A DNA stretch of 37,827 nucleotides, taken from assembly GCA_017619355.1 (NCBI GenBank), contig JAFZSO010000068.1, positions 1 to 37,827 on the forward strand, read 5' to 3'. This document shows positions 1 through 37,827 of the stretch, piece by piece. The notes under the pieces are model-generated. The model worked only from the letters and a program-made list of their open reading frames with translations, did no database searches and was not told the DNA's origin. The stretch's first letter is position 1; every line of letters starts with the position of its first letter. Source of the stretch: Muribaculaceae bacterium (GTDB taxonomy: Bacteria > Bacteroidota > Bacteroidia > Bacteroidales > Muribaculaceae). The position numbers were made by a program, and so were the translations under genes.

Positions 1-637
1 CATAGAACCCGATGTTATGTTGCTCTATGTAGTTTTTCTGCACCAACGCATAAAAAGAAATGAATATTTCCTCTGATTGCTTCGTAATGGAGAGGCGTGT
101 TTTTTCAAACGCCTGGATACTTATCAAATCGTCAATAAACACGGAGTAAAGCATTTCCAATATCTCGTTTTTCAGCGACAACGGCTGGGATATGTACTCG
201 CTTATGAGCATCATGACCGATTGCACCCTGCTTGCGTCGCTACTTGTGAGCGACAATTTGCAGTTGCCGAACTGTGATATGGGCACCATTGAAGCGCGCA
301 ACAGATTTCGGAATGCTTGTGCGCTGTGAGCCATCTGCTCGTCGACCATCAAACTAATGGCTTCAAAGTCGTCGCTCACATCAACTATGCGCAACAAACT
401 GCCAGGATAGTAGTTGTAGATGTCGTTCTTGGAAAATGAAAGATTGGTATTCCCGTTCAAGAGGGTCATTTCGCCTTGTGTAATAAGGGTGAATGTGTAG
501 CAGTTGAGCGATTCGGTCATTTCATTGGTTGTCATTGTGCGCTCACCGTTGAAAAAGGCACACGCCATTTTGCCGTTCCACAATTCATTCAAGTGTTCCT
601 TGCCGAACTTGTTAAAGTAGTCTTGAAGATTATACAT
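1..637 (-). CDS. AraC-type transcriptional regulator, N-terminal part (cut by window edge)
   Basis: An open frame runs from an ATG at 637 (minus strand) off the left edge with no stop, giving at least 212 residues that begin MYNLQDYFNKFG. Features of an AraC-type sensor domain are visible: an N-terminal beta-rich part (TLITQGEMTLLNGN, then SFSKNDIYNYYPGS) followed by a helical stretch with conserved spacing (RVQSVMMLISEYISQPL). This matches the cupin-like ligand domain plus linker found before the two HTH motifs of AraC proteins in Bacteroidetes, but the DNA-binding part lies outside the window, so the assignment rests on the sensor half only. A -7 box (TAACTTTG) sits 23 bp upstream. It is divergent from the bacterioferritin-like gene with a shared 146-bp region. 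Ligand and targets are unknown. Confidence 0.7.
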   Translation of the reverse strand, partial: MYNLQDYFNKFGKEHLNELWNGKMACAFFNGERTMTTNEMTESLNCYTFTLITQGEMTLLNGNTNLSFSKNDIYNYYPGSLLRIVDVSDDFEAISLMVDEQMAHSAQAFRNLLRASMVPISQFGNCKLSLTSSDASRVQSVMMLISEYISQPLSLKNEILEMLYSVFIDDLISIQAFEKTRLSITKQSEEIFISFYALVQKNYIEQHNIGFY

Positions 638-659
638 AACGATTAAAGCATTGATGTGG

Positions 660-667
660 CAAAGTTA
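660..667 (-). promoter_or_regulatory. -7 promoter element of the AraC-type gene
   Basis: Read on the minus strand this is TAACTTTG, a perfect match to the Bacteroidetes -7 consensus TAnnTTTG, ending 22 bp before the ATG at 637. No clear -33 TTG was found at 19-21 bp. Confidence 0.5.
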
Positions 668-741
668 CAAAAAAATCATCAATGTTTCGTTTGGGATAAT
701 CATTGGTTTGCTTAAAATTTTACGGTATTGTGACTTTTCGG

Positions 742-749
742 TAAATTTG
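742..749 (+). promoter_or_regulatory. -7 promoter element of the bacterioferritin-like gene
   Basis: TAAATTTG matches the Bacteroidetes -7 consensus TAnnTTTG and lies 34 bp before the ATG at 784. The -33 region is AT-rich without a convincing TTG at the standard spacing. Confidence 0.5.
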
Positions 750-783
750 CGATGCAAAAATAACTATTATAAATCATAGCAAA

Positions 784-1239
784 ATGGATAAGAAAAAAAC
801 TATCGAGACACTGCAGTTCTTCGTTACCGGCCTTACCGAGGGCGCATTGGTGCACAAGCTGCAAGGACAACTTTTCAAGTCGCAGGGTTTAGGCAAACTG
901 GGCGACAAGTATGTTAACCACTTCACCGAAGAGATGGCTTGGGTTGAAAAATTCGTTGACCGCATCCTTGACCTCGGCGGCGATGTGAAGTTTGACGGCG
1001 CTAAGGCTCGTGACCTCGTTGCCGACCCCGTGGACTACATCAAGGCCGACCTCGCCATTCAAGAGAAAGGCGTGGAGCTTCTCTACAAGTGCATGGCAGA
1101 ACTCCGTGACGACCCCACTACTTATGACATCATGAAGGCCTACCTCGCCGACGAGGAGGAAGACCTCTACTGGTCGCAGGGGCAACTTGAACTCATCGAG
1201 AAAATCGGTGTGCAGAGCTGGCTTTTCACGCAACTCTAA
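784..1239 (+). CDS. Bacterioferritin-like protein with a degenerate ferroxidase site
   Basis: The 151-residue protein aligns along its length with the four-helix bacterioferritin family (E. coli Bfr is 158 residues). The clearest stretches are GLGKLGDKY, TEEMAWVEKFVDRILDLGG and the C-terminal QLELIEKIGVQSWLFTQL. Compared from memory with E. coli Bfr, the di-iron ligands are mostly replaced: Glu18 aligns with Leu17 (nearest Glu is E19), His54 with W53, Glu94 with Q93 and His130 with D127, while Glu51 and Glu127 are kept as E50 and E124. The Met that binds haem in Bfr (M52) is kept as M51. So it may store or bind iron or haem without normal ferroxidase activity, or have another job. It precedes a small HTH-like gene by 9 bp. 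The fold is confident; function is not. Confidence 0.75.
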   Translation: MDKKKTIETLQFFVTGLTEGALVHKLQGQLFKSQGLGKLGDKYVNHFTEEMAWVEKFVDRILDLGGDVKFDGAKARDLVADPVDYIKADLAIQEKGVELLYKCMAELRDDPTTYDIMKAYLADEEEDLYWSQGQLELIEKIGVQSWLFTQL

Positions 1240-1248
1240 TTCCTGTCG

Positions 1249-1431
1249 ATGATGGAAGCAAAAGAACAAGTGCTCGAAGTCATGCGCAAGGCCGGTGTGC
1301 CTTTGAACGCAGGCAAAGTGGCTGAATTGTCGGGCCTCGACCGCAAGGTTATTGACAAGGCATTCGCCGAGTTGAAAAAAGACGGCGCCATCGTCTCCCC
1401 AGTCCGCTGCAAGTGGGAACCCGCCAAATAA
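1249..1431 (+). CDS. Small winged-helix/HTH-like protein (60 aa)
   Basis: A 60-residue protein predicted as one small winged-helix unit: helix 1 (EQVLEVMRKAG), a helix-turn-helix like segment (NAGKVAELSGLDRKVIDKAFAELKKDGAI) and a short basic wing (SPVRCKWEPAK). The pattern 'remove repression, then add helix, then DGxIVSP wing' is that of many small DNA-binding regulators; Bacteroidales genomes have similar proteins labelled transcriptional regulator. It starts 9 bp after the bacterioferritin-like stop, so the two are very probably co-transcribed, and a strong terminator follows. Two consecutive ATG codons exist (1249 and 1252). The lone Cys54 might serve redox or metal sensing, but one Cys is weak evidence. 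DNA binding is an inference from shape only. Confidence 0.7.
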   Translation: MMEAKEQVLEVMRKAGVPLNAGKVAELSGLDRKVIDKAFAELKKDGAIVSPVRCKWEPAK

Positions 1432-1467
1432 TTTTGCACAACAACGCTGCAAAACCATTTTTTGCCA

Positions 1468-1497
1468 AAGAGTGCCTTAACCGGCACTCTTTTTTTA
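1468..1497 (+). terminator. Intrinsic terminator of the bacterioferritin-like operon
   Basis: GAGTGCC (1470-1476) pairs with GGCACTC (1483-1489) around a TTAACC loop and is followed at once by a run of seven T. It lies 38 bp after the stop of the 60-residue gene. Confidence 0.85.
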
Positions 1498-1548
1498 TTG
1501 CCCTTTAGCACAATCCACCAGGCATTAGCAAGTCACCAACTCACGAAA

Positions 1549-1578
1549 AAAATCCCGCGCGTAGGGCGCGGCTTTTTG
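1549..1578. terminator. Hairpin with A/T tracts, probable terminator for rnz
   Basis: CCGCGC (1555-1560) pairs with GCGCGG (1566-1571) around GTAGG. It is flanked by seven A on the left and five T on the right, so it can work on both strands; on the minus strand it is about 100 bp downstream of the rnz stop. Confidence 0.6.
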
Positions 1579-1642
1579 AGACTTTTTGGGACTCCTTTTT
1601 GTGCTTTTTGCGAGAGAATTATGTCATGGTTGCATGCCTGTA

Positions 1643-1670
1643 CTCGTCTGCCTGTCTGCTCGTCTGCTTG
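1643..1670 (-). repeat. 8-bp-period tandem tract (CAGACGAG-type units)
   Basis: On the plus strand the units are CTCGTCTG, CCTGTCTG, CTCGTCTG and a partial CTTG, an exact 8-bp period. Read on the minus strand this is the same unit family (ACRAGCAR) seen at 22291 and 27937. It starts 4 bp after the rnz stop codon. Confidence 0.75.
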
Positions 1671-1674
1671 AAAA

Positions 1675-2592
1675 TCATTTATTGAGGTCGAGGACCAGGC
1701 CCTCTCGGGCGAGGATGGTATTAGGGAACACCTCCTGGGCCTGTTGCAGCAGCACGCTGTTGTCGACATAGCGATTGCTGAAATGCCCGATGATGAGCTT
1801 TTTCACCCCCGCCTCACGCGCCACCATGGCTGCCTCGCGCGCCGTACTGTGATAGCGTTTGTGTGCCTGCACGGCACACTCGTCGCCGTAGGTCGCCTCG
1901 TGATAGAGCCAGTCCACACCCTTCACCGCATTGATCACCCGCTTCGAGAGCATCGTGTCGGAGCAATAGGCATAGCTCATCGCCGGCTCGGCAGGCAGGG
2001 TGAGTTCGCCGTTAGGTATCACCACCCCGCTGGGCGTCACATAGTCGCGCCCCTGACGCAGACTGTTCATAAAGTGTCGCGGCACCTCATGGCGCTGGAC
2101 CGCTTCAGGAATGATGTGGCGCATCTTGGGCTTCTCGGCAAAGAGGAAACCTACCGCCGGAATGCGATGACGCAGCGGAATCGTTGTCACCGTGATGGCA
2201 TCGTCTTCATAGATGACCGCCTTGCGGGGCTCAATCACATGAAACCGCAGTTCGTAGGGCATTTCGCGGCAAAAGTAGTCGAGCAAATGCTTGAACTGGT
2301 CGGCACCATCCTGAAAAATATGCACCGTCACGCTCCCCGTCTTGCCCACCAGTGCCAAGGTGGACAGCAGCCCAGGCAAGCCGAAGCAGTGGTCGCCATG
2401 CAAGTGACTGATGAAGATGTGGTTCAGCCGTGAGAACTTCAGTTTCATGCGCCGCACCTCGAGCTGGGCACCCTCGCCGCAGTCAATCATGAACAGGTTG
2501 TCACGCACATTCAGCACCTGGCACGACGGCAAGTGCTGAAGACTGGTCGTCGCCGACCCGCAGCCCAATATGTTCAGTTCAAAACGAGGCAT
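1675..2592 (-). CDS. rnz: Ribonuclease Z (tRNA 3'-endonuclease)
   Basis: RNase Z removes the 3' trailer of tRNA precursors; this matters where tRNA genes lack an encoded CCA, as the tRNA-Val in this window does. The 305-residue protein has the metallo-beta-lactamase zinc motif SHLHGDHCFGLPG with H63, H65, D67 and H68, then H142 (LRHRIPAVGF), D212 (YCSDT), the HEAT box (H231-E232), HST (H248) and the C-terminal GHFSNRY (H270). The order and spacing fit the short bacterial RNase Z type and length is normal (about 300). The ATG at 2592 is the only start that keeps the FELNILGCGSA beta strand. A near-consensus -7 box lies 24 bp upstream. It is divergent from queF. Confidence 0.95.
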   Translation of the reverse strand: MPRFELNILGCGSATTSLQHLPSCQVLNVRDNLFMIDCGEGAQLEVRRMKLKFSRLNHIFISHLHGDHCFGLPGLLSTLALVGKTGSVTVHIFQDGADQFKHLLDYFCREMPYELRFHVIEPRKAVIYEDDAITVTTIPLRHRIPAVGFLFAEKPKMRHIIPEAVQRHEVPRHFMNSLRQGRDYVTPSGVVIPNGELTLPAEPAMSYAYCSDTMLSKRVINAVKGVDWLYHEATYGDECAVQAHKRYHSTAREAAMVAREAGVKKLIIGHFSNRYVDNSVLLQQAQEVFPNTILAREGLVLDLNK

Positions 2593-2615
2593 ACTGCTAT
2601 ACTTGTTTCAGACCA

Positions 2616-2623
2616 CGAAGTTA
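2616..2623 (-). promoter_or_regulatory. Possible -7 element of rnz
   Basis: On the minus strand the octamer is TAACTTCG, one mismatch from TAnnTTTG, 23 bp before the rnz ATG. Confidence 0.35.
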
Positions 2624-2698
2624 ACCATAATTTCACGATTCAGCAAGTCTTTCAACCACAGCCGCACATTATTTTTATGATAAAACCATAACTTTTTG

Positions 2699-2706
2699 TA
2701 ACTTTG
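2699..2706 (+). promoter_or_regulatory. -7 promoter element of the queFCDE operon
   Basis: TAACTTTG matches TAnnTTTG exactly and ends 29 bp before the queF ATG. The resulting leader of about 20-25 nt is too short to hold a preQ1 riboswitch. Confidence 0.6.
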
Positions 2707-2735
2707 CATTCTATTAATCTAAAACGCTATCAGTC

Positions 2736-3212
2736 ATGCCACGCAACAACGACGAACTCAAAGGGGTGACCCTGCTCGGTAACCAGAACACGAAATATGA
2801 ATTCGGCTACACACCCGAGGTGCTCGAGACCTTCGACAACAAGCACCCCGAGAACGACTATCTCGTCACGCTTCACTGTCCGGAGTTCACCTCTCTGTGC
2901 CCCAAGACGGGGCAACCCGACTTCGGACGCATCATCATCAGCTACATCCCGCGCGTGCGCATGGTCGAGAGCAAGAGCCTCAAGCTCTACCTCTTCAGTT
3001 TCCGCAACCACGGCGATTTCCATGAAGATTGCGTGAACATCATCATGAAGGACCTCATCGCCCTCATGGATCCCAAGTACATTGAGGTGAAAGGCCTGTT
3101 CAATCCCCGCGGAGGCATCTCCATCCTGCCCTTCGCCAATTATGGCGATGCCGACCACCAGGATATGGTAAAGCAGCGACTCCTTGCCAACCTCGACAAC
3201 CACAAACGCTAA
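2736..3212 (+). CDS. queF: NADPH-dependent 7-cyano-7-deazaguanine reductase (preQ0 reductase)
   Basis: QueF reduces the nitrile of preQ0 to the aminomethyl of preQ1 with two NADPH, the last free-base step before insertion in tRNA. The 158-residue protein is the short, type I (B. subtilis-like) form. Visible hallmarks are the thioimide-forming nucleophile C55 in [15 protein letters not shown]62 of the same motif, the QueF signature [12 protein letters not shown] (78-89), and H96-E97 in DFHEDC. It is the first gene of four in the order queF-queC-queD-queE, separated by 10, 13 and 8 bp, all on one strand. The ATG at 2736 follows the -7 box by 29 bp. Confidence 0.96.
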
Positions 3213-3222
3213 ACGAATTGCA

Positions 3223-3879
3223 ATGAAAGACGCCGTTATCATCACCTCAGGCGGCATGGACTCAACCACCATGCTCTATGAATACAAGGACGAGATTGCC
3301 CTCGCCATCACCTTTGACTACGGCTCCACGCAGAACGGCCGTGAGCGCCTGTGCGCCGTCACCCACTGCCAGCGCCTGGGCATCAAGCACATCATCGTGA
3401 GACTCGACTTCATGCACCGCTATTTCAAGAGCGCCCTGCTCGAGAGTGCCGATGCCATCCCCGAAGGCAACTATGACGACGAGAACATGAAATCGACCGT
3501 CGTGCCCTTCCGCAACGGCATCATGCTCTCCATCGCCTGCGGCATTGCCGAGAGCAACGGCCTGAAGCGTGTGTTGATAGCCAACCATGCTGGCGACCAC
3601 TCCATCTACCCCGACTGCCGAGGCACCTTCATCGATGCCATGTCGCAGGCCATGCAGATGGGCACCTACGAACATGTTGAAGTCTTTGCTCCCTACACCC
3701 ATCTCAGCAAGGCCGACATCGCCCGTCATGGCAAGGCGCTGGGACTTGACTACAGCGAAACCTACTCCTGCTACAAAGGCGGCGAAAAGCACTGCGGCAA
3801 GTGCGGCACCTGCCGCGAGCGCCGTGCAGCCTTGCGCGAGGCCGGCATTGACGACACCACCCAATATTTAGACGACTAA
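3223..3879 (+). CDS. queC: 7-cyano-7-deazaguanine synthase (preQ0 synthase)
   Basis: QueC converts 7-carboxy-7-deazaguanine and ammonia to preQ0 with ATP. The start was set at the ATG at 3223, 10 bp after queF, because the protein then begins MKDAVIITSGGMDS; a longer frame back to 3184 would overlap queF. The 218-residue protein has the PP-loop SGGMDS (residues 9-14) for ATP pyrophosphate binding and the C-terminal zinc site with C183, C191, C194 and C197 (CYKGGEKHCGKCGTC). Length is normal for the family (about 220). Partner genes upstream (queF) and downstream (queD, queE) place it firmly in queuosine precursor synthesis. Confidence 0.96.
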   Translation: MKDAVIITSGGMDSTTMLYEYKDEIALAITFDYGSTQNGRERLCAVTHCQRLGIKHIIVRLDFMHRYFKSALLESADAIPEGNYDDENMKSTVVPFRNGIMLSIACGIAESNGLKRVLIANHAGDHSIYPDCRGTFIDAMSQAMQMGTYEHVEVFAPYTHLSKADIARHGKALGLDYSETYSCYKGGEKHCGKCGTCRERRAALREAGIDDTTQYLDD

Positions 3880-3892
3880 AAAAGACAACGAT

Positions 3893-4246
3893 ATGTATTA
3901 TGTAAGAAAAACTCTCGAAATCTCATCGTGCCACCAACTCTACCTTGATTATGAGAGCAAGTGCGAGAACCTGCACGGCCACAACTGGAAAGTGAATGTC
4001 TATTGCCGTGCCCAGGAGCTTGACAGCAACGGCATGGTGTGCGACTTCACTGAAATCAAGCGACTCATTCACGGACGCATCGACCACCGCAACCTCAACG
4101 AGGTGCTCGACTTCAACCCCACCGCCGAGAACATCGCCCGCTGGATTGTCGATACCGTGCCTAACTGCTACCGTGCCGATGTGTGGGAGTCGCGCGACAA
4201 CAAGGCAAGCTACATTGCCGACGATGCTCCCCAGAACTTCGACTGA
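3893..4246 (+). CDS. queD: 6-carboxy-5,6,7,8-tetrahydropterin synthase
   Basis: QueD turns 7,8-dihydroneopterin triphosphate (from GTP cyclohydrolase I, not in this window) into 6-carboxytetrahydropterin. The 117-residue protein shows the zinc ligands H14, H28 and H30, the catalytic cysteine C24 in CENLHGH, the DHRNLN motif (D64-H65) and E99 near the C-terminus, which holds the pterin. This family also includes pyruvoyl-tetrahydropterin synthases; the CxxxHGH form and the location between queC and queE support QueD. It starts 13 bp after queC. Confidence 0.94.
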   Translation: MYYVRKTLEISSCHQLYLDYESKCENLHGHNWKVNVYCRAQELDSNGMVCDFTEIKRLIHGRIDHRNLNEVLDFNPTAENIARWIVDTVPNCYRADVWESRDNKASYIADDAPQNFD

Positions 4247-4254
4247 ACTGCTTG

Positions 4255-4842
4255 ATGTATAAGGTCAACGAAATATTCCACTCGCTGCAGGGCGAAGGTT
4301 TCAACACCGGCACTGCAAGCATCTTCGTCCGCTTCAGCGGCTGCAACCTCCGGTGCAACTTCTGCGATACCCAGCACCTCAATGGCACGCTCATGACCGC
4401 CGATGAAATCGTGGAACAGGTCATGCTGCATCCCGCAGCCCCGCTCATCGTGCTCACGGGCGGCGAACCATCCCTTTTCGTTGACGACGAACTCATCGCC
4501 GCCCTCAAAACCACTGGAAAACGCATCGCCATCGAGACCAACGGCACCCATCCCCTGCCCCACGGCATCGACTGGGTGACCCTCTCCCCCAAGACCGACT
4601 TTGACGGTGGCGACGAGGCACCCTGCATCCTCACCCATTGCGACGAACTCAAGGTAATCTATCTGGGTCAGGACCTCAGTCAGTACGATCACATCCACGC
4701 CTCTCACCGTTTCCTTCAGCCCTGCTTTGTGCCCGACGAAGCGCAAAAGCGGCACAACATTCAATTGTGTGTCGATGCCGTGCTGCAAAATCCGCAGTGG
4801 CGCCTGTCACTCCAGACCCACCGCATCCTCGGCATCCGCTAA
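4255..4842 (+). CDS. queE: 7-carboxy-7-deazaguanine synthase (radical SAM)
   Basis: QueE makes 7-carboxy-7-deazaguanine from QueD's product by a SAM-radical ring contraction. The start at 4255 (MYKVNEIFHSLQGEG, the family's N-terminus, 195 residues) was preferred to a longer frame overlapping queD. The [4Fe-4S] cysteines are C30, C34 and C37 in SGCNLRCNFCDT, and LTGGEPSL is the SAM-binding GGE motif. The start follows the queD stop by 8 bp. The stop is only 12 bp from the convergent tatD stop, so no separate terminator fits between them. Confidence 0.95.
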   Translation: MYKVNEIFHSLQGEGFNTGTASIFVRFSGCNLRCNFCDTQHLNGTLMTADEIVEQVMLHPAAPLIVLTGGEPSLFVDDELIAALKTTGKRIAIETNGTHPLPHGIDWVTLSPKTDFDGGDEAPCILTHCDELKVIYLGQDLSQYDHIHASHRFLQPCFVPDEAQKRHNIQLCVDAVLQNPQWRLSLQTHRILGIR

Positions 4843-4854
4843 AAATCTTGCTGA

Positions 4855-5625
4855 TTACAGTTCTATTCTGAAAAGGTCGGCCACATTGCGGTCGGTGGCC
4901 TCCGACACCGTCTCAACGGGCACGCCCAGTTGCTCTGCTACAAACCGGCAGATGTGCGGAATGTTGGCGCTCTCGTTGCGCTTCCCTCGGTTCGGTACTG
5001 GCGCCAGATAGGGCGAATCGGTCTCCAGCAACAGCCGGTCAAGCCCCACCACAGGCAATATCTCTTTCACTGCACTCTTCTTGAAGGTAACAATGCCGTT
5101 CACCCCAAAGTAGAAGTCGCCATGCCGCCGCACCGCCTCCACATCCTGCACCGTGCCAGTGAAACTGTGAAAAACACCTCGGGGCAATGGCCCATCGAAG
5201 TTGTCGAGCACCCACAGGCACTCGTCGAGTCCGTCGCGGCAATGCATGATAAAGGGGATGTCTTTCTCCACACACCAGTGAAGCTGTGTGTCAAGTGCCT
5301 CCAATTGCTGTTCTCGCCAGGTCTTATCCCAATACAGGTCGATGCCCACTTCGCCCACCGCCACCCACGGCTCGTCGGCAAGCATTTTGTGCATGGTTGC
5401 CAACTTTGATGCAAAGTCACCATCCACATCTTCGGGATGCAGACCGATGGTGAGCGACACATAGTCGCCATAGGCATCACGCACCGCCTTGAGGCGCAAA
5501 AGCGATTCCAGATTCTCGTTGGGCATGATAATGTGTCGCACACCCGTCTCGCGGGCACGCGCTATCACCTGGTCGCGGTCGTCGTCGAACGCATCGCAGT
5601 AGATATGGGCGTGTGAATCAATCAC
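4855..5625 (-). CDS. tatD: TatD family metal-dependent DNase
   Basis: A 256-residue TIM-barrel hydrolase of the TatD family (3'-5' DNase / AP endonuclease activity in characterised members). The metal ligands are all visible: H5 and H7 (SHAHIY), E92 (GEVGIDLYW), H128 (MHCRD), H153 (VFHSFTG) and D203 (LETDSPYLAPVP). The start codon is GTG at 5625, because translation must begin at the IDSHAH strand; it follows the stop of the prenyl synthase gene by 3 bp, so the two are translationally linked. Last gene of a four-gene minus-strand cluster. The physiological substrate is not shown by the sequence. Confidence 0.93.
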   Translation of the reverse strand: MIDSHAHIYCDAFDDDRDQVIARARETGVRHIIMPNENLESLLRLKAVRDAYGDYVSLTIGLHPEDVDGDFASKLATMHKMLADEPWVAVGEVGIDLYWDKTWREQQLEALDTQLHWCVEKDIPFIMHCRDGLDECLWVLDNFDGPLPRGVFHSFTGTVQDVEAVRRHGDFYFGVNGIVTFKKSAVKEILPVVGLDRLLLETDSPYLAPVPNRGKRNESANIPHICRFVAEQLGVPVETVSEATDRNVADLFRIEL

Positions 5626-5628
5626 GGC

Positions 5629-6603
5629 TTATTTATTGCGATTCACCAACGAGGCTGCCAGTGCGGTAAACGACTCGCGGGCATCGTCGCTCATTTCTAT
5701 CGACTCCAGCACCGTAAGTGCCTTTTGGGTGTACTCGCCTATCGCCTTGTCGGCTATCTCGCGCAAGCCCAGCTCCTCAAAGATGCTAGTCACAGCGGGA
5801 ACCTTCTCCTGCTTCATGGCATAGGCATCGGTGTACCAGCGGCGCAAGCGGCCCGCCTGCTCCTCGTTGGCAAGTTTGAACGCATTGACCATCAAGAAGG
5901 TCTTCTTGTTATTCATGATGTCGCCGCCTATCTCCTTGCCAAAGGTGGCCTCGTCGCCCCACACATCGAGCACATCGTCCTCGAGCTGGAAGGCGATGCC
6001 CAGATTCTCGCCCACCTCGTAGAGTGCCTGAGCCGTCTTCTCGTCGGCCCCGCCAATGATGGCACCCAGCTTGCAGGCACAACCCAGCAGCACCGAGGTC
6101 TTGAGGCGTATCATCTTGATGTATTCCTCCACGGTAACCTCGCGACGGCGCTCATAGTCCATGTCATACTGCTGACCCTCATACACTTCGATGGCAGTAG
6201 CATTAAACAGCTCGTTGGCAGCCGCCAGATGTTGAGGTTCAACCTGACCGATGTACTGGGTTGCCATGGTGAGCATCGTGTCACCACTCAAGATGGCCAC
6301 ATTGTCGTTCCAGCGACGGTGCACCGTGGGCTGACCGCGACGCACATCGGCATTGTCCATCACATCGTCGTGCAACAGCGTGAAGTTGTGGAACAGCTCC
6401 AGTCCCACTGCGGGCTTCACAGCCTTGCTCACATCGCCACCCACGGCATCACAAGCCATGAGCACCAGCACGGGCCTGATGCGTTTGCCGCCCAGCGCCA
6501 TGGTGTAGGCAATGGGTTCATACAGGTTTGATGGCGACTGGGGATAAGGTATGGCCTTGATCTCCTTGTTCACCATCTCGAGATATTCGTTGAAGGTTTT
6601 CAT
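5629..6603 (-). CDS. Polyprenyl (farnesyl/geranylgeranyl-type) diphosphate synthase
   Basis: A class I trans-isoprenyl diphosphate synthase of 324 residues that condenses IPP with an allylic diphosphate. The first Asp-rich motif DDVMD is at 79-83 (followed by NADVRRGQPTVH) and the second DDVLD at 209-213; both bind the Mg-diphosphate. Phe74, five residues before the first motif, is the position that in many enzymes limits chain length, so a short product (C15 or C20) is likely, but this is inference; ispA is the E. coli analogue. Genes before and after are a lipoprotein and tatD, so context gives no product. Length and motif order are normal for the family. Confidence 0.93.
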   Translation of the reverse strand: MKTFNEYLEMVNKEIKAIPYPQSPSNLYEPIAYTMALGGKRIRPVLVLMACDAVGGDVSKAVKPAVGLELFHNFTLLHDDVMDNADVRRGQPTVHRRWNDNVAILSGDTMLTMATQYIGQVEPQHLAAANELFNATAIEVYEGQQYDMDYERRREVTVEEYIKMIRLKTSVLLGCACKLGAIIGGADEKTAQALYEVGENLGIAFQLEDDVLDVWGDEATFGKEIGGDIMNNKKTFLMVNAFKLANEEQAGRLRRWYTDAYAMKQEKVPAVTSIFEELGLREIADKAIGEYTQKALTVLESIEMSDDARESFTALAASLVNRNK

Positions 6604-6617
6604 ATCGTTATTGTTTT

Positions 6618-7268
6618 TCAGTTCTTGACACCTTTTTTATATATAGCCTCAAAGCGCTGCATCTCCTCTGGAGTGTAAATCTCGCCCAACGCCGCCACCT
6701 GCTCCTCAATCAGTTTCTGGTCAGCTCCAGGCTGATTGGCATCCTCAAGCAGTGCCGCAGCGAGGTCTTCAGGAGTCGACGAAGCGGCATAGACCTTCAT
6801 CTGATTCTTTACACTCAGGTCCTTGACCAGTCCCTCGATGCGTGCATCCCAGTCGGCCGCCACATCGGGCAGGTTCAGTTCTTGAGCAAGGAAATGCACC
6901 AATTGAACCTTACCATTGGCCGCCTCACGATCAAGCGAGCCATCGAGCAACCCGTCAACAACAGGCTGCGCCGTGCGTTTCGCCAGGTCTTCGCCACCCA
7001 GCGAGAGCAACATGGCGGCACACGCAATGGTATCGTTGCCATTCTCCTCAATCGCGGCAAGAAATGCCTCGTTGAAGTCCTCCGCTGAACCCTTTATCAA
7101 GTTCAGACTGTCGAGCGACGCCTTATAGGCACTGTCGGCCTGCGCTATGCCCGCGCTCCATGCCGCCACAAAGTCGGCGGCCGCCTTCTGGCCAGCCTCC
7201 TGCGACTTCTTGTCGGCACACGAGGCCATTACCAGCCCCAGCAACGCTATTATCAGTAACTTTTTCAT
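6618..7268 (-). CDS. Small predicted lipoprotein, function unknown
   Basis: A 216-residue protein with a lipoprotein signal: MKKLLIIALLGLVMASC, lipobox cysteine at C17. The rest is alanine- and glutamate-rich, mostly helical, with no recognisable family. A short segment GSAEDFNEAF resembles AAEDFDEAF in the lipoprotein encoded 30 bp upstream (7299-7616), which hints at a shared ancestry or a common partner. It ends with an E-rich helical C-terminus (EEMQRFEAIYKKGVKN). It precedes the prenyl synthase by 14 bp. I do not recognise it. Confidence 0.75.
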   Translation of the reverse strand: MKKLLIIALLGLVMASCADKKSQEAGQKAAADFVAAWSAGIAQADSAYKASLDSLNLIKGSAEDFNEAFLAAIEENGNDTIACAAMLLSLGGEDLAKRTAQPVVDGLLDGSLDREAANGKVQLVHFLAQELNLPDVAADWDARIEGLVKDLSVKNQMKVYAASSTPEDLAAALLEDANQPGADQKLIEEQVAALGEIYTPEEMQRFEAIYKKGVKN

Positions 7269-7298
7269 CTGTTATCAGGTTATGTTAGATTTACAACT

Positions 7299-7616
7299 TC
7301 ATTTTTTTGCACCCTTGAGCGCCTTTGCAAGGTCGGGCCGATGATTCTGCAGATGATTCATAAACGCCTCGTCAAAGTCCTCGGCAGCTATCTCATCTTC
7401 CTTGAGCAGATACTGGCTGCGCAAGCCTGCCGCCTCAACCAGTGCCGCCTGAATGGCAAAGGTATCGGTCGACTCTATCGCTTCTACATTCTTGGCAGCC
7501 TTCACGGCACGCTGCTTGGCCTGCTGGCTCAACGGCGATGTGGCTTTCCCACCGCAGCACGCGAGCATTGCAAGCATGGCCACAATCGCCAATTTACCTA
7601 TGTTCTTTTTCATCAT
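7299..7616 (-). CDS. Small predicted lipoprotein, function unknown
   Basis: A 105-residue protein with a signal peptide and lipobox (MLACCGG; C20 or C21). The mature part is a short charged, helical sequence with the motif AAEDFDEAF near residues 77-85 that recurs in the following lipoprotein gene. It is the first gene of a minus-strand cluster of four (this gene, second lipoprotein, prenyl synthase, tatD). A good promoter lies just upstream (7642-7673). No known family recognised. Confidence 0.7.
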   Translation of the reverse strand: MMKKNIGKLAIVAMLAMLACCGGKATSPLSQQAKQRAVKAAKNVEAIESTDTFAIQAALVEAAGLRSQYLLKEDEIAAEDFDEAFMNHLQNHRPDLAKALKGAKK

Positions 7617-7641
7617 TTCTCGATGGTAGTTTTATTGTTCA

Positions 7642-7673
7642 CAAAATTAATCATTTTATCGCTGCAATGCAAC
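7642..7673 (-). promoter_or_regulatory. Promoter of the lipoprotein-prenyl synthase-tatD cluster
   Basis: On the minus strand a -33 GTTG (7673-7670) is followed after 20 bp by -7 TAATTTTG (7649-7642), a standard Bacteroidetes layout, 25 bp before the ATG at 7616. Confidence 0.65.
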
Positions 7674-7804
7674 ACTTTTGAGCATTTAATACTGCCCTTT
7701 TCGCTCATATTCACAGTACACCTTTTTATAAAGGATATTTCTCGCAAAATGATTAAAAAATATTAAAATTCAAGATTTATTTATCGTTTTTCGATAATTC
7801 GTAT

Positions 7805-7812
7805 TATCTTTG
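7805..7812 (+). promoter_or_regulatory. -7 promoter element for the DUF2975-XRE-barrel genes
   Basis: TATCTTTG matches TAnnTTTG exactly, 44 bp before the ATG at 7857. The surrounding 80 bp are very AT-rich. Confidence 0.6.
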
Positions 7813-7856
7813 CAACAGAAATCAATCAACACTACTGACTTTTAAAACCACAAATT

Positions 7857-8333
7857 ATGGAAAAAAAATCTATCAAAGCCCTCAAGATTGTGAGCACTTT
7901 CACGCTCATCTTCATCATTATGGGAATTGTCCTCTACGGCATCAAGACCTATCTCTTCATCACCGAGAGCAACGCAGCAAGCACCTTCAACCTGGTGGCT
8001 CCCAACAAGGCTCTAAAGATTGGCTGGTTCATTGCCAACCGCTTGCTCATTCTCGTGACCGCTGCCCTGCTCATCGCCTTTGTGAAGAACATTCTCAAAT
8101 CAATCAAGCGTGGTGAGATTTTCAACCGCTGCAATGTGAAAATTCTGTTTGCACTGGTCGTTGTGCTGCCCATCCACGCTTTTGTTTCCGACAACTTGAA
8201 ATTGATATGCTCGAATGCCCGCGAGATTGTGCTCACTGATAGCCCCTTCATCTACATTGCAGTAACGCTGCTCATCGCCATCCTCTACAAGCTGGCCTAC
8301 GATGCTGCCGAAGAACAAAAACTCACCATCTAA
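7857..8333 (+). CDS. DUF2975 family membrane protein
   Basis: A 158-residue protein with four predicted membrane helices at about 10-30, 56-78, 94-111 and 130-148, the layout of the DUF2975 family. Between helices 2 and 3 sits the family's short segment IKRGEIFN. Helix 4 is followed by a short soluble tail (AYDAAEEQKLTI). Immediately downstream, 12 bp away, is a small XRE-type regulator; this membrane protein-plus-XRE pairing is a recurrent arrangement in bacteria. The role is unknown; it may be a small integral membrane partner of the regulator. The ATG at 7857 is the only sensible start. Confidence 0.85.
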   Translation: MEKKSIKALKIVSTFTLIFIIMGIVLYGIKTYLFITESNAASTFNLVAPNKALKIGWFIANRLLILVTAALLIAFVKNILKSIKRGEIFNRCNVKILFALVVVLPIHAFVSDNLKLICSNAREIVLTDSPFIYIAVTLLIAILYKLAYDAAEEQKLTI

Positions 8334-8345
8334 ATCCTTTGCACT

Positions 8346-8552
8346 ATGATTATCGTGAATCTTGATGTAATGATGGCACGGCGCAAGATGTCGCTCAACG
8401 AACTGAGCGAGCGCGTGGGCATCACCGTCGCCAATCTCTCGGTCCTCAAGACCGGCAAGGCTAAAGCCGTGCGATTCTCTACGCTCGACGCCATTTGCCG
8501 CGTGCTCGAGTGCACCCCGGGCGACATCCTCGAATATAGAAACGAAGAATAA
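8346..8552 (+). CDS. Small XRE/Cro-type HTH regulator
   Basis: A 68-residue protein that is almost entirely one HTH_3 (Cro/C1) domain: LDVMMARRKMSLNELSERVG (helices 1-2), ITVANLSVLKTGKAKAVRFSTL (recognition helix region) and DAICRVLECTPGDILEY (helix 4-5). This matches the YozG-type small regulators commonly paired with DUF2975. It begins 12 bp after the membrane protein and precedes the barrel gene by 26 bp, so it is likely in the same transcript. It may autoregulate the group; no operator could be identified by eye. Confidence 0.9.
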   Translation: MIIVNLDVMMARRKMSLNELSERVGITVANLSVLKTGKAKAVRFSTLDAICRVLECTPGDILEYRNEE

Positions 8553-8578
8553 TAACCAATTACAAATGCTTTAAACTT

Positions 8579-9325
8579 ATGGATTCCAAGTACTTATTTT
8601 TAATTCTGGCAATACTGCTGTTCCCGCTGCTGATGCTAGCACAGGAAACAAGCCCGATGGGCACAACGCAAGAGACAAGCCAAACCGATTCGCTGCAAGC
8701 TGCTGACAAGCCCCACAAGCACTTCTGCCTGTTCATGAGCGACCTCTATGTGGGCTGGGGAGGCAACACCGTGGAAGCTGGCAACCGCGACATTATCAAG
8801 CGGTCACACTCCGAGGTGGGTATTCTCAACTTCCTCTCTGTGGGTTACACCTTCAATCGCGAGCGCACTACCCTCTCGGCGGGTATCGGTTTCAACTGGG
8901 CAAGCTACAGCCTCAACAAACCCGCACTGTGGTGCCTCGGCAGCAATGGTGTGGTGGGCTTTGCCACACTCGCTGAGCCATTCGAGAACCACCAGGCATC
9001 GCTCCTGGTGCGTTCCATGCAGTTTCCCATCATGATCAATCAGAACCTGGGCAAGCGCTGGAACATCGCTGCCGGTCCCGTGCTCAACTGGAACTTCTAT
9101 GCCAGCATGACCAACGCTCACAGCATGGGAGTGGATGACTACAGCGTCACCACGCACGGGCTGAACCAACGCAAGTTCTCGGTCGACGGCTTCGTCAGGG
9201 TAACATGGCACGGAATAGGTGCCTACTTGCGCTACGCACCCCAGTCGCTGTTTAAGAACGGATTTGGTCCCGAAATCAAGAATCGCTGGAGCTTAGGTCT
9301 CATCATCAGTGGCTTCACGAAATAG
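8579..9325 (+). CDS. Predicted outer-membrane beta-barrel protein
   Basis: A 248-residue exported protein. It has a signal peptide (about 1-21, ending LLMLAQ) and a 25-residue Thr/Ser/Gln-rich linker, then alternating strands typical of small outer-membrane barrels: DLYVGWGGNTVEAG, GILNFLSVGYTFN, LSAGIGFNWASYSL, LLVRSMQFPIMINQNLG, WNIAAGPVLNWNF, FSVDGFVRVTWHGIGAYLRY and WSLGLIISGF. It is PorT/OmpW-like in style, but no strong family signature is visible. It follows the XRE regulator by 26 bp, suggesting a regulated surface protein. It ends before a strong bidirectional terminator. Confidence 0.75.
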   Translation: MDSKYLFLILAILLFPLLMLAQETSPMGTTQETSQTDSLQAADKPHKHFCLFMSDLYVGWGGNTVEAGNRDIIKRSHSEVGILNFLSVGYTFNRERTTLSAGIGFNWASYSLNKPALWCLGSNGVVGFATLAEPFENHQASLLVRSMQFPIMINQNLGKRWNIAAGPVLNWNFYASMTNAHSMGVDDYSVTTHGLNQRKFSVDGFVRVTWHGIGAYLRYAPQSLFKNGFGPEIKNRWSLGLIISGFTK

Positions 9326-9353
9326 CCAGCCACAAAACTCGCCTAAAGCAAAA

Positions 9354-9385
9354 AACCCTCGCACCGTGATGGTGTCGAGGGTTTC
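9354..9385. terminator. Bidirectional terminator between the barrel gene and aquaporin
   Basis: AACCCTCG (9354-9361) pairs with CGAGGGTT (9376-9383); an inner CACC/GGTG pair encloses a GTGAT loop. There are A residues on the left and TTTC-TTTT on the right. It lies 28 bp after the barrel stop and 42 bp after the aquaporin stop (minus strand). Confidence 0.85.
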
Positions 9386-9425
9386 TTTTATATGCTTGGA
9401 ACTGCCTTTGCAGGCGTTCTCATGC

Positions 9426-10115
9426 TCATTTCTCGCACTTGTCGCAGGGCTCGATAATCTTCCAGATAAGGGCTGCCAGTGCACCACCAGCAAACGGTGC
9501 CAGGATGAACACCCAAATCTGCTTCAGGGCATCGCCGCACACAAACAGAGCGGGACCAATCGAGCGAGCGGGGTTCACTGAAGTGCCCGTGATATTGATG
9601 CCTACCAGGTGGATAAGAATCAGTGACAGACCGATGGCCAGACCAGCAAAGTTGTTGGTAGCGCCATTAGTCTTGGAAGTAGCGCCGAGCGCAACCAGCA
9701 CAAAGAGCATGGTCAGGATAACCTCAGCCACAAAGCCTACACCAATGCCGTTTTTGCCGTCAGGGCAAACATTCTGTCCGAGGGCATCTACTTTATCAGC
9801 CCCACCCAGTTTAAAGATCAAGAACATGACTGCTGCAGCCAGGATAGCGCCAATCACCTGGAATACCATATACATAATGGCATCCTTGCTGCTCATGCGC
9901 TTGCTCAGCCAGCAACCCAGCGTGATGGCGGGATTGATGTGGCAACCACTGATGCCGCCAATGGTGTAAGCCATAGCCACAACAGCAAGACCGAAGGCAC
10001 ATGCAGTGCCCACTACCGATGCCGTGTCGGCACCACATTTCAGCATCACTGCTGTCATACATCCAAGAAATGTGAGAACAAATGTTCCAACTAATTCAGC
10101 TAAATACTTTTTCAT
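9426..10115 (-). CDS. aqpZ: Aquaporin Z-type water channel
   Basis: A 229-residue MIP channel with six membrane helices and two half helices. The NPA boxes are at 61-63 (GCHINPAITLG) and 181-183 (TSVNPARSIGPA). The aromatic/arginine filter lines up with E. coli AqpZ: F41, H169, T178 and R184 sit at the same distances from the NPA boxes as F43, H174, T183 and R189. That predicts water selectivity rather than glycerol transport. An extra loop (about 107-123, with Cys117) lies between helices 3 and 4. The gene stands alone with its own promoter and a terminator. Confidence 0.95.
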   Translation of the reverse strand: MKKYLAELVGTFVLTFLGCMTAVMLKCGADTASVVGTACAFGLAVVAMAYTIGGISGCHINPAITLGCWLSKRMSSKDAIMYMVFQVIGAILAAAVMFLIFKLGGADKVDALGQNVCPDGKNGIGVGFVAEVILTMLFVLVALGATSKTNGATNNFAGLAIGLSLILIHLVGINITGTSVNPARSIGPALFVCGDALKQIWVFILAPFAGGALAALIWKIIEPCDKCEK

Positions 10116-10162
10116 AAGCTTTTAATTTTTAAGATTTGACAAGTAAAAGTTCTTTCAATTCA

Positions 10163-10193
10163 CAAATGTAAAGAAAAATTGCGTCACAACCAA
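10163..10193 (-). promoter_or_regulatory. Promoter of aqpZ
   Basis: On the minus strand: -33 TTG (10193-10191), 20 bp spacer, -7 TACATTTG (10170-10163), 47 bp before the ATG at 10115. Confidence 0.65.
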
Positions 10194-10221
10194 CATTTTC
10201 ATGAAAAAATCCCATTTTTCA

Positions 10222-11253
10222 TCAGTGCATCAGCTCGCCAATGCTCGTAGTGAGGTTGAACATGAAGGTAGTAGCGCTGGTGTGTGGCTGAGCCAGTGCC
10301 ACGCCTATGCCAAAGGCACGCACGCGCAAGCCAGCTCCCAACGAGAAGCCCGACAGGAAGTTGCGATGATAGGTCGACATATCGGTCCGCACCTTGTGGT
10401 TATAGCCCAGACCTATGTAGAGCTTGTCGGTGGGCAGAACCTCTATGCCGAACACCAGGTGACGCAGCAGGTTGCTGCCGAATTTGTCCTCCTTCACCAG
10501 ATCGGAGTTGGGATTGTTCTTGTCGGCAATCTTATAGAAGGGCAAATGCCAGTAGCGCAGGTTCCATGCCGTGAGCGAGAGCCGCACAGGCGCACTCTTG
10601 AGCATCTTTGAGATACCCACCTGCACGTCCCAGGGCACATTGTCGGTGCGGTCATTGAACTTCTTCACCTGGCCGCCCAGGTTCTTAAGCACCAGCGAGA
10701 GCGACAGTTCACTCTCGGGGTTGTAGTAGTTGACACCCAGGTCGGCAGTAATGGCTCCTGCCGAGTATTCCTCATACTTCGAGTATAGATACTTGACCGT
10801 GATACCGCCACGCAGATTCTCGGTAATGTCGTGGCTGTAGGTCACATTGAAGTTGATATCGCTTGCATTGAATGTGCTCGTCTGCACTCCCTCGGCATCG
10901 GTGCCTATGAACTCGCCGTAGCCATAATACTGAATCCCCACGGCAATCGCGCTGTGCTCAGTCAGTCCCTGGCCGTAGCGGCCCCCCATGAAGTTGGTCG
11001 AACCAATGTATTTCATATAGTTCAGGCCCACCTGATGGTCAATCTCAGGACCCAGCAGCGCCGGGTTCTGCTCCACCAGGTTAATGTCGTCGTCAATGAT
11101 GGTGATGTTATGCCCACCCAGACCATACACGTGACTCGAGGGCGTGATATTGAGAAACTGATAGGCATTTGTGGTTTCTTCACCACTTGCCGCCATAGCG
11201 CCGGCAAGCAGTAAAGAAGCTGCCATTATATGTCGATTCACTTTCATTTTCAT
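10222..11253 (-). CDS. porQ: Type IX secretion system protein PorQ
   Basis: PorQ is an outer-membrane barrel of the type IX secretion system attachment complex (with PorU, PorV and PorZ in Porphyromonas), which fixes secreted cargo to the cell surface. This 343-residue protein has a signal peptide (about 1-23), then the family's N-terminal pattern: NAYQFLNITPSSHVYGLGG, HNITIIDDDINLVEQNPALLG, then DHQVGLNYMKYIG and IAVGIQYYGYGEFIG. The C-terminal half is a series of amphipathic strands, ending with GELMH. Length matches PorQ (about 330-350). No other T9SS gene is in the window. The ATG at 11253 is followed by a second at 11247. Confidence 0.9.
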   Translation of the reverse strand: MKMKVNRHIMAASLLLAGAMAASGEETTNAYQFLNITPSSHVYGLGGHNITIIDDDINLVEQNPALLGPEIDHQVGLNYMKYIGSTNFMGGRYGQGLTEHSAIAVGIQYYGYGEFIGTDAEGVQTSTFNASDINFNVTYSHDITENLRGGITVKYLYSKYEEYSAGAITADLGVNYYNPESELSLSLVLKNLGGQVKKFNDRTDNVPWDVQVGISKMLKSAPVRLSLTAWNLRYWHLPFYKIADKNNPNSDLVKEDKFGSNLLRHLVFGIEVLPTDKLYIGLGYNHKVRTDMSTYHRNFLSGFSLGAGLRVRAFGIGVALAQPHTSATTFMFNLTTSIGELMH

Positions 11254-11404
11254 TTCTTGAAATCGTTTATTTCCCTTTATAACGTGAAATATCCTTTTTT
11301 AGTATATTTGTTTAATTTTTTTTTACAACCATCATGATTCACAGCATCATCTGTAAAAAAAAATGAAACTTTTTTAATCATCTTCAAATTCAGTGGGTGA
11401 TTGT

Positions 11405-11435
11405 ATTGCTTTTTCCAAATTCACTCTTATATTTG
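11405..11435 (+). promoter_or_regulatory. Promoter of the TonB-C-domain gene
   Basis: ATTG (11405-11408), 19 bp spacer, TATATTTG (11428-11435): a full match to the Bacteroidetes -33/-7 layout, 49 bp before the ATG at 11485. Confidence 0.7.
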
Positions 11436-11484
11436 CATTGGTTTTTGGTTTTTAGCCACTGACCACAACCTAAAAACACTACTT

Positions 11485-11928
11485 ATGCGCCGATTTTTAC
11501 GCTTTGATTTGTTTCTTGTATTTGTCCTAATTTCCCTGTCTATGATGGGTCAAGGCAGACGCGTGGGTACAGTTAACCCGCTTTCACCCGACAAGTCGAG
11601 CTACATGATGTACTACGAATTTGAGCAAGTCGAGGTTCAGCCCCAGTTCCCCGGTGGTGAACACGGCCTTGTCAACTTCATCAACGACACTCGCGAATAT
11701 CCCTACGAGGAGTATGTGCATCATCGTCAAGGGCGCGTGCTGTGCAGCTTCATCATCGGCACCGACGGACAGGTGACCAATGTGAGGGTCTTCCGCAGTT
11801 CGGGCTATCGGTCATTCGACGAGGAGGCCGTGCGCGTCATCAAGAAGATGCCGCGATGGGAAGCTGGCTCCATCAACAACATCAAGGTGAATGTGCGATG
11901 CATCATCCCTATCGCTTTTAGGCTTTGA
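11485..11928 (+). CDS. Exported TonB-C-terminal-domain protein
   Basis: A 147-residue protein with a signal peptide or anchor (about 1-23) and a TonB C-terminal domain. The domain is recognisable by PQFPGGEHGLVNFI, GRVLCSFIIGTDGQVTNVRV, the DEEAVRVIKKMPRWEAGSI helix and the last strand VRCIIPIAFRL. The start was set at 11485 because it follows the promoter and begins a signal sequence. The protein lacks the Pro-rich periplasmic linker and the cytoplasmic anchor of a canonical TonB, so it is not likely to be the energy-transducing TonB itself; many Bacteroidetes carry such stand-alone domains. It is monocistronic. Confidence 0.85.
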   Translation: MRRFLRFDLFLVFVLISLSMMGQGRRVGTVNPLSPDKSSYMMYYEFEQVEVQPQFPGGEHGLVNFINDTREYPYEEYVHHRQGRVLCSFIIGTDGQVTNVRVFRSSGYRSFDEEAVRVIKKMPRWEAGSINNIKVNVRCIIPIAFRL

Positions 11929-11950
11929 AACAAATGATTACAACATAAAA

Positions 11951-11977
11951 AACGAACCGAGATCGGTTCGTTTTTTT
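11951..11977. terminator. Terminator between TonB-domain gene and rsmD
   Basis: CGAACCG (11953-11959) pairs with CGGTTCG (11964-11970) with an AGAT loop; A-rich on the left and seven T on the right, so it can serve both the plus-strand gene (stop 11928) and rsmD (minus strand, stop 11987). Confidence 0.85.
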
Positions 11978-11986
11978 ATTTCATTT

Positions 11987-12547
11987 CTAATCACTGATCT
12001 CTGCTTCCTCATCACTCATCCTGAAAATCGAGAAATTCACCTTGCCGTACACACGCTTCTGGTAGAAGTGCGGCAATTCGCTGAAGTCGTTCGCCTTGCT
12101 GTGTTCCACAATCACAATGGTGCCGGGTTTGAGCATCTTGGAGTTCAGGATCAGCCCCGGCAGGTCGGCCAGATTGGGCAAGTCGTAGGGAGGGTCGGCA
12201 AAGATGATGTCGAACTGCTCTGCACAGGTCTCGATGAACTTGAAGGCGTCGCCCTTCACCTGAATGAGGTTCTTCTCGTTGAGCATCTGCTTCACCTTGC
12301 GTATGAAGTTGTACTGCGTCGATGCCTTCTCCACGCTGGTCACCTTGGCACAGCCACGTGACAGGAACTCGAAGCTGATGGCACCCGTTCCCGAGAACAG
12401 GTCGAGGGCGGTGAGCCCCTCAAAGTCCACCCAGTTCTCAAGCACATTGAAGATGTTCTCACGCGCCATGTCGGTCGTGGGGCGCGCACTGATGTTGGTG
12501 GGCACCTGAAAACGGCGGCGCCCGTATTTTCCTGTAATTATTCGCAT
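11987..12547 (-). CDS. rsmD: 16S rRNA (guanine-966-N2) methyltransferase
   Basis: A 186-residue SAM-dependent methyltransferase. RsmD methylates G966 in the 30S subunit. The SAM-binding motif I is LDLFSGTGAISFE (48-60) and the catalytic DPPY motif is at 118-121 (ADPPYDLP). The N-terminal segment MRIITGKYGRRRFQVP is typical of RsmD, as are RPTTDMARENIFNVL. The start overlaps the end of the DUF3822 gene by 10 bp, so the two are translationally coupled; this pairing is common in Bacteroidetes. Confidence 0.95.
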   Translation of the reverse strand: MRIITGKYGRRRFQVPTNISARPTTDMARENIFNVLENWVDFEGLTALDLFSGTGAISFEFLSRGCAKVTSVEKASTQYNFIRKVKQMLNEKNLIQVKGDAFKFIETCAEQFDIIFADPPYDLPNLADLPGLILNSKMLKPGTIVIVEHSKANDFSELPHFYQKRVYGKVNFSIFRMSDEEAEISD

Positions 12548-13380
12548 AGGGCCTGTAATATTAATTCGTTGGGAGCCAGATGGGCATTCTCCCCTATTCT
12601 TAATGCGGCTGCCGGCAAGATGCCCGGCATTACGTATGCCAGATATTTGCGCAAGGCGGCCGTCAACTCGTCACGGCGGGACTTGTCGTTGCCCGTAATC
12701 ACCGCCTCATGCTCACGGCTGTTCAGGTTGCAGCTCTGCCATGCATGCAGAGCAAAATAGAGTGCATCTTGCACATCGTTGTAGCTGAAGCTGTTGGCAA
12801 ACTGCAGCCGTTCACCGTGAAACACCGCCACATCCATTGTGCGGGCATTCACATGCACATGCATTCGGGCCGATTCGCTTCCAGCGTTCTGCTTATGGGC
12901 ATGCTCACACAGCGGACTCAAGTGATGCACAATGGTGGGCATATTGAAGGTACGCTGCAAGAAACTCAGCAGCCCTTTGGGCATTTCAAAGGCAATGTCA
13001 ATGTCGTTCTCCTGCAGGTGGCACAGGGCAAAGTCGCCTTCAGCCTCGGGCATCGCCGCCACATAAGCATCGTGAGCCAGAGTCTCGTCGGTCGCCAGTT
13101 CAGGAGGCAGTAACATGAAGCGGCCACTGCGCACCACCACACTCACATGACCATAGTCGTTCAGCAGCAATCCGCCCGTGTCATACACCGCATTCTCCAC
13201 CGCTTTCAGATAGCCTTCGCCACCCGTAGGCAACGGCACATCGCCCGTGATCAACGAGTTATCCTGAGCCGGACTATAAATCACATAGCTCAACTTCTCC
13301 TCGTCGACCCCAAGCACCAGCCGCCACAGTTCCGGATGCTGCAGCTGCACGCTCTCCCTCTCTTTCACTTCGTCGTCCAT
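12538..13380 (-). CDS. DUF3822 family protein
   Basis: A 280-residue protein of a Bacteroidetes family usually placed next to rsmD. The start was moved to the ATG at 13380 (MDDEVKERESV); a frame extends upstream to 13425, but those residues (MSIFLCKFAFLKEKL) look like non-coding AT-rich sequence. Visible features are an N-terminal VIYSPAQDNSLITGDV strand, a middle LCHLQENDIDIAFEMPKGLLSFL, and C-terminal alternating strands with MDVAVFHGERLQF, recalling an actin/hexokinase-like fold, although I cannot see catalytic residues. It overlaps rsmD by 10 bp. Function is unknown. Confidence 0.85.
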   Translation of the reverse strand: MDDEVKERESVQLQHPELWRLVLGVDEEKLSYVIYSPAQDNSLITGDVPLPTGGEGYLKAVENAVYDTGGLLLNDYGHVSVVVRSGRFMLLPPELATDETLAHDAYVAAMPEAEGDFALCHLQENDIDIAFEMPKGLLSFLQRTFNMPTIVHHLSPLCEHAHKQNAGSESARMHVHVNARTMDVAVFHGERLQFANSFSYNDVQDALYFALHAWQSCNLNSREHEAVITGNDKSRRDELTAALRKYLAYVMPGILPAAALRIGENAHLAPNELILQALCE

Positions 13381-13513
13381 CAGTTTTTCTTTTAAAAAAG
13401 CAAATTTACACAAAAAAATCGACACTCACCCCATCTCCCCAACTAAAATCATTTCAACACCGCCATGAGCTCGCACGTTTTTTCACCTTATTAATAAATA
13501 TTTGCGAGAAAGA

Positions 13514-13545
13514 TTTCGGCATTCGGTTGAAAATGATTACCTTTG
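13514..13545 (+). promoter_or_regulatory. Promoter of the thrS-infC-rpmI-rplT operon
   Basis: The -7 box TACCTTTG (13538-13545) matches TAnnTTTG; TTTCG at 13514-13518 is at 19 bp, close to the -33 element. It leaves about 50 nt of leader before the chosen thrS start. Confidence 0.55.
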
Positions 13546-13600
13546 CAGCTAATTTGAAAAATTGTGCCGTTGTATGGCAGAAACCAAAAAATTAATTATG

Positions 13601-15535
13601 ATGATCAACATTAAATTTCCTGACGGAAACGTCAAGCAGTACGAAAGCGGCGTAACCCCGCTGCAGATTGCCGAAAGCATCAGTTCAGGCCTTGCCCGCA
13701 ACATCCTGGCTGCTTCGGTCAATGATGAAGAATGGGATATTTCTCGACCCATTTGTAACGACGGTGAGATTAAACTATTCAAGTGGGAGGACGCTGAAGG
13801 CAAGCACGCCTTCTGGCACACTTCGGCACACCTGCTGGCCGAAGCGCTTCAAGAACTTTACCCTGGTGTTCAATTCGGTATAGGTCCCGCCATCGAAAAT
13901 GGCTTCTACTATGATATTGACCCGGGCGAACACACCATCACAAGTGCCGACTTTGAAAAAATCGAGAAGAAGATGGCCGAGCTCGTGGCCAAGAAAGAGA
14001 ATGTGGTGCGCAGCGACATCAGCAAGGCCGACGCCCTCAAATTCTTTGGTGACGGCGGACAAACGCTGAAGTGCGAACTCATCAGCGAACTGGAAGACGG
14101 CCACATCACCACCTACAAGCAAGGCAACTTTACCGACCTGTGCCGTGGTCCGCACATCCCCACTACCGAACCTATCAAGGCTATCAAGATACTGTCGCTC
14201 GCCGGTGCCTACTGGCGCGGTGACGAGAAGCGTCCCCAGCTGGTGCGCGTCTATGGCATCACCTTCCCCAAGAAGAAGATGCTCGACGAGTATCTGGTGA
14301 TGCTCGAAGAAGCCAAGAAACGCGACCACCGCAAGATTGGCAAGGAGATGGAACTCTTCGCCTTCTCGCACAATGTGGGTCAGGGTCTGCCCCTGTGGCT
14401 GCCCAAGGGTGCCGCTCTGCGCAACCGCCTGCAGGAGATGCTCGCCAAGATTCAGCAGCGATATGGCTACCAGCAGGTAATCACCCCGCACATTGGCAAC
14501 AAGCTGCTCTATGTGACTTCAGGTCACTACGCAAAATATGGCAAGGACTCGTTCCAGCCCATCCACACTCCCGAGGAGGGTGAAGAATACATGCTCAAGC
14601 CCATGAACTGCCCCCACCACTGCGAAATCTACAAGACTTCGCCCCGCAGTTACAAGGACCTGCCCATCCGTTTTGCCGAATTTGGCACGGTATATCGCTA
14701 TGAGCAGAGCGGCGAGCTCCACGGACTCACCCGCGTGCGCAGCTTCACGCAAGACGACGCACACCTGTTCTGCACCCCCGACCAGCTCAAGGACGAGTTT
14801 CTGGGCGTGATGGAAATCATTGCCTTCATCTTCAAGACCTTCGGGTTTGAGTATGAGGCACAGATTTCGCTCCGCGACCCCGAGCACAAAGAGAAATATG
14901 TGGGAAGCGACGAAAACTGGGAAAAGGCCGAGCGTGCCATCATCGAGGCTTGCGCCGAGAAAGGCCTGGTTGCCAAGCAGGTGACTGGCGAGGCCGCCTT
15001 CTATGGTCCTAAACTCGACTTCATGGTGAAGGATGCCATTGGCCGCCGCTGGCAGCTGGGCACCATCCAAGTTGACTACAACTTGCCCGAACGCTTCGAA
15101 CTGGAATATACCGGCAGCGACAACCAGAAGCATCGCCCCGTGATGATTCACCGCGCGCCCTTCGGTTCGCTCGAACGCTTCGTGGCTGTGCTCCTCGAGC
15201 ACACCGCCGGCAAACTGCCTCTGTGGCTCGCCCCCGAGCAGGCCGTGGTGCTGCCTATCAGCGAGAAATTCAACGACTATGCAAAGCATGTGGTTGATGT
15301 ACTGAACGAAAACAATGTGCGCGCCATCATTGACGACCGCAACGAGAAAATCGGCAAAAAAATTCGCGACAACGAACTCAAGCGAATCCCCTATTTGCTC
15401 ATAGTTGGCGAAAAAGAAGCTAATTGTGAGGAAGTTTCTGTAAGAAAACAGGGCGAAGGTGATAAAGGTTCAGAAAAAATTATTACCTTTGCAGCCGATA
15501 TTAATCGCGAAGTCGCTCAACAGACGGCTTTCTGA
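13601..15535 (+). CDS. thrS: Threonyl-tRNA synthetase
   Basis: ThrRS charges tRNA-Thr and clears mis-attached serine. The start at 13601 (MINIKFPDG) was chosen because the TGS domain begins there and the length (644) then matches relatives; ATGs at 13598 and 13574 are in the same frame. Visible parts are the TGS domain (1-62), the editing domain with [12 protein letters not shown], and the class II core: motif 2 in [20 protein letters not shown], the zinc ligands C337 (MNCPHH), H388 (DDAHLF) and H517 ([13 protein letters not shown]), and a C-terminal anticodon-binding domain ([19 protein letters not shown]). No T-box-like leader is present. First gene of the operon. Confidence 0.97.
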
Positions 15536-15618
15536 TGTGATTATTGGGTGATTACCAGCACGATAAAAACCTGATAATGCGCATAATATCGCTTTTTATA
15601 AACTATTAATATTACTTG

Positions 15619-16296
15619 ATGGAGAAAAAACCATTTTGGAACGGGCCCAAAAAGCCCATGAACAGCGGTCCAAGACCTCAGAACGGTCGAGGCCGTTTTG
15701 ACCGGAACAAGAAGGATAAACCCGAGCACGCGGTCAACGACGAAATTCGCGCCACTGAGGTGCGACTCGTGGGCGACAATGTGGAAGAGGGTATCTATCC
15801 CATCGCCAAGGCGCTCAGCATTGCCGACGCTCAAGAGCTCGACCTGATTGAAATCGCGCCCATGGCCAATCCTCCCGTCTGCCGCATTATGGACTACCAG
15901 AAGTTCCAGTATCAGCAGCGCAAGAGGCTTAAAGAGCAGAAGGCCAAATCGACCAAAGTCGTTGTCAAGGAAATCCGTTTCGGACCACAGACCGACGAGC
16001 ACGACTACAACTTCAAGCTCAAGCATGTCATTGGCTTCCTCAAGGAAGGTTCCAAGGTGAAGTCGTATGTCTTCTTCAAGGGCCGCTCAATCCTCTTCAA
16101 GGAACAAGGCGAAGTGCTGTTGCTGCGATTCGCCAACGACCTGGAAGAATATGGCAAACTCGACCAGATGCCGGTGCTTGAAGGCAAGCGCATGACCATC
16201 ATGCTCTCGCCCAAGAAGCAGAAGGATCAGTCGAAAAAGCCCAAGGAGCCTAAGGAACCCAAAACCGGCAACGAGGGCAACGACGACACCAAGTAA
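15619..16296 (+). CDS. infC: Translation initiation factor IF-3
   Basis: IF-3 keeps 30S subunits free and checks start-codon pairing. The ATG at 15619 was chosen; a TTG lies just ahead at 15616 in frame. The 225-residue protein has the IF-3 core [52 protein letters not shown] and [18 protein letters not shown]. It carries a basic, Gly/Pro-rich N-terminal extension of about 38 residues and a Lys/Glu/Pro-rich C-terminal tail of about 25 residues, both unstructured and absent in E. coli (180 residues). It follows thrS by 83 bp. Confidence 0.96.
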
Positions 16297-16318
16297 TATT
16301 TTTATTGCTGAGAAAAAA

Positions 16319-16348
16319 GGAGCTCAGGCTTGGTAAGTGCCTGACTCC
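16319..16348 (+). promoter_or_regulatory. Strong hairpin in infC-rpmI spacer, candidate ribosomal-protein leader
   Basis: GGAG (16319-16322) pairs with CTCC (16345-16348) and TCAGGC (16324-16329) with GCCTGA (16339-16344), with one bulged C at 16323 and a 9-nt loop TTGGTAAGT: a 10-bp stem 32 bp before rpmI. It is followed by TTATTAATAATTTTTTT (not an immediate T-run). By position it resembles the site where L20 represses rpmI-rplT in other bacteria, but the shape was not compared with known leaders. Confidence 0.5.
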
Positions 16349-16380
16349 GCTTATTAATAATTTTTTTAAATAACATCAAA

Positions 16381-16578
16381 ATGCCAAAAGTTAAAACTAA
16401 TTCCGGTGCTAAAAAAAGATTCACCTTTACCGGAACAGGGAAGATTAAAAGAAAACATGCTTACAAGAGTCACATTCTGACCAAGAAGAGCAAAAAGCGT
16501 AAAAGAAACCTCACTCACATGAGCATCGTCGACAAGAGTAACCTCAACGCCGTGCGTGAACTCCTTGTGAAGAAGTAA
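16381..16578 (+). CDS. rpmI: 50S ribosomal protein L35
   Basis: A 65-residue very basic protein, [20 protein letters not shown] onward, with the family's [22 protein letters not shown] core and the C-terminal [11 protein letters not shown]. It lies between infC and rplT, the classic order infC-rpmI-rplT. The spacer to infC is 84 bp and holds a strong hairpin; the spacer to rplT is 122 bp and has a -7 box. Confidence 0.96.
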
Positions 16579-16664
16579 TTTCTACCACTTTAAATTTTTC
16601 ATTTTAATCTGAAGAGATTTTTATCATTTTTATTAACCGAATGTTTAGCACCAAAGTGCAAATC

Positions 16665-16672
16665 TAACTTTG
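16665..16672 (+). promoter_or_regulatory. -7 box between rpmI and rplT
   Basis: TAACTTTG matches TAnnTTTG exactly, 28 bp before the rplT ATG. The -33 region holds only TGTTTAG at about 18-19 bp. It suggests a secondary promoter for rplT. Confidence 0.5.
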
Positions 16673-16700
16673 CCGCTAACAGTCAAAATTTTTTAAAAAA

Positions 16701-17051
16701 ATGCCAAGATCAGTAAATCACGTTGCTTCAAGAGCTAAACGTAAAAAAATTCTCAAACTTACAAGAGGTTATTTCGGCGCACGCAAGAACGTCTGGACCG
16801 TTGCCAAGAACACTTGGGAAAAAGGTCTCACCTATGCTTATCGTGACCGCAAGAACAAGAAACGCAACTTCCGCGCTCTGTGGATTCAGCGTATCAATGC
16901 TGCCGCTCGCCTGGAAGGTCTTTCTTATTCGCAGCTCATGGGTCTGATTCACAAGTCTGGTATCGAGATTAACCGCAAGGTGCTCGCCGACCTGGCTATG
17001 AACAACCCTGAAGCTTTCAAGGCTGTAGTTGAGAAAGCTAAAAACGCCTAA
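16701..17051 (+). CDS. rplT: 50S ribosomal protein L20
   Basis: L20 binds 23S rRNA early in 50S assembly. The 116-residue protein matches the family: [56 protein letters not shown] and [27 protein letters not shown]. It is the last gene of the operon and precedes a terminator. It has its own likely promoter. Confidence 0.97.
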
Positions 17052-17110
17052 TCAGTTTTTGCAAAAGAAACATCTCTACTGAAAATCAGAGAGATACCTC
17101 GAAAACAATC

Positions 17111-17146
17111 ATGGACTCCTCATTCTCTTGAGGGTGTCCATTTTTG
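17111..17146 (+). terminator. Terminator of the thrS-infC-rpmI-rplT operon
   Basis: ATGGAC (17111-17116) pairs with GTCCAT (17136-17141) and CCTCA with TGAGG around TTCTCT; a T-run follows (17141-17145). It lies 59 bp after the rplT stop. Confidence 0.8.
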
Positions 17147-17152
17147 TTTATG

Positions 17153-17184
17153 TTTGCATTTCTCACTGTTATTCATTATCTTTG
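17153..17184 (+). promoter_or_regulatory. Promoter of the dockerin-tailed protein gene
   Basis: TTTG (17153-17156), 20 bp spacer, TATCTTTG (17177-17184), 19 bp before the ATG: one of the best matches to the Bacteroidetes consensus in the window. Confidence 0.8.
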
Positions 17185-17203
17185 CTACATAAAACCAACA
17201 GCT

Positions 17204-17893
17204 ATGAAACATCTTCTGATATCCCTGGCCATTCTATGCTCGGCCCTTACCGCAGGCGCTACGCAATATGCCGTATTCAACCTCAACTCGTTCGACGGCT
17301 GGATCTACACCCGTGAAGGCGTGACTCTCACCACCGAGTATATCGGTGCCAATAAGGTAAAGCTGTTCCGCAACAGTGCTGGCAAAGATTTCACACTGAT
17401 TTCACCCTCGTTCGAGCCCACTACTGGCAACAACAGCATCCGCGTGAAATTCGACTGGCAGTCGCCCACCCTGGGCGAGGACAATTACAACCTCACCAAG
17501 AACTCCCCCTTCGTGGAACTGCTCGACCTGAACGGCAATGTGCTGCAGCAGGTCTTCTACCAGCTCAGGACCGAAGAGCTCAAACGCACTCTGAATGTGG
17601 TGCTCAAGGTGCCTGAAGGCTATAGCGGAGCCGTGAAGGTGAGACTCGCTGCCTGGAATGCCGATGTCAACACTCCGGGTGCCGTCAGGGAAGTCGAAAT
17701 CTTCTCCCCCACCTCTGGCGATGTGAATGGCGACGGCGCTATGAATGTGTCGGATGTCACGCAACTCATCAATGTGATCTTGGGAATATCTGAACTGCCC
17801 AAAGAACTGGCCGATGTGAACGGCGATGGCACTGTGAATGTGACCGACGTCACCACCCTCATCAACGCCATTCTCGGCGTTATAACGCTATAA
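17204..17893 (+). CDS. Exported protein with C-terminal dockerin-type repeats
   Basis: A 229-residue exported protein. The signal peptide is about 1-19 (ending SALTAGA). Residues 20-170 form a beta-rich domain (FDGWIYTREGVTLTTEYIG, FTLISPSFEP, VRLAAWNADV) like those in Bacteroidetes surface carbohydrate/anchor domains, but I do not recognise a family. Residues 172-229 contain two calcium-binding dockerin type I-like repeats: GDVNGDGAMNVSDVTQLIN and ADVNGDGTVNVTDVTTLIN, separated by ISELPKEL, with the D-N-D-G pattern of an EF-hand-like loop. Dockerins normally bind cohesins, but none is in view. No T9SS C-terminal sorting signature was seen. It is monocistronic. Confidence 0.85.
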   Translation: MKHLLISLAILCSALTAGATQYAVFNLNSFDGWIYTREGVTLTTEYIGANKVKLFRNSAGKDFTLISPSFEPTTGNNSIRVKFDWQSPTLGEDNYNLTKNSPFVELLDLNGNVLQQVFYQLRTEELKRTLNVVLKVPEGYSGAVKVRLAAWNADVNTPGAVREVEIFSPTSGDVNGDGAMNVSDVTQLINVILGISELPKELADVNGDGTVNVTDVTTLINAILGVITL

Positions 17894-17904
17894 GCCGTCA
17901 GTAC

Positions 17905-18816
17905 TTAACTCATCAACTTCAACACCTCTTCCACAAACGCTTCAGCCGACAGGTCGTAGGGCAGCCAGTGTATGGGCGTTCCGCGGCGTTCCATGCCACG
18001 GAACCAGGTCATCTGCCGCTTGGCAAACTGGTGAATGGCGGTTTCCAGTCCCGTGAACATCTCCTCATAACTCAACTGGCCTATCACATGCTGAGTGATG
18101 AATTTGTATTCTAATCCGTAATAAATCAGGTCATCGGGATTCACGCCGCTATCAATGAGGCGGCGCACCTCATCGACCATACCGGCCTCGAGCCTGGCTT
18201 TGAGCCGCGCGGTGATGCGCTCACGCCTTGCATCCCGATCAATCGACACACCCACCACCAAAGCATCGGTCAAGGGATGAGGCTCGGTCTTGACCTTGAG
18301 GTGCGGATTCTCATGATAATAGAGACAAATCTCGATGGCGCGGATGGCACGCTGGCAGGTATCGATGTCGCTATTGTTGCGCAGCGTCTTGTAGCGCTTG
18401 AGTATCTCGGTCAGTTCCTCGAGCGATTTCGAGGCCAGTTCGGCACGCAGCGCATCGTTCTGCGGCACAGGCGGTAACTGAATACCCTTGAGCACACTCT
18501 CTACATACAGCCCCGTACCACCACACAAGATGGGTTGTTTCCCTCTTCCGGCAATGTCATCATAGGCCAGCTGATAGTCGCGCAGATACTCATACAGGTT
18601 GTACTTGTAACCTGCCGGACAAATGTCAATCATGTGATATGGCACCTCGCCATACTCCTCCAGGTCCTTGCCCGTGCCCAAGTCCATGCCCCGATAGAGC
18701 TGACGCGAGTCGGCGCTGATAATCTCGGCATCGAGCCGCCGCGCCAGTGCCACCGCCTTGCCGGTCTTGCCCGAGGCGGTGGGACCTGTGATGACTATGA
18801 GGCTGGGGCGTTTCAT
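17905..18816 (-). CDS. miaA: tRNA dimethylallyltransferase
   Basis: MiaA puts an isopentenyl group on A37 of tRNAs reading UNN codons. The 303-residue protein begins MKRPSLIVITGPTASGKT with the P-loop G11 to T18, and has the family's SADSRQLYRGMDLGTGKD (34-51, D35/S36/R37), FAKRQMTWFRG and GGTGLYVESVLKG motifs. Its length is typical. It starts 2 bp after the stop of the DPP-IV-type gene, so it is most likely co-transcribed; it converges on the dockerin gene with an 11-bp gap. Confidence 0.96.
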   Translation of the reverse strand: MKRPSLIVITGPTASGKTGKAVALARRLDAEIISADSRQLYRGMDLGTGKDLEEYGEVPYHMIDICPAGYKYNLYEYLRDYQLAYDDIAGRGKQPILCGGTGLYVESVLKGIQLPPVPQNDALRAELASKSLEELTEILKRYKTLRNNSDIDTCQRAIRAIEICLYYHENPHLKVKTEPHPLTDALVVGVSIDRDARRERITARLKARLEAGMVDEVRRLIDSGVNPDDLIYYGLEYKFITQHVIGQLSYEEMFTGLETAIHQFAKRQMTWFRGMERRGTPIHWLPYDLSAEAFVEEVLKLMS

Positions 18817-18818
18817 GC

Positions 18819-20993
18819 TTATTTCAGGTTGGCATTGTAGAAGTCGAGCACCTTCTGATAGAGCGGATACCGCACCTGACAGCCGTTAATCGAATGGTTC
18901 ATGTTGGGATACACCATCATGTCGAACTGCACATTTGCCTGATGCAGCTTGGCGATATACTGCATGGCATTGATGATGTGCACATTGTCGTCGGCGCTGC
19001 CAAACATGATGAGCACCCTGCCCTTCAGCTTGTCCACAGCCTCCAGCGGAGCGCCGTCGCGGTAGCCGTCAGGATTCTCCTGCGGGGTGCGCATGAATCG
19101 CTCGGCATAGATGGTGTCGTAGTATTTCCATGAGGTGACTGGAGCTATCGCCACGCCGCAGGCATAGTTGCTGCCCTCGGTCGACATGGCCATCAGTGTC
19201 TCATAGCCGCCATAGCTCCAGCCCCAAATTCCTATCTTGTCGGCATCCACATAAGGCTGGCTTGCCATATAATTGGCTGCGGCAATCTGGTCAATCGACT
19301 CGTAGTGGCCCAACTGCTGATAGACAATAGTTTTGAAGTCACGGTGCCTGCCACCAGTGCCGCGACCATCGAAGCACGCCACAATGTAGCCCTGCATGGC
19401 AAAGTACTGCTGCCAGTCGAGCACCCACTTGTTGAGCACCTGCTGAGAGCCAGGACCGCTATACTGCTGCATGATCACGGGATATTTCTTAGCGGGATCG
19501 AAATCCAGCGGTTTTATGATGTAGCCGTTCAAGGTGTAGCCATCGTTCTCAAAGGTGACAAACTCGCGTTGAGGCACCTCGCCGGCGGCATACTTGGCGG
19601 CATACTTCTCATTGAGCTGCAAGTCACGCACCTTTTTGCCACCGCGGGCCATGATGCGATACTGGTCGGGCGTTGTGGCATCGCTATAGCGCAGTATATA
19701 GTAGTCGAAATTGCGGCTGAAGGTGGCCGAATAGGTTCCCTCACCAGCAGTAAGAGAAGTGACGCGTCCATTCAGGTCAACACACTTCACGGCACGGTTC
19801 AGCGGACCGTTAGTCACCTGGTAGTAGAACTCGCCACGGCGCTTGTCATAGCCATAGTAGGCAGTCACATTCTCATTGCCGGTGGTGAGCTGGCGCATCA
19901 GGCTGCCATCGAGGCTATACTGATAGAGCTGCATATAGCCGCTCTTTTCACTCATGATCACGATAAAGTCGTCGTAGCACTTCACCGCAGTAGGGGTCTC
20001 CTCGCCTATCCATGTGTCAGTGGTCTCGCAATAGATCTCAGTCGCCTGACCCGTAACAGGGTTCACGCTATAGAGCGTGTAATCGTTCTGCGTGCGGTTC
20101 AGCTTGCTCACCAGCAGCTTCATGGGGTCGGTGCTGAAGGCGATATAGGGCAGGTAGTCATCGTCAACCTTGGGTACTGCCATGGTGGAGAGCTCCTTGG
20201 AGGTCACATCGTAGCACTTCACACTCACCACCGAGTTTTTCTCGCCCGCCACAGGATACTTGTAGTCGTAGCTGCCAGGATAGAGCGAGTAGTCGGCATT
20301 GCTCTTGCAGGCGCCCTCATAGAGCGTCATCGAGTACATGGGCACTTCGCTCTCGTCGAAGCGAATGAAGGCGAGCCGGCTGCCGTCGGCGCTCCAGGTG
20401 AGCGTGTTCAGGATACCGAATTCTTCCTGATACACCCAGTCGGGCACGCCGTTAATCACCTTGTTCTTCACGCCATCGTGTGTCACCTGCTCAAGGGCAC
20501 CGGTTGTCAGGTCTTTCACCCACACATTATTGTCCTTCACATAGGCGGCGCGCTTGCCGTCGCCACTCACGGTCACAATCTCCTCACCACCAGCTTCAGT
20601 GAGTTTCGTGAGCGTCTTGGCTTTCACATCGTAGAGGTAGTGGTCGGCACTGAACGAGTAGCGGTAAATGCTGTTGCTGTTGTTCCACAGCAATATCTTT
20701 GTTTCACCCCCGCACATCTTGTAACCGTCGAACTCCGTCTGGCTATTGTCAGTTATCGAGGCTGCATCAAACACCACCTCGCGCTTGTTCTCGTTGCGGT
20801 AGGCGCACTTATAGATTTTTGAGCAGTCACCATTCTCTTGATAATAATAGTTGCCGTCGGCGGCAGGCATTGTAGCCTCGATGCCACGGGCACGCGATTG
20901 TGATAGCACAAAGTCTTGCAGTTCAAGTGCTTCAACACACATGCACGACATCACAGCAACACAAATCGCAGCTAAAAAAAGTCTTTTGTTCAT
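18819..20993 (-). CDS. Exported dipeptidyl peptidase IV (S9 family)
   Basis: A 724-residue S9 peptidase. The N-terminus is a signal sequence (about 1-22; it contains SCMC, so a lipoprotein form is possible). The beta-propeller domain includes a double Glu motif E190-E191 in DWVYQEEFG, which in DPP-IV holds the free amino end of the peptide, so dipeptide release is likely. The C-terminal alpha/beta-hydrolase has S593 (GWSYGGYE), D668 (GSADDNVH) and H700 (NMNHSI). Such enzymes remove X-Pro or X-Ala dipeptides in the periplasm. It sits 2 bp before miaA. Confidence 0.93.
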   Translation of the reverse strand: MNKRLFLAAICVAVMSCMCVEALELQDFVLSQSRARGIEATMPAADGNYYYQENGDCSKIYKCAYRNENKREVVFDAASITDNSQTEFDGYKMCGGETKILLWNNSNSIYRYSFSADHYLYDVKAKTLTKLTEAGGEEIVTVSGDGKRAAYVKDNNVWVKDLTTGALEQVTHDGVKNKVINGVPDWVYQEEFGILNTLTWSADGSRLAFIRFDESEVPMYSMTLYEGACKSNADYSLYPGSYDYKYPVAGEKNSVVSVKCYDVTSKELSTMAVPKVDDDYLPYIAFSTDPMKLLVSKLNRTQNDYTLYSVNPVTGQATEIYCETTDTWIGEETPTAVKCYDDFIVIMSEKSGYMQLYQYSLDGSLMRQLTTGNENVTAYYGYDKRRGEFYYQVTNGPLNRAVKCVDLNGRVTSLTAGEGTYSATFSRNFDYYILRYSDATTPDQYRIMARGGKKVRDLQLNEKYAAKYAAGEVPQREFVTFENDGYTLNGYIIKPLDFDPAKKYPVIMQQYSGPGSQQVLNKWVLDWQQYFAMQGYIVACFDGRGTGGRHRDFKTIVYQQLGHYESIDQIAAANYMASQPYVDADKIGIWGWSYGGYETLMAMSTEGSNYACGVAIAPVTSWKYYDTIYAERFMRTPQENPDGYRDGAPLEAVDKLKGRVLIMFGSADDNVHIINAMQYIAKLHQANVQFDMMVYPNMNHSINGCQVRYPLYQKVLDFYNANLK

Positions 20994-21014
20994 AGTCTTA
21001 GGTTTTGTTCTGCA

Positions 21015-21022
21015 CGAAATTA
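21015..21022 (-). promoter_or_regulatory. Possible -7 box of the DPP-IV/miaA pair
   Basis: On the minus strand the octamer is TAATTTCG, one mismatch to TAnnTTTG, 21 bp before the ATG at 20993. Confidence 0.35.
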
Positions 21023-21066
21023 CTAAAAAAACCCAAAAACCAGGAAATTTCCCCCACTTTTTGTCA

Positions 21067-22239
21067 TTACAGGCTTTCTTGGAGGATGGCGGTGATGTCG
21101 TCGGGCTTCAGGTCGAGGTAGCCTGCAGGATAGCAGATGGTGCCGCGAGTGATGCCGGGAATCATGTCGGGCGTTGCGCCGAGCTCGCCTATGGTCAGTG
21201 GCAGCCCTATCTCGAGCATCCAGTTCTTGAGGGCTTCGAGTCCGGCTTCGGCCAGTTGCTCTTCGGTCATACCGTTGGGGGCAATATCCCACACATTCTT
21301 GGCAAAACGCGCGAACTTGGGCAACCCAGCCTTCATGGCACGGCGATAGTAGGCCATCGACACGGCGGCAAGGCAGTATCCATGCGGAGCATGCGTCCAG
21401 GCACCCACCGAGTGACCTATCATGTGCACCATCCAGTCTTCACGCTTGCCGCACCCCAGAAGGGTGTTCAGCGCCCAGGTTGCCGTCCACATGATGTTGG
21501 AGCGCGCCTCGTAGTCCTGCGGATTCTTCACGGCAACACGCGATGCGGTGATGAGGCCGCGCATCAGCCCTTCAGAGAGATAGTCGCTCGTGTTGTCGTC
21601 AAAGTCTGAGAAGTACTGCTCCATGATGTGGTTCATGATGTCGTAGATGCCCGCCTTCATCTGGTTTTCGGGTACCGTCATGGTGAACAACGGATTGAGG
21701 ATAGAGAACTTGGGCATCAGACGGTCGTCGAACACATGGCCCACCTTGAAGGTGTTCTCGGCATCAGTGATCACTGTGCCGGCGTTCATCTCCGAGCCCG
21801 TGCCTGCCATCGTGAGGATGCAAGCCACAGGCAGCAATCGCTGGTCGGCAGCGGGTTGCTGCTGTTTGAGCCAGAACTGGTCCCAGTAGTCGCCCTCGTA
21901 GAACACTGAGGCAGCCACTGCCTTCGAGTAGTCGCACACGCTGCCGCCGCCCAGGGCCAGAATCAGGTCGACCTGGTTGGCACGGGCTATCTGAACGCCC
22001 TCGCGCAGTTTCTCCAGCGTGGGATTGCTCATCACCCCGGGGTTCTCCACGATGGTCTTGCCAGCCTCCTTCAGGATGGCGACCACCTGGTCGTAGATGC
22101 CGTTGCGTTTCACACTGCCGCTGCCGTAGTTCAGCAGCACAACGGGGCCGTAGTTGTTCAGTTCGTCTTTCAGAAAGTTCAAAGACTCATCACCAAAATA
22201 GAGCTTGGTGGGATTGTGGTAAGAAAAGTTTCCTTGCAT
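21067..22239 (-). CDS. Iron-containing alcohol dehydrogenase (YqhD/BDH type)
   Basis: A 390-residue group III metal-dependent dehydrogenase. Cofactor motif GGGS is at 97-100 and the N-terminal YGSGSVKRNGIYDQV is typical of the YqhD/butanol dehydrogenase branch, which uses NADPH and reduces aldehydes. Metal ligands are D200, H204, H272 and H286 (GIYDIMNH and VHMIGHSVGAWTHAPHG), with H276 the conserved additional His. Length is normal. The gene is alone with its own promoter. Substrate is not visible; general aldehyde detoxification is a fair guess. Confidence 0.92.
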   Translation of the reverse strand: MQGNFSYHNPTKLYFGDESLNFLKDELNNYGPVVLLNYGSGSVKRNGIYDQVVAILKEAGKTIVENPGVMSNPTLEKLREGVQIARANQVDLILALGGGSVCDYSKAVAASVFYEGDYWDQFWLKQQQPAADQRLLPVACILTMAGTGSEMNAGTVITDAENTFKVGHVFDDRLMPKFSILNPLFTMTVPENQMKAGIYDIMNHIMEQYFSDFDDNTSDYLSEGLMRGLITASRVAVKNPQDYEARSNIMWTATWALNTLLGCGKREDWMVHMIGHSVGAWTHAPHGYCLAAVSMAYYRRAMKAGLPKFARFAKNVWDIAPNGMTEEQLAEAGLEALKNWMLEIGLPLTIGELGATPDMIPGITRGTICYPAGYLDLKPDDITAILQESL

Positions 22240-22267
22240 AATTGGTAGTTTCAGGTAGTTTATATGG

Positions 22268-22275
22268 CAAAGATA
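22268..22275 (-). promoter_or_regulatory. -7 promoter element of the alcohol dehydrogenase
   Basis: On the minus strand it reads TATCTTTG, a perfect TAnnTTTG match, 28 bp before the ATG at 22239. Confidence 0.6.
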
Positions 22276-22290
22276 AGAAAAAAACTCTTA

Positions 22291-22327
22291 ACGAGCAAAC
22301 AAGCAAACAAGGGACAAGGGACGGGGG
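22291..22327 (+). repeat. 8-bp-period tandem tract (ACGAGCAA-type units)
   Basis: Units ACGAGCAA and ACAAGCAA, then ACAAGGG twice and ACGGGGG. Same unit family as at 1643 and 27937, here in the spacer between the dehydrogenase and the DUF4252 operon. Confidence 0.7.
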
Positions 22328-22344
22328 CTGACACCGGCTAAATG

Positions 22345-22382
22345 AAAGCGGGGCTGGTGTGTGGTGTGCCAGCCCCGCTTTT
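22345..22382 (-). terminator. Terminator of the sigma/DUF4252 operon
   Basis: AAAGCGGGGCTGG (22345-22357) is fully complementary to 22369-22381. The 13-bp stem with an 11-nt loop is 50 bp downstream of the last gene (minus strand, stop 22432). The stem's own outer A/T pairs act as the U tract, so it can work in either direction. Confidence 0.75.
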
Positions 22383-22386
22383 AGAT

Positions 22387-22428
22387 GAATGCCCTGCTAC
22401 TGTTTGAGGAATGCCCTGCTACTGTTTG
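22387..22428. repeat. Tandem duplication, 22-bp period
   Basis: GAATGCCCTGCTACTGTTTG is present twice exactly, at 22387-22406 and 22409-22428, with a 2-bp gap. It lies just after the DUF4252 stop and before the terminator. No function evident. Confidence 0.85.
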
Positions 22429-22431
22429 GGG

Positions 22432-22887
22432 TCAGAAGTCGAGGTCACGGGCCTCGTCGAGTGTGAGCGCGCCGGTGATGTTGACAATATTGACCTCGTT
22501 TTGTGAGGTAGAGAGAATGATGTACTCGAAACGGCCGTTGCCCAGGTCGCGCTGCAGGATCTGAACCAGTTCCTTTCCCTCGCGGGTGGACATGACTTCC
22601 TCGTAGTTGTTCTTCTTGATGTAGTTGAGCAGGTCTTTCTTGATTTTACCAGCGGTGCTCTTCTTGTCGCAGGAGAGTACGCGAATGTGGTCGAGCTTGT
22701 TGGCAGTGTCCTTCACCTTCTTGTTGCCCGTCTTGAGTTTGGGCATGAGTCGCAGCATATTCTTGGATATGTTGACCAGGGTGACACCGTCTTCCGATCC
22801 ATACTTCTTGAAAATGGCATCCTGTGCCTGCGCTGTGAAGGCGATGGAAGTTGCCACAATCAAGGCTAAGATAATGATTCGTTTCAT
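22432..22887 (-). CDS. DUF4252 exported protein
   Basis: A 151-residue protein with a signal peptide (1-21, ending TAQA) and a body that resembles DUF4252 (GVTLVNISKNMLRLMP, then IIKKNNYEEVMSTREGKELVQIL-like strand/helix, IILSTSQNEVNIVNITGALTLDEARDL). The family is restricted largely to Bacteroidetes and is associated with ECF sigma factors. It is the last gene of the locus, 5 bp after the small chimeric gene, with which it shares its first 51 residues (67% identical). A second DUF4252 gene lies at the other end of the locus (24190). Function unknown; possibly sensing or target of the sigma factor. Confidence 0.85.
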   Translation of the reverse strand: MKRIIILALIVATSIAFTAQAQDAIFKKYGSEDGVTLVNISKNMLRLMPKLKTGNKKVKDTANKLDHIRVLSCDKKSTAGKIKKDLLNYIKKNNYEEVMSTREGKELVQILQRDLGNGRFEYIILSTSQNEVNIVNITGALTLDEARDLDF

Positions 22888-23285
22888 AGTGTTTATCTGT
22901 TGATATTCTTGAGTAAATGGGAAATCTGGCTAATTTTTTCGAGATGGCTACAGCCCTTGTTAAGCGTTTTCGAGAACAGAATGAGTGACTGCTCGGTGGT
23001 GGTGTAGGCTATTTTGGGCATATCGCGGAACATGTTCTTGGGCATGCTGACCATTGCGACGCTGTCCTCAGGCGCATGCTTCGGAACGGTGGCATCCTTT
23101 GCCTGTGCGGTAAAAGCGATGGAAGTTGCCACAATCAAGGCTGAGATGATGATTCGTTTCATAGTGTTCAATAATTAGTGTTCTTGAGTGATTGGGTGAT
23201 TTCGCTTATTTTTTCGAGCTCGTCGCAACCTTTGTTGATGGTCTTCGAGAGCAGAGCGAGCGATTGCTCGGTGGTGGCGTAGGCA
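22735..23285 (-). repeat. 275-bp tandem duplication spanning anti-sigma tail to DUF4252 start
   Basis: Two imperfect copies abut: about 23010-23285 and about 22735-23010. Matched landmarks differ by exactly 275 bp: GCTCGGTGGTGG at 23266 and 22991, the start-codon motif GTTTCATAGTG at 23156 and 22881, GGGCAT at 23016 and 22741. Each copy runs from the end of the anti-sigma gene into the first 51 codons of DUF4252, including the short spacer. The middle join makes the chimeric gene (22893-23162). Divergence is about one third at protein level in both halves, so the event is not recent. Confidence 0.9.
22893..23162 (-). CDS. Chimeric exported small protein: DUF4252 N-terminus fused to anti-sigma tail
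   Basis: An 89-residue protein. Residues 1-51 (MKRIIISALIVATSIAFTAQ...KNMFRDMPKI) match the first 51 residues of the downstream DUF4252 protein at 34/51 positions, including its signal peptide. Residues 52-89 (AYTTTEQSLILFSKTLNKGC, LEKISQISHLLKNINR) match the last 38 residues of the upstream anti-sigma protein at 26/38. So it is a chimera created by a 275-bp tandem duplication. The start is ATG 23162, 5 bp after the anti-sigma stop; the next gene starts 5 bp after this stop. The frame has stayed open despite about one-third divergence, which argues for selection. If expressed it would be a soluble periplasmic copy of the anti-sigma tail. Confidence 0.8.
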   Translation of the reverse strand: MKRIIISALIVATSIAFTAQAKDATVPKHAPEDSVAMVSMPKNMFRDMPKIAYTTTEQSLILFSKTLNKGCSHLEKISQISHLLKNINR

Positions 23286-23662
23286 AGTTCGGGCGAGTCA
23301 TAGGTGTCGGCATTGAGGTCGATTGTCGGCTTGGAAAGCAATGAGAAACCTATGGTGGCAACTACGGCAATCGAGGCCGCTATGCCAGTGGCCCATAGCC
23401 AGCGGTGCTTGCGAGTGCTGACTGTAGCGGGCTGGAAGGCCTTTTCGGCAGCCTGCCAGGCATCAATCTTGTGACTGAGCGTGTCCTCGAGTTGCTGAGC
23501 CTTCTTCTCGTTGAAAATGTTGAGGAAGTAGGCCTGCTCAGCCTTAAGGCTGTCGGGCACCTGTTGCGAGCTGAAGAACTGCAGCAGTTCTTTCTCTTCT
23601 TGTGCTGTGGTGTTGCCGTCGAGGTACTTGTCAAACAGCTGTTGTGCAAATTCGGTTGTCAT
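23168..23662 (-). CDS. Single-pass anti-sigma factor-like protein
   Basis: A 164-residue membrane protein that follows and overlaps the sigma factor by 32 bp. N-terminal part (1-87): acidic helical region with LFDKYLDGNTTAQEEKELLQFF, a zf-less anti-sigma-like start typical of Bacteroidetes, then one membrane helix (about 88-110, HRWLWATGIAASIAVVATIG). The C-terminal tail (111-164) would be periplasmic and includes TTEQSLALLSKTINKGC and LEKISEITQSL, the stretch copied in the chimeric gene. Order sigma then membrane partner is the standard layout. Regulated release of the sigma factor is an inference. Confidence 0.85.
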   Translation of the reverse strand: MTTEFAQQLFDKYLDGNTTAQEEKELLQFFSSQQVPDSLKAEQAYFLNIFNEKKAQQLEDTLSHKIDAWQAAEKAFQPATVSTRKHRWLWATGIAASIAVVATIGFSLLSKPTIDLNADTYDSPELAYATTEQSLALLSKTINKGCDELEKISEITQSLKNTNY

Positions 23663-24161
23663 AGTTCAAAAGAGTTTTAAATCGACTGAATACTGATTTT
23701 CTTGCCCGGCTCAAGATGACGCGCACATTGGCCTCGGTGTTGCCCGTCTCGAGGGCAATGTCGGCATACTCGTCGTCGTAGATGTCGCGGCGGGTGATGA
23801 TGTGGCGCTGCACGGCTGGCAACTCATCGATGCACTGCTTGAGCAGCGATATGTGCTGCTGATGCTCCACTTCGTCTTCCACATCCACATCGGCCATGAG
23901 TGGCAGGAGGTCAGGTGGTCCGGCATCGAGTGCATCGTGTGAGGCACGCTTGGCATCGAGGCACAGGTTCTTGACCAGGGTGATGCAGTAGGCCTCATCG
24001 TTAGTCACATGCTGCAATTCATCGCGCCTGTTCCATAGTTTCATGAAGGCCTCCTGTACGATGTCCTCGGCATCCTGCTCATTGTGCATGATGCTAAAAG
24101 CCGTCCAGTGCAGTTTGCGGGTAAACGGCAGGAACCGTAGTTTAAAGGTCTCAGAATCCAT
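23631..24161 (-). CDS. ECF-type RNA polymerase sigma factor
   Basis: A 176-residue sigma-70 family ECF protein. The start was set at 24161 (MDSETFKLRF) since the longer frame to 24233 adds low-complexity residues overlapping the upstream DUF4252 gene. Region 2 is AFSIMHNEQDAEDIVQEAF (about 21-39) with MKLWNRRDEL; region 4 includes ELPAVQRHIITRRDIYDDEYADIALETGNTEANVRVILSRARKSV (HTH). The stop overlaps the anti-sigma gene by 32 bp. It lies between two DUF4252 genes in one operon, so it probably transcribes its own locus. No target promoter could be identified by eye. Confidence 0.92.
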   Translation of the reverse strand: MDSETFKLRFLPFTRKLHWTAFSIMHNEQDAEDIVQEAFMKLWNRRDELQHVTNDEAYCITLVKNLCLDAKRASHDALDAGPPDLLPLMADVDVEDEVEHQQHISLLKQCIDELPAVQRHIITRRDIYDDEYADIALETGNTEANVRVILSRARKSVFSRFKTLLNYDNRICTTAV

Positions 24162-24189
24162 GGTGTGCGGATGAGCGGCCAAAAGGTTG

Positions 24190-24657
24190 TTACATGCCCA
24201 TTTTGCTGAGCTGGTTGAGCTCGTCGGGGGCAAAATTACCGTTCATGCGCACAATGGCACACTCCTTGGCATCGGCCTGGAAAATGAGCATTTCGCTGTA
24301 GCTCTCGCCATCGCGTTTCATCTTGATGATGACCTGCTCGCCATCTTCGCTGGAGCGAACGAGTTCCTCATAGGTGTCGTCGAAGTCGTTCACCATGTCA
24401 ACCACTTGCTTGATGGTGGCAGCATCGGCGTTTTCAAACTGGAGAATATCGAGCGAGTTGATTTTCTCGGTCACCTTCTTCTGAGCCTCATCGGTTCCCT
24501 GATTCTGTGCCATGGCCATCGCGAGCATTTCCTGCGGAATGGTCATGAACTGGGCGTTCTCAGCATCTTTGAATTTATTGAAGAGATCGTCGGAGTTAAT
24601 AGCTGATGCCCAGCAGCAAGTGAGGGCGAGAGCGAGGGTTAAAAGAATCTTTTTCAT
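24190..24657 (-). CDS. DUF4252 exported protein (first gene of the sigma operon)
   Basis: A 155-residue protein with a signal peptide (about 1-19, MKKILLTLALALTCCWASA) followed by the DUF4252 body: FNKFKDAENAQFMTIPQEML, INSLDILQFENAD and VIIKMKRDGESYSEMLIF, ending FAPDELNQLSKMG. It precedes the sigma gene by 28 bp and presumably is its operon partner. It is a distant paralogue of the gene at 22432; the two share the family fold but little sequence. It may be the stress sensor or effector of the sigma system; unproven. About 110 bp upstream precede a 701-residue TPR gene. Confidence 0.85.
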   Translation of the reverse strand: MKKILLTLALALTCCWASAINSDDLFNKFKDAENAQFMTIPQEMLAMAMAQNQGTDEAQKKVTEKINSLDILQFENADAATIKQVVDMVNDFDDTYEELVRSSEDGEQVIIKMKRDGESYSEMLIFQADAKECAIVRMNGNFAPDELNQLSKMGM

Positions 24658-24771
24658 TGTGTTAAGTGTTTAATTTGTTATATGTTTTTAATTATTTTGA
24701 TGTCGCGTTTGTTATGTAGACGAGTTGAGCGATGATTTTGCAACACGAAAAATGCATTTTTTTTGAAAAAA

Positions 24772-26877
24772 TTATCGGTTGATGCGTTTGAGCACATTAT
24801 AACTGGGCAAAATGCCGAGTTCGCCCGCCTTGCTCAGGTCGGCCACGCCACGCTCACGGTTGCCCAGACGCAGGTAGGTGAGCCCGCGGTTGTAATAGGC
24901 CTCGCCCAGGTCGGGTTTAATCTCTATGCAGGTCGAGAAGCAGTTGATGGCGCTGGTGTAGTCGTTGAGCAGCAGATAGACGCAGCCCTTATTGTAGGTG
25001 GCATAGACATTCTTGGGCGAACGCTTGAGCACCTCGTTGAGGTCGTCGATGATCTTAGAGAGAATCTCGTTCTGCTCACGACCATGAAGCATGGCGGCAG
25101 CTTCTTTGTCGCGCTCGTCGAGCACAGGCATCTCGTCGTTAGCCACACCTTTCTGCGCCAGGCGATAGAGCAGGTAGTGAGCGTCGGCACGCAGGAAATA
25201 GGCAAGCGCAAAGTCCTTGCTCAAGGCAATCGTGCGGTCGGCATCGGCGAGTGCAGCGGCAGGGTTCTTGACCATCATGAAGTCGATGGCGCGGGCAAAG
25301 TAGTCGATGGCGCGTGGCGTGGCGGTGGTGATGAGTCCGTTGTAGTATTCAATACTGGTGAATCGCTCGGTGATTTCATCGGCGCTGAGCTGCATCTCGT
25401 CGTTGGCGATGACGAGCATCTTGGGCAGGAGCGACGATTCGTTGACCTCGGTGATTTCCTTCATGTAGTGGGTCTTGCCGTTGAGTTTATTCACCTCATT
25501 ATAATAAGAGAGAAGGAACATGGGTTGCGGATCGATCTCCACATTGCTGTTCTGGATGCGTCCGCGGCTACGGTTCTCGTACTCGGGCTTCAAGCTGTTG
25601 TCGTTCTCGACGGTGAGCAGGGAGTTGAACTTCTTCATGATGTCCTCCTCGGTGAGTTCCTCCTCGATGCCATCGGCTGCGCGCTGGGCACGCTCCTCGG
25701 CCTCCTTCTCCATTTTCTGCGCCTCTTGCTCGGCGGGGTTGTAGGTAGCCACGCGTATGCCTTTCTTCTTGAAGATGGCGATGGCCTGCTGCATGTCGCG
25801 CTCGCTGCCACGCAGGTCGCCGGATTGCTGTTTGGCCTGCGCCCTCGCCATGTAGCCCGACTCGAAGTTGGGATACTTGTTGAGGATGCGGTCATAGTCC
25901 TTCACCGCCTTCTTGAACTGCTGGGTGCGCAGGTAGAGCTGGGCACGGTTATAGAGGGCGAGAAAGTTGTTGGGCTCAAGCTTGAGCACACGCGAGAAGT
26001 CGTCGATGGCCTTGAGGTCCTCTCCCACCTCGGCATTGAGTTGGGCGCGGTTGTAGATGGCGATGGCATTGTCGGGCTCGAGGCTCACGGCATAGTCGTA
26101 GTCGCTCATGGCGCCGTAGTAGTCGTCGAGCTTGTAGCGCAGGAAAGCGCGGTTGATGAAGTTGCCGGCATAGTGCGGTTCGAGCTTGATGACCTCATCG
26201 AGGTCTTTGACGGCAGCTTCGTAGTCGTTGTTGGCCTTGAGGTTGATTTCGGCACGCATGGCGTAGGCCATGGTGGAGTTCTTGGTGATTTCGAGACTCT
26301 TGTTCACCTCTTCGAGCGCACGGGTGGTGTCGCCGGTAGCGAGCAGCAACTGTGCCATGCCCAGGTGGGCTCGGTCGTTCTTGGAGTCGAGCCTGGTCAA
26401 AACGGCATAGGTGGAGTCGGCTACGGCGTAGTTCTTGAGTTCGGTTTCGCAAATGGCCTTGTTGAGCAGGAAGACCTTGTTCTCGGGCAGTTGCGAGAGT
26501 CCCTTATCGTAGTCCTGAACTGCCTCCTTGAACTTGCGCTGGTTCTGGCGCGCCACGCCTCGCACCTGATAGGCATCGGTAATGAACGGGTTGCGCTCGA
26601 TGCACAGCGAGGCATCTTCCTCGGCACCGCGATAGTCCTCGAGATTGATTTTGGCCACGGCGCGGAAGAAATAGGGCTCGGCAAGATAAGGCTTGGCGGC
26701 AATCACCTGATTGAAATACTGGATAGAGAGGATGTAGTCCTCAAAATAGAGCGCGTTGCGGCCAATGTTCAGCACCTGGTCGGTATTGATCTGGGCGTGT
26801 GCCGGACTGCCGCTCAGCAGCAAACCAAGGCAGGCCACAAGGCGCAGCAGCGAGTATGTCAAACTCAGGCGTTTCAT
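24772..26877 (-). CDS. Large exported TPR-repeat protein
   Basis: A 701-residue protein. The start at 26877 follows a promoter and gives a signal peptide (about 1-28, ending SPAHA); a frame extends back to 26919. The mature part is made of tetratricopeptide repeats: residues 30-400 hold about ten with the A-Y-NRA-L pattern (for example YEAAVKDLDEVIKLEPHYAG, YNRAQLNAEVGEDLKAIDDF). A charged segment (about 400-435, AEQEAQKMEKEAEERAQ) and a beta-rich section (430-520) split them from a C-terminal set (ATYNKGCVYLLLNDYTSAINC). It probably forms a protein-binding scaffold in the periplasm or outer membrane. Partner unknown. It is probably separate from the sigma operon. Confidence 0.9.
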   Translation of the reverse strand: MKRLSLTYSLLRLVACLGLLLSGSPAHAQINTDQVLNIGRNALYFEDYILSIQYFNQVIAAKPYLAEPYFFRAVAKINLEDYRGAEEDASLCIERNPFITDAYQVRGVARQNQRKFKEAVQDYDKGLSQLPENKVFLLNKAICETELKNYAVADSTYAVLTRLDSKNDRAHLGMAQLLLATGDTTRALEEVNKSLEITKNSTMAYAMRAEINLKANNDYEAAVKDLDEVIKLEPHYAGNFINRAFLRYKLDDYYGAMSDYDYAVSLEPDNAIAIYNRAQLNAEVGEDLKAIDDFSRVLKLEPNNFLALYNRAQLYLRTQQFKKAVKDYDRILNKYPNFESGYMARAQAKQQSGDLRGSERDMQQAIAIFKKKGIRVATYNPAEQEAQKMEKEAEERAQRAADGIEEELTEEDIMKKFNSLLTVENDNSLKPEYENRSRGRIQNSNVEIDPQPMFLLSYYNEVNKLNGKTHYMKEITEVNESSLLPKMLVIANDEMQLSADEITERFTSIEYYNGLITTATPRAIDYFARAIDFMMVKNPAAALADADRTIALSKDFALAYFLRADAHYLLYRLAQKGVANDEMPVLDERDKEAAAMLHGREQNEILSKIIDDLNEVLKRSPKNVYATYNKGCVYLLLNDYTSAINCFSTCIEIKPDLGEAYYNRGLTYLRLGNRERGVADLSKAGELGILPSYNVLKRINR

Positions 26878-26888
26878 TGTTTTGGTTG

Positions 26889-26896
26889 CAAAAATA
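26889..26896 (-). promoter_or_regulatory. -7 promoter element of the TPR gene
   Basis: On the minus strand TATTTTTG matches TAnnTTTG, 11 bp before the ATG at 26877; the leader would be very short. Confidence 0.5.
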
Positions 26897-27010
26897 GTGT
26901 TTTCTGCACTACATCGCACAAGTCTTTCAGTTATAATGCATAAGTTTAACGAAGATTAACCACACAGGCGATAATGGCTGTAAAGGGTGCGGTAGAGCGG
27001 AATTTTTTGC

Positions 27011-27018
27011 TACCTTTG
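27011..27018 (+). promoter_or_regulatory. -7 promoter element of the EamA transporter, almost leaderless
   Basis: TACCTTTG fits TAnnTTTG and ends just 9 bp before the only possible ATG (27028). The predicted start of transcription would leave fewer than about 8 nt of leader. A -33 element is not clear. Confidence 0.5.
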
Positions 27019-27027
27019 TAGTCTTGA

Positions 27028-27927
27028 ATGCGCATCAATAAACTGAAATATCACTTGCTGGCACTGCTGGTGGTGCTTGTGTGGGGCGTTTCGTTCATCA
27101 ACACCAAGGTGTTGCTGGGCCGAGGCGTGACACCTACGGAGATATATGTGTATCGCTTTATCATTGCCTATGTGGGCATCTTGGCGATATGCCGTTTCAA
27201 GGTGCGCTTCTGCGGCTGGCACGACGAACTGCTCATGGCCGTCTGCGGACTGACGGGTGGCACGGCCTACTTCATCATGCAAAATGTGGCGCTCGACCTC
27301 ACGCTTGTGAGCGATGTGGTGGTGCTGGTGGCGGTAAATCCGCTGTTCACCACGCTGCTTGCGGCGATGTTCCTGAAAGAGGAGCATTTCACCTGGAGCA
27401 AGGTGCTTGGGTCGCTGATAGCGTTCCTGGGCGTGGGGGTGCTCACCTTCCACAAGGGCTTTGTGTGGGGCGACGGCCTGCTGGGCGACATCCTGTCGGT
27501 ATTAGCAGCTCTGGCTTGGGCCATCTATTCGGTTATCATCAAGCGGCTGAACAGTCGGCACACTACGCTTGAAATCACCCGCAAGACCTTCTTCTATGGC
27601 ATATTGAGCGGCCTGCCGTTCTTGCTGTGCCAGGACACTCTCACGCCGCTGAGCACACTGTTTGAGCCCGAGATTGTGGGACACATGCTGTTCCTGTCGC
27701 TGGTGTGCTCTATGCTGGCGTTCTTCTGGTGGGGCCGTGTGACCAAGGGCATCGGTGCCATCAGTTCATCGACCTATCTCTATCTCGACCCCATCGTGTC
27801 GCTGGCCGCTGCAGCCATTGTACTCGACGAACGCATAGGCCTCGTGGGCCTTGCCGGCTGCGCCCTCATCTTGCTTGGCATCATCATCGTGGAGCGCCAT
27901 CACCTGCACCCTTCCAGCGAGGGATAA
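27028..27927 (+). CDS. EamA/DMT superfamily transporter
   Basis: A 299-residue membrane protein with ten predicted helices in two EamA repeats. Repeat 1 begins YHLLALLVVLVWGVSFINTKVLLGRGVTPTEIYVYRF; repeat 2 begins LLGDILSVLAALAWAIYSVIIKRLNSRH with a typical EamA pattern. DMT proteins export amino acids, nucleotide derivatives or other metabolites; no substrate can be read from the sequence. C-terminal end is short (VERHHLHPSSEG). It stands alone. Downstream are tandem repeats. The ATG at 27028 follows the promoter very closely. Confidence 0.93.
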   Translation: MRINKLKYHLLALLVVLVWGVSFINTKVLLGRGVTPTEIYVYRFIIAYVGILAICRFKVRFCGWHDELLMAVCGLTGGTAYFIMQNVALDLTLVSDVVVLVAVNPLFTTLLAAMFLKEEHFTWSKVLGSLIAFLGVGVLTFHKGFVWGDGLLGDILSVLAALAWAIYSVIIKRLNSRHTTLEITRKTFFYGILSGLPFLLCQDTLTPLSTLFEPEIVGHMLFLSLVCSMLAFFWWGRVTKGIGAISSSTYLYLDPIVSLAAAAIVLDERIGLVGLAGCALILLGIIIVERHHLHPSSEG

Positions 27928-27936
27928 TGTAAGCTG

Positions 27937-28053
27937 ACGAGCAAACGAGCAGACAAGCAAACAAGGAACGAGTAGGATAGTAAAGTAGTAGAATAGTAGA
28001 ATAGGTTGCTTGAACAGCGTGAAATTCTAAGGAGTTGAGGAGTTAAGGAGATT
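27937..28053 (+). repeat. Cluster of three 8-bp-period tandem tracts
   Basis: Tract A (27937-27960): ACGAGCAA, ACGAGCAG, ACAAGCAA. Tract B (27971-28002): AGTAGGAT, AGTAAAGT, AGTAGAAT, AGTAGAAT. Tract C (28030-28053): AGGAGTTG, AGGAGTTA, AGGAGATT. All have an 8-bp period and purine-rich units. They begin 10 bp after the EamA stop. Tract A belongs to the family at 1643 and 22291. Confidence 0.75.
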
Positions 28054-28101
28054 GATGCTCGCAAAAACGAGTTCTGCTGCTCGCTCTTAGAGAATGGGCA
28101 T

Positions 28102-28129
28102 AAAAAGGGGCTGGCGGTGAGGCCAGCCC
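28102..28129 (-). terminator. Terminator of the PorT-like barrel gene
   Basis: Stem GGGCTGGC (28108-28115) with GCCAGCCC (28122-28129), loop GGTGAG; on the minus strand it is followed by five T. It lies about 80 bp after the stop (28206). Confidence 0.7.
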
Positions 28130-28151
28130 TTAGACAATGCTTTTATTTGAC

Positions 28152-28171
28152 GGACACGGCACGCCGTGTCC
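28152..28171. repeat. Perfect palindrome next to a CTGTAGGG-type tag
   Basis: GGACACGGC-AC-GCCGTGTCC: 9-bp arms with a 2-bp spacer. On the minus strand it is preceded by CTGTAGGG overlapping the arm. A related palindrome with a GC-GT-GC centre after CTGTAGGG occurs at 37573. Confidence 0.8.
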
Positions 28172-28205
28172 CTACAGTTTACAGTTGTCCCTCATGCGGG
28201 AGGAA

Positions 28206-28871
28206 TTAGAAGCGGACGCCTACTGAGAGCTGGATAGTCTGGAGACGGTCGTCGCTGTTGAAGTAGGTGGTCTGCGTGCCTGTGTCGTCGATTTCATAGT
28301 CGTTCCACGACTTGGTGAGGCTCAGGTTGTAGCGTGCCTGCAGTACCAGCCGGCGGTTCACAAAGTAAGTGAAACCAGCCACCACATCAGCACCCATGGT
28401 CTCGAGGCCGCGGCCCACTTTCTTCACCTTGTCGCCATCGCTGGTGAACTTGTTCTGCACATTGATACCCAGCTGAGGTCCCAGGTCGAATGTCAAATTA
28501 GGGGTAATATAGAACTTGGCCATAACGGGAATGTTGAAGTAGATGGCCGAGTAGTCCACATCCTTCTCGATGGGTTTGCCGTCATCGCGCTGAAAATAGT
28601 GCCCTACCGGGTTAATCTGGTCGAGGGCAAACTTTGCTCCGGTGAAGTTGAGCAGCAGGCCGCCACCCACGCCAAAGCGCGACGAGAAAGCATAATCCCA
28701 CTCGGCGCCCACGTGACCACCCACCTTCATGCCATGGGGCATCACGCCCATCACCATGTTAGAGAAGTTCACGCCGCCTTTCACAATGCAGCCCATGCTG
28801 TGTCCCTGCGCATTGGCCAAAGTAGCAGTAAGGAGCACTGCCATCATCAAAAAACACTTTTTCATCATCAT
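28206..28871 (-). CDS. PorT-family outer-membrane beta-barrel protein
   Basis: A 221-residue protein with a signal peptide (to about residue 21, TATLANAQ) and an eight-strand-like barrel: CIVKGGVNFSNMVMG, KVGGHVGAEWDYAFSSRFGVGGGLLLNF, FNIPVMAKFYITPNLTFDLGPQLGINV, GADVVAGFTYFVNRRLVLQARYNLSL and the last strand LQTIQLSVGVRF. It ends in Phe, as expected for the BAM-recognised terminal strand. PorT-like (outer membrane beta-barrel) family in Bacteroidetes; the role of such small barrels is usually unknown. Three successive ATGs (28871, 28868, 28865) could start it. It has an excellent promoter (TTTG-20-TACATTTG). Confidence 0.88.
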   Translation of the reverse strand: MMMKKCFLMMAVLLTATLANAQGHSMGCIVKGGVNFSNMVMGVMPHGMKVGGHVGAEWDYAFSSRFGVGGGLLLNFTGAKFALDQINPVGHYFQRDDGKPIEKDVDYSAIYFNIPVMAKFYITPNLTFDLGPQLGINVQNKFTSDGDKVKKVGRGLETMGADVVAGFTYFVNRRLVLQARYNLSLTKSWNDYEIDDTGTQTTYFNSDDRLQTIQLSVGVRF

Positions 28872-28887
28872 TTAGTATTTTATTTCA

Positions 28888-28919
28888 CAAATGTAGAACT
28901 TTTATTCGGTTCTACCAAA
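28888..28919 (-). promoter_or_regulatory. Promoter of the PorT-like gene
   Basis: On the minus strand TTTG (28919-28916), 20 bp spacer, TACATTTG (28895-28888): complete consensus, 16 bp before the ATG at 28871. Confidence 0.8.
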
Positions 28920-29090
28920 TCGCAGCCGTAAAACCACCTCATTTGGAGTATATGCCCATGGCAGCCACCAGCAGGAATGATAAATTTCTACAAATACTCG
29001 TTGCATTATCTTAAAAGTAAACAAAGAATTTGCTCATCTCGCAGATTTTTGCGAAATTTGAAAACTAATTATTTTTCCAACCCCGATTCA

Positions 29091-29969
29091 ATGAAACATT
29101 TCATCATATACACGCTTTTCGCTGCCCTGCTGCTCGCCTCATCGCCTAACGCCGAGGCTCGCAAGAAAAAGACTGGGCACAACAAGCAGGCCATAGAACT
29201 CGACGAGAACAACCTGATGCTGAACCAGCCTCAGGCCATTGCCGTGACCGACCCCGAACAGCAGCTCTATGGCGAATGGGAAATCGAGAGCATGAAGAAG
29301 AAAGCCGTGAGCACCCAGGAGCGTGCCTACATCTATCTCGACTTCAATGCCCACAAGATTTATGGCAACAATGGCTGCAACGCCCTGAACGGCGACTTCG
29401 CGCTCAACGGCCGCAACCTCACCTTTAGCCACCTCATCACCACTCAGGAAGAGTGCTACGGCCCCACCTCAGAACGCACCATCATGCGCGCGCTGACCGA
29501 CACCCGTGGCTTCCAGCTCACACAGCTGTATAACATGCAGTACCTGCACCTCACGGACAAGAAGGGGCAAGAACTCATGACGCTGCGTCGCCAGAACCTC
29601 GACTTCCTGAACGGTGCCTGGCTGCTCAAGGAACTCAACGGCGAGAACATTACCGACAAGGATGTGAAGGTGGTGATCGACATACCCATGCTCACCATCA
29701 ATGCCGTGACCAGCTGCAATGTGATTAACGGCATCGTGCACATCGACCCCTCAAAGCACTACGATGTGCAGTTTGAGGACCTGCAGTCGTCGCACTACAT
29801 CTGCCCCGACATCCAGCTCGAGACCGATGTGCTCATAGGACTCGAGGAGACCGCCACCTGCAAAGCCATCAACAGTGGCGAGATGGCACTGCTCGACAAC
29901 AAGGGCAACATCATTCTGCGCCTCGTCAAAATCGACCTCAAGGCCTCGAGAAAGCAGGTTAGGGATTAG
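29091..29969 (+). CDS. Exported protein with two META domains
   Basis: A 292-residue protein with a signal peptide (about 1-22, ending SSPNAEA) and a lysine-rich start (RKKKTGHNK). Two META (HslJ-like) domains follow. META 1 (about 60-165): YGEWEIESMKKKAVST, FNAHKIYGNNGCNALNGDF and ECYGPTSERTIMRALTD. META 2 (about 172-285): LNGAWLLKELNGENITD, TINAVTSCNVINGIV, ICPDIQLETDVLIGLEE. META domains occur in proteins that resist heat/novobiocin in E. coli (HslJ), with no enzymatic role known. The start at 29091 is the one giving a signal peptide; a frame extends to 28977. The gene is alone. Confidence 0.88.
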   Translation: MKHFIIYTLFAALLLASSPNAEARKKKTGHNKQAIELDENNLMLNQPQAIAVTDPEQQLYGEWEIESMKKKAVSTQERAYIYLDFNAHKIYGNNGCNALNGDFALNGRNLTFSHLITTQEECYGPTSERTIMRALTDTRGFQLTQLYNMQYLHLTDKKGQELMTLRRQNLDFLNGAWLLKELNGENITDKDVKVVIDIPMLTINAVTSCNVINGIVHIDPSKHYDVQFEDLQSSHYICPDIQLETDVLIGLEETATCKAINSGEMALLDNKGNIILRLVKIDLKASRKQVRD

Positions 29970-29997
29970 AGAGAACTTAAATAATGAATAAAGAAAA

Positions 29998-30033
29998 ACA
30001 GGCTTGCACTCAGTTGCAAGCCTGTGATATTTT
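29998..30033. terminator. Terminator between META gene and pRiA4b-like gene
   Basis: CAGGCTTGCA (29999-30008) pairs with TGCAAGCCTG (30015-30024), loop CTCAGT, plus an outer A-T pair; a T-run follows at 30029-30033. It lies 29 bp after the META gene stop and 33 bp after the minus-strand gene's stop. Confidence 0.8.
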
Positions 30034-30065
30034 TGGCGACTAAGCCCCGTGTATCAGGCGCAGGT

Positions 30066-30614
30066 TTAGTCGATCGATTCCTCCTCAAACTCGTCAGAGA
30101 GTTCTTCGAGCTCTTCTTCATTGAATTCCTCGTCGCCATAGAACTCCTCGCCGAGTTCTTCAATGTTGGCTTCGATAATCTTGGGAGCAACAACCACCTC
30201 TTCAACGCCCACATCTTCCTTGGGAGCCTTGCCCTCTTTGCGCGAGCACAGCGGGTCGTGCAGATGCTTTCCGGGCACGGTCTCTTTCAATTTCATGTAG
30301 AAGTAGCGCTCGGTCATGTAGTCGAACACGAATTTCAGTTTCTGACCCTCATCCTCCAGCAGTTCGTCGAGACGGGTGTCTTCCATAAGCCACACATCTT
30401 CGTCAGAGTCCGACCCCATATCCATGAAGGTCACCTCCTTTTCACGGTTCCATTCATCGTCGCAAATGTAGAACGAGTCCATCTGCTCTTTGTCATAACC
30501 GGCAGCATCGAGAATGGTGTTTCGCAATCGCAAAAAAGTGTCCTCTGAATCAATCGAAATCTCCAGCTTGAAATTTTCAGCTTCTTCCGAACCTACAAGA
30601 AATTTATAAATCAT
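30066..30614 (-). CDS. pRiA4b ORF-3-like family protein with acidic tail
   Basis: A 182-residue cytosolic protein of the plasmid pRiA4b ORF-3 family (also called IS1096 passenger TnpR-like), in spite of the name a common chromosomal gene in Bacteroidetes, not a recombinase. Family traits: MIYKFLVGSEEAENFKLEISIDSEDTFLRLRNTILDAAGYD, FYICDDEWNREKEVTFMDMG and LKFVFDYMTERYFYMKLKE. The last 50 residues are extremely acidic (EELGEEFYGDEEFNEEELEEL...), an unstructured tail. Function is unknown. It is a single gene with its own -7 box. Confidence 0.88.
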   Translation of the reverse strand: MIYKFLVGSEEAENFKLEISIDSEDTFLRLRNTILDAAGYDKEQMDSFYICDDEWNREKEVTFMDMGSDSDEDVWLMEDTRLDELLEDEGQKLKFVFDYMTERYFYMKLKETVPGKHLHDPLCSRKEGKAPKEDVGVEEVVVAPKIIEANIEELGEEFYGDEEFNEEELEELSDEFEEESID

Positions 30615-30624
30615 AATATCAATA

Positions 30625-30632
30625 CAAATTTA
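30625..30632 (-). promoter_or_regulatory. -7 promoter element of the pRiA4b-like gene
   Basis: On the minus strand TAAATTTG matches the consensus, 10 bp before the ATG at 30614; the leader would be short. Confidence 0.5.
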
Positions 30633-30752
30633 GTTGTTGTTCAAATGATGATGCGAAGATACGAAAAAATAATATCAAGCAACTATTTTCGTGATTTTTT
30701 TTTCACACAAGTAAAAAAAAACTTCTGTGCAAGTCTTTTTTCTACAATTTTC

Positions 30753-30793
30753 ACGAAAAAAATGCCTCTCATCACTTCACAGAGACAAGAGGC
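30753..30793 (-). terminator. Terminator of the serine palmitoyltransferase gene
   Basis: GCCTCT (30764-30769) pairs with AGAGGC (30788-30793) over an 18-nt loop; on the minus strand it is followed by seven T. It is 28 bp after the stop of spt. Confidence 0.6.
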
Positions 30794-30820
30794 AAAATAT
30801 GATTTTATTTTACAAACTTC

Positions 30821-32008
30821 TCAAGGAACAAGACCATAGGCGCGGAACACCTTCTGAATCTTCTCCAGGGCAATGGTCACTTGCTCGTGCGTGTGGGTGG
30901 CCATGAGGCTGAAGCGGATGAGGGTGTCGGTAGGAGCCACTGCAGGCGACACCACGGGGTTCACGAAGATGCCTTCGTTAAACAGGTCGCGTGTGATGGC
31001 GAATGTCTTGTTGTTGTCACGGATGAAGAGCGGGATGATGGGCGTCTCGGTATTGCCAATCTCGCAACCCATCTCCTTGAAGCCGCGCAACGCATAGCGG
31101 GTGATTTCCCACAGGTGCTCCTGGCGCTCAGGCTCGTTGAGCATGATGTCGAGAGCCGTGTTCACCGCTGCCGTCGAGGCGGGCGTGATGCTTGCCGTGA
31201 AAATGTAGGAGCGCGAGTGGTGACGCAGGTAGTTGGTAATCACCTTGTCGGTGGCGATGAAACCGCCCAGCGAGGCAAACGACTTGCTGAAGGTGCCCAT
31301 GATCAGGTCTACCTCGTCGGTGAGGCCGAAGTGGTCGCACACGCCGCGTCCGCCCTTGCCAAACACGCCAATGCCGTGGGCCTCATCGACCATCACATTG
31401 GCATTATACTTGCGGGCCAGATCCACGATGTCGGGCAGCTTGCACACATCACCTTCCATCGAGAACACGCCGTCGGTCACGATGAGCTTCACGCGGTCAG
31501 GCTCGCACTTCTGCAGCTGCTTCTCCAGCGATGCCATATCGTTGTGGCGATATTTCAGCGAGTTGGAGAACGACAGGCGACGGCCTTCGATGATGGAAGC
31601 ATGGTCCTGCTCATCCCACAGGATGTAGTCCTCGCGACCCGTCAGGGCCGACACCACACCCAGGTTCACACCAAAGCCGGTGCTATATATCATGGCGTCT
31701 TCCTTGCCTTCATACTCGGCCAGGCGCTTCTCCAGGCGCTTGTGGATGTCGAGCGTTCCGTTCAGGAAGGGAGAGCCGGCACAACCTGTACCATATTTGC
31801 GGGTCGCCTCGATGGCGGCCTCCTTGATGCGCTGGTCGTTGACAAGGCCCGAATAGCAGTTGGAGCCGAACATCAGCACCTTCTTGCCATTGATGAGCAC
31901 CTCGGTGTCCTGTTCGCTCTCTATCGCACGAAAGTAGGGGTATATGCCCGCTGCCTTCGCCTTCTGTGGCTCGTCATATCGTGCCAGCTTTTCTTGTAAC
32001 AATTTCAT
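30821..32008 (-). CDS. spt: Serine palmitoyltransferase (alpha-oxoamine synthase)
   Basis: A 395-residue PLP enzyme of the alpha-oxoamine synthase group. Nearly every motif recalled from Bacteroides serine palmitoyltransferase is present: KYGTGCAGSPFLNGTLD, DHASIIEGRRLSFSNSLKY, VMVDEAHGIGVFGKGGRGVCDHFG and GTFSKSFASLGGF. PLP lysine K242, D208 and H211 (DEAHG) and H136 are in place. This is the first committed step of sphingolipid (dihydroceramide) synthesis, which Bacteroidetes make. Glycine C-acetyltransferase (Kbl) is the main alternative; the match in the N-terminal segment (LLQEKLARYDEPQ) favours SPT. No other sphingolipid genes are beside it. Confidence 0.88.
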   Translation of the reverse strand: MKLLQEKLARYDEPQKAKAAGIYPYFRAIESEQDTEVLINGKKVLMFGSNCYSGLVNDQRIKEAAIEATRKYGTGCAGSPFLNGTLDIHKRLEKRLAEYEGKEDAMIYSTGFGVNLGVVSALTGREDYILWDEQDHASIIEGRRLSFSNSLKYRHNDMASLEKQLQKCEPDRVKLIVTDGVFSMEGDVCKLPDIVDLARKYNANVMVDEAHGIGVFGKGGRGVCDHFGLTDEVDLIMGTFSKSFASLGGFIATDKVITNYLRHHSRSYIFTASITPASTAAVNTALDIMLNEPERQEHLWEITRYALRGFKEMGCEIGNTETPIIPLFIRDNNKTFAITRDLFNEGIFVNPVVSPAVAPTDTLIRFSLMATHTHEQVTIALEKIQKVFRAYGLVP

Positions 32009-32081
32009 AATTTATGATTGTCTAAAAATGTTTTTATAAATCACCTGCACACGTCGGTTGTGACCGAAAAAACACGCATCA

Positions 32082-32117
32082 CAAAAATACATCACATTAG
32101 TGCAGGCTGCAAATTTA
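32082..32117 (-). promoter_or_regulatory. Two candidate -7 boxes for spt
   Basis: On the minus strand TATTTTTG (32089-32082) and TAAATTTG (32117-32110) both match TAnnTTTG; they would give leaders of about 65-95 nt before the ATG at 32008. Confidence 0.45.
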
Positions 32118-32215
32118 CAAAATTTAAATTAATTATCATTCAAAAAAAGTGTTATTTATAGTATAAAGAGCACATTTGTCACTTAATTTCAGGAATTCAA
32201 TAGCATTGTTACACA

Positions 32216-33112
32216 TCAATGGGCCTCACATTCGGTGGGCTCCATGTGGACGGTGACATGGGTCTCGGTGCCGAATCGCTCCTTGAGCTTGCGCTCGATT
32301 TGGGTGGCGCAGGCATGCGACTTGTCGAGAGTGACATTGCCGTCCATGCGCACATGCACCTCGATGGCAATGCGGTTGCCAATGCGACGCGTGCGCAGAC
32401 TGTGGGGTTCGTACACATCCGGTTCGCTCTCAATGAGCGTCTGAATCTCCTGCTCCATGTCAGCAGGCAGTGACCCATCGGTGAGTTCGTCAATACTGGT
32501 CTTGAGCAGTTTCACTGCCACCCAAGCCAACATCAATCCCACCAAAATAGAGGCAATGGGATCGAGTACCGCCCACTTCTGGCCGAGCACAATGGCTCCA
32601 CCAATACCGATGGTCGCGCCTATCGACGACAGGGCATCGCTGCGGTGGTGCCAAGCATTGGCTATCACCACCTGTGAGTTCTCCTTGCGGCCCATCCGCA
32701 CTGTGTACTGGTAGAGCAGTTCCTTCACCAGTATCGACACCAATGCCGCCCACAGGGCCAGATAACCAGGGACCTCAAGCGTTTCTCCACCCATCCAGCT
32801 TGCCAGTTTCACGCCACCCGACACGATGATGCCTGTAGCGGCAGCCACTAGTGCCAGACCTATCACGAACGACGCTATCGTCTCATACTTGCCGTGCCCG
32901 TAGTCGTGCGACTTGTCTTGCGGGCGCGAGCCCACATTCACGAAAAAGAGCACCACCACATCGGTAGCAAAATCGGAGAACGAGTGCACGGCATCGGCAA
33001 TCATTGCCGAACTGTGCCCCAGAATGCCCGCGATGAGCTTGAAAGTGAGCAGCATCACATTGCCAGCGCTGCCCACAAGCGTTACCTTATATATATTGTG
33101 TTTTCGTGTCAT
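32216..33112 (-). CDS. Cation diffusion facilitator (Zn/Cd/Fe-type) exporter
   Basis: A 298-residue CDF protein with six predicted membrane helices and a C-terminal cytoplasmic domain. The metal site has the HxxxD motif H43-D47 (HSFSD) in helix 2 and HHRSD in helix 5, the zinc-type arrangement. The cytoplasmic tail ends HVTVHMEPTECEAH. It exchanges a divalent cation for protons. The start was set at 33112 (MTRKHNIYKVTLVGS) because the -7 box lies between it and an alternative upstream start (33163). It is divergent from uvrB. Confidence 0.9.
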   Translation of the reverse strand: MTRKHNIYKVTLVGSAGNVMLLTFKLIAGILGHSSAMIADAVHSFSDFATDVVVLFFVNVGSRPQDKSHDYGHGKYETIASFVIGLALVAAATGIIVSGGVKLASWMGGETLEVPGYLALWAALVSILVKELLYQYTVRMGRKENSQVVIANAWHHRSDALSSIGATIGIGGAIVLGQKWAVLDPIASILVGLMLAWVAVKLLKTSIDELTDGSLPADMEQEIQTLIESEPDVYEPHSLRTRRIGNRIAIEVHVRMDGNVTLDKSHACATQIERKLKERFGTETHVTVHMEPTECEAH

Positions 33113-33121
33113 TATCGTATG

Positions 33122-33129
33122 CAAATATA
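33122..33129 (-). promoter_or_regulatory. -7 box of the CDF gene, almost leaderless
   Basis: On the minus strand TATATTTG matches TAnnTTTG and ends 9 bp before the ATG at 33112, so the transcript would start within a few bases of the start codon. Confidence 0.5.
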
Positions 33130-33203
33130 ATGCTTTTTTCGATATGTTGTTCTCTGCAAGCAAATATTGATTGTAAATGGAGCGGGAATTAGAATATTTT
33201 CGT

Positions 33204-33211
33204 TAACTTTG
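33204..33211 (+). promoter_or_regulatory. -7 box of uvrB
   Basis: TAACTTTG matches TAnnTTTG, 34 bp before the uvrB ATG (33246). Confidence 0.6.
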
Positions 33212-33245
33212 CTATTTAATATGTGACAAGGCAGAGAGAATCACT

Positions 33246-35336
33246 ATGGATTTCAAGTTGTATTCGGCATATCAACCCACCGGCGACCAGCCCAAGGCCA
33301 TCGAAGAACTCACGCAGGGTGTGAACCAGGGCGTGCCCTTCCAGACGCTTCTGGGCGTGACCGGTTCGGGCAAGACCTTCACCATGGCCAATGTGATTGC
33401 TCAGACCAAGCGCCCCACCCTCGTATTGTCGCATAACAAGACGCTGGCTGCCCAGCTCTACTCGGAGTTCAAGAGTTTTTTCCCCGAGAATGCCGTGCAC
33501 TACTTCGTGAGCTATTACGACTACTACCAGCCCGAGGCCTACATCCCATCAAGCGACAAATATATCGAGAAGGACCTCGCCATCAACGAGGAGATTGACC
33601 GCTTGCGCTTGTCCACCGTCACTTCTCTGCTTTCCGGCCGCCGCGATGTTATCGTGGTATCCTCGGTCTCCTGCCTCTACGGCATGGGCAACCCCGAAGA
33701 TATCGAGGCCAACACCATCGCCATCAAAGTGGGCCAGAACCTGGGCCGCGACGAGTTTCTCAGGAAACTGGTGGATGCGCTCTACAGCCGCAATGAGGTG
33801 GAATTGCGCATGGGCAACTTTCGCGTGAAAGGCGACACCGTGGATGTGCACCTCGCCGAGGAGGCGCTCATTCTGCGCGTCATCTTCTGGGGCAACGAGG
33901 TGGAGAGCCTGCAGTTGCTCGACCCGCTCACACAGATGCCCACAGGCGAGCAGATGGAGTCGTTCCGCATTTTTCCCTGCAACATCTTTGTCACCACCAA
34001 GGAGCGCATGGCGCATGCCTTGGGCAAGATCGATGTGGACCTAGGCACTCAGGTCGAGGCTTTCAGACGCGAGAACAGACCCGTCGAGGCCAAGCGCCTC
34101 TATGAGCGTGTAACCTATGACCTGGAGATGATTCGCGAGGTGGGCTACTGCTCCGGCATCGAGAACTACTCGCGCTACTTCGACGGGCGCGAACCGGGCA
34201 TGCGCCCCTTCTGCCTGCTCGACTACATGCCCAAGGACTTCCTCACCATCATCGACGAGAGTCATGTGACCGTTCCACAAGTCAGAGCGATGTACGGCGG
34301 TGACCAATCACGCAAAATCAACCTGGTGAACTACGGTTTCCGCCTGCAGGCCGCCATCGACAACCGCCCCCTGCGCTTCGAGGAGTTTGAGGCAATGACG
34401 GGCCAGACCATCTATGTGAGCGCCACTCCCGCCGACTACGAACTGCAGCAGAGCGAAGGTGTGGTCACTGAGCAAATCATACGCCCCACCGGCCTGCTCG
34501 ACCCCAAAATCACCGTCCGTCCCTCCAAAGGCCAGGTCGATGACCTCATCGAGGAAATCCAGCTACGTGTGGAGCGCCACGAGCGCACCTTGGTCACCAC
34601 GCTCACCAAGCGCATGGCCGAGGAACTCAGCGACTACCTGGCACGGCTCGACATCCGTTGCGCCTATATGCACAGCGATGTGGAGACGCTTGACCGCATC
34701 CAGATTCTTGACGACCTGCGGGCGGGCGCCATCGATGTGCTCGTGGGTGTGAACCTGCTGCGCGAGGGCCTTGACCTGCCCGAAGTATCGCTCGTAGCCA
34801 TCCTGGATGCCGACAAGGAGGGATTCCTGCGCAGCCGTCGCTCGCTGACCCAGACGGCTGGCCGTGCAGCACGCAACCTGAACGGCGAGGTCATCATGTA
34901 TGCCGACAAGATTACCGAATCTATGCAGCTCACCATCGACGAGACCGAGCGCCGCCGCTCGCTCCAGCTCAAGTACAATGAGGAGCACGGCATCACCCCG
35001 CAGGCCATCGTCAAGGCGCGCAACGCCATCATCGGCATCGACACCGACATTCAGACCTCGCCCGAATCTATCACCCACGCCCGCCGCTATGAGAGCAATG
35101 TCACGGGCATCAACGACCGCAACGCCCAACTCGCTGCCGAGTTCGACGGCGCCGCCGGCATCGTGGCCGACCCCGTGGTGGCCTACATGTCGCGACCGCA
35201 ACTGCAGGCAGCCATTGAGCGGCTCAAGGCACAGATGCTCGAGGCGGCACGGCGCATGGACTTCCTCGAAGCCGCCCAGTTCCGCGACGAGATGCTCAAA
35301 CTGCAAGCACGACTCGAAACCATCCCCGAATCATGA
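33246..35336 (+). CDS. uvrB: Excinuclease ABC subunit B
   Basis: UvrB is the damage-verifying helicase-like core of nucleotide excision repair. The 696-residue protein has Walker A GVTGSGKT (37-44), the beta-hairpin YYDYYQPEAY (90-99) that grips DNA, the DEADH-like IIDESHVTV, LREGLDLPEVSLV and DADKEGFLRS, and a C-terminal UVR domain (AIERLKAQMLEAARRMDFLEAAQFRDEMLKL) that binds UvrC. Length slightly exceeds E. coli (673). It overlaps the next gene by 4 bp (ATGA), so both are co-translated. Confidence 0.98.
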   Translation: MDFKLYSAYQPTGDQPKAIEELTQGVNQGVPFQTLLGVTGSGKTFTMANVIAQTKRPTLVLSHNKTLAAQLYSEFKSFFPENAVHYFVSYYDYYQPEAYIPSSDKYIEKDLAINEEIDRLRLSTVTSLLSGRRDVIVVSSVSCLYGMGNPEDIEANTIAIKVGQNLGRDEFLRKLVDALYSRNEVELRMGNFRVKGDTVDVHLAEEALILRVIFWGNEVESLQLLDPLTQMPTGEQMESFRIFPCNIFVTTKERMAHALGKIDVDLGTQVEAFRRENRPVEAKRLYERVTYDLEMIREVGYCSGIENYSRYFDGREPGMRPFCLLDYMPKDFLTIIDESHVTVPQVRAMYGGDQSRKINLVNYGFRLQAAIDNRPLRFEEFEAMTGQTIYVSATPADYELQQSEGVVTEQIIRPTGLLDPKITVRPSKGQVDDLIEEIQLRVERHERTLVTTLTKRMAEELSDYLARLDIRCAYMHSDVETLDRIQILDDLRAGAIDVLVGVNLLREGLDLPEVSLVAILDADKEGFLRSRRSLTQTAGRAARNLNGEVIMYADKITESMQLTIDETERRRSLQLKYNEEHGITPQAIVKARNAIIGIDTDIQTSPESITHARRYESNVTGINDRNAQLAAEFDGAAGIVADPVVAYMSRPQLQAAIERLKAQMLEAARRMDFLEAAQFRDEMLKLQARLETIPES

Positions 35337-37249
35337 GCCAGACCCACAAAATACAAGGGCAGTGGCTGCCCACAACGGTGAAGGAGGTGCAGCACCTCGG
35401 CTGGGATTACATCGATGTGATCCTGTTCACCGGCGATGCCTACATCGACCATCCCTCGATGGGCACGGCAGTCATCGGTCGGGTGCTTGAAGCGCACGGC
35501 TACCGCGTGGCCATTGTGCCGCAGCCTAACTGGCGCGATGACCTGCGCGACTTCAAGAAACTGGGCCGACCCCGCCTGTTCTTCGGCGTGAGTGCCGGTG
35601 CCATGGACTCGATGGTAAACCACTACACCGCCAACCGTCGCCGGCGCAGCGACGACGCCTACACCCCTGATGCCCGTGCCGGTCAGCGCCCCGACTACCC
35701 TACCATCGTTTACTCCAACATTCTCAAGCAACTCTACCCCGATGTGCCCGTAGTGGCTGGCGGCATCGAGGCCTCGATGCGGCGTCTGGCGCACTACGAC
35801 TACTGGCAAGACCAGTTGCGCCCCTCCATTCTCGTCGACAGCAAGGCCGATATGCTCGTGTATGGCATGGGCGAGAAACCTAACCTTGCCATTGCCGATG
35901 CGCTGAGCAATGGGGCGAAAATAGAGGACCTCACTGACATTCCTCAAACTGCCGTGCGCATGCCCCTCTCGGCCATTCCCACCAGTGGCGACGATGTGGT
36001 GCTCCACTCCTTCGACGAGTGCCGCGCCGACAAGAAATGTCAAGCCGAGAACTTCCGCCACATTGAGGTGGAGTCAAACCTGTGGTATGGCCACAACCTG
36101 TGGCAGGCCACGGGTAACATCGCCATCAAGGTGAACCGCACCAATCCGCCCATGACCACCGACGAAATCGATGCCACCTTCGACCTGCCCTACACCCGCT
36201 TGCCCCACCCGCGCTACCAGGGCAAGCGCATTCCTGCCTACGAGATGATTCGCCACTCGGTGAATATGCACCGCGGCTGCTTTGGCGGCTGCGCCTTCTG
36301 CACCATCAGCGCCCATCAGGGCAAGTTCATTGCCAGTCGCAGCAAGGAGTCCATTATGCGCGAGGTGAAGCAGGTGACCCAGATGGCCGACTTCAAGGGC
36401 TATATCTCCGACCTGGGCGGTCCCAGCGCCAACATGTATGGCATGCACGGCAAGGACCTGGAGCGCTGCCAGCGTTGCGCTCGCCCCTCGTGCCTACACC
36501 CCAAGCCCTGCTCCAACCTGAACACTGACCATAGCGCCTTGCTCGACATCTACCATGCCGTCGATGCCTTACCCGAGGTCAAGAAATCGTTCATTGGCAG
36601 CGGTGTGCGCTACGACCTGTCGATGCACCGCACCGGCAATCCCGCTATTGACAAGGTGAACGCCCAATTTAACGAGGAACTCATCCGCTTCCATGTGTCG
36701 GGTCGACTCAAAGTGGCTCCCGAGCACACCAGTGACAAGGTGCTCGATGTGATGCGCAAACCCTCGTTCGCCCTCTTCGAGCAGTTTAAGCGACTTTTCG
36801 ACCGCATCAACGACAAGTATGCCCTGCGGCAGCAACTCATCCCCTACTTCATCTCGTCGCACCCCGCTTGCACCGAGCAGGACATGGCGGAACTCGCCGC
36901 CATCACCAAGGACCTCAACTTCCACCTCGAGCAGGTGCAGGACTTCACCCCCACGCCCATGACCATCTCTACCGAGGCGTTCTACACCGGCTTCCATCCT
37001 TACACCCTGCAGCCCATCGCCTCGGCACACACACAGGAGGAAAAACTGGCGCAACGCAAGTATTTCTTCTGGTACGAGAAGGAGTACCAGCCCGATATTG
37101 TGCGCTCTCTCACGCGCATGCACCGCCGCGACCTCATCCAGCGACTCTTCCCGCACGGCGCACCCAAGACACGCCCCACCGATGCTGCATCGAAAGCGCC
37201 GCAAAACAAGCATTTTCAAAAAAATCGGCGAAATATTCGCAAAAAATGA
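35333..37249 (+). CDS. ygiQ: YgiQ-type radical SAM protein
   Basis: A 638-residue protein of the UPF0313/YgiQ family. The B12/N-terminal-like section starts LPTTVKEVQHLGWDYIDVILFTGDAYIDHP; the radical SAM motif CFGGCAFC supplies C316, C320 and C323. Other family segments are YPTIVYSNILKQLYP, AGGIEASMRRLAHYDYWQD and HRGCFGGCAFCTISAHQGK. Function is unknown (radical SAM chemistry, substrate unproven). The first ATG overlaps the stop of uvrB by 4 bp. The C-terminal about 20 residues are a basic tail (KNRRNIRKK). Confidence 0.93.
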   Translation: MSQTHKIQGQWLPTTVKEVQHLGWDYIDVILFTGDAYIDHPSMGTAVIGRVLEAHGYRVAIVPQPNWRDDLRDFKKLGRPRLFFGVSAGAMDSMVNHYTANRRRRSDDAYTPDARAGQRPDYPTIVYSNILKQLYPDVPVVAGGIEASMRRLAHYDYWQDQLRPSILVDSKADMLVYGMGEKPNLAIADALSNGAKIEDLTDIPQTAVRMPLSAIPTSGDDVVLHSFDECRADKKCQAENFRHIEVESNLWYGHNLWQATGNIAIKVNRTNPPMTTDEIDATFDLPYTRLPHPRYQGKRIPAYEMIRHSVNMHRGCFGGCAFCTISAHQGKFIASRSKESIMREVKQVTQMADFKGYISDLGGPSANMYGMHGKDLERCQRCARPSCLHPKPCSNLNTDHSALLDIYHAVDALPEVKKSFIGSGVRYDLSMHRTGNPAIDKVNAQFNEELIRFHVSGRLKVAPEHTSDKVLDVMRKPSFALFEQFKRLFDRINDKYALRQQLIPYFISSHPACTEQDMAELAAITKDLNFHLEQVQDFTPTPMTISTEAFYTGFHPYTLQPIASAHTQEEKLAQRKYFFWYEKEYQPDIVRSLTRMHRRDLIQRLFPHGAPKTRPTDAASKAPQNKHFQKNRRNIRKK

Positions 37250-37271
37250 TGTGCGATTAAAAACTTTTTCC

Positions 37272-37279
37272 TAACTTTG
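37272..37279 (+). promoter_or_regulatory. -7 promoter element of tRNA-Val
   Basis: TAACTTTG matches TAnnTTTG and lies 17 bp before the tRNA 5' end. Confidence 0.6.
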
Positions 37280-37296
37280 CATCGCTTTTCAGTTAT

Positions 37297-37371
37297 AGGG
37301 GCGTAGCCCAGCTGGTTCAGAGCGCCGCAGTCACATTGCGGAGGTCATCGGTTCGAACCCGATCGTCCCTA
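37297..37371 (+). tRNA. tRNA-Val (anticodon CAC)
   Basis: A 75-nt cloverleaf. Acceptor arm AGGGGCG (37297-37303) with CGTCCCT (37364-37370, one G-U); D arm with GCCC...GAGC around AGCTGGTTCA; anticodon stem CCGCA/TGCGG enclosing GTCACAT, anticodon CAC at 37332-37334, reading GUG (Val); variable AGGTC; T arm ATCGG-TTCGAAC-CCGAT. Discriminator A37371; no CCA is encoded, so it must be added after 3' trimming. It follows the YgiQ gene by 47 bp and has its own -7 box. Confidence 0.95.
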
Positions 37372-37380
37372 CTAAAGCAC

Positions 37381-37411
37381 AGCAGCGATGCACACGCACC
37401 GCTGCTTTTTT
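37381..37411 (+). terminator. Terminator of tRNA-Val
   Basis: AGCAGCG (37381-37387) pairs with CGCTGCT (37400-37406) over a 12-nt loop and runs into a T tract at 37405-37411. Confidence 0.75.
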
Positions 37412-37572
37412 ATTCCCCTAATCACTCATCCTTCATCCCTCATCTTAATTGTGCTATCACCATTTACTTTCTTAGCCCCATACACTATCTTCGCCCAAAC
37501 CCGATTCGGGTTAAACACGCACATGCGCTCTTTGATAGGTTTCCCATGCAGCACAATCAGTCGGAAGGTCGG

Positions 37573-37603
37573 CTGTAGGGGGCAGGGCGTGCCCTGTCTG
37601 CCC
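37573..37603 (+). repeat. Second palindrome of the CTGTAGGG family
   Basis: CTGTAGGG (37573-37580) then CAGGGC-GT-GCCCTG (37583-37596), with extra G-U pairs outside. Compared with 28152, the core GC-GT-GC and the CTGTAGGG tag are conserved though the arm sequence differs; orientation is opposite. Confidence 0.65.
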
Positions 37604-37605
37604 AC

Positions 37606-37649
37606 TCCGAGTCCTCTGAGATCTCTGAGTCCTCCGAGTTCTCCGACGG
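37606..37649 (+). repeat. 9-bp-period tandem tract
   Basis: Units TCCGAGTCC, TCTGAGATC, TCTGAGTCC, TCCGAGTTC and partial TCCGACGG, exactly 9 bp apart. It begins 3 bp after the palindrome. Confidence 0.75.
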
Positions 37650-37650
37650 T

Positions 37651-37805
37651 AGTACTATGAACTTTAACGAAAGCAGTACAATCTAGAACGAACCCCGAAG
37701 GGCTCGAGGCGATGTTGAAGCACGAGTCACGCTTGCGTGGCGTGCGGTGCCCAAAGGGCATCAACACTCGACTCAACATTAGCAGTATGAACTTTGACGA
37801 AAGTA
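37651..37805 (+). repeat. Multi-hairpin element between direct repeats
   Basis: AG..TATGAACTTTRACGAAAG occurs at 37651 and 37781 (130 bp apart; 20 of 23 bases equal). Between them ATGTTGA (37712-37718) can pair with TCAACAT (37773-37779), enclosing hairpins CACGC-TT-GCGTG (37728-37739) and TGCCC-AAA-GGGCA (37748-37760). The layout suggests a small mobile or structured RNA element, but no match was recognised. Confidence 0.5.
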
Positions 37806-37827
37806 TATAATAAATAACGATAGTACA

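Follow-up and report, generated by a model that had tools for sequence, protein, structure and literature searches.

An 89-codon open reading frame in a Muribaculaceae sigma-factor operon joins the start of a DUF4252 gene, in frame, to the tail of an anti-sigma-like gene, and sequence comparisons support its origin in a single short-junction tandem duplication that spans 275 nt, ends at 9-nt near-repeats and left both parents whole. Purifying selection on the new frame is moderately supported, by small samples, and the kept parts appear to be an export signal and a tail motif, AYxxTExxLxxxSxxLNKG, the DUF4252 piece having drifted into a linker. We give a probability of about 0.45 to the reading that the selected chimera is an exported, free anti-sigma tail that competes for the tail's partner and so would tune the ECF sigma factor.

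The window, the whole 37,827-nt stretch of DNA that was analysed, carries on its minus strand, in order, genes for a TPR protein, DUF4252A, an ECF sigma factor, an anti-sigma-like membrane protein, the 89-codon frame, DUF4252B and an iron-containing alcohol dehydrogenase:

24772-26919, minus strand: TPR protein.
24190-24657, minus strand: DUF4252A, the DUF4252 gene 5′ of the sigma gene (PF14060, 80.6 bits; cut-off 23.9).
23631-24161, minus strand: ECF sigma factor of the PG0214/GFO_1088 family (NF058625, 151.6 bits; cut-off 130).
23168-23662, minus strand: anti-sigma-like membrane protein of 164 aa, the intact parent of the chimera tail (adjoins the sigma gene; homologue identity).
22893-23162, minus strand: chimeric 89-aa frame, DUF4252B start plus anti-sigma tail (open frame, in-frame joint).
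22432-22887, minus strand: DUF4252B, the intact parent of the chimera start (PF14060, 79.9 bits; cut-off 23.9).

We infer that the gene following the sigma gene encodes an anti-sigma factor from its position, its well-predicted helical N-terminal part, a hydrophobic helix (residues 91-108, at low model confidence) and sub-cut-off matches, as no Pfam match of the protein reaches its gathering score and the NCBIfam antisigma model gives 16.3 bits against a cut-off of 100. The protein is 83, 78 and 76% identical to those of three close relatives. Another PG0214/GFO_1088-family sigma factor scores above the cut-off elsewhere in the genome of the window (contig C5, 9022-9513; 142.5 bits) and is adjoined by a weak anti-sigma match (C5:9543-9668). 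On the 3′ side of DUF4252B, an inverted repeat spotted by eye, AAAGCGGGGCTGG...CCAGCCCCGCTTT (window 22345-22382), is possibly the operon terminator; it is absent from the output of the repeat scan, in which the loop limit was 3-8.

The chimera lies at the head-to-tail joint of a direct tandem repeat that spans the junction of the anti-sigma and DUF4252B genes. The elements of the duplication are:

23013-23287, minus strand: repeat copy A, anti-sigma tail plus chimera start.
22738-23012, minus strand: repeat copy B, chimera tail plus DUF4252B start.
23286-23294, minus strand: short junction repeat in the anti-sigma gene, GCCCGAACT.
22736-22744, minus strand: short junction repeat in DUF4252B, GCCCAAACT.

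The two 275-nt copies align without a gap at a spacing of 275 with 75% identity (207/275 positions, versus 71.3 ± 7.3 in 2000 shuffles; z 18.6), and identity drops to 12/40 and 17/40 outside the repeat ends. An assembly artefact is ruled out by the 68 of 275 positions at which the copies differ. The duplication ends on a 9-nt near-repeat, GCCCGAACT and GCCCAAACT being alike at 8 of 9 positions, and the chimera joint (23011-23019) lies 275 nt away from each of them, which is the layout of a short-junction duplication. The same pair of junction repeats is found in the single-copy relatives G015 and G119, and G069 differs from it by one base in each. A preliminary description of this DNA had proposed that one 275-bp tandem duplication explains both partial matches of the frame and their join; the ungapped repeat, the position of the joint, and the relatives described below bear this out, and the two halves do align far better than chance, as it had required. 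Its smaller observations are likewise reproduced: the frame is open over its 89 residues, a 5-nt spacer, ACACT, separates stop and ATG in both copies, 34 of the first 50 residues match DUF4252B (16 changed), and 26 of the remaining 39 match the anti-sigma tail (13 changed), the earlier figure of 26/38 having omitted the first residue.

The unduplicated form that the preliminary description proposed to seek in close genomes is found. A search with the anti-sigma model matches 29 of 101 genus genomes at E ≤ 0.001; besides the window's own, eight have strong matches (E ≤ 5e-15) and were inspected, and the other 20 match weakly. In all eight the anti-sigma/DUF4252 junction is single-copy, with the first DUF4252 start −4 to +37 nt from the anti-sigma stop, and a second tail match occurs in one of the 101 genomes, that of the window. 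The duplication is thus derived. In the wider family, a full-length match to the chimera is found in one of 397 genomes, again the window's own. Nine of the 397 give any match at E ≤ 0.01; above 25 bits there are only the chimera and its parental genes, together with the counterparts of both parents in G015, G069 and G119, and weaker partial matches occur in G222, G313, G380, G408 and G077 (E 0.0026-0.009). Furthermore, among the best 30 of the 184 sigma loci matching in 247 family genomes, 27 have an anti-sigma followed 3′ by a DUF4252 frame (one of the 27 being G015 again), and three (L055, L065 and L069) have no such DUF4252 frame. In none of the 27 is there a similar insert: the DUF4252 frame opens no further than 82 nt past the end of the anti-sigma frame, and the DUF4252 start lies within 99 nt in the 23 loci for which start codons were taken, so the examined loci have no space for a chimera-like gene.

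The chimera copies residues 126-164 of its 164-residue anti-sigma parent and takes its hydrophobic N-terminus from DUF4252B. It can be divided into four parts:

23100-23162, minus strand: signal peptide, codons 1-21, from DUF4252B (AQA cleavage motif, by eye).
23013-23099, minus strand: DUF4252-derived linker, codons 22-50, eroded (15/29 residues changed).
22953-23012, minus strand: anti-sigma tail core, codons 51-70, IAYTTTEQSLILFSKTLNKG, conserved (profile score).
22896-22952, minus strand: distal copied tail, codons 71-89, indistinguishable from drift.

Neither parental identity extends to the chimera. It is without the cytoplasmic sigma-binding part and the transmembrane helix of an ECF anti-sigma, and it matches no Pfam family at E ≤ 0.1, PF14060 (DUF4252) included, with NCBIfam model NF058626 giving 19.6 bits against a cut-off of 150. 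The predicted DUF4252B fold has its first strand at residues 35-41 and extends to about residue 148; as modelled, the chimera, which ends at DUF4252B residue 50, could not form it. The parental anti-sigma tail is modelled as a long helix at low confidence only (pLDDT about 51-63).

The two halves of the chimera have fared differently. We scored each part against family profiles of 35 anti-sigma and 34 DUF4252B sequences, parent included (L055, L065 and L069, whose anti-sigma match is weaker than 1e-10, and L067, which is G015 again, were left out of both, and L059 also out of the DUF4252B profile), and compared each score with those after equal numbers of neutral changes. The tail core, with five changes in 20 residues, scores 37.2, close to the parent (37.7) and well above neutral change (21.4 ± 5.2; P = 0.0015). 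Against distant homologues only, it scores 30.8 versus 29.5 for the parent (P = 0.007), a fit to the distant family slightly closer than the parent's. The split at residue 70 was chosen after the residue alignment had been examined; the whole undivided tail gives P = 0.009 and 0.038, and the distal tail is no different from drift in the same test (P = 0.38 and 0.53). The DUF4252 part, with 15 changes in 29 residues, scores 1.5, versus 54.1 for the parent and 3.4 ± 8.7 for neutral change (P = 0.58 and 0.66). The preliminary description had taken both halves to be kept alike, and this does not hold: residues 22-50 did no better than neutral drift, whereas the anti-sigma core is fully kept.

Other measures of the same alignment are mixed. 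At conserved columns, the tail has 0 disruptive changes of 11 (1 of 11 in all) and the DUF4252 part has 7 of 12 (p = 0.005 or 0.027), a test on which we lean less than on the profiles, the columns having been picked after the alignment was seen. A permutation test on column entropy alone finds no significant excess of variability at the changed tail sites (p = 0.10), and changes in the DUF4252 part tend to fall on conserved columns (p = 0.058). The copied motif AYTTTEQSLILFSKTLN matches the family pattern, and the tail motif is found in 21 of 35 homologues; the tail start is no more amphipathic than shuffled sequences (0.18 in the chimera, 0.12 in the parent). The single Cys of NKGC is retained, as the preliminary description had pointed out, and this is weak evidence because Cys occupies that column in 3 of 34 other aligned anti-sigmas. 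The signal peptide differs from that of DUF4252B by one nonsynonymous and five synonymous changes, hence by one residue in 21, and its profile score does not differ from drift (P = 0.45). Taken together, the tail core has been kept without a membrane anchor and joined to an export signal, the latter judged from sequence and conservation, and the product resembles a free, exported tail of an anti-sigma, carried by a linker that has eroded.

In the relative G077, the tail motif AYxxTxxxLxxxSxxLN occurs twice in tandem in the anti-sigma (L014:1408-1929, minus strand; residues 127-143 and 147-163), the compared pieces being alike at 8 of 21 residues. G077 is the only one of 35 anti-sigmas with two matches, and the pattern was written after both had been seen. 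The same tail element may have multiplied independently there, and the tandem pair hints that motif copy number can vary in the sigma/anti-sigma/DUF4252 system.

Codon models argue for selection on the frame. We fitted these to 84 of the 89 codons in five sequences, from the chimera, its parents and three of the eight relatives (G015, G069 and G119). Omega on the chimera branch is 0.29, compared with 0.067 in the background (p = 0.004 versus 1; p = 0.002 versus background). By part, omega is 0.07 for the signal peptide (p = 0.006), 0.19 for the DUF4252 part (p = 0.016) and 0.17 for the tail (p = 0.045), all versus 1 and all on long, poorly determined branches, so that the dN/dS by half called for in the preliminary description lies below 1 in both halves at that precision. 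Of 120 data sets simulated with omega of 1, two give a test value as high as the observed one (in one of these omega is below 1), and two have an omega as low. Polarised counts, which do not depend on the tree and take sites at which the three outgroups all agree with the parent, give 26 nonsynonymous and 11 synonymous changes, an omega-like ratio of 0.44-0.53, with p = 0.025 without transition bias and 0.065 with it; with one outgroup, p = 0.013-0.046. Split by part, these counts are mostly non-significant. The selection that the preliminary description had inferred is therefore upheld by the codon model and the simulation, and is tempered by the small samples and the range of the polarised counts.

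These results also bear on a simpler account, in which the chimera is a non-functional remnant of the duplication, its frame kept by luck, and only the two parents matter. The borderline polarised count and the apparently neutral DUF4252-derived part would fit such a drifting by-product, and so would the presence of the chimera in a single genome, from which the statistics behind the claim of a working gene are drawn. The open frame by itself is not very unlikely, the probability of a stop-free frame after 30, 40, 50 and 68 neutral changes being 0.355, 0.282, 0.188 and 0.115. However, drift would not readily account for an omega below 1, simulation included, for the retention of the tail core, or for 275 nt without an indel. 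In addition, young tandem repeats are readily lost, as in Staphylococcus aureus, where comparable chimeras reverted by loss of the duplication (PMC3486894), and the survival of this one to 25% divergence suggests that it was being retained. We consider the by-product account somewhat unlikely.

The reading that we prefer, an exported competitor, would work as follows. The chimera would be made from the sigma operon, exported and cut after AQA. The parental tail follows the hydrophobic helix and, given the usual topology, would lie outside the cytoplasm, so a free, soluble copy in the periplasm could compete with the membrane-bound anti-sigma for the tail's partner, perhaps DUF4252B, a protease or, through self-association, the tail itself. 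As a member of the operon, the chimera would rise in level with the sigma factor and might set the threshold or duration of the response. The effect could take either sign, because the partner may promote release or may stabilise the anti-sigma. Speculatively, the single Cys of both tails and the DUF4252B Cys (residue 73) could form mixed disulfides. A stronger version, that the operon made a secreted competitor of its own anti-sigma sensor in one duplication, borrowing promoter, start site, export signal and binding element from two neighbours, with selection then refining the ends as the middle decayed, is possible but doubtful.

Selection could instead have acted on something other than competition: the chimera might have taken on a new role as a small periplasmic protein, or might be kept as an insert that alters the translation of DUF4252B relative to the anti-sigma. 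The gene junctions are tight, with 5-nt spacers, so an insert could change translational coupling to DUF4252B, and the changes at many DUF4252-conserved sites of the linker could mark a new role. A mere spacer, however, would not retain the family tail core, and we regard such alternatives as unlikely.

The duplication itself likely postdates the split from the three close species. Over 84 codons, the best tree that pairs the copies as sisters leads the best separating tree tried by 9.9 lnL units (−809.86 versus −819.71; five of the possible trees were tried, three of them separating the copies). This preference comes mostly from the signal peptide (12.5 lnL units), the DUF4252 part and the tail lying within about 1.3 units; the sister grouping of the copies has 68% bootstrap support on nucleotides. 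Six sites group the two copies apart from all three outgroups, five of them in alignment columns 100-149, and 20 informative sites split the copies. The signal-peptide stretches (23100-23162 and 22825-22887) differ at 6 of 63 nt, far less than the rest of the copies, and synonymous change in this stretch is low between species too (pS about 0.2); their likeness may come from constraint on the start region or from partial gene conversion around it. A duplication older than the split, lost by recombination between the copies in each of the three relatives and followed by gene conversion that made the starts alike, would fit the splitting sites, the bootstrap value and, through a conversion tract, the clustering of the uniting sites, but it stands against the codon-model tree and would need several independent losses to leave eight of eight inspected relatives single-copy, and we judge it quite improbable.

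A search of one open-access library returned precedents from S. aureus and Serratia marcescens and no report of this chimera. In S. aureus, repeats of 7-8 bp gave rise to short-junction duplications in which a downstream start is fused in frame to the sigH body; the authors described these chimeras as, to their knowledge, the first bacterial example (PMC3486894). As in the window, a tandem duplication at short repeats placed a downstream start in frame on an upstream body and left the parents intact. The sigH duplications, as described, were spontaneous laboratory isolates of 1.2-1.9 kb that reverted and carried nearly the whole sigma factor, whereas the present one is found in a natural genome, spans 275 bp, has diverged by 25% and carries a short tail only. 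In S. marcescens, HasSCTD, the periplasmic domain of the anti-sigma HasS, strongly lowers signalling output when produced by itself in the periplasm, an effect most likely due, according to the authors, to the trapping of a component (PMC3984077). HasSCTD, which is partly disordered, and the chimera, as predicted from its sequence, would both be free, exported periplasmic domains of an anti-sigma; unlike the chimera, HasSCTD is an artificial construct from a heme-acquisition anti-sigma, and the likeness drawn here is one of proposed action. In Porphyromonas gingivalis, PG0214-PG0216 encode an ECF sigma factor, a putative anti-sigma and a DUF4252 protein and are listed as upregulated together (PMC10101095). 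Their order is that of the window, and the passages on these genes mention no chimeric gene between the anti-sigma and DUF4252, unlike the window.

The route of birth is therefore known, and what appears to be new is a naturally retained case, 25% diverged, with single-copy sister species and part-wise conservation. With a diverged chimera beside both of its parents, it can be asked how such genes survive and what they keep. In this instance the retained parts point to the anti-sigma tail core as the working part of a widespread, little-studied sigma/anti-sigma/DUF4252 system of the Bacteroidota.
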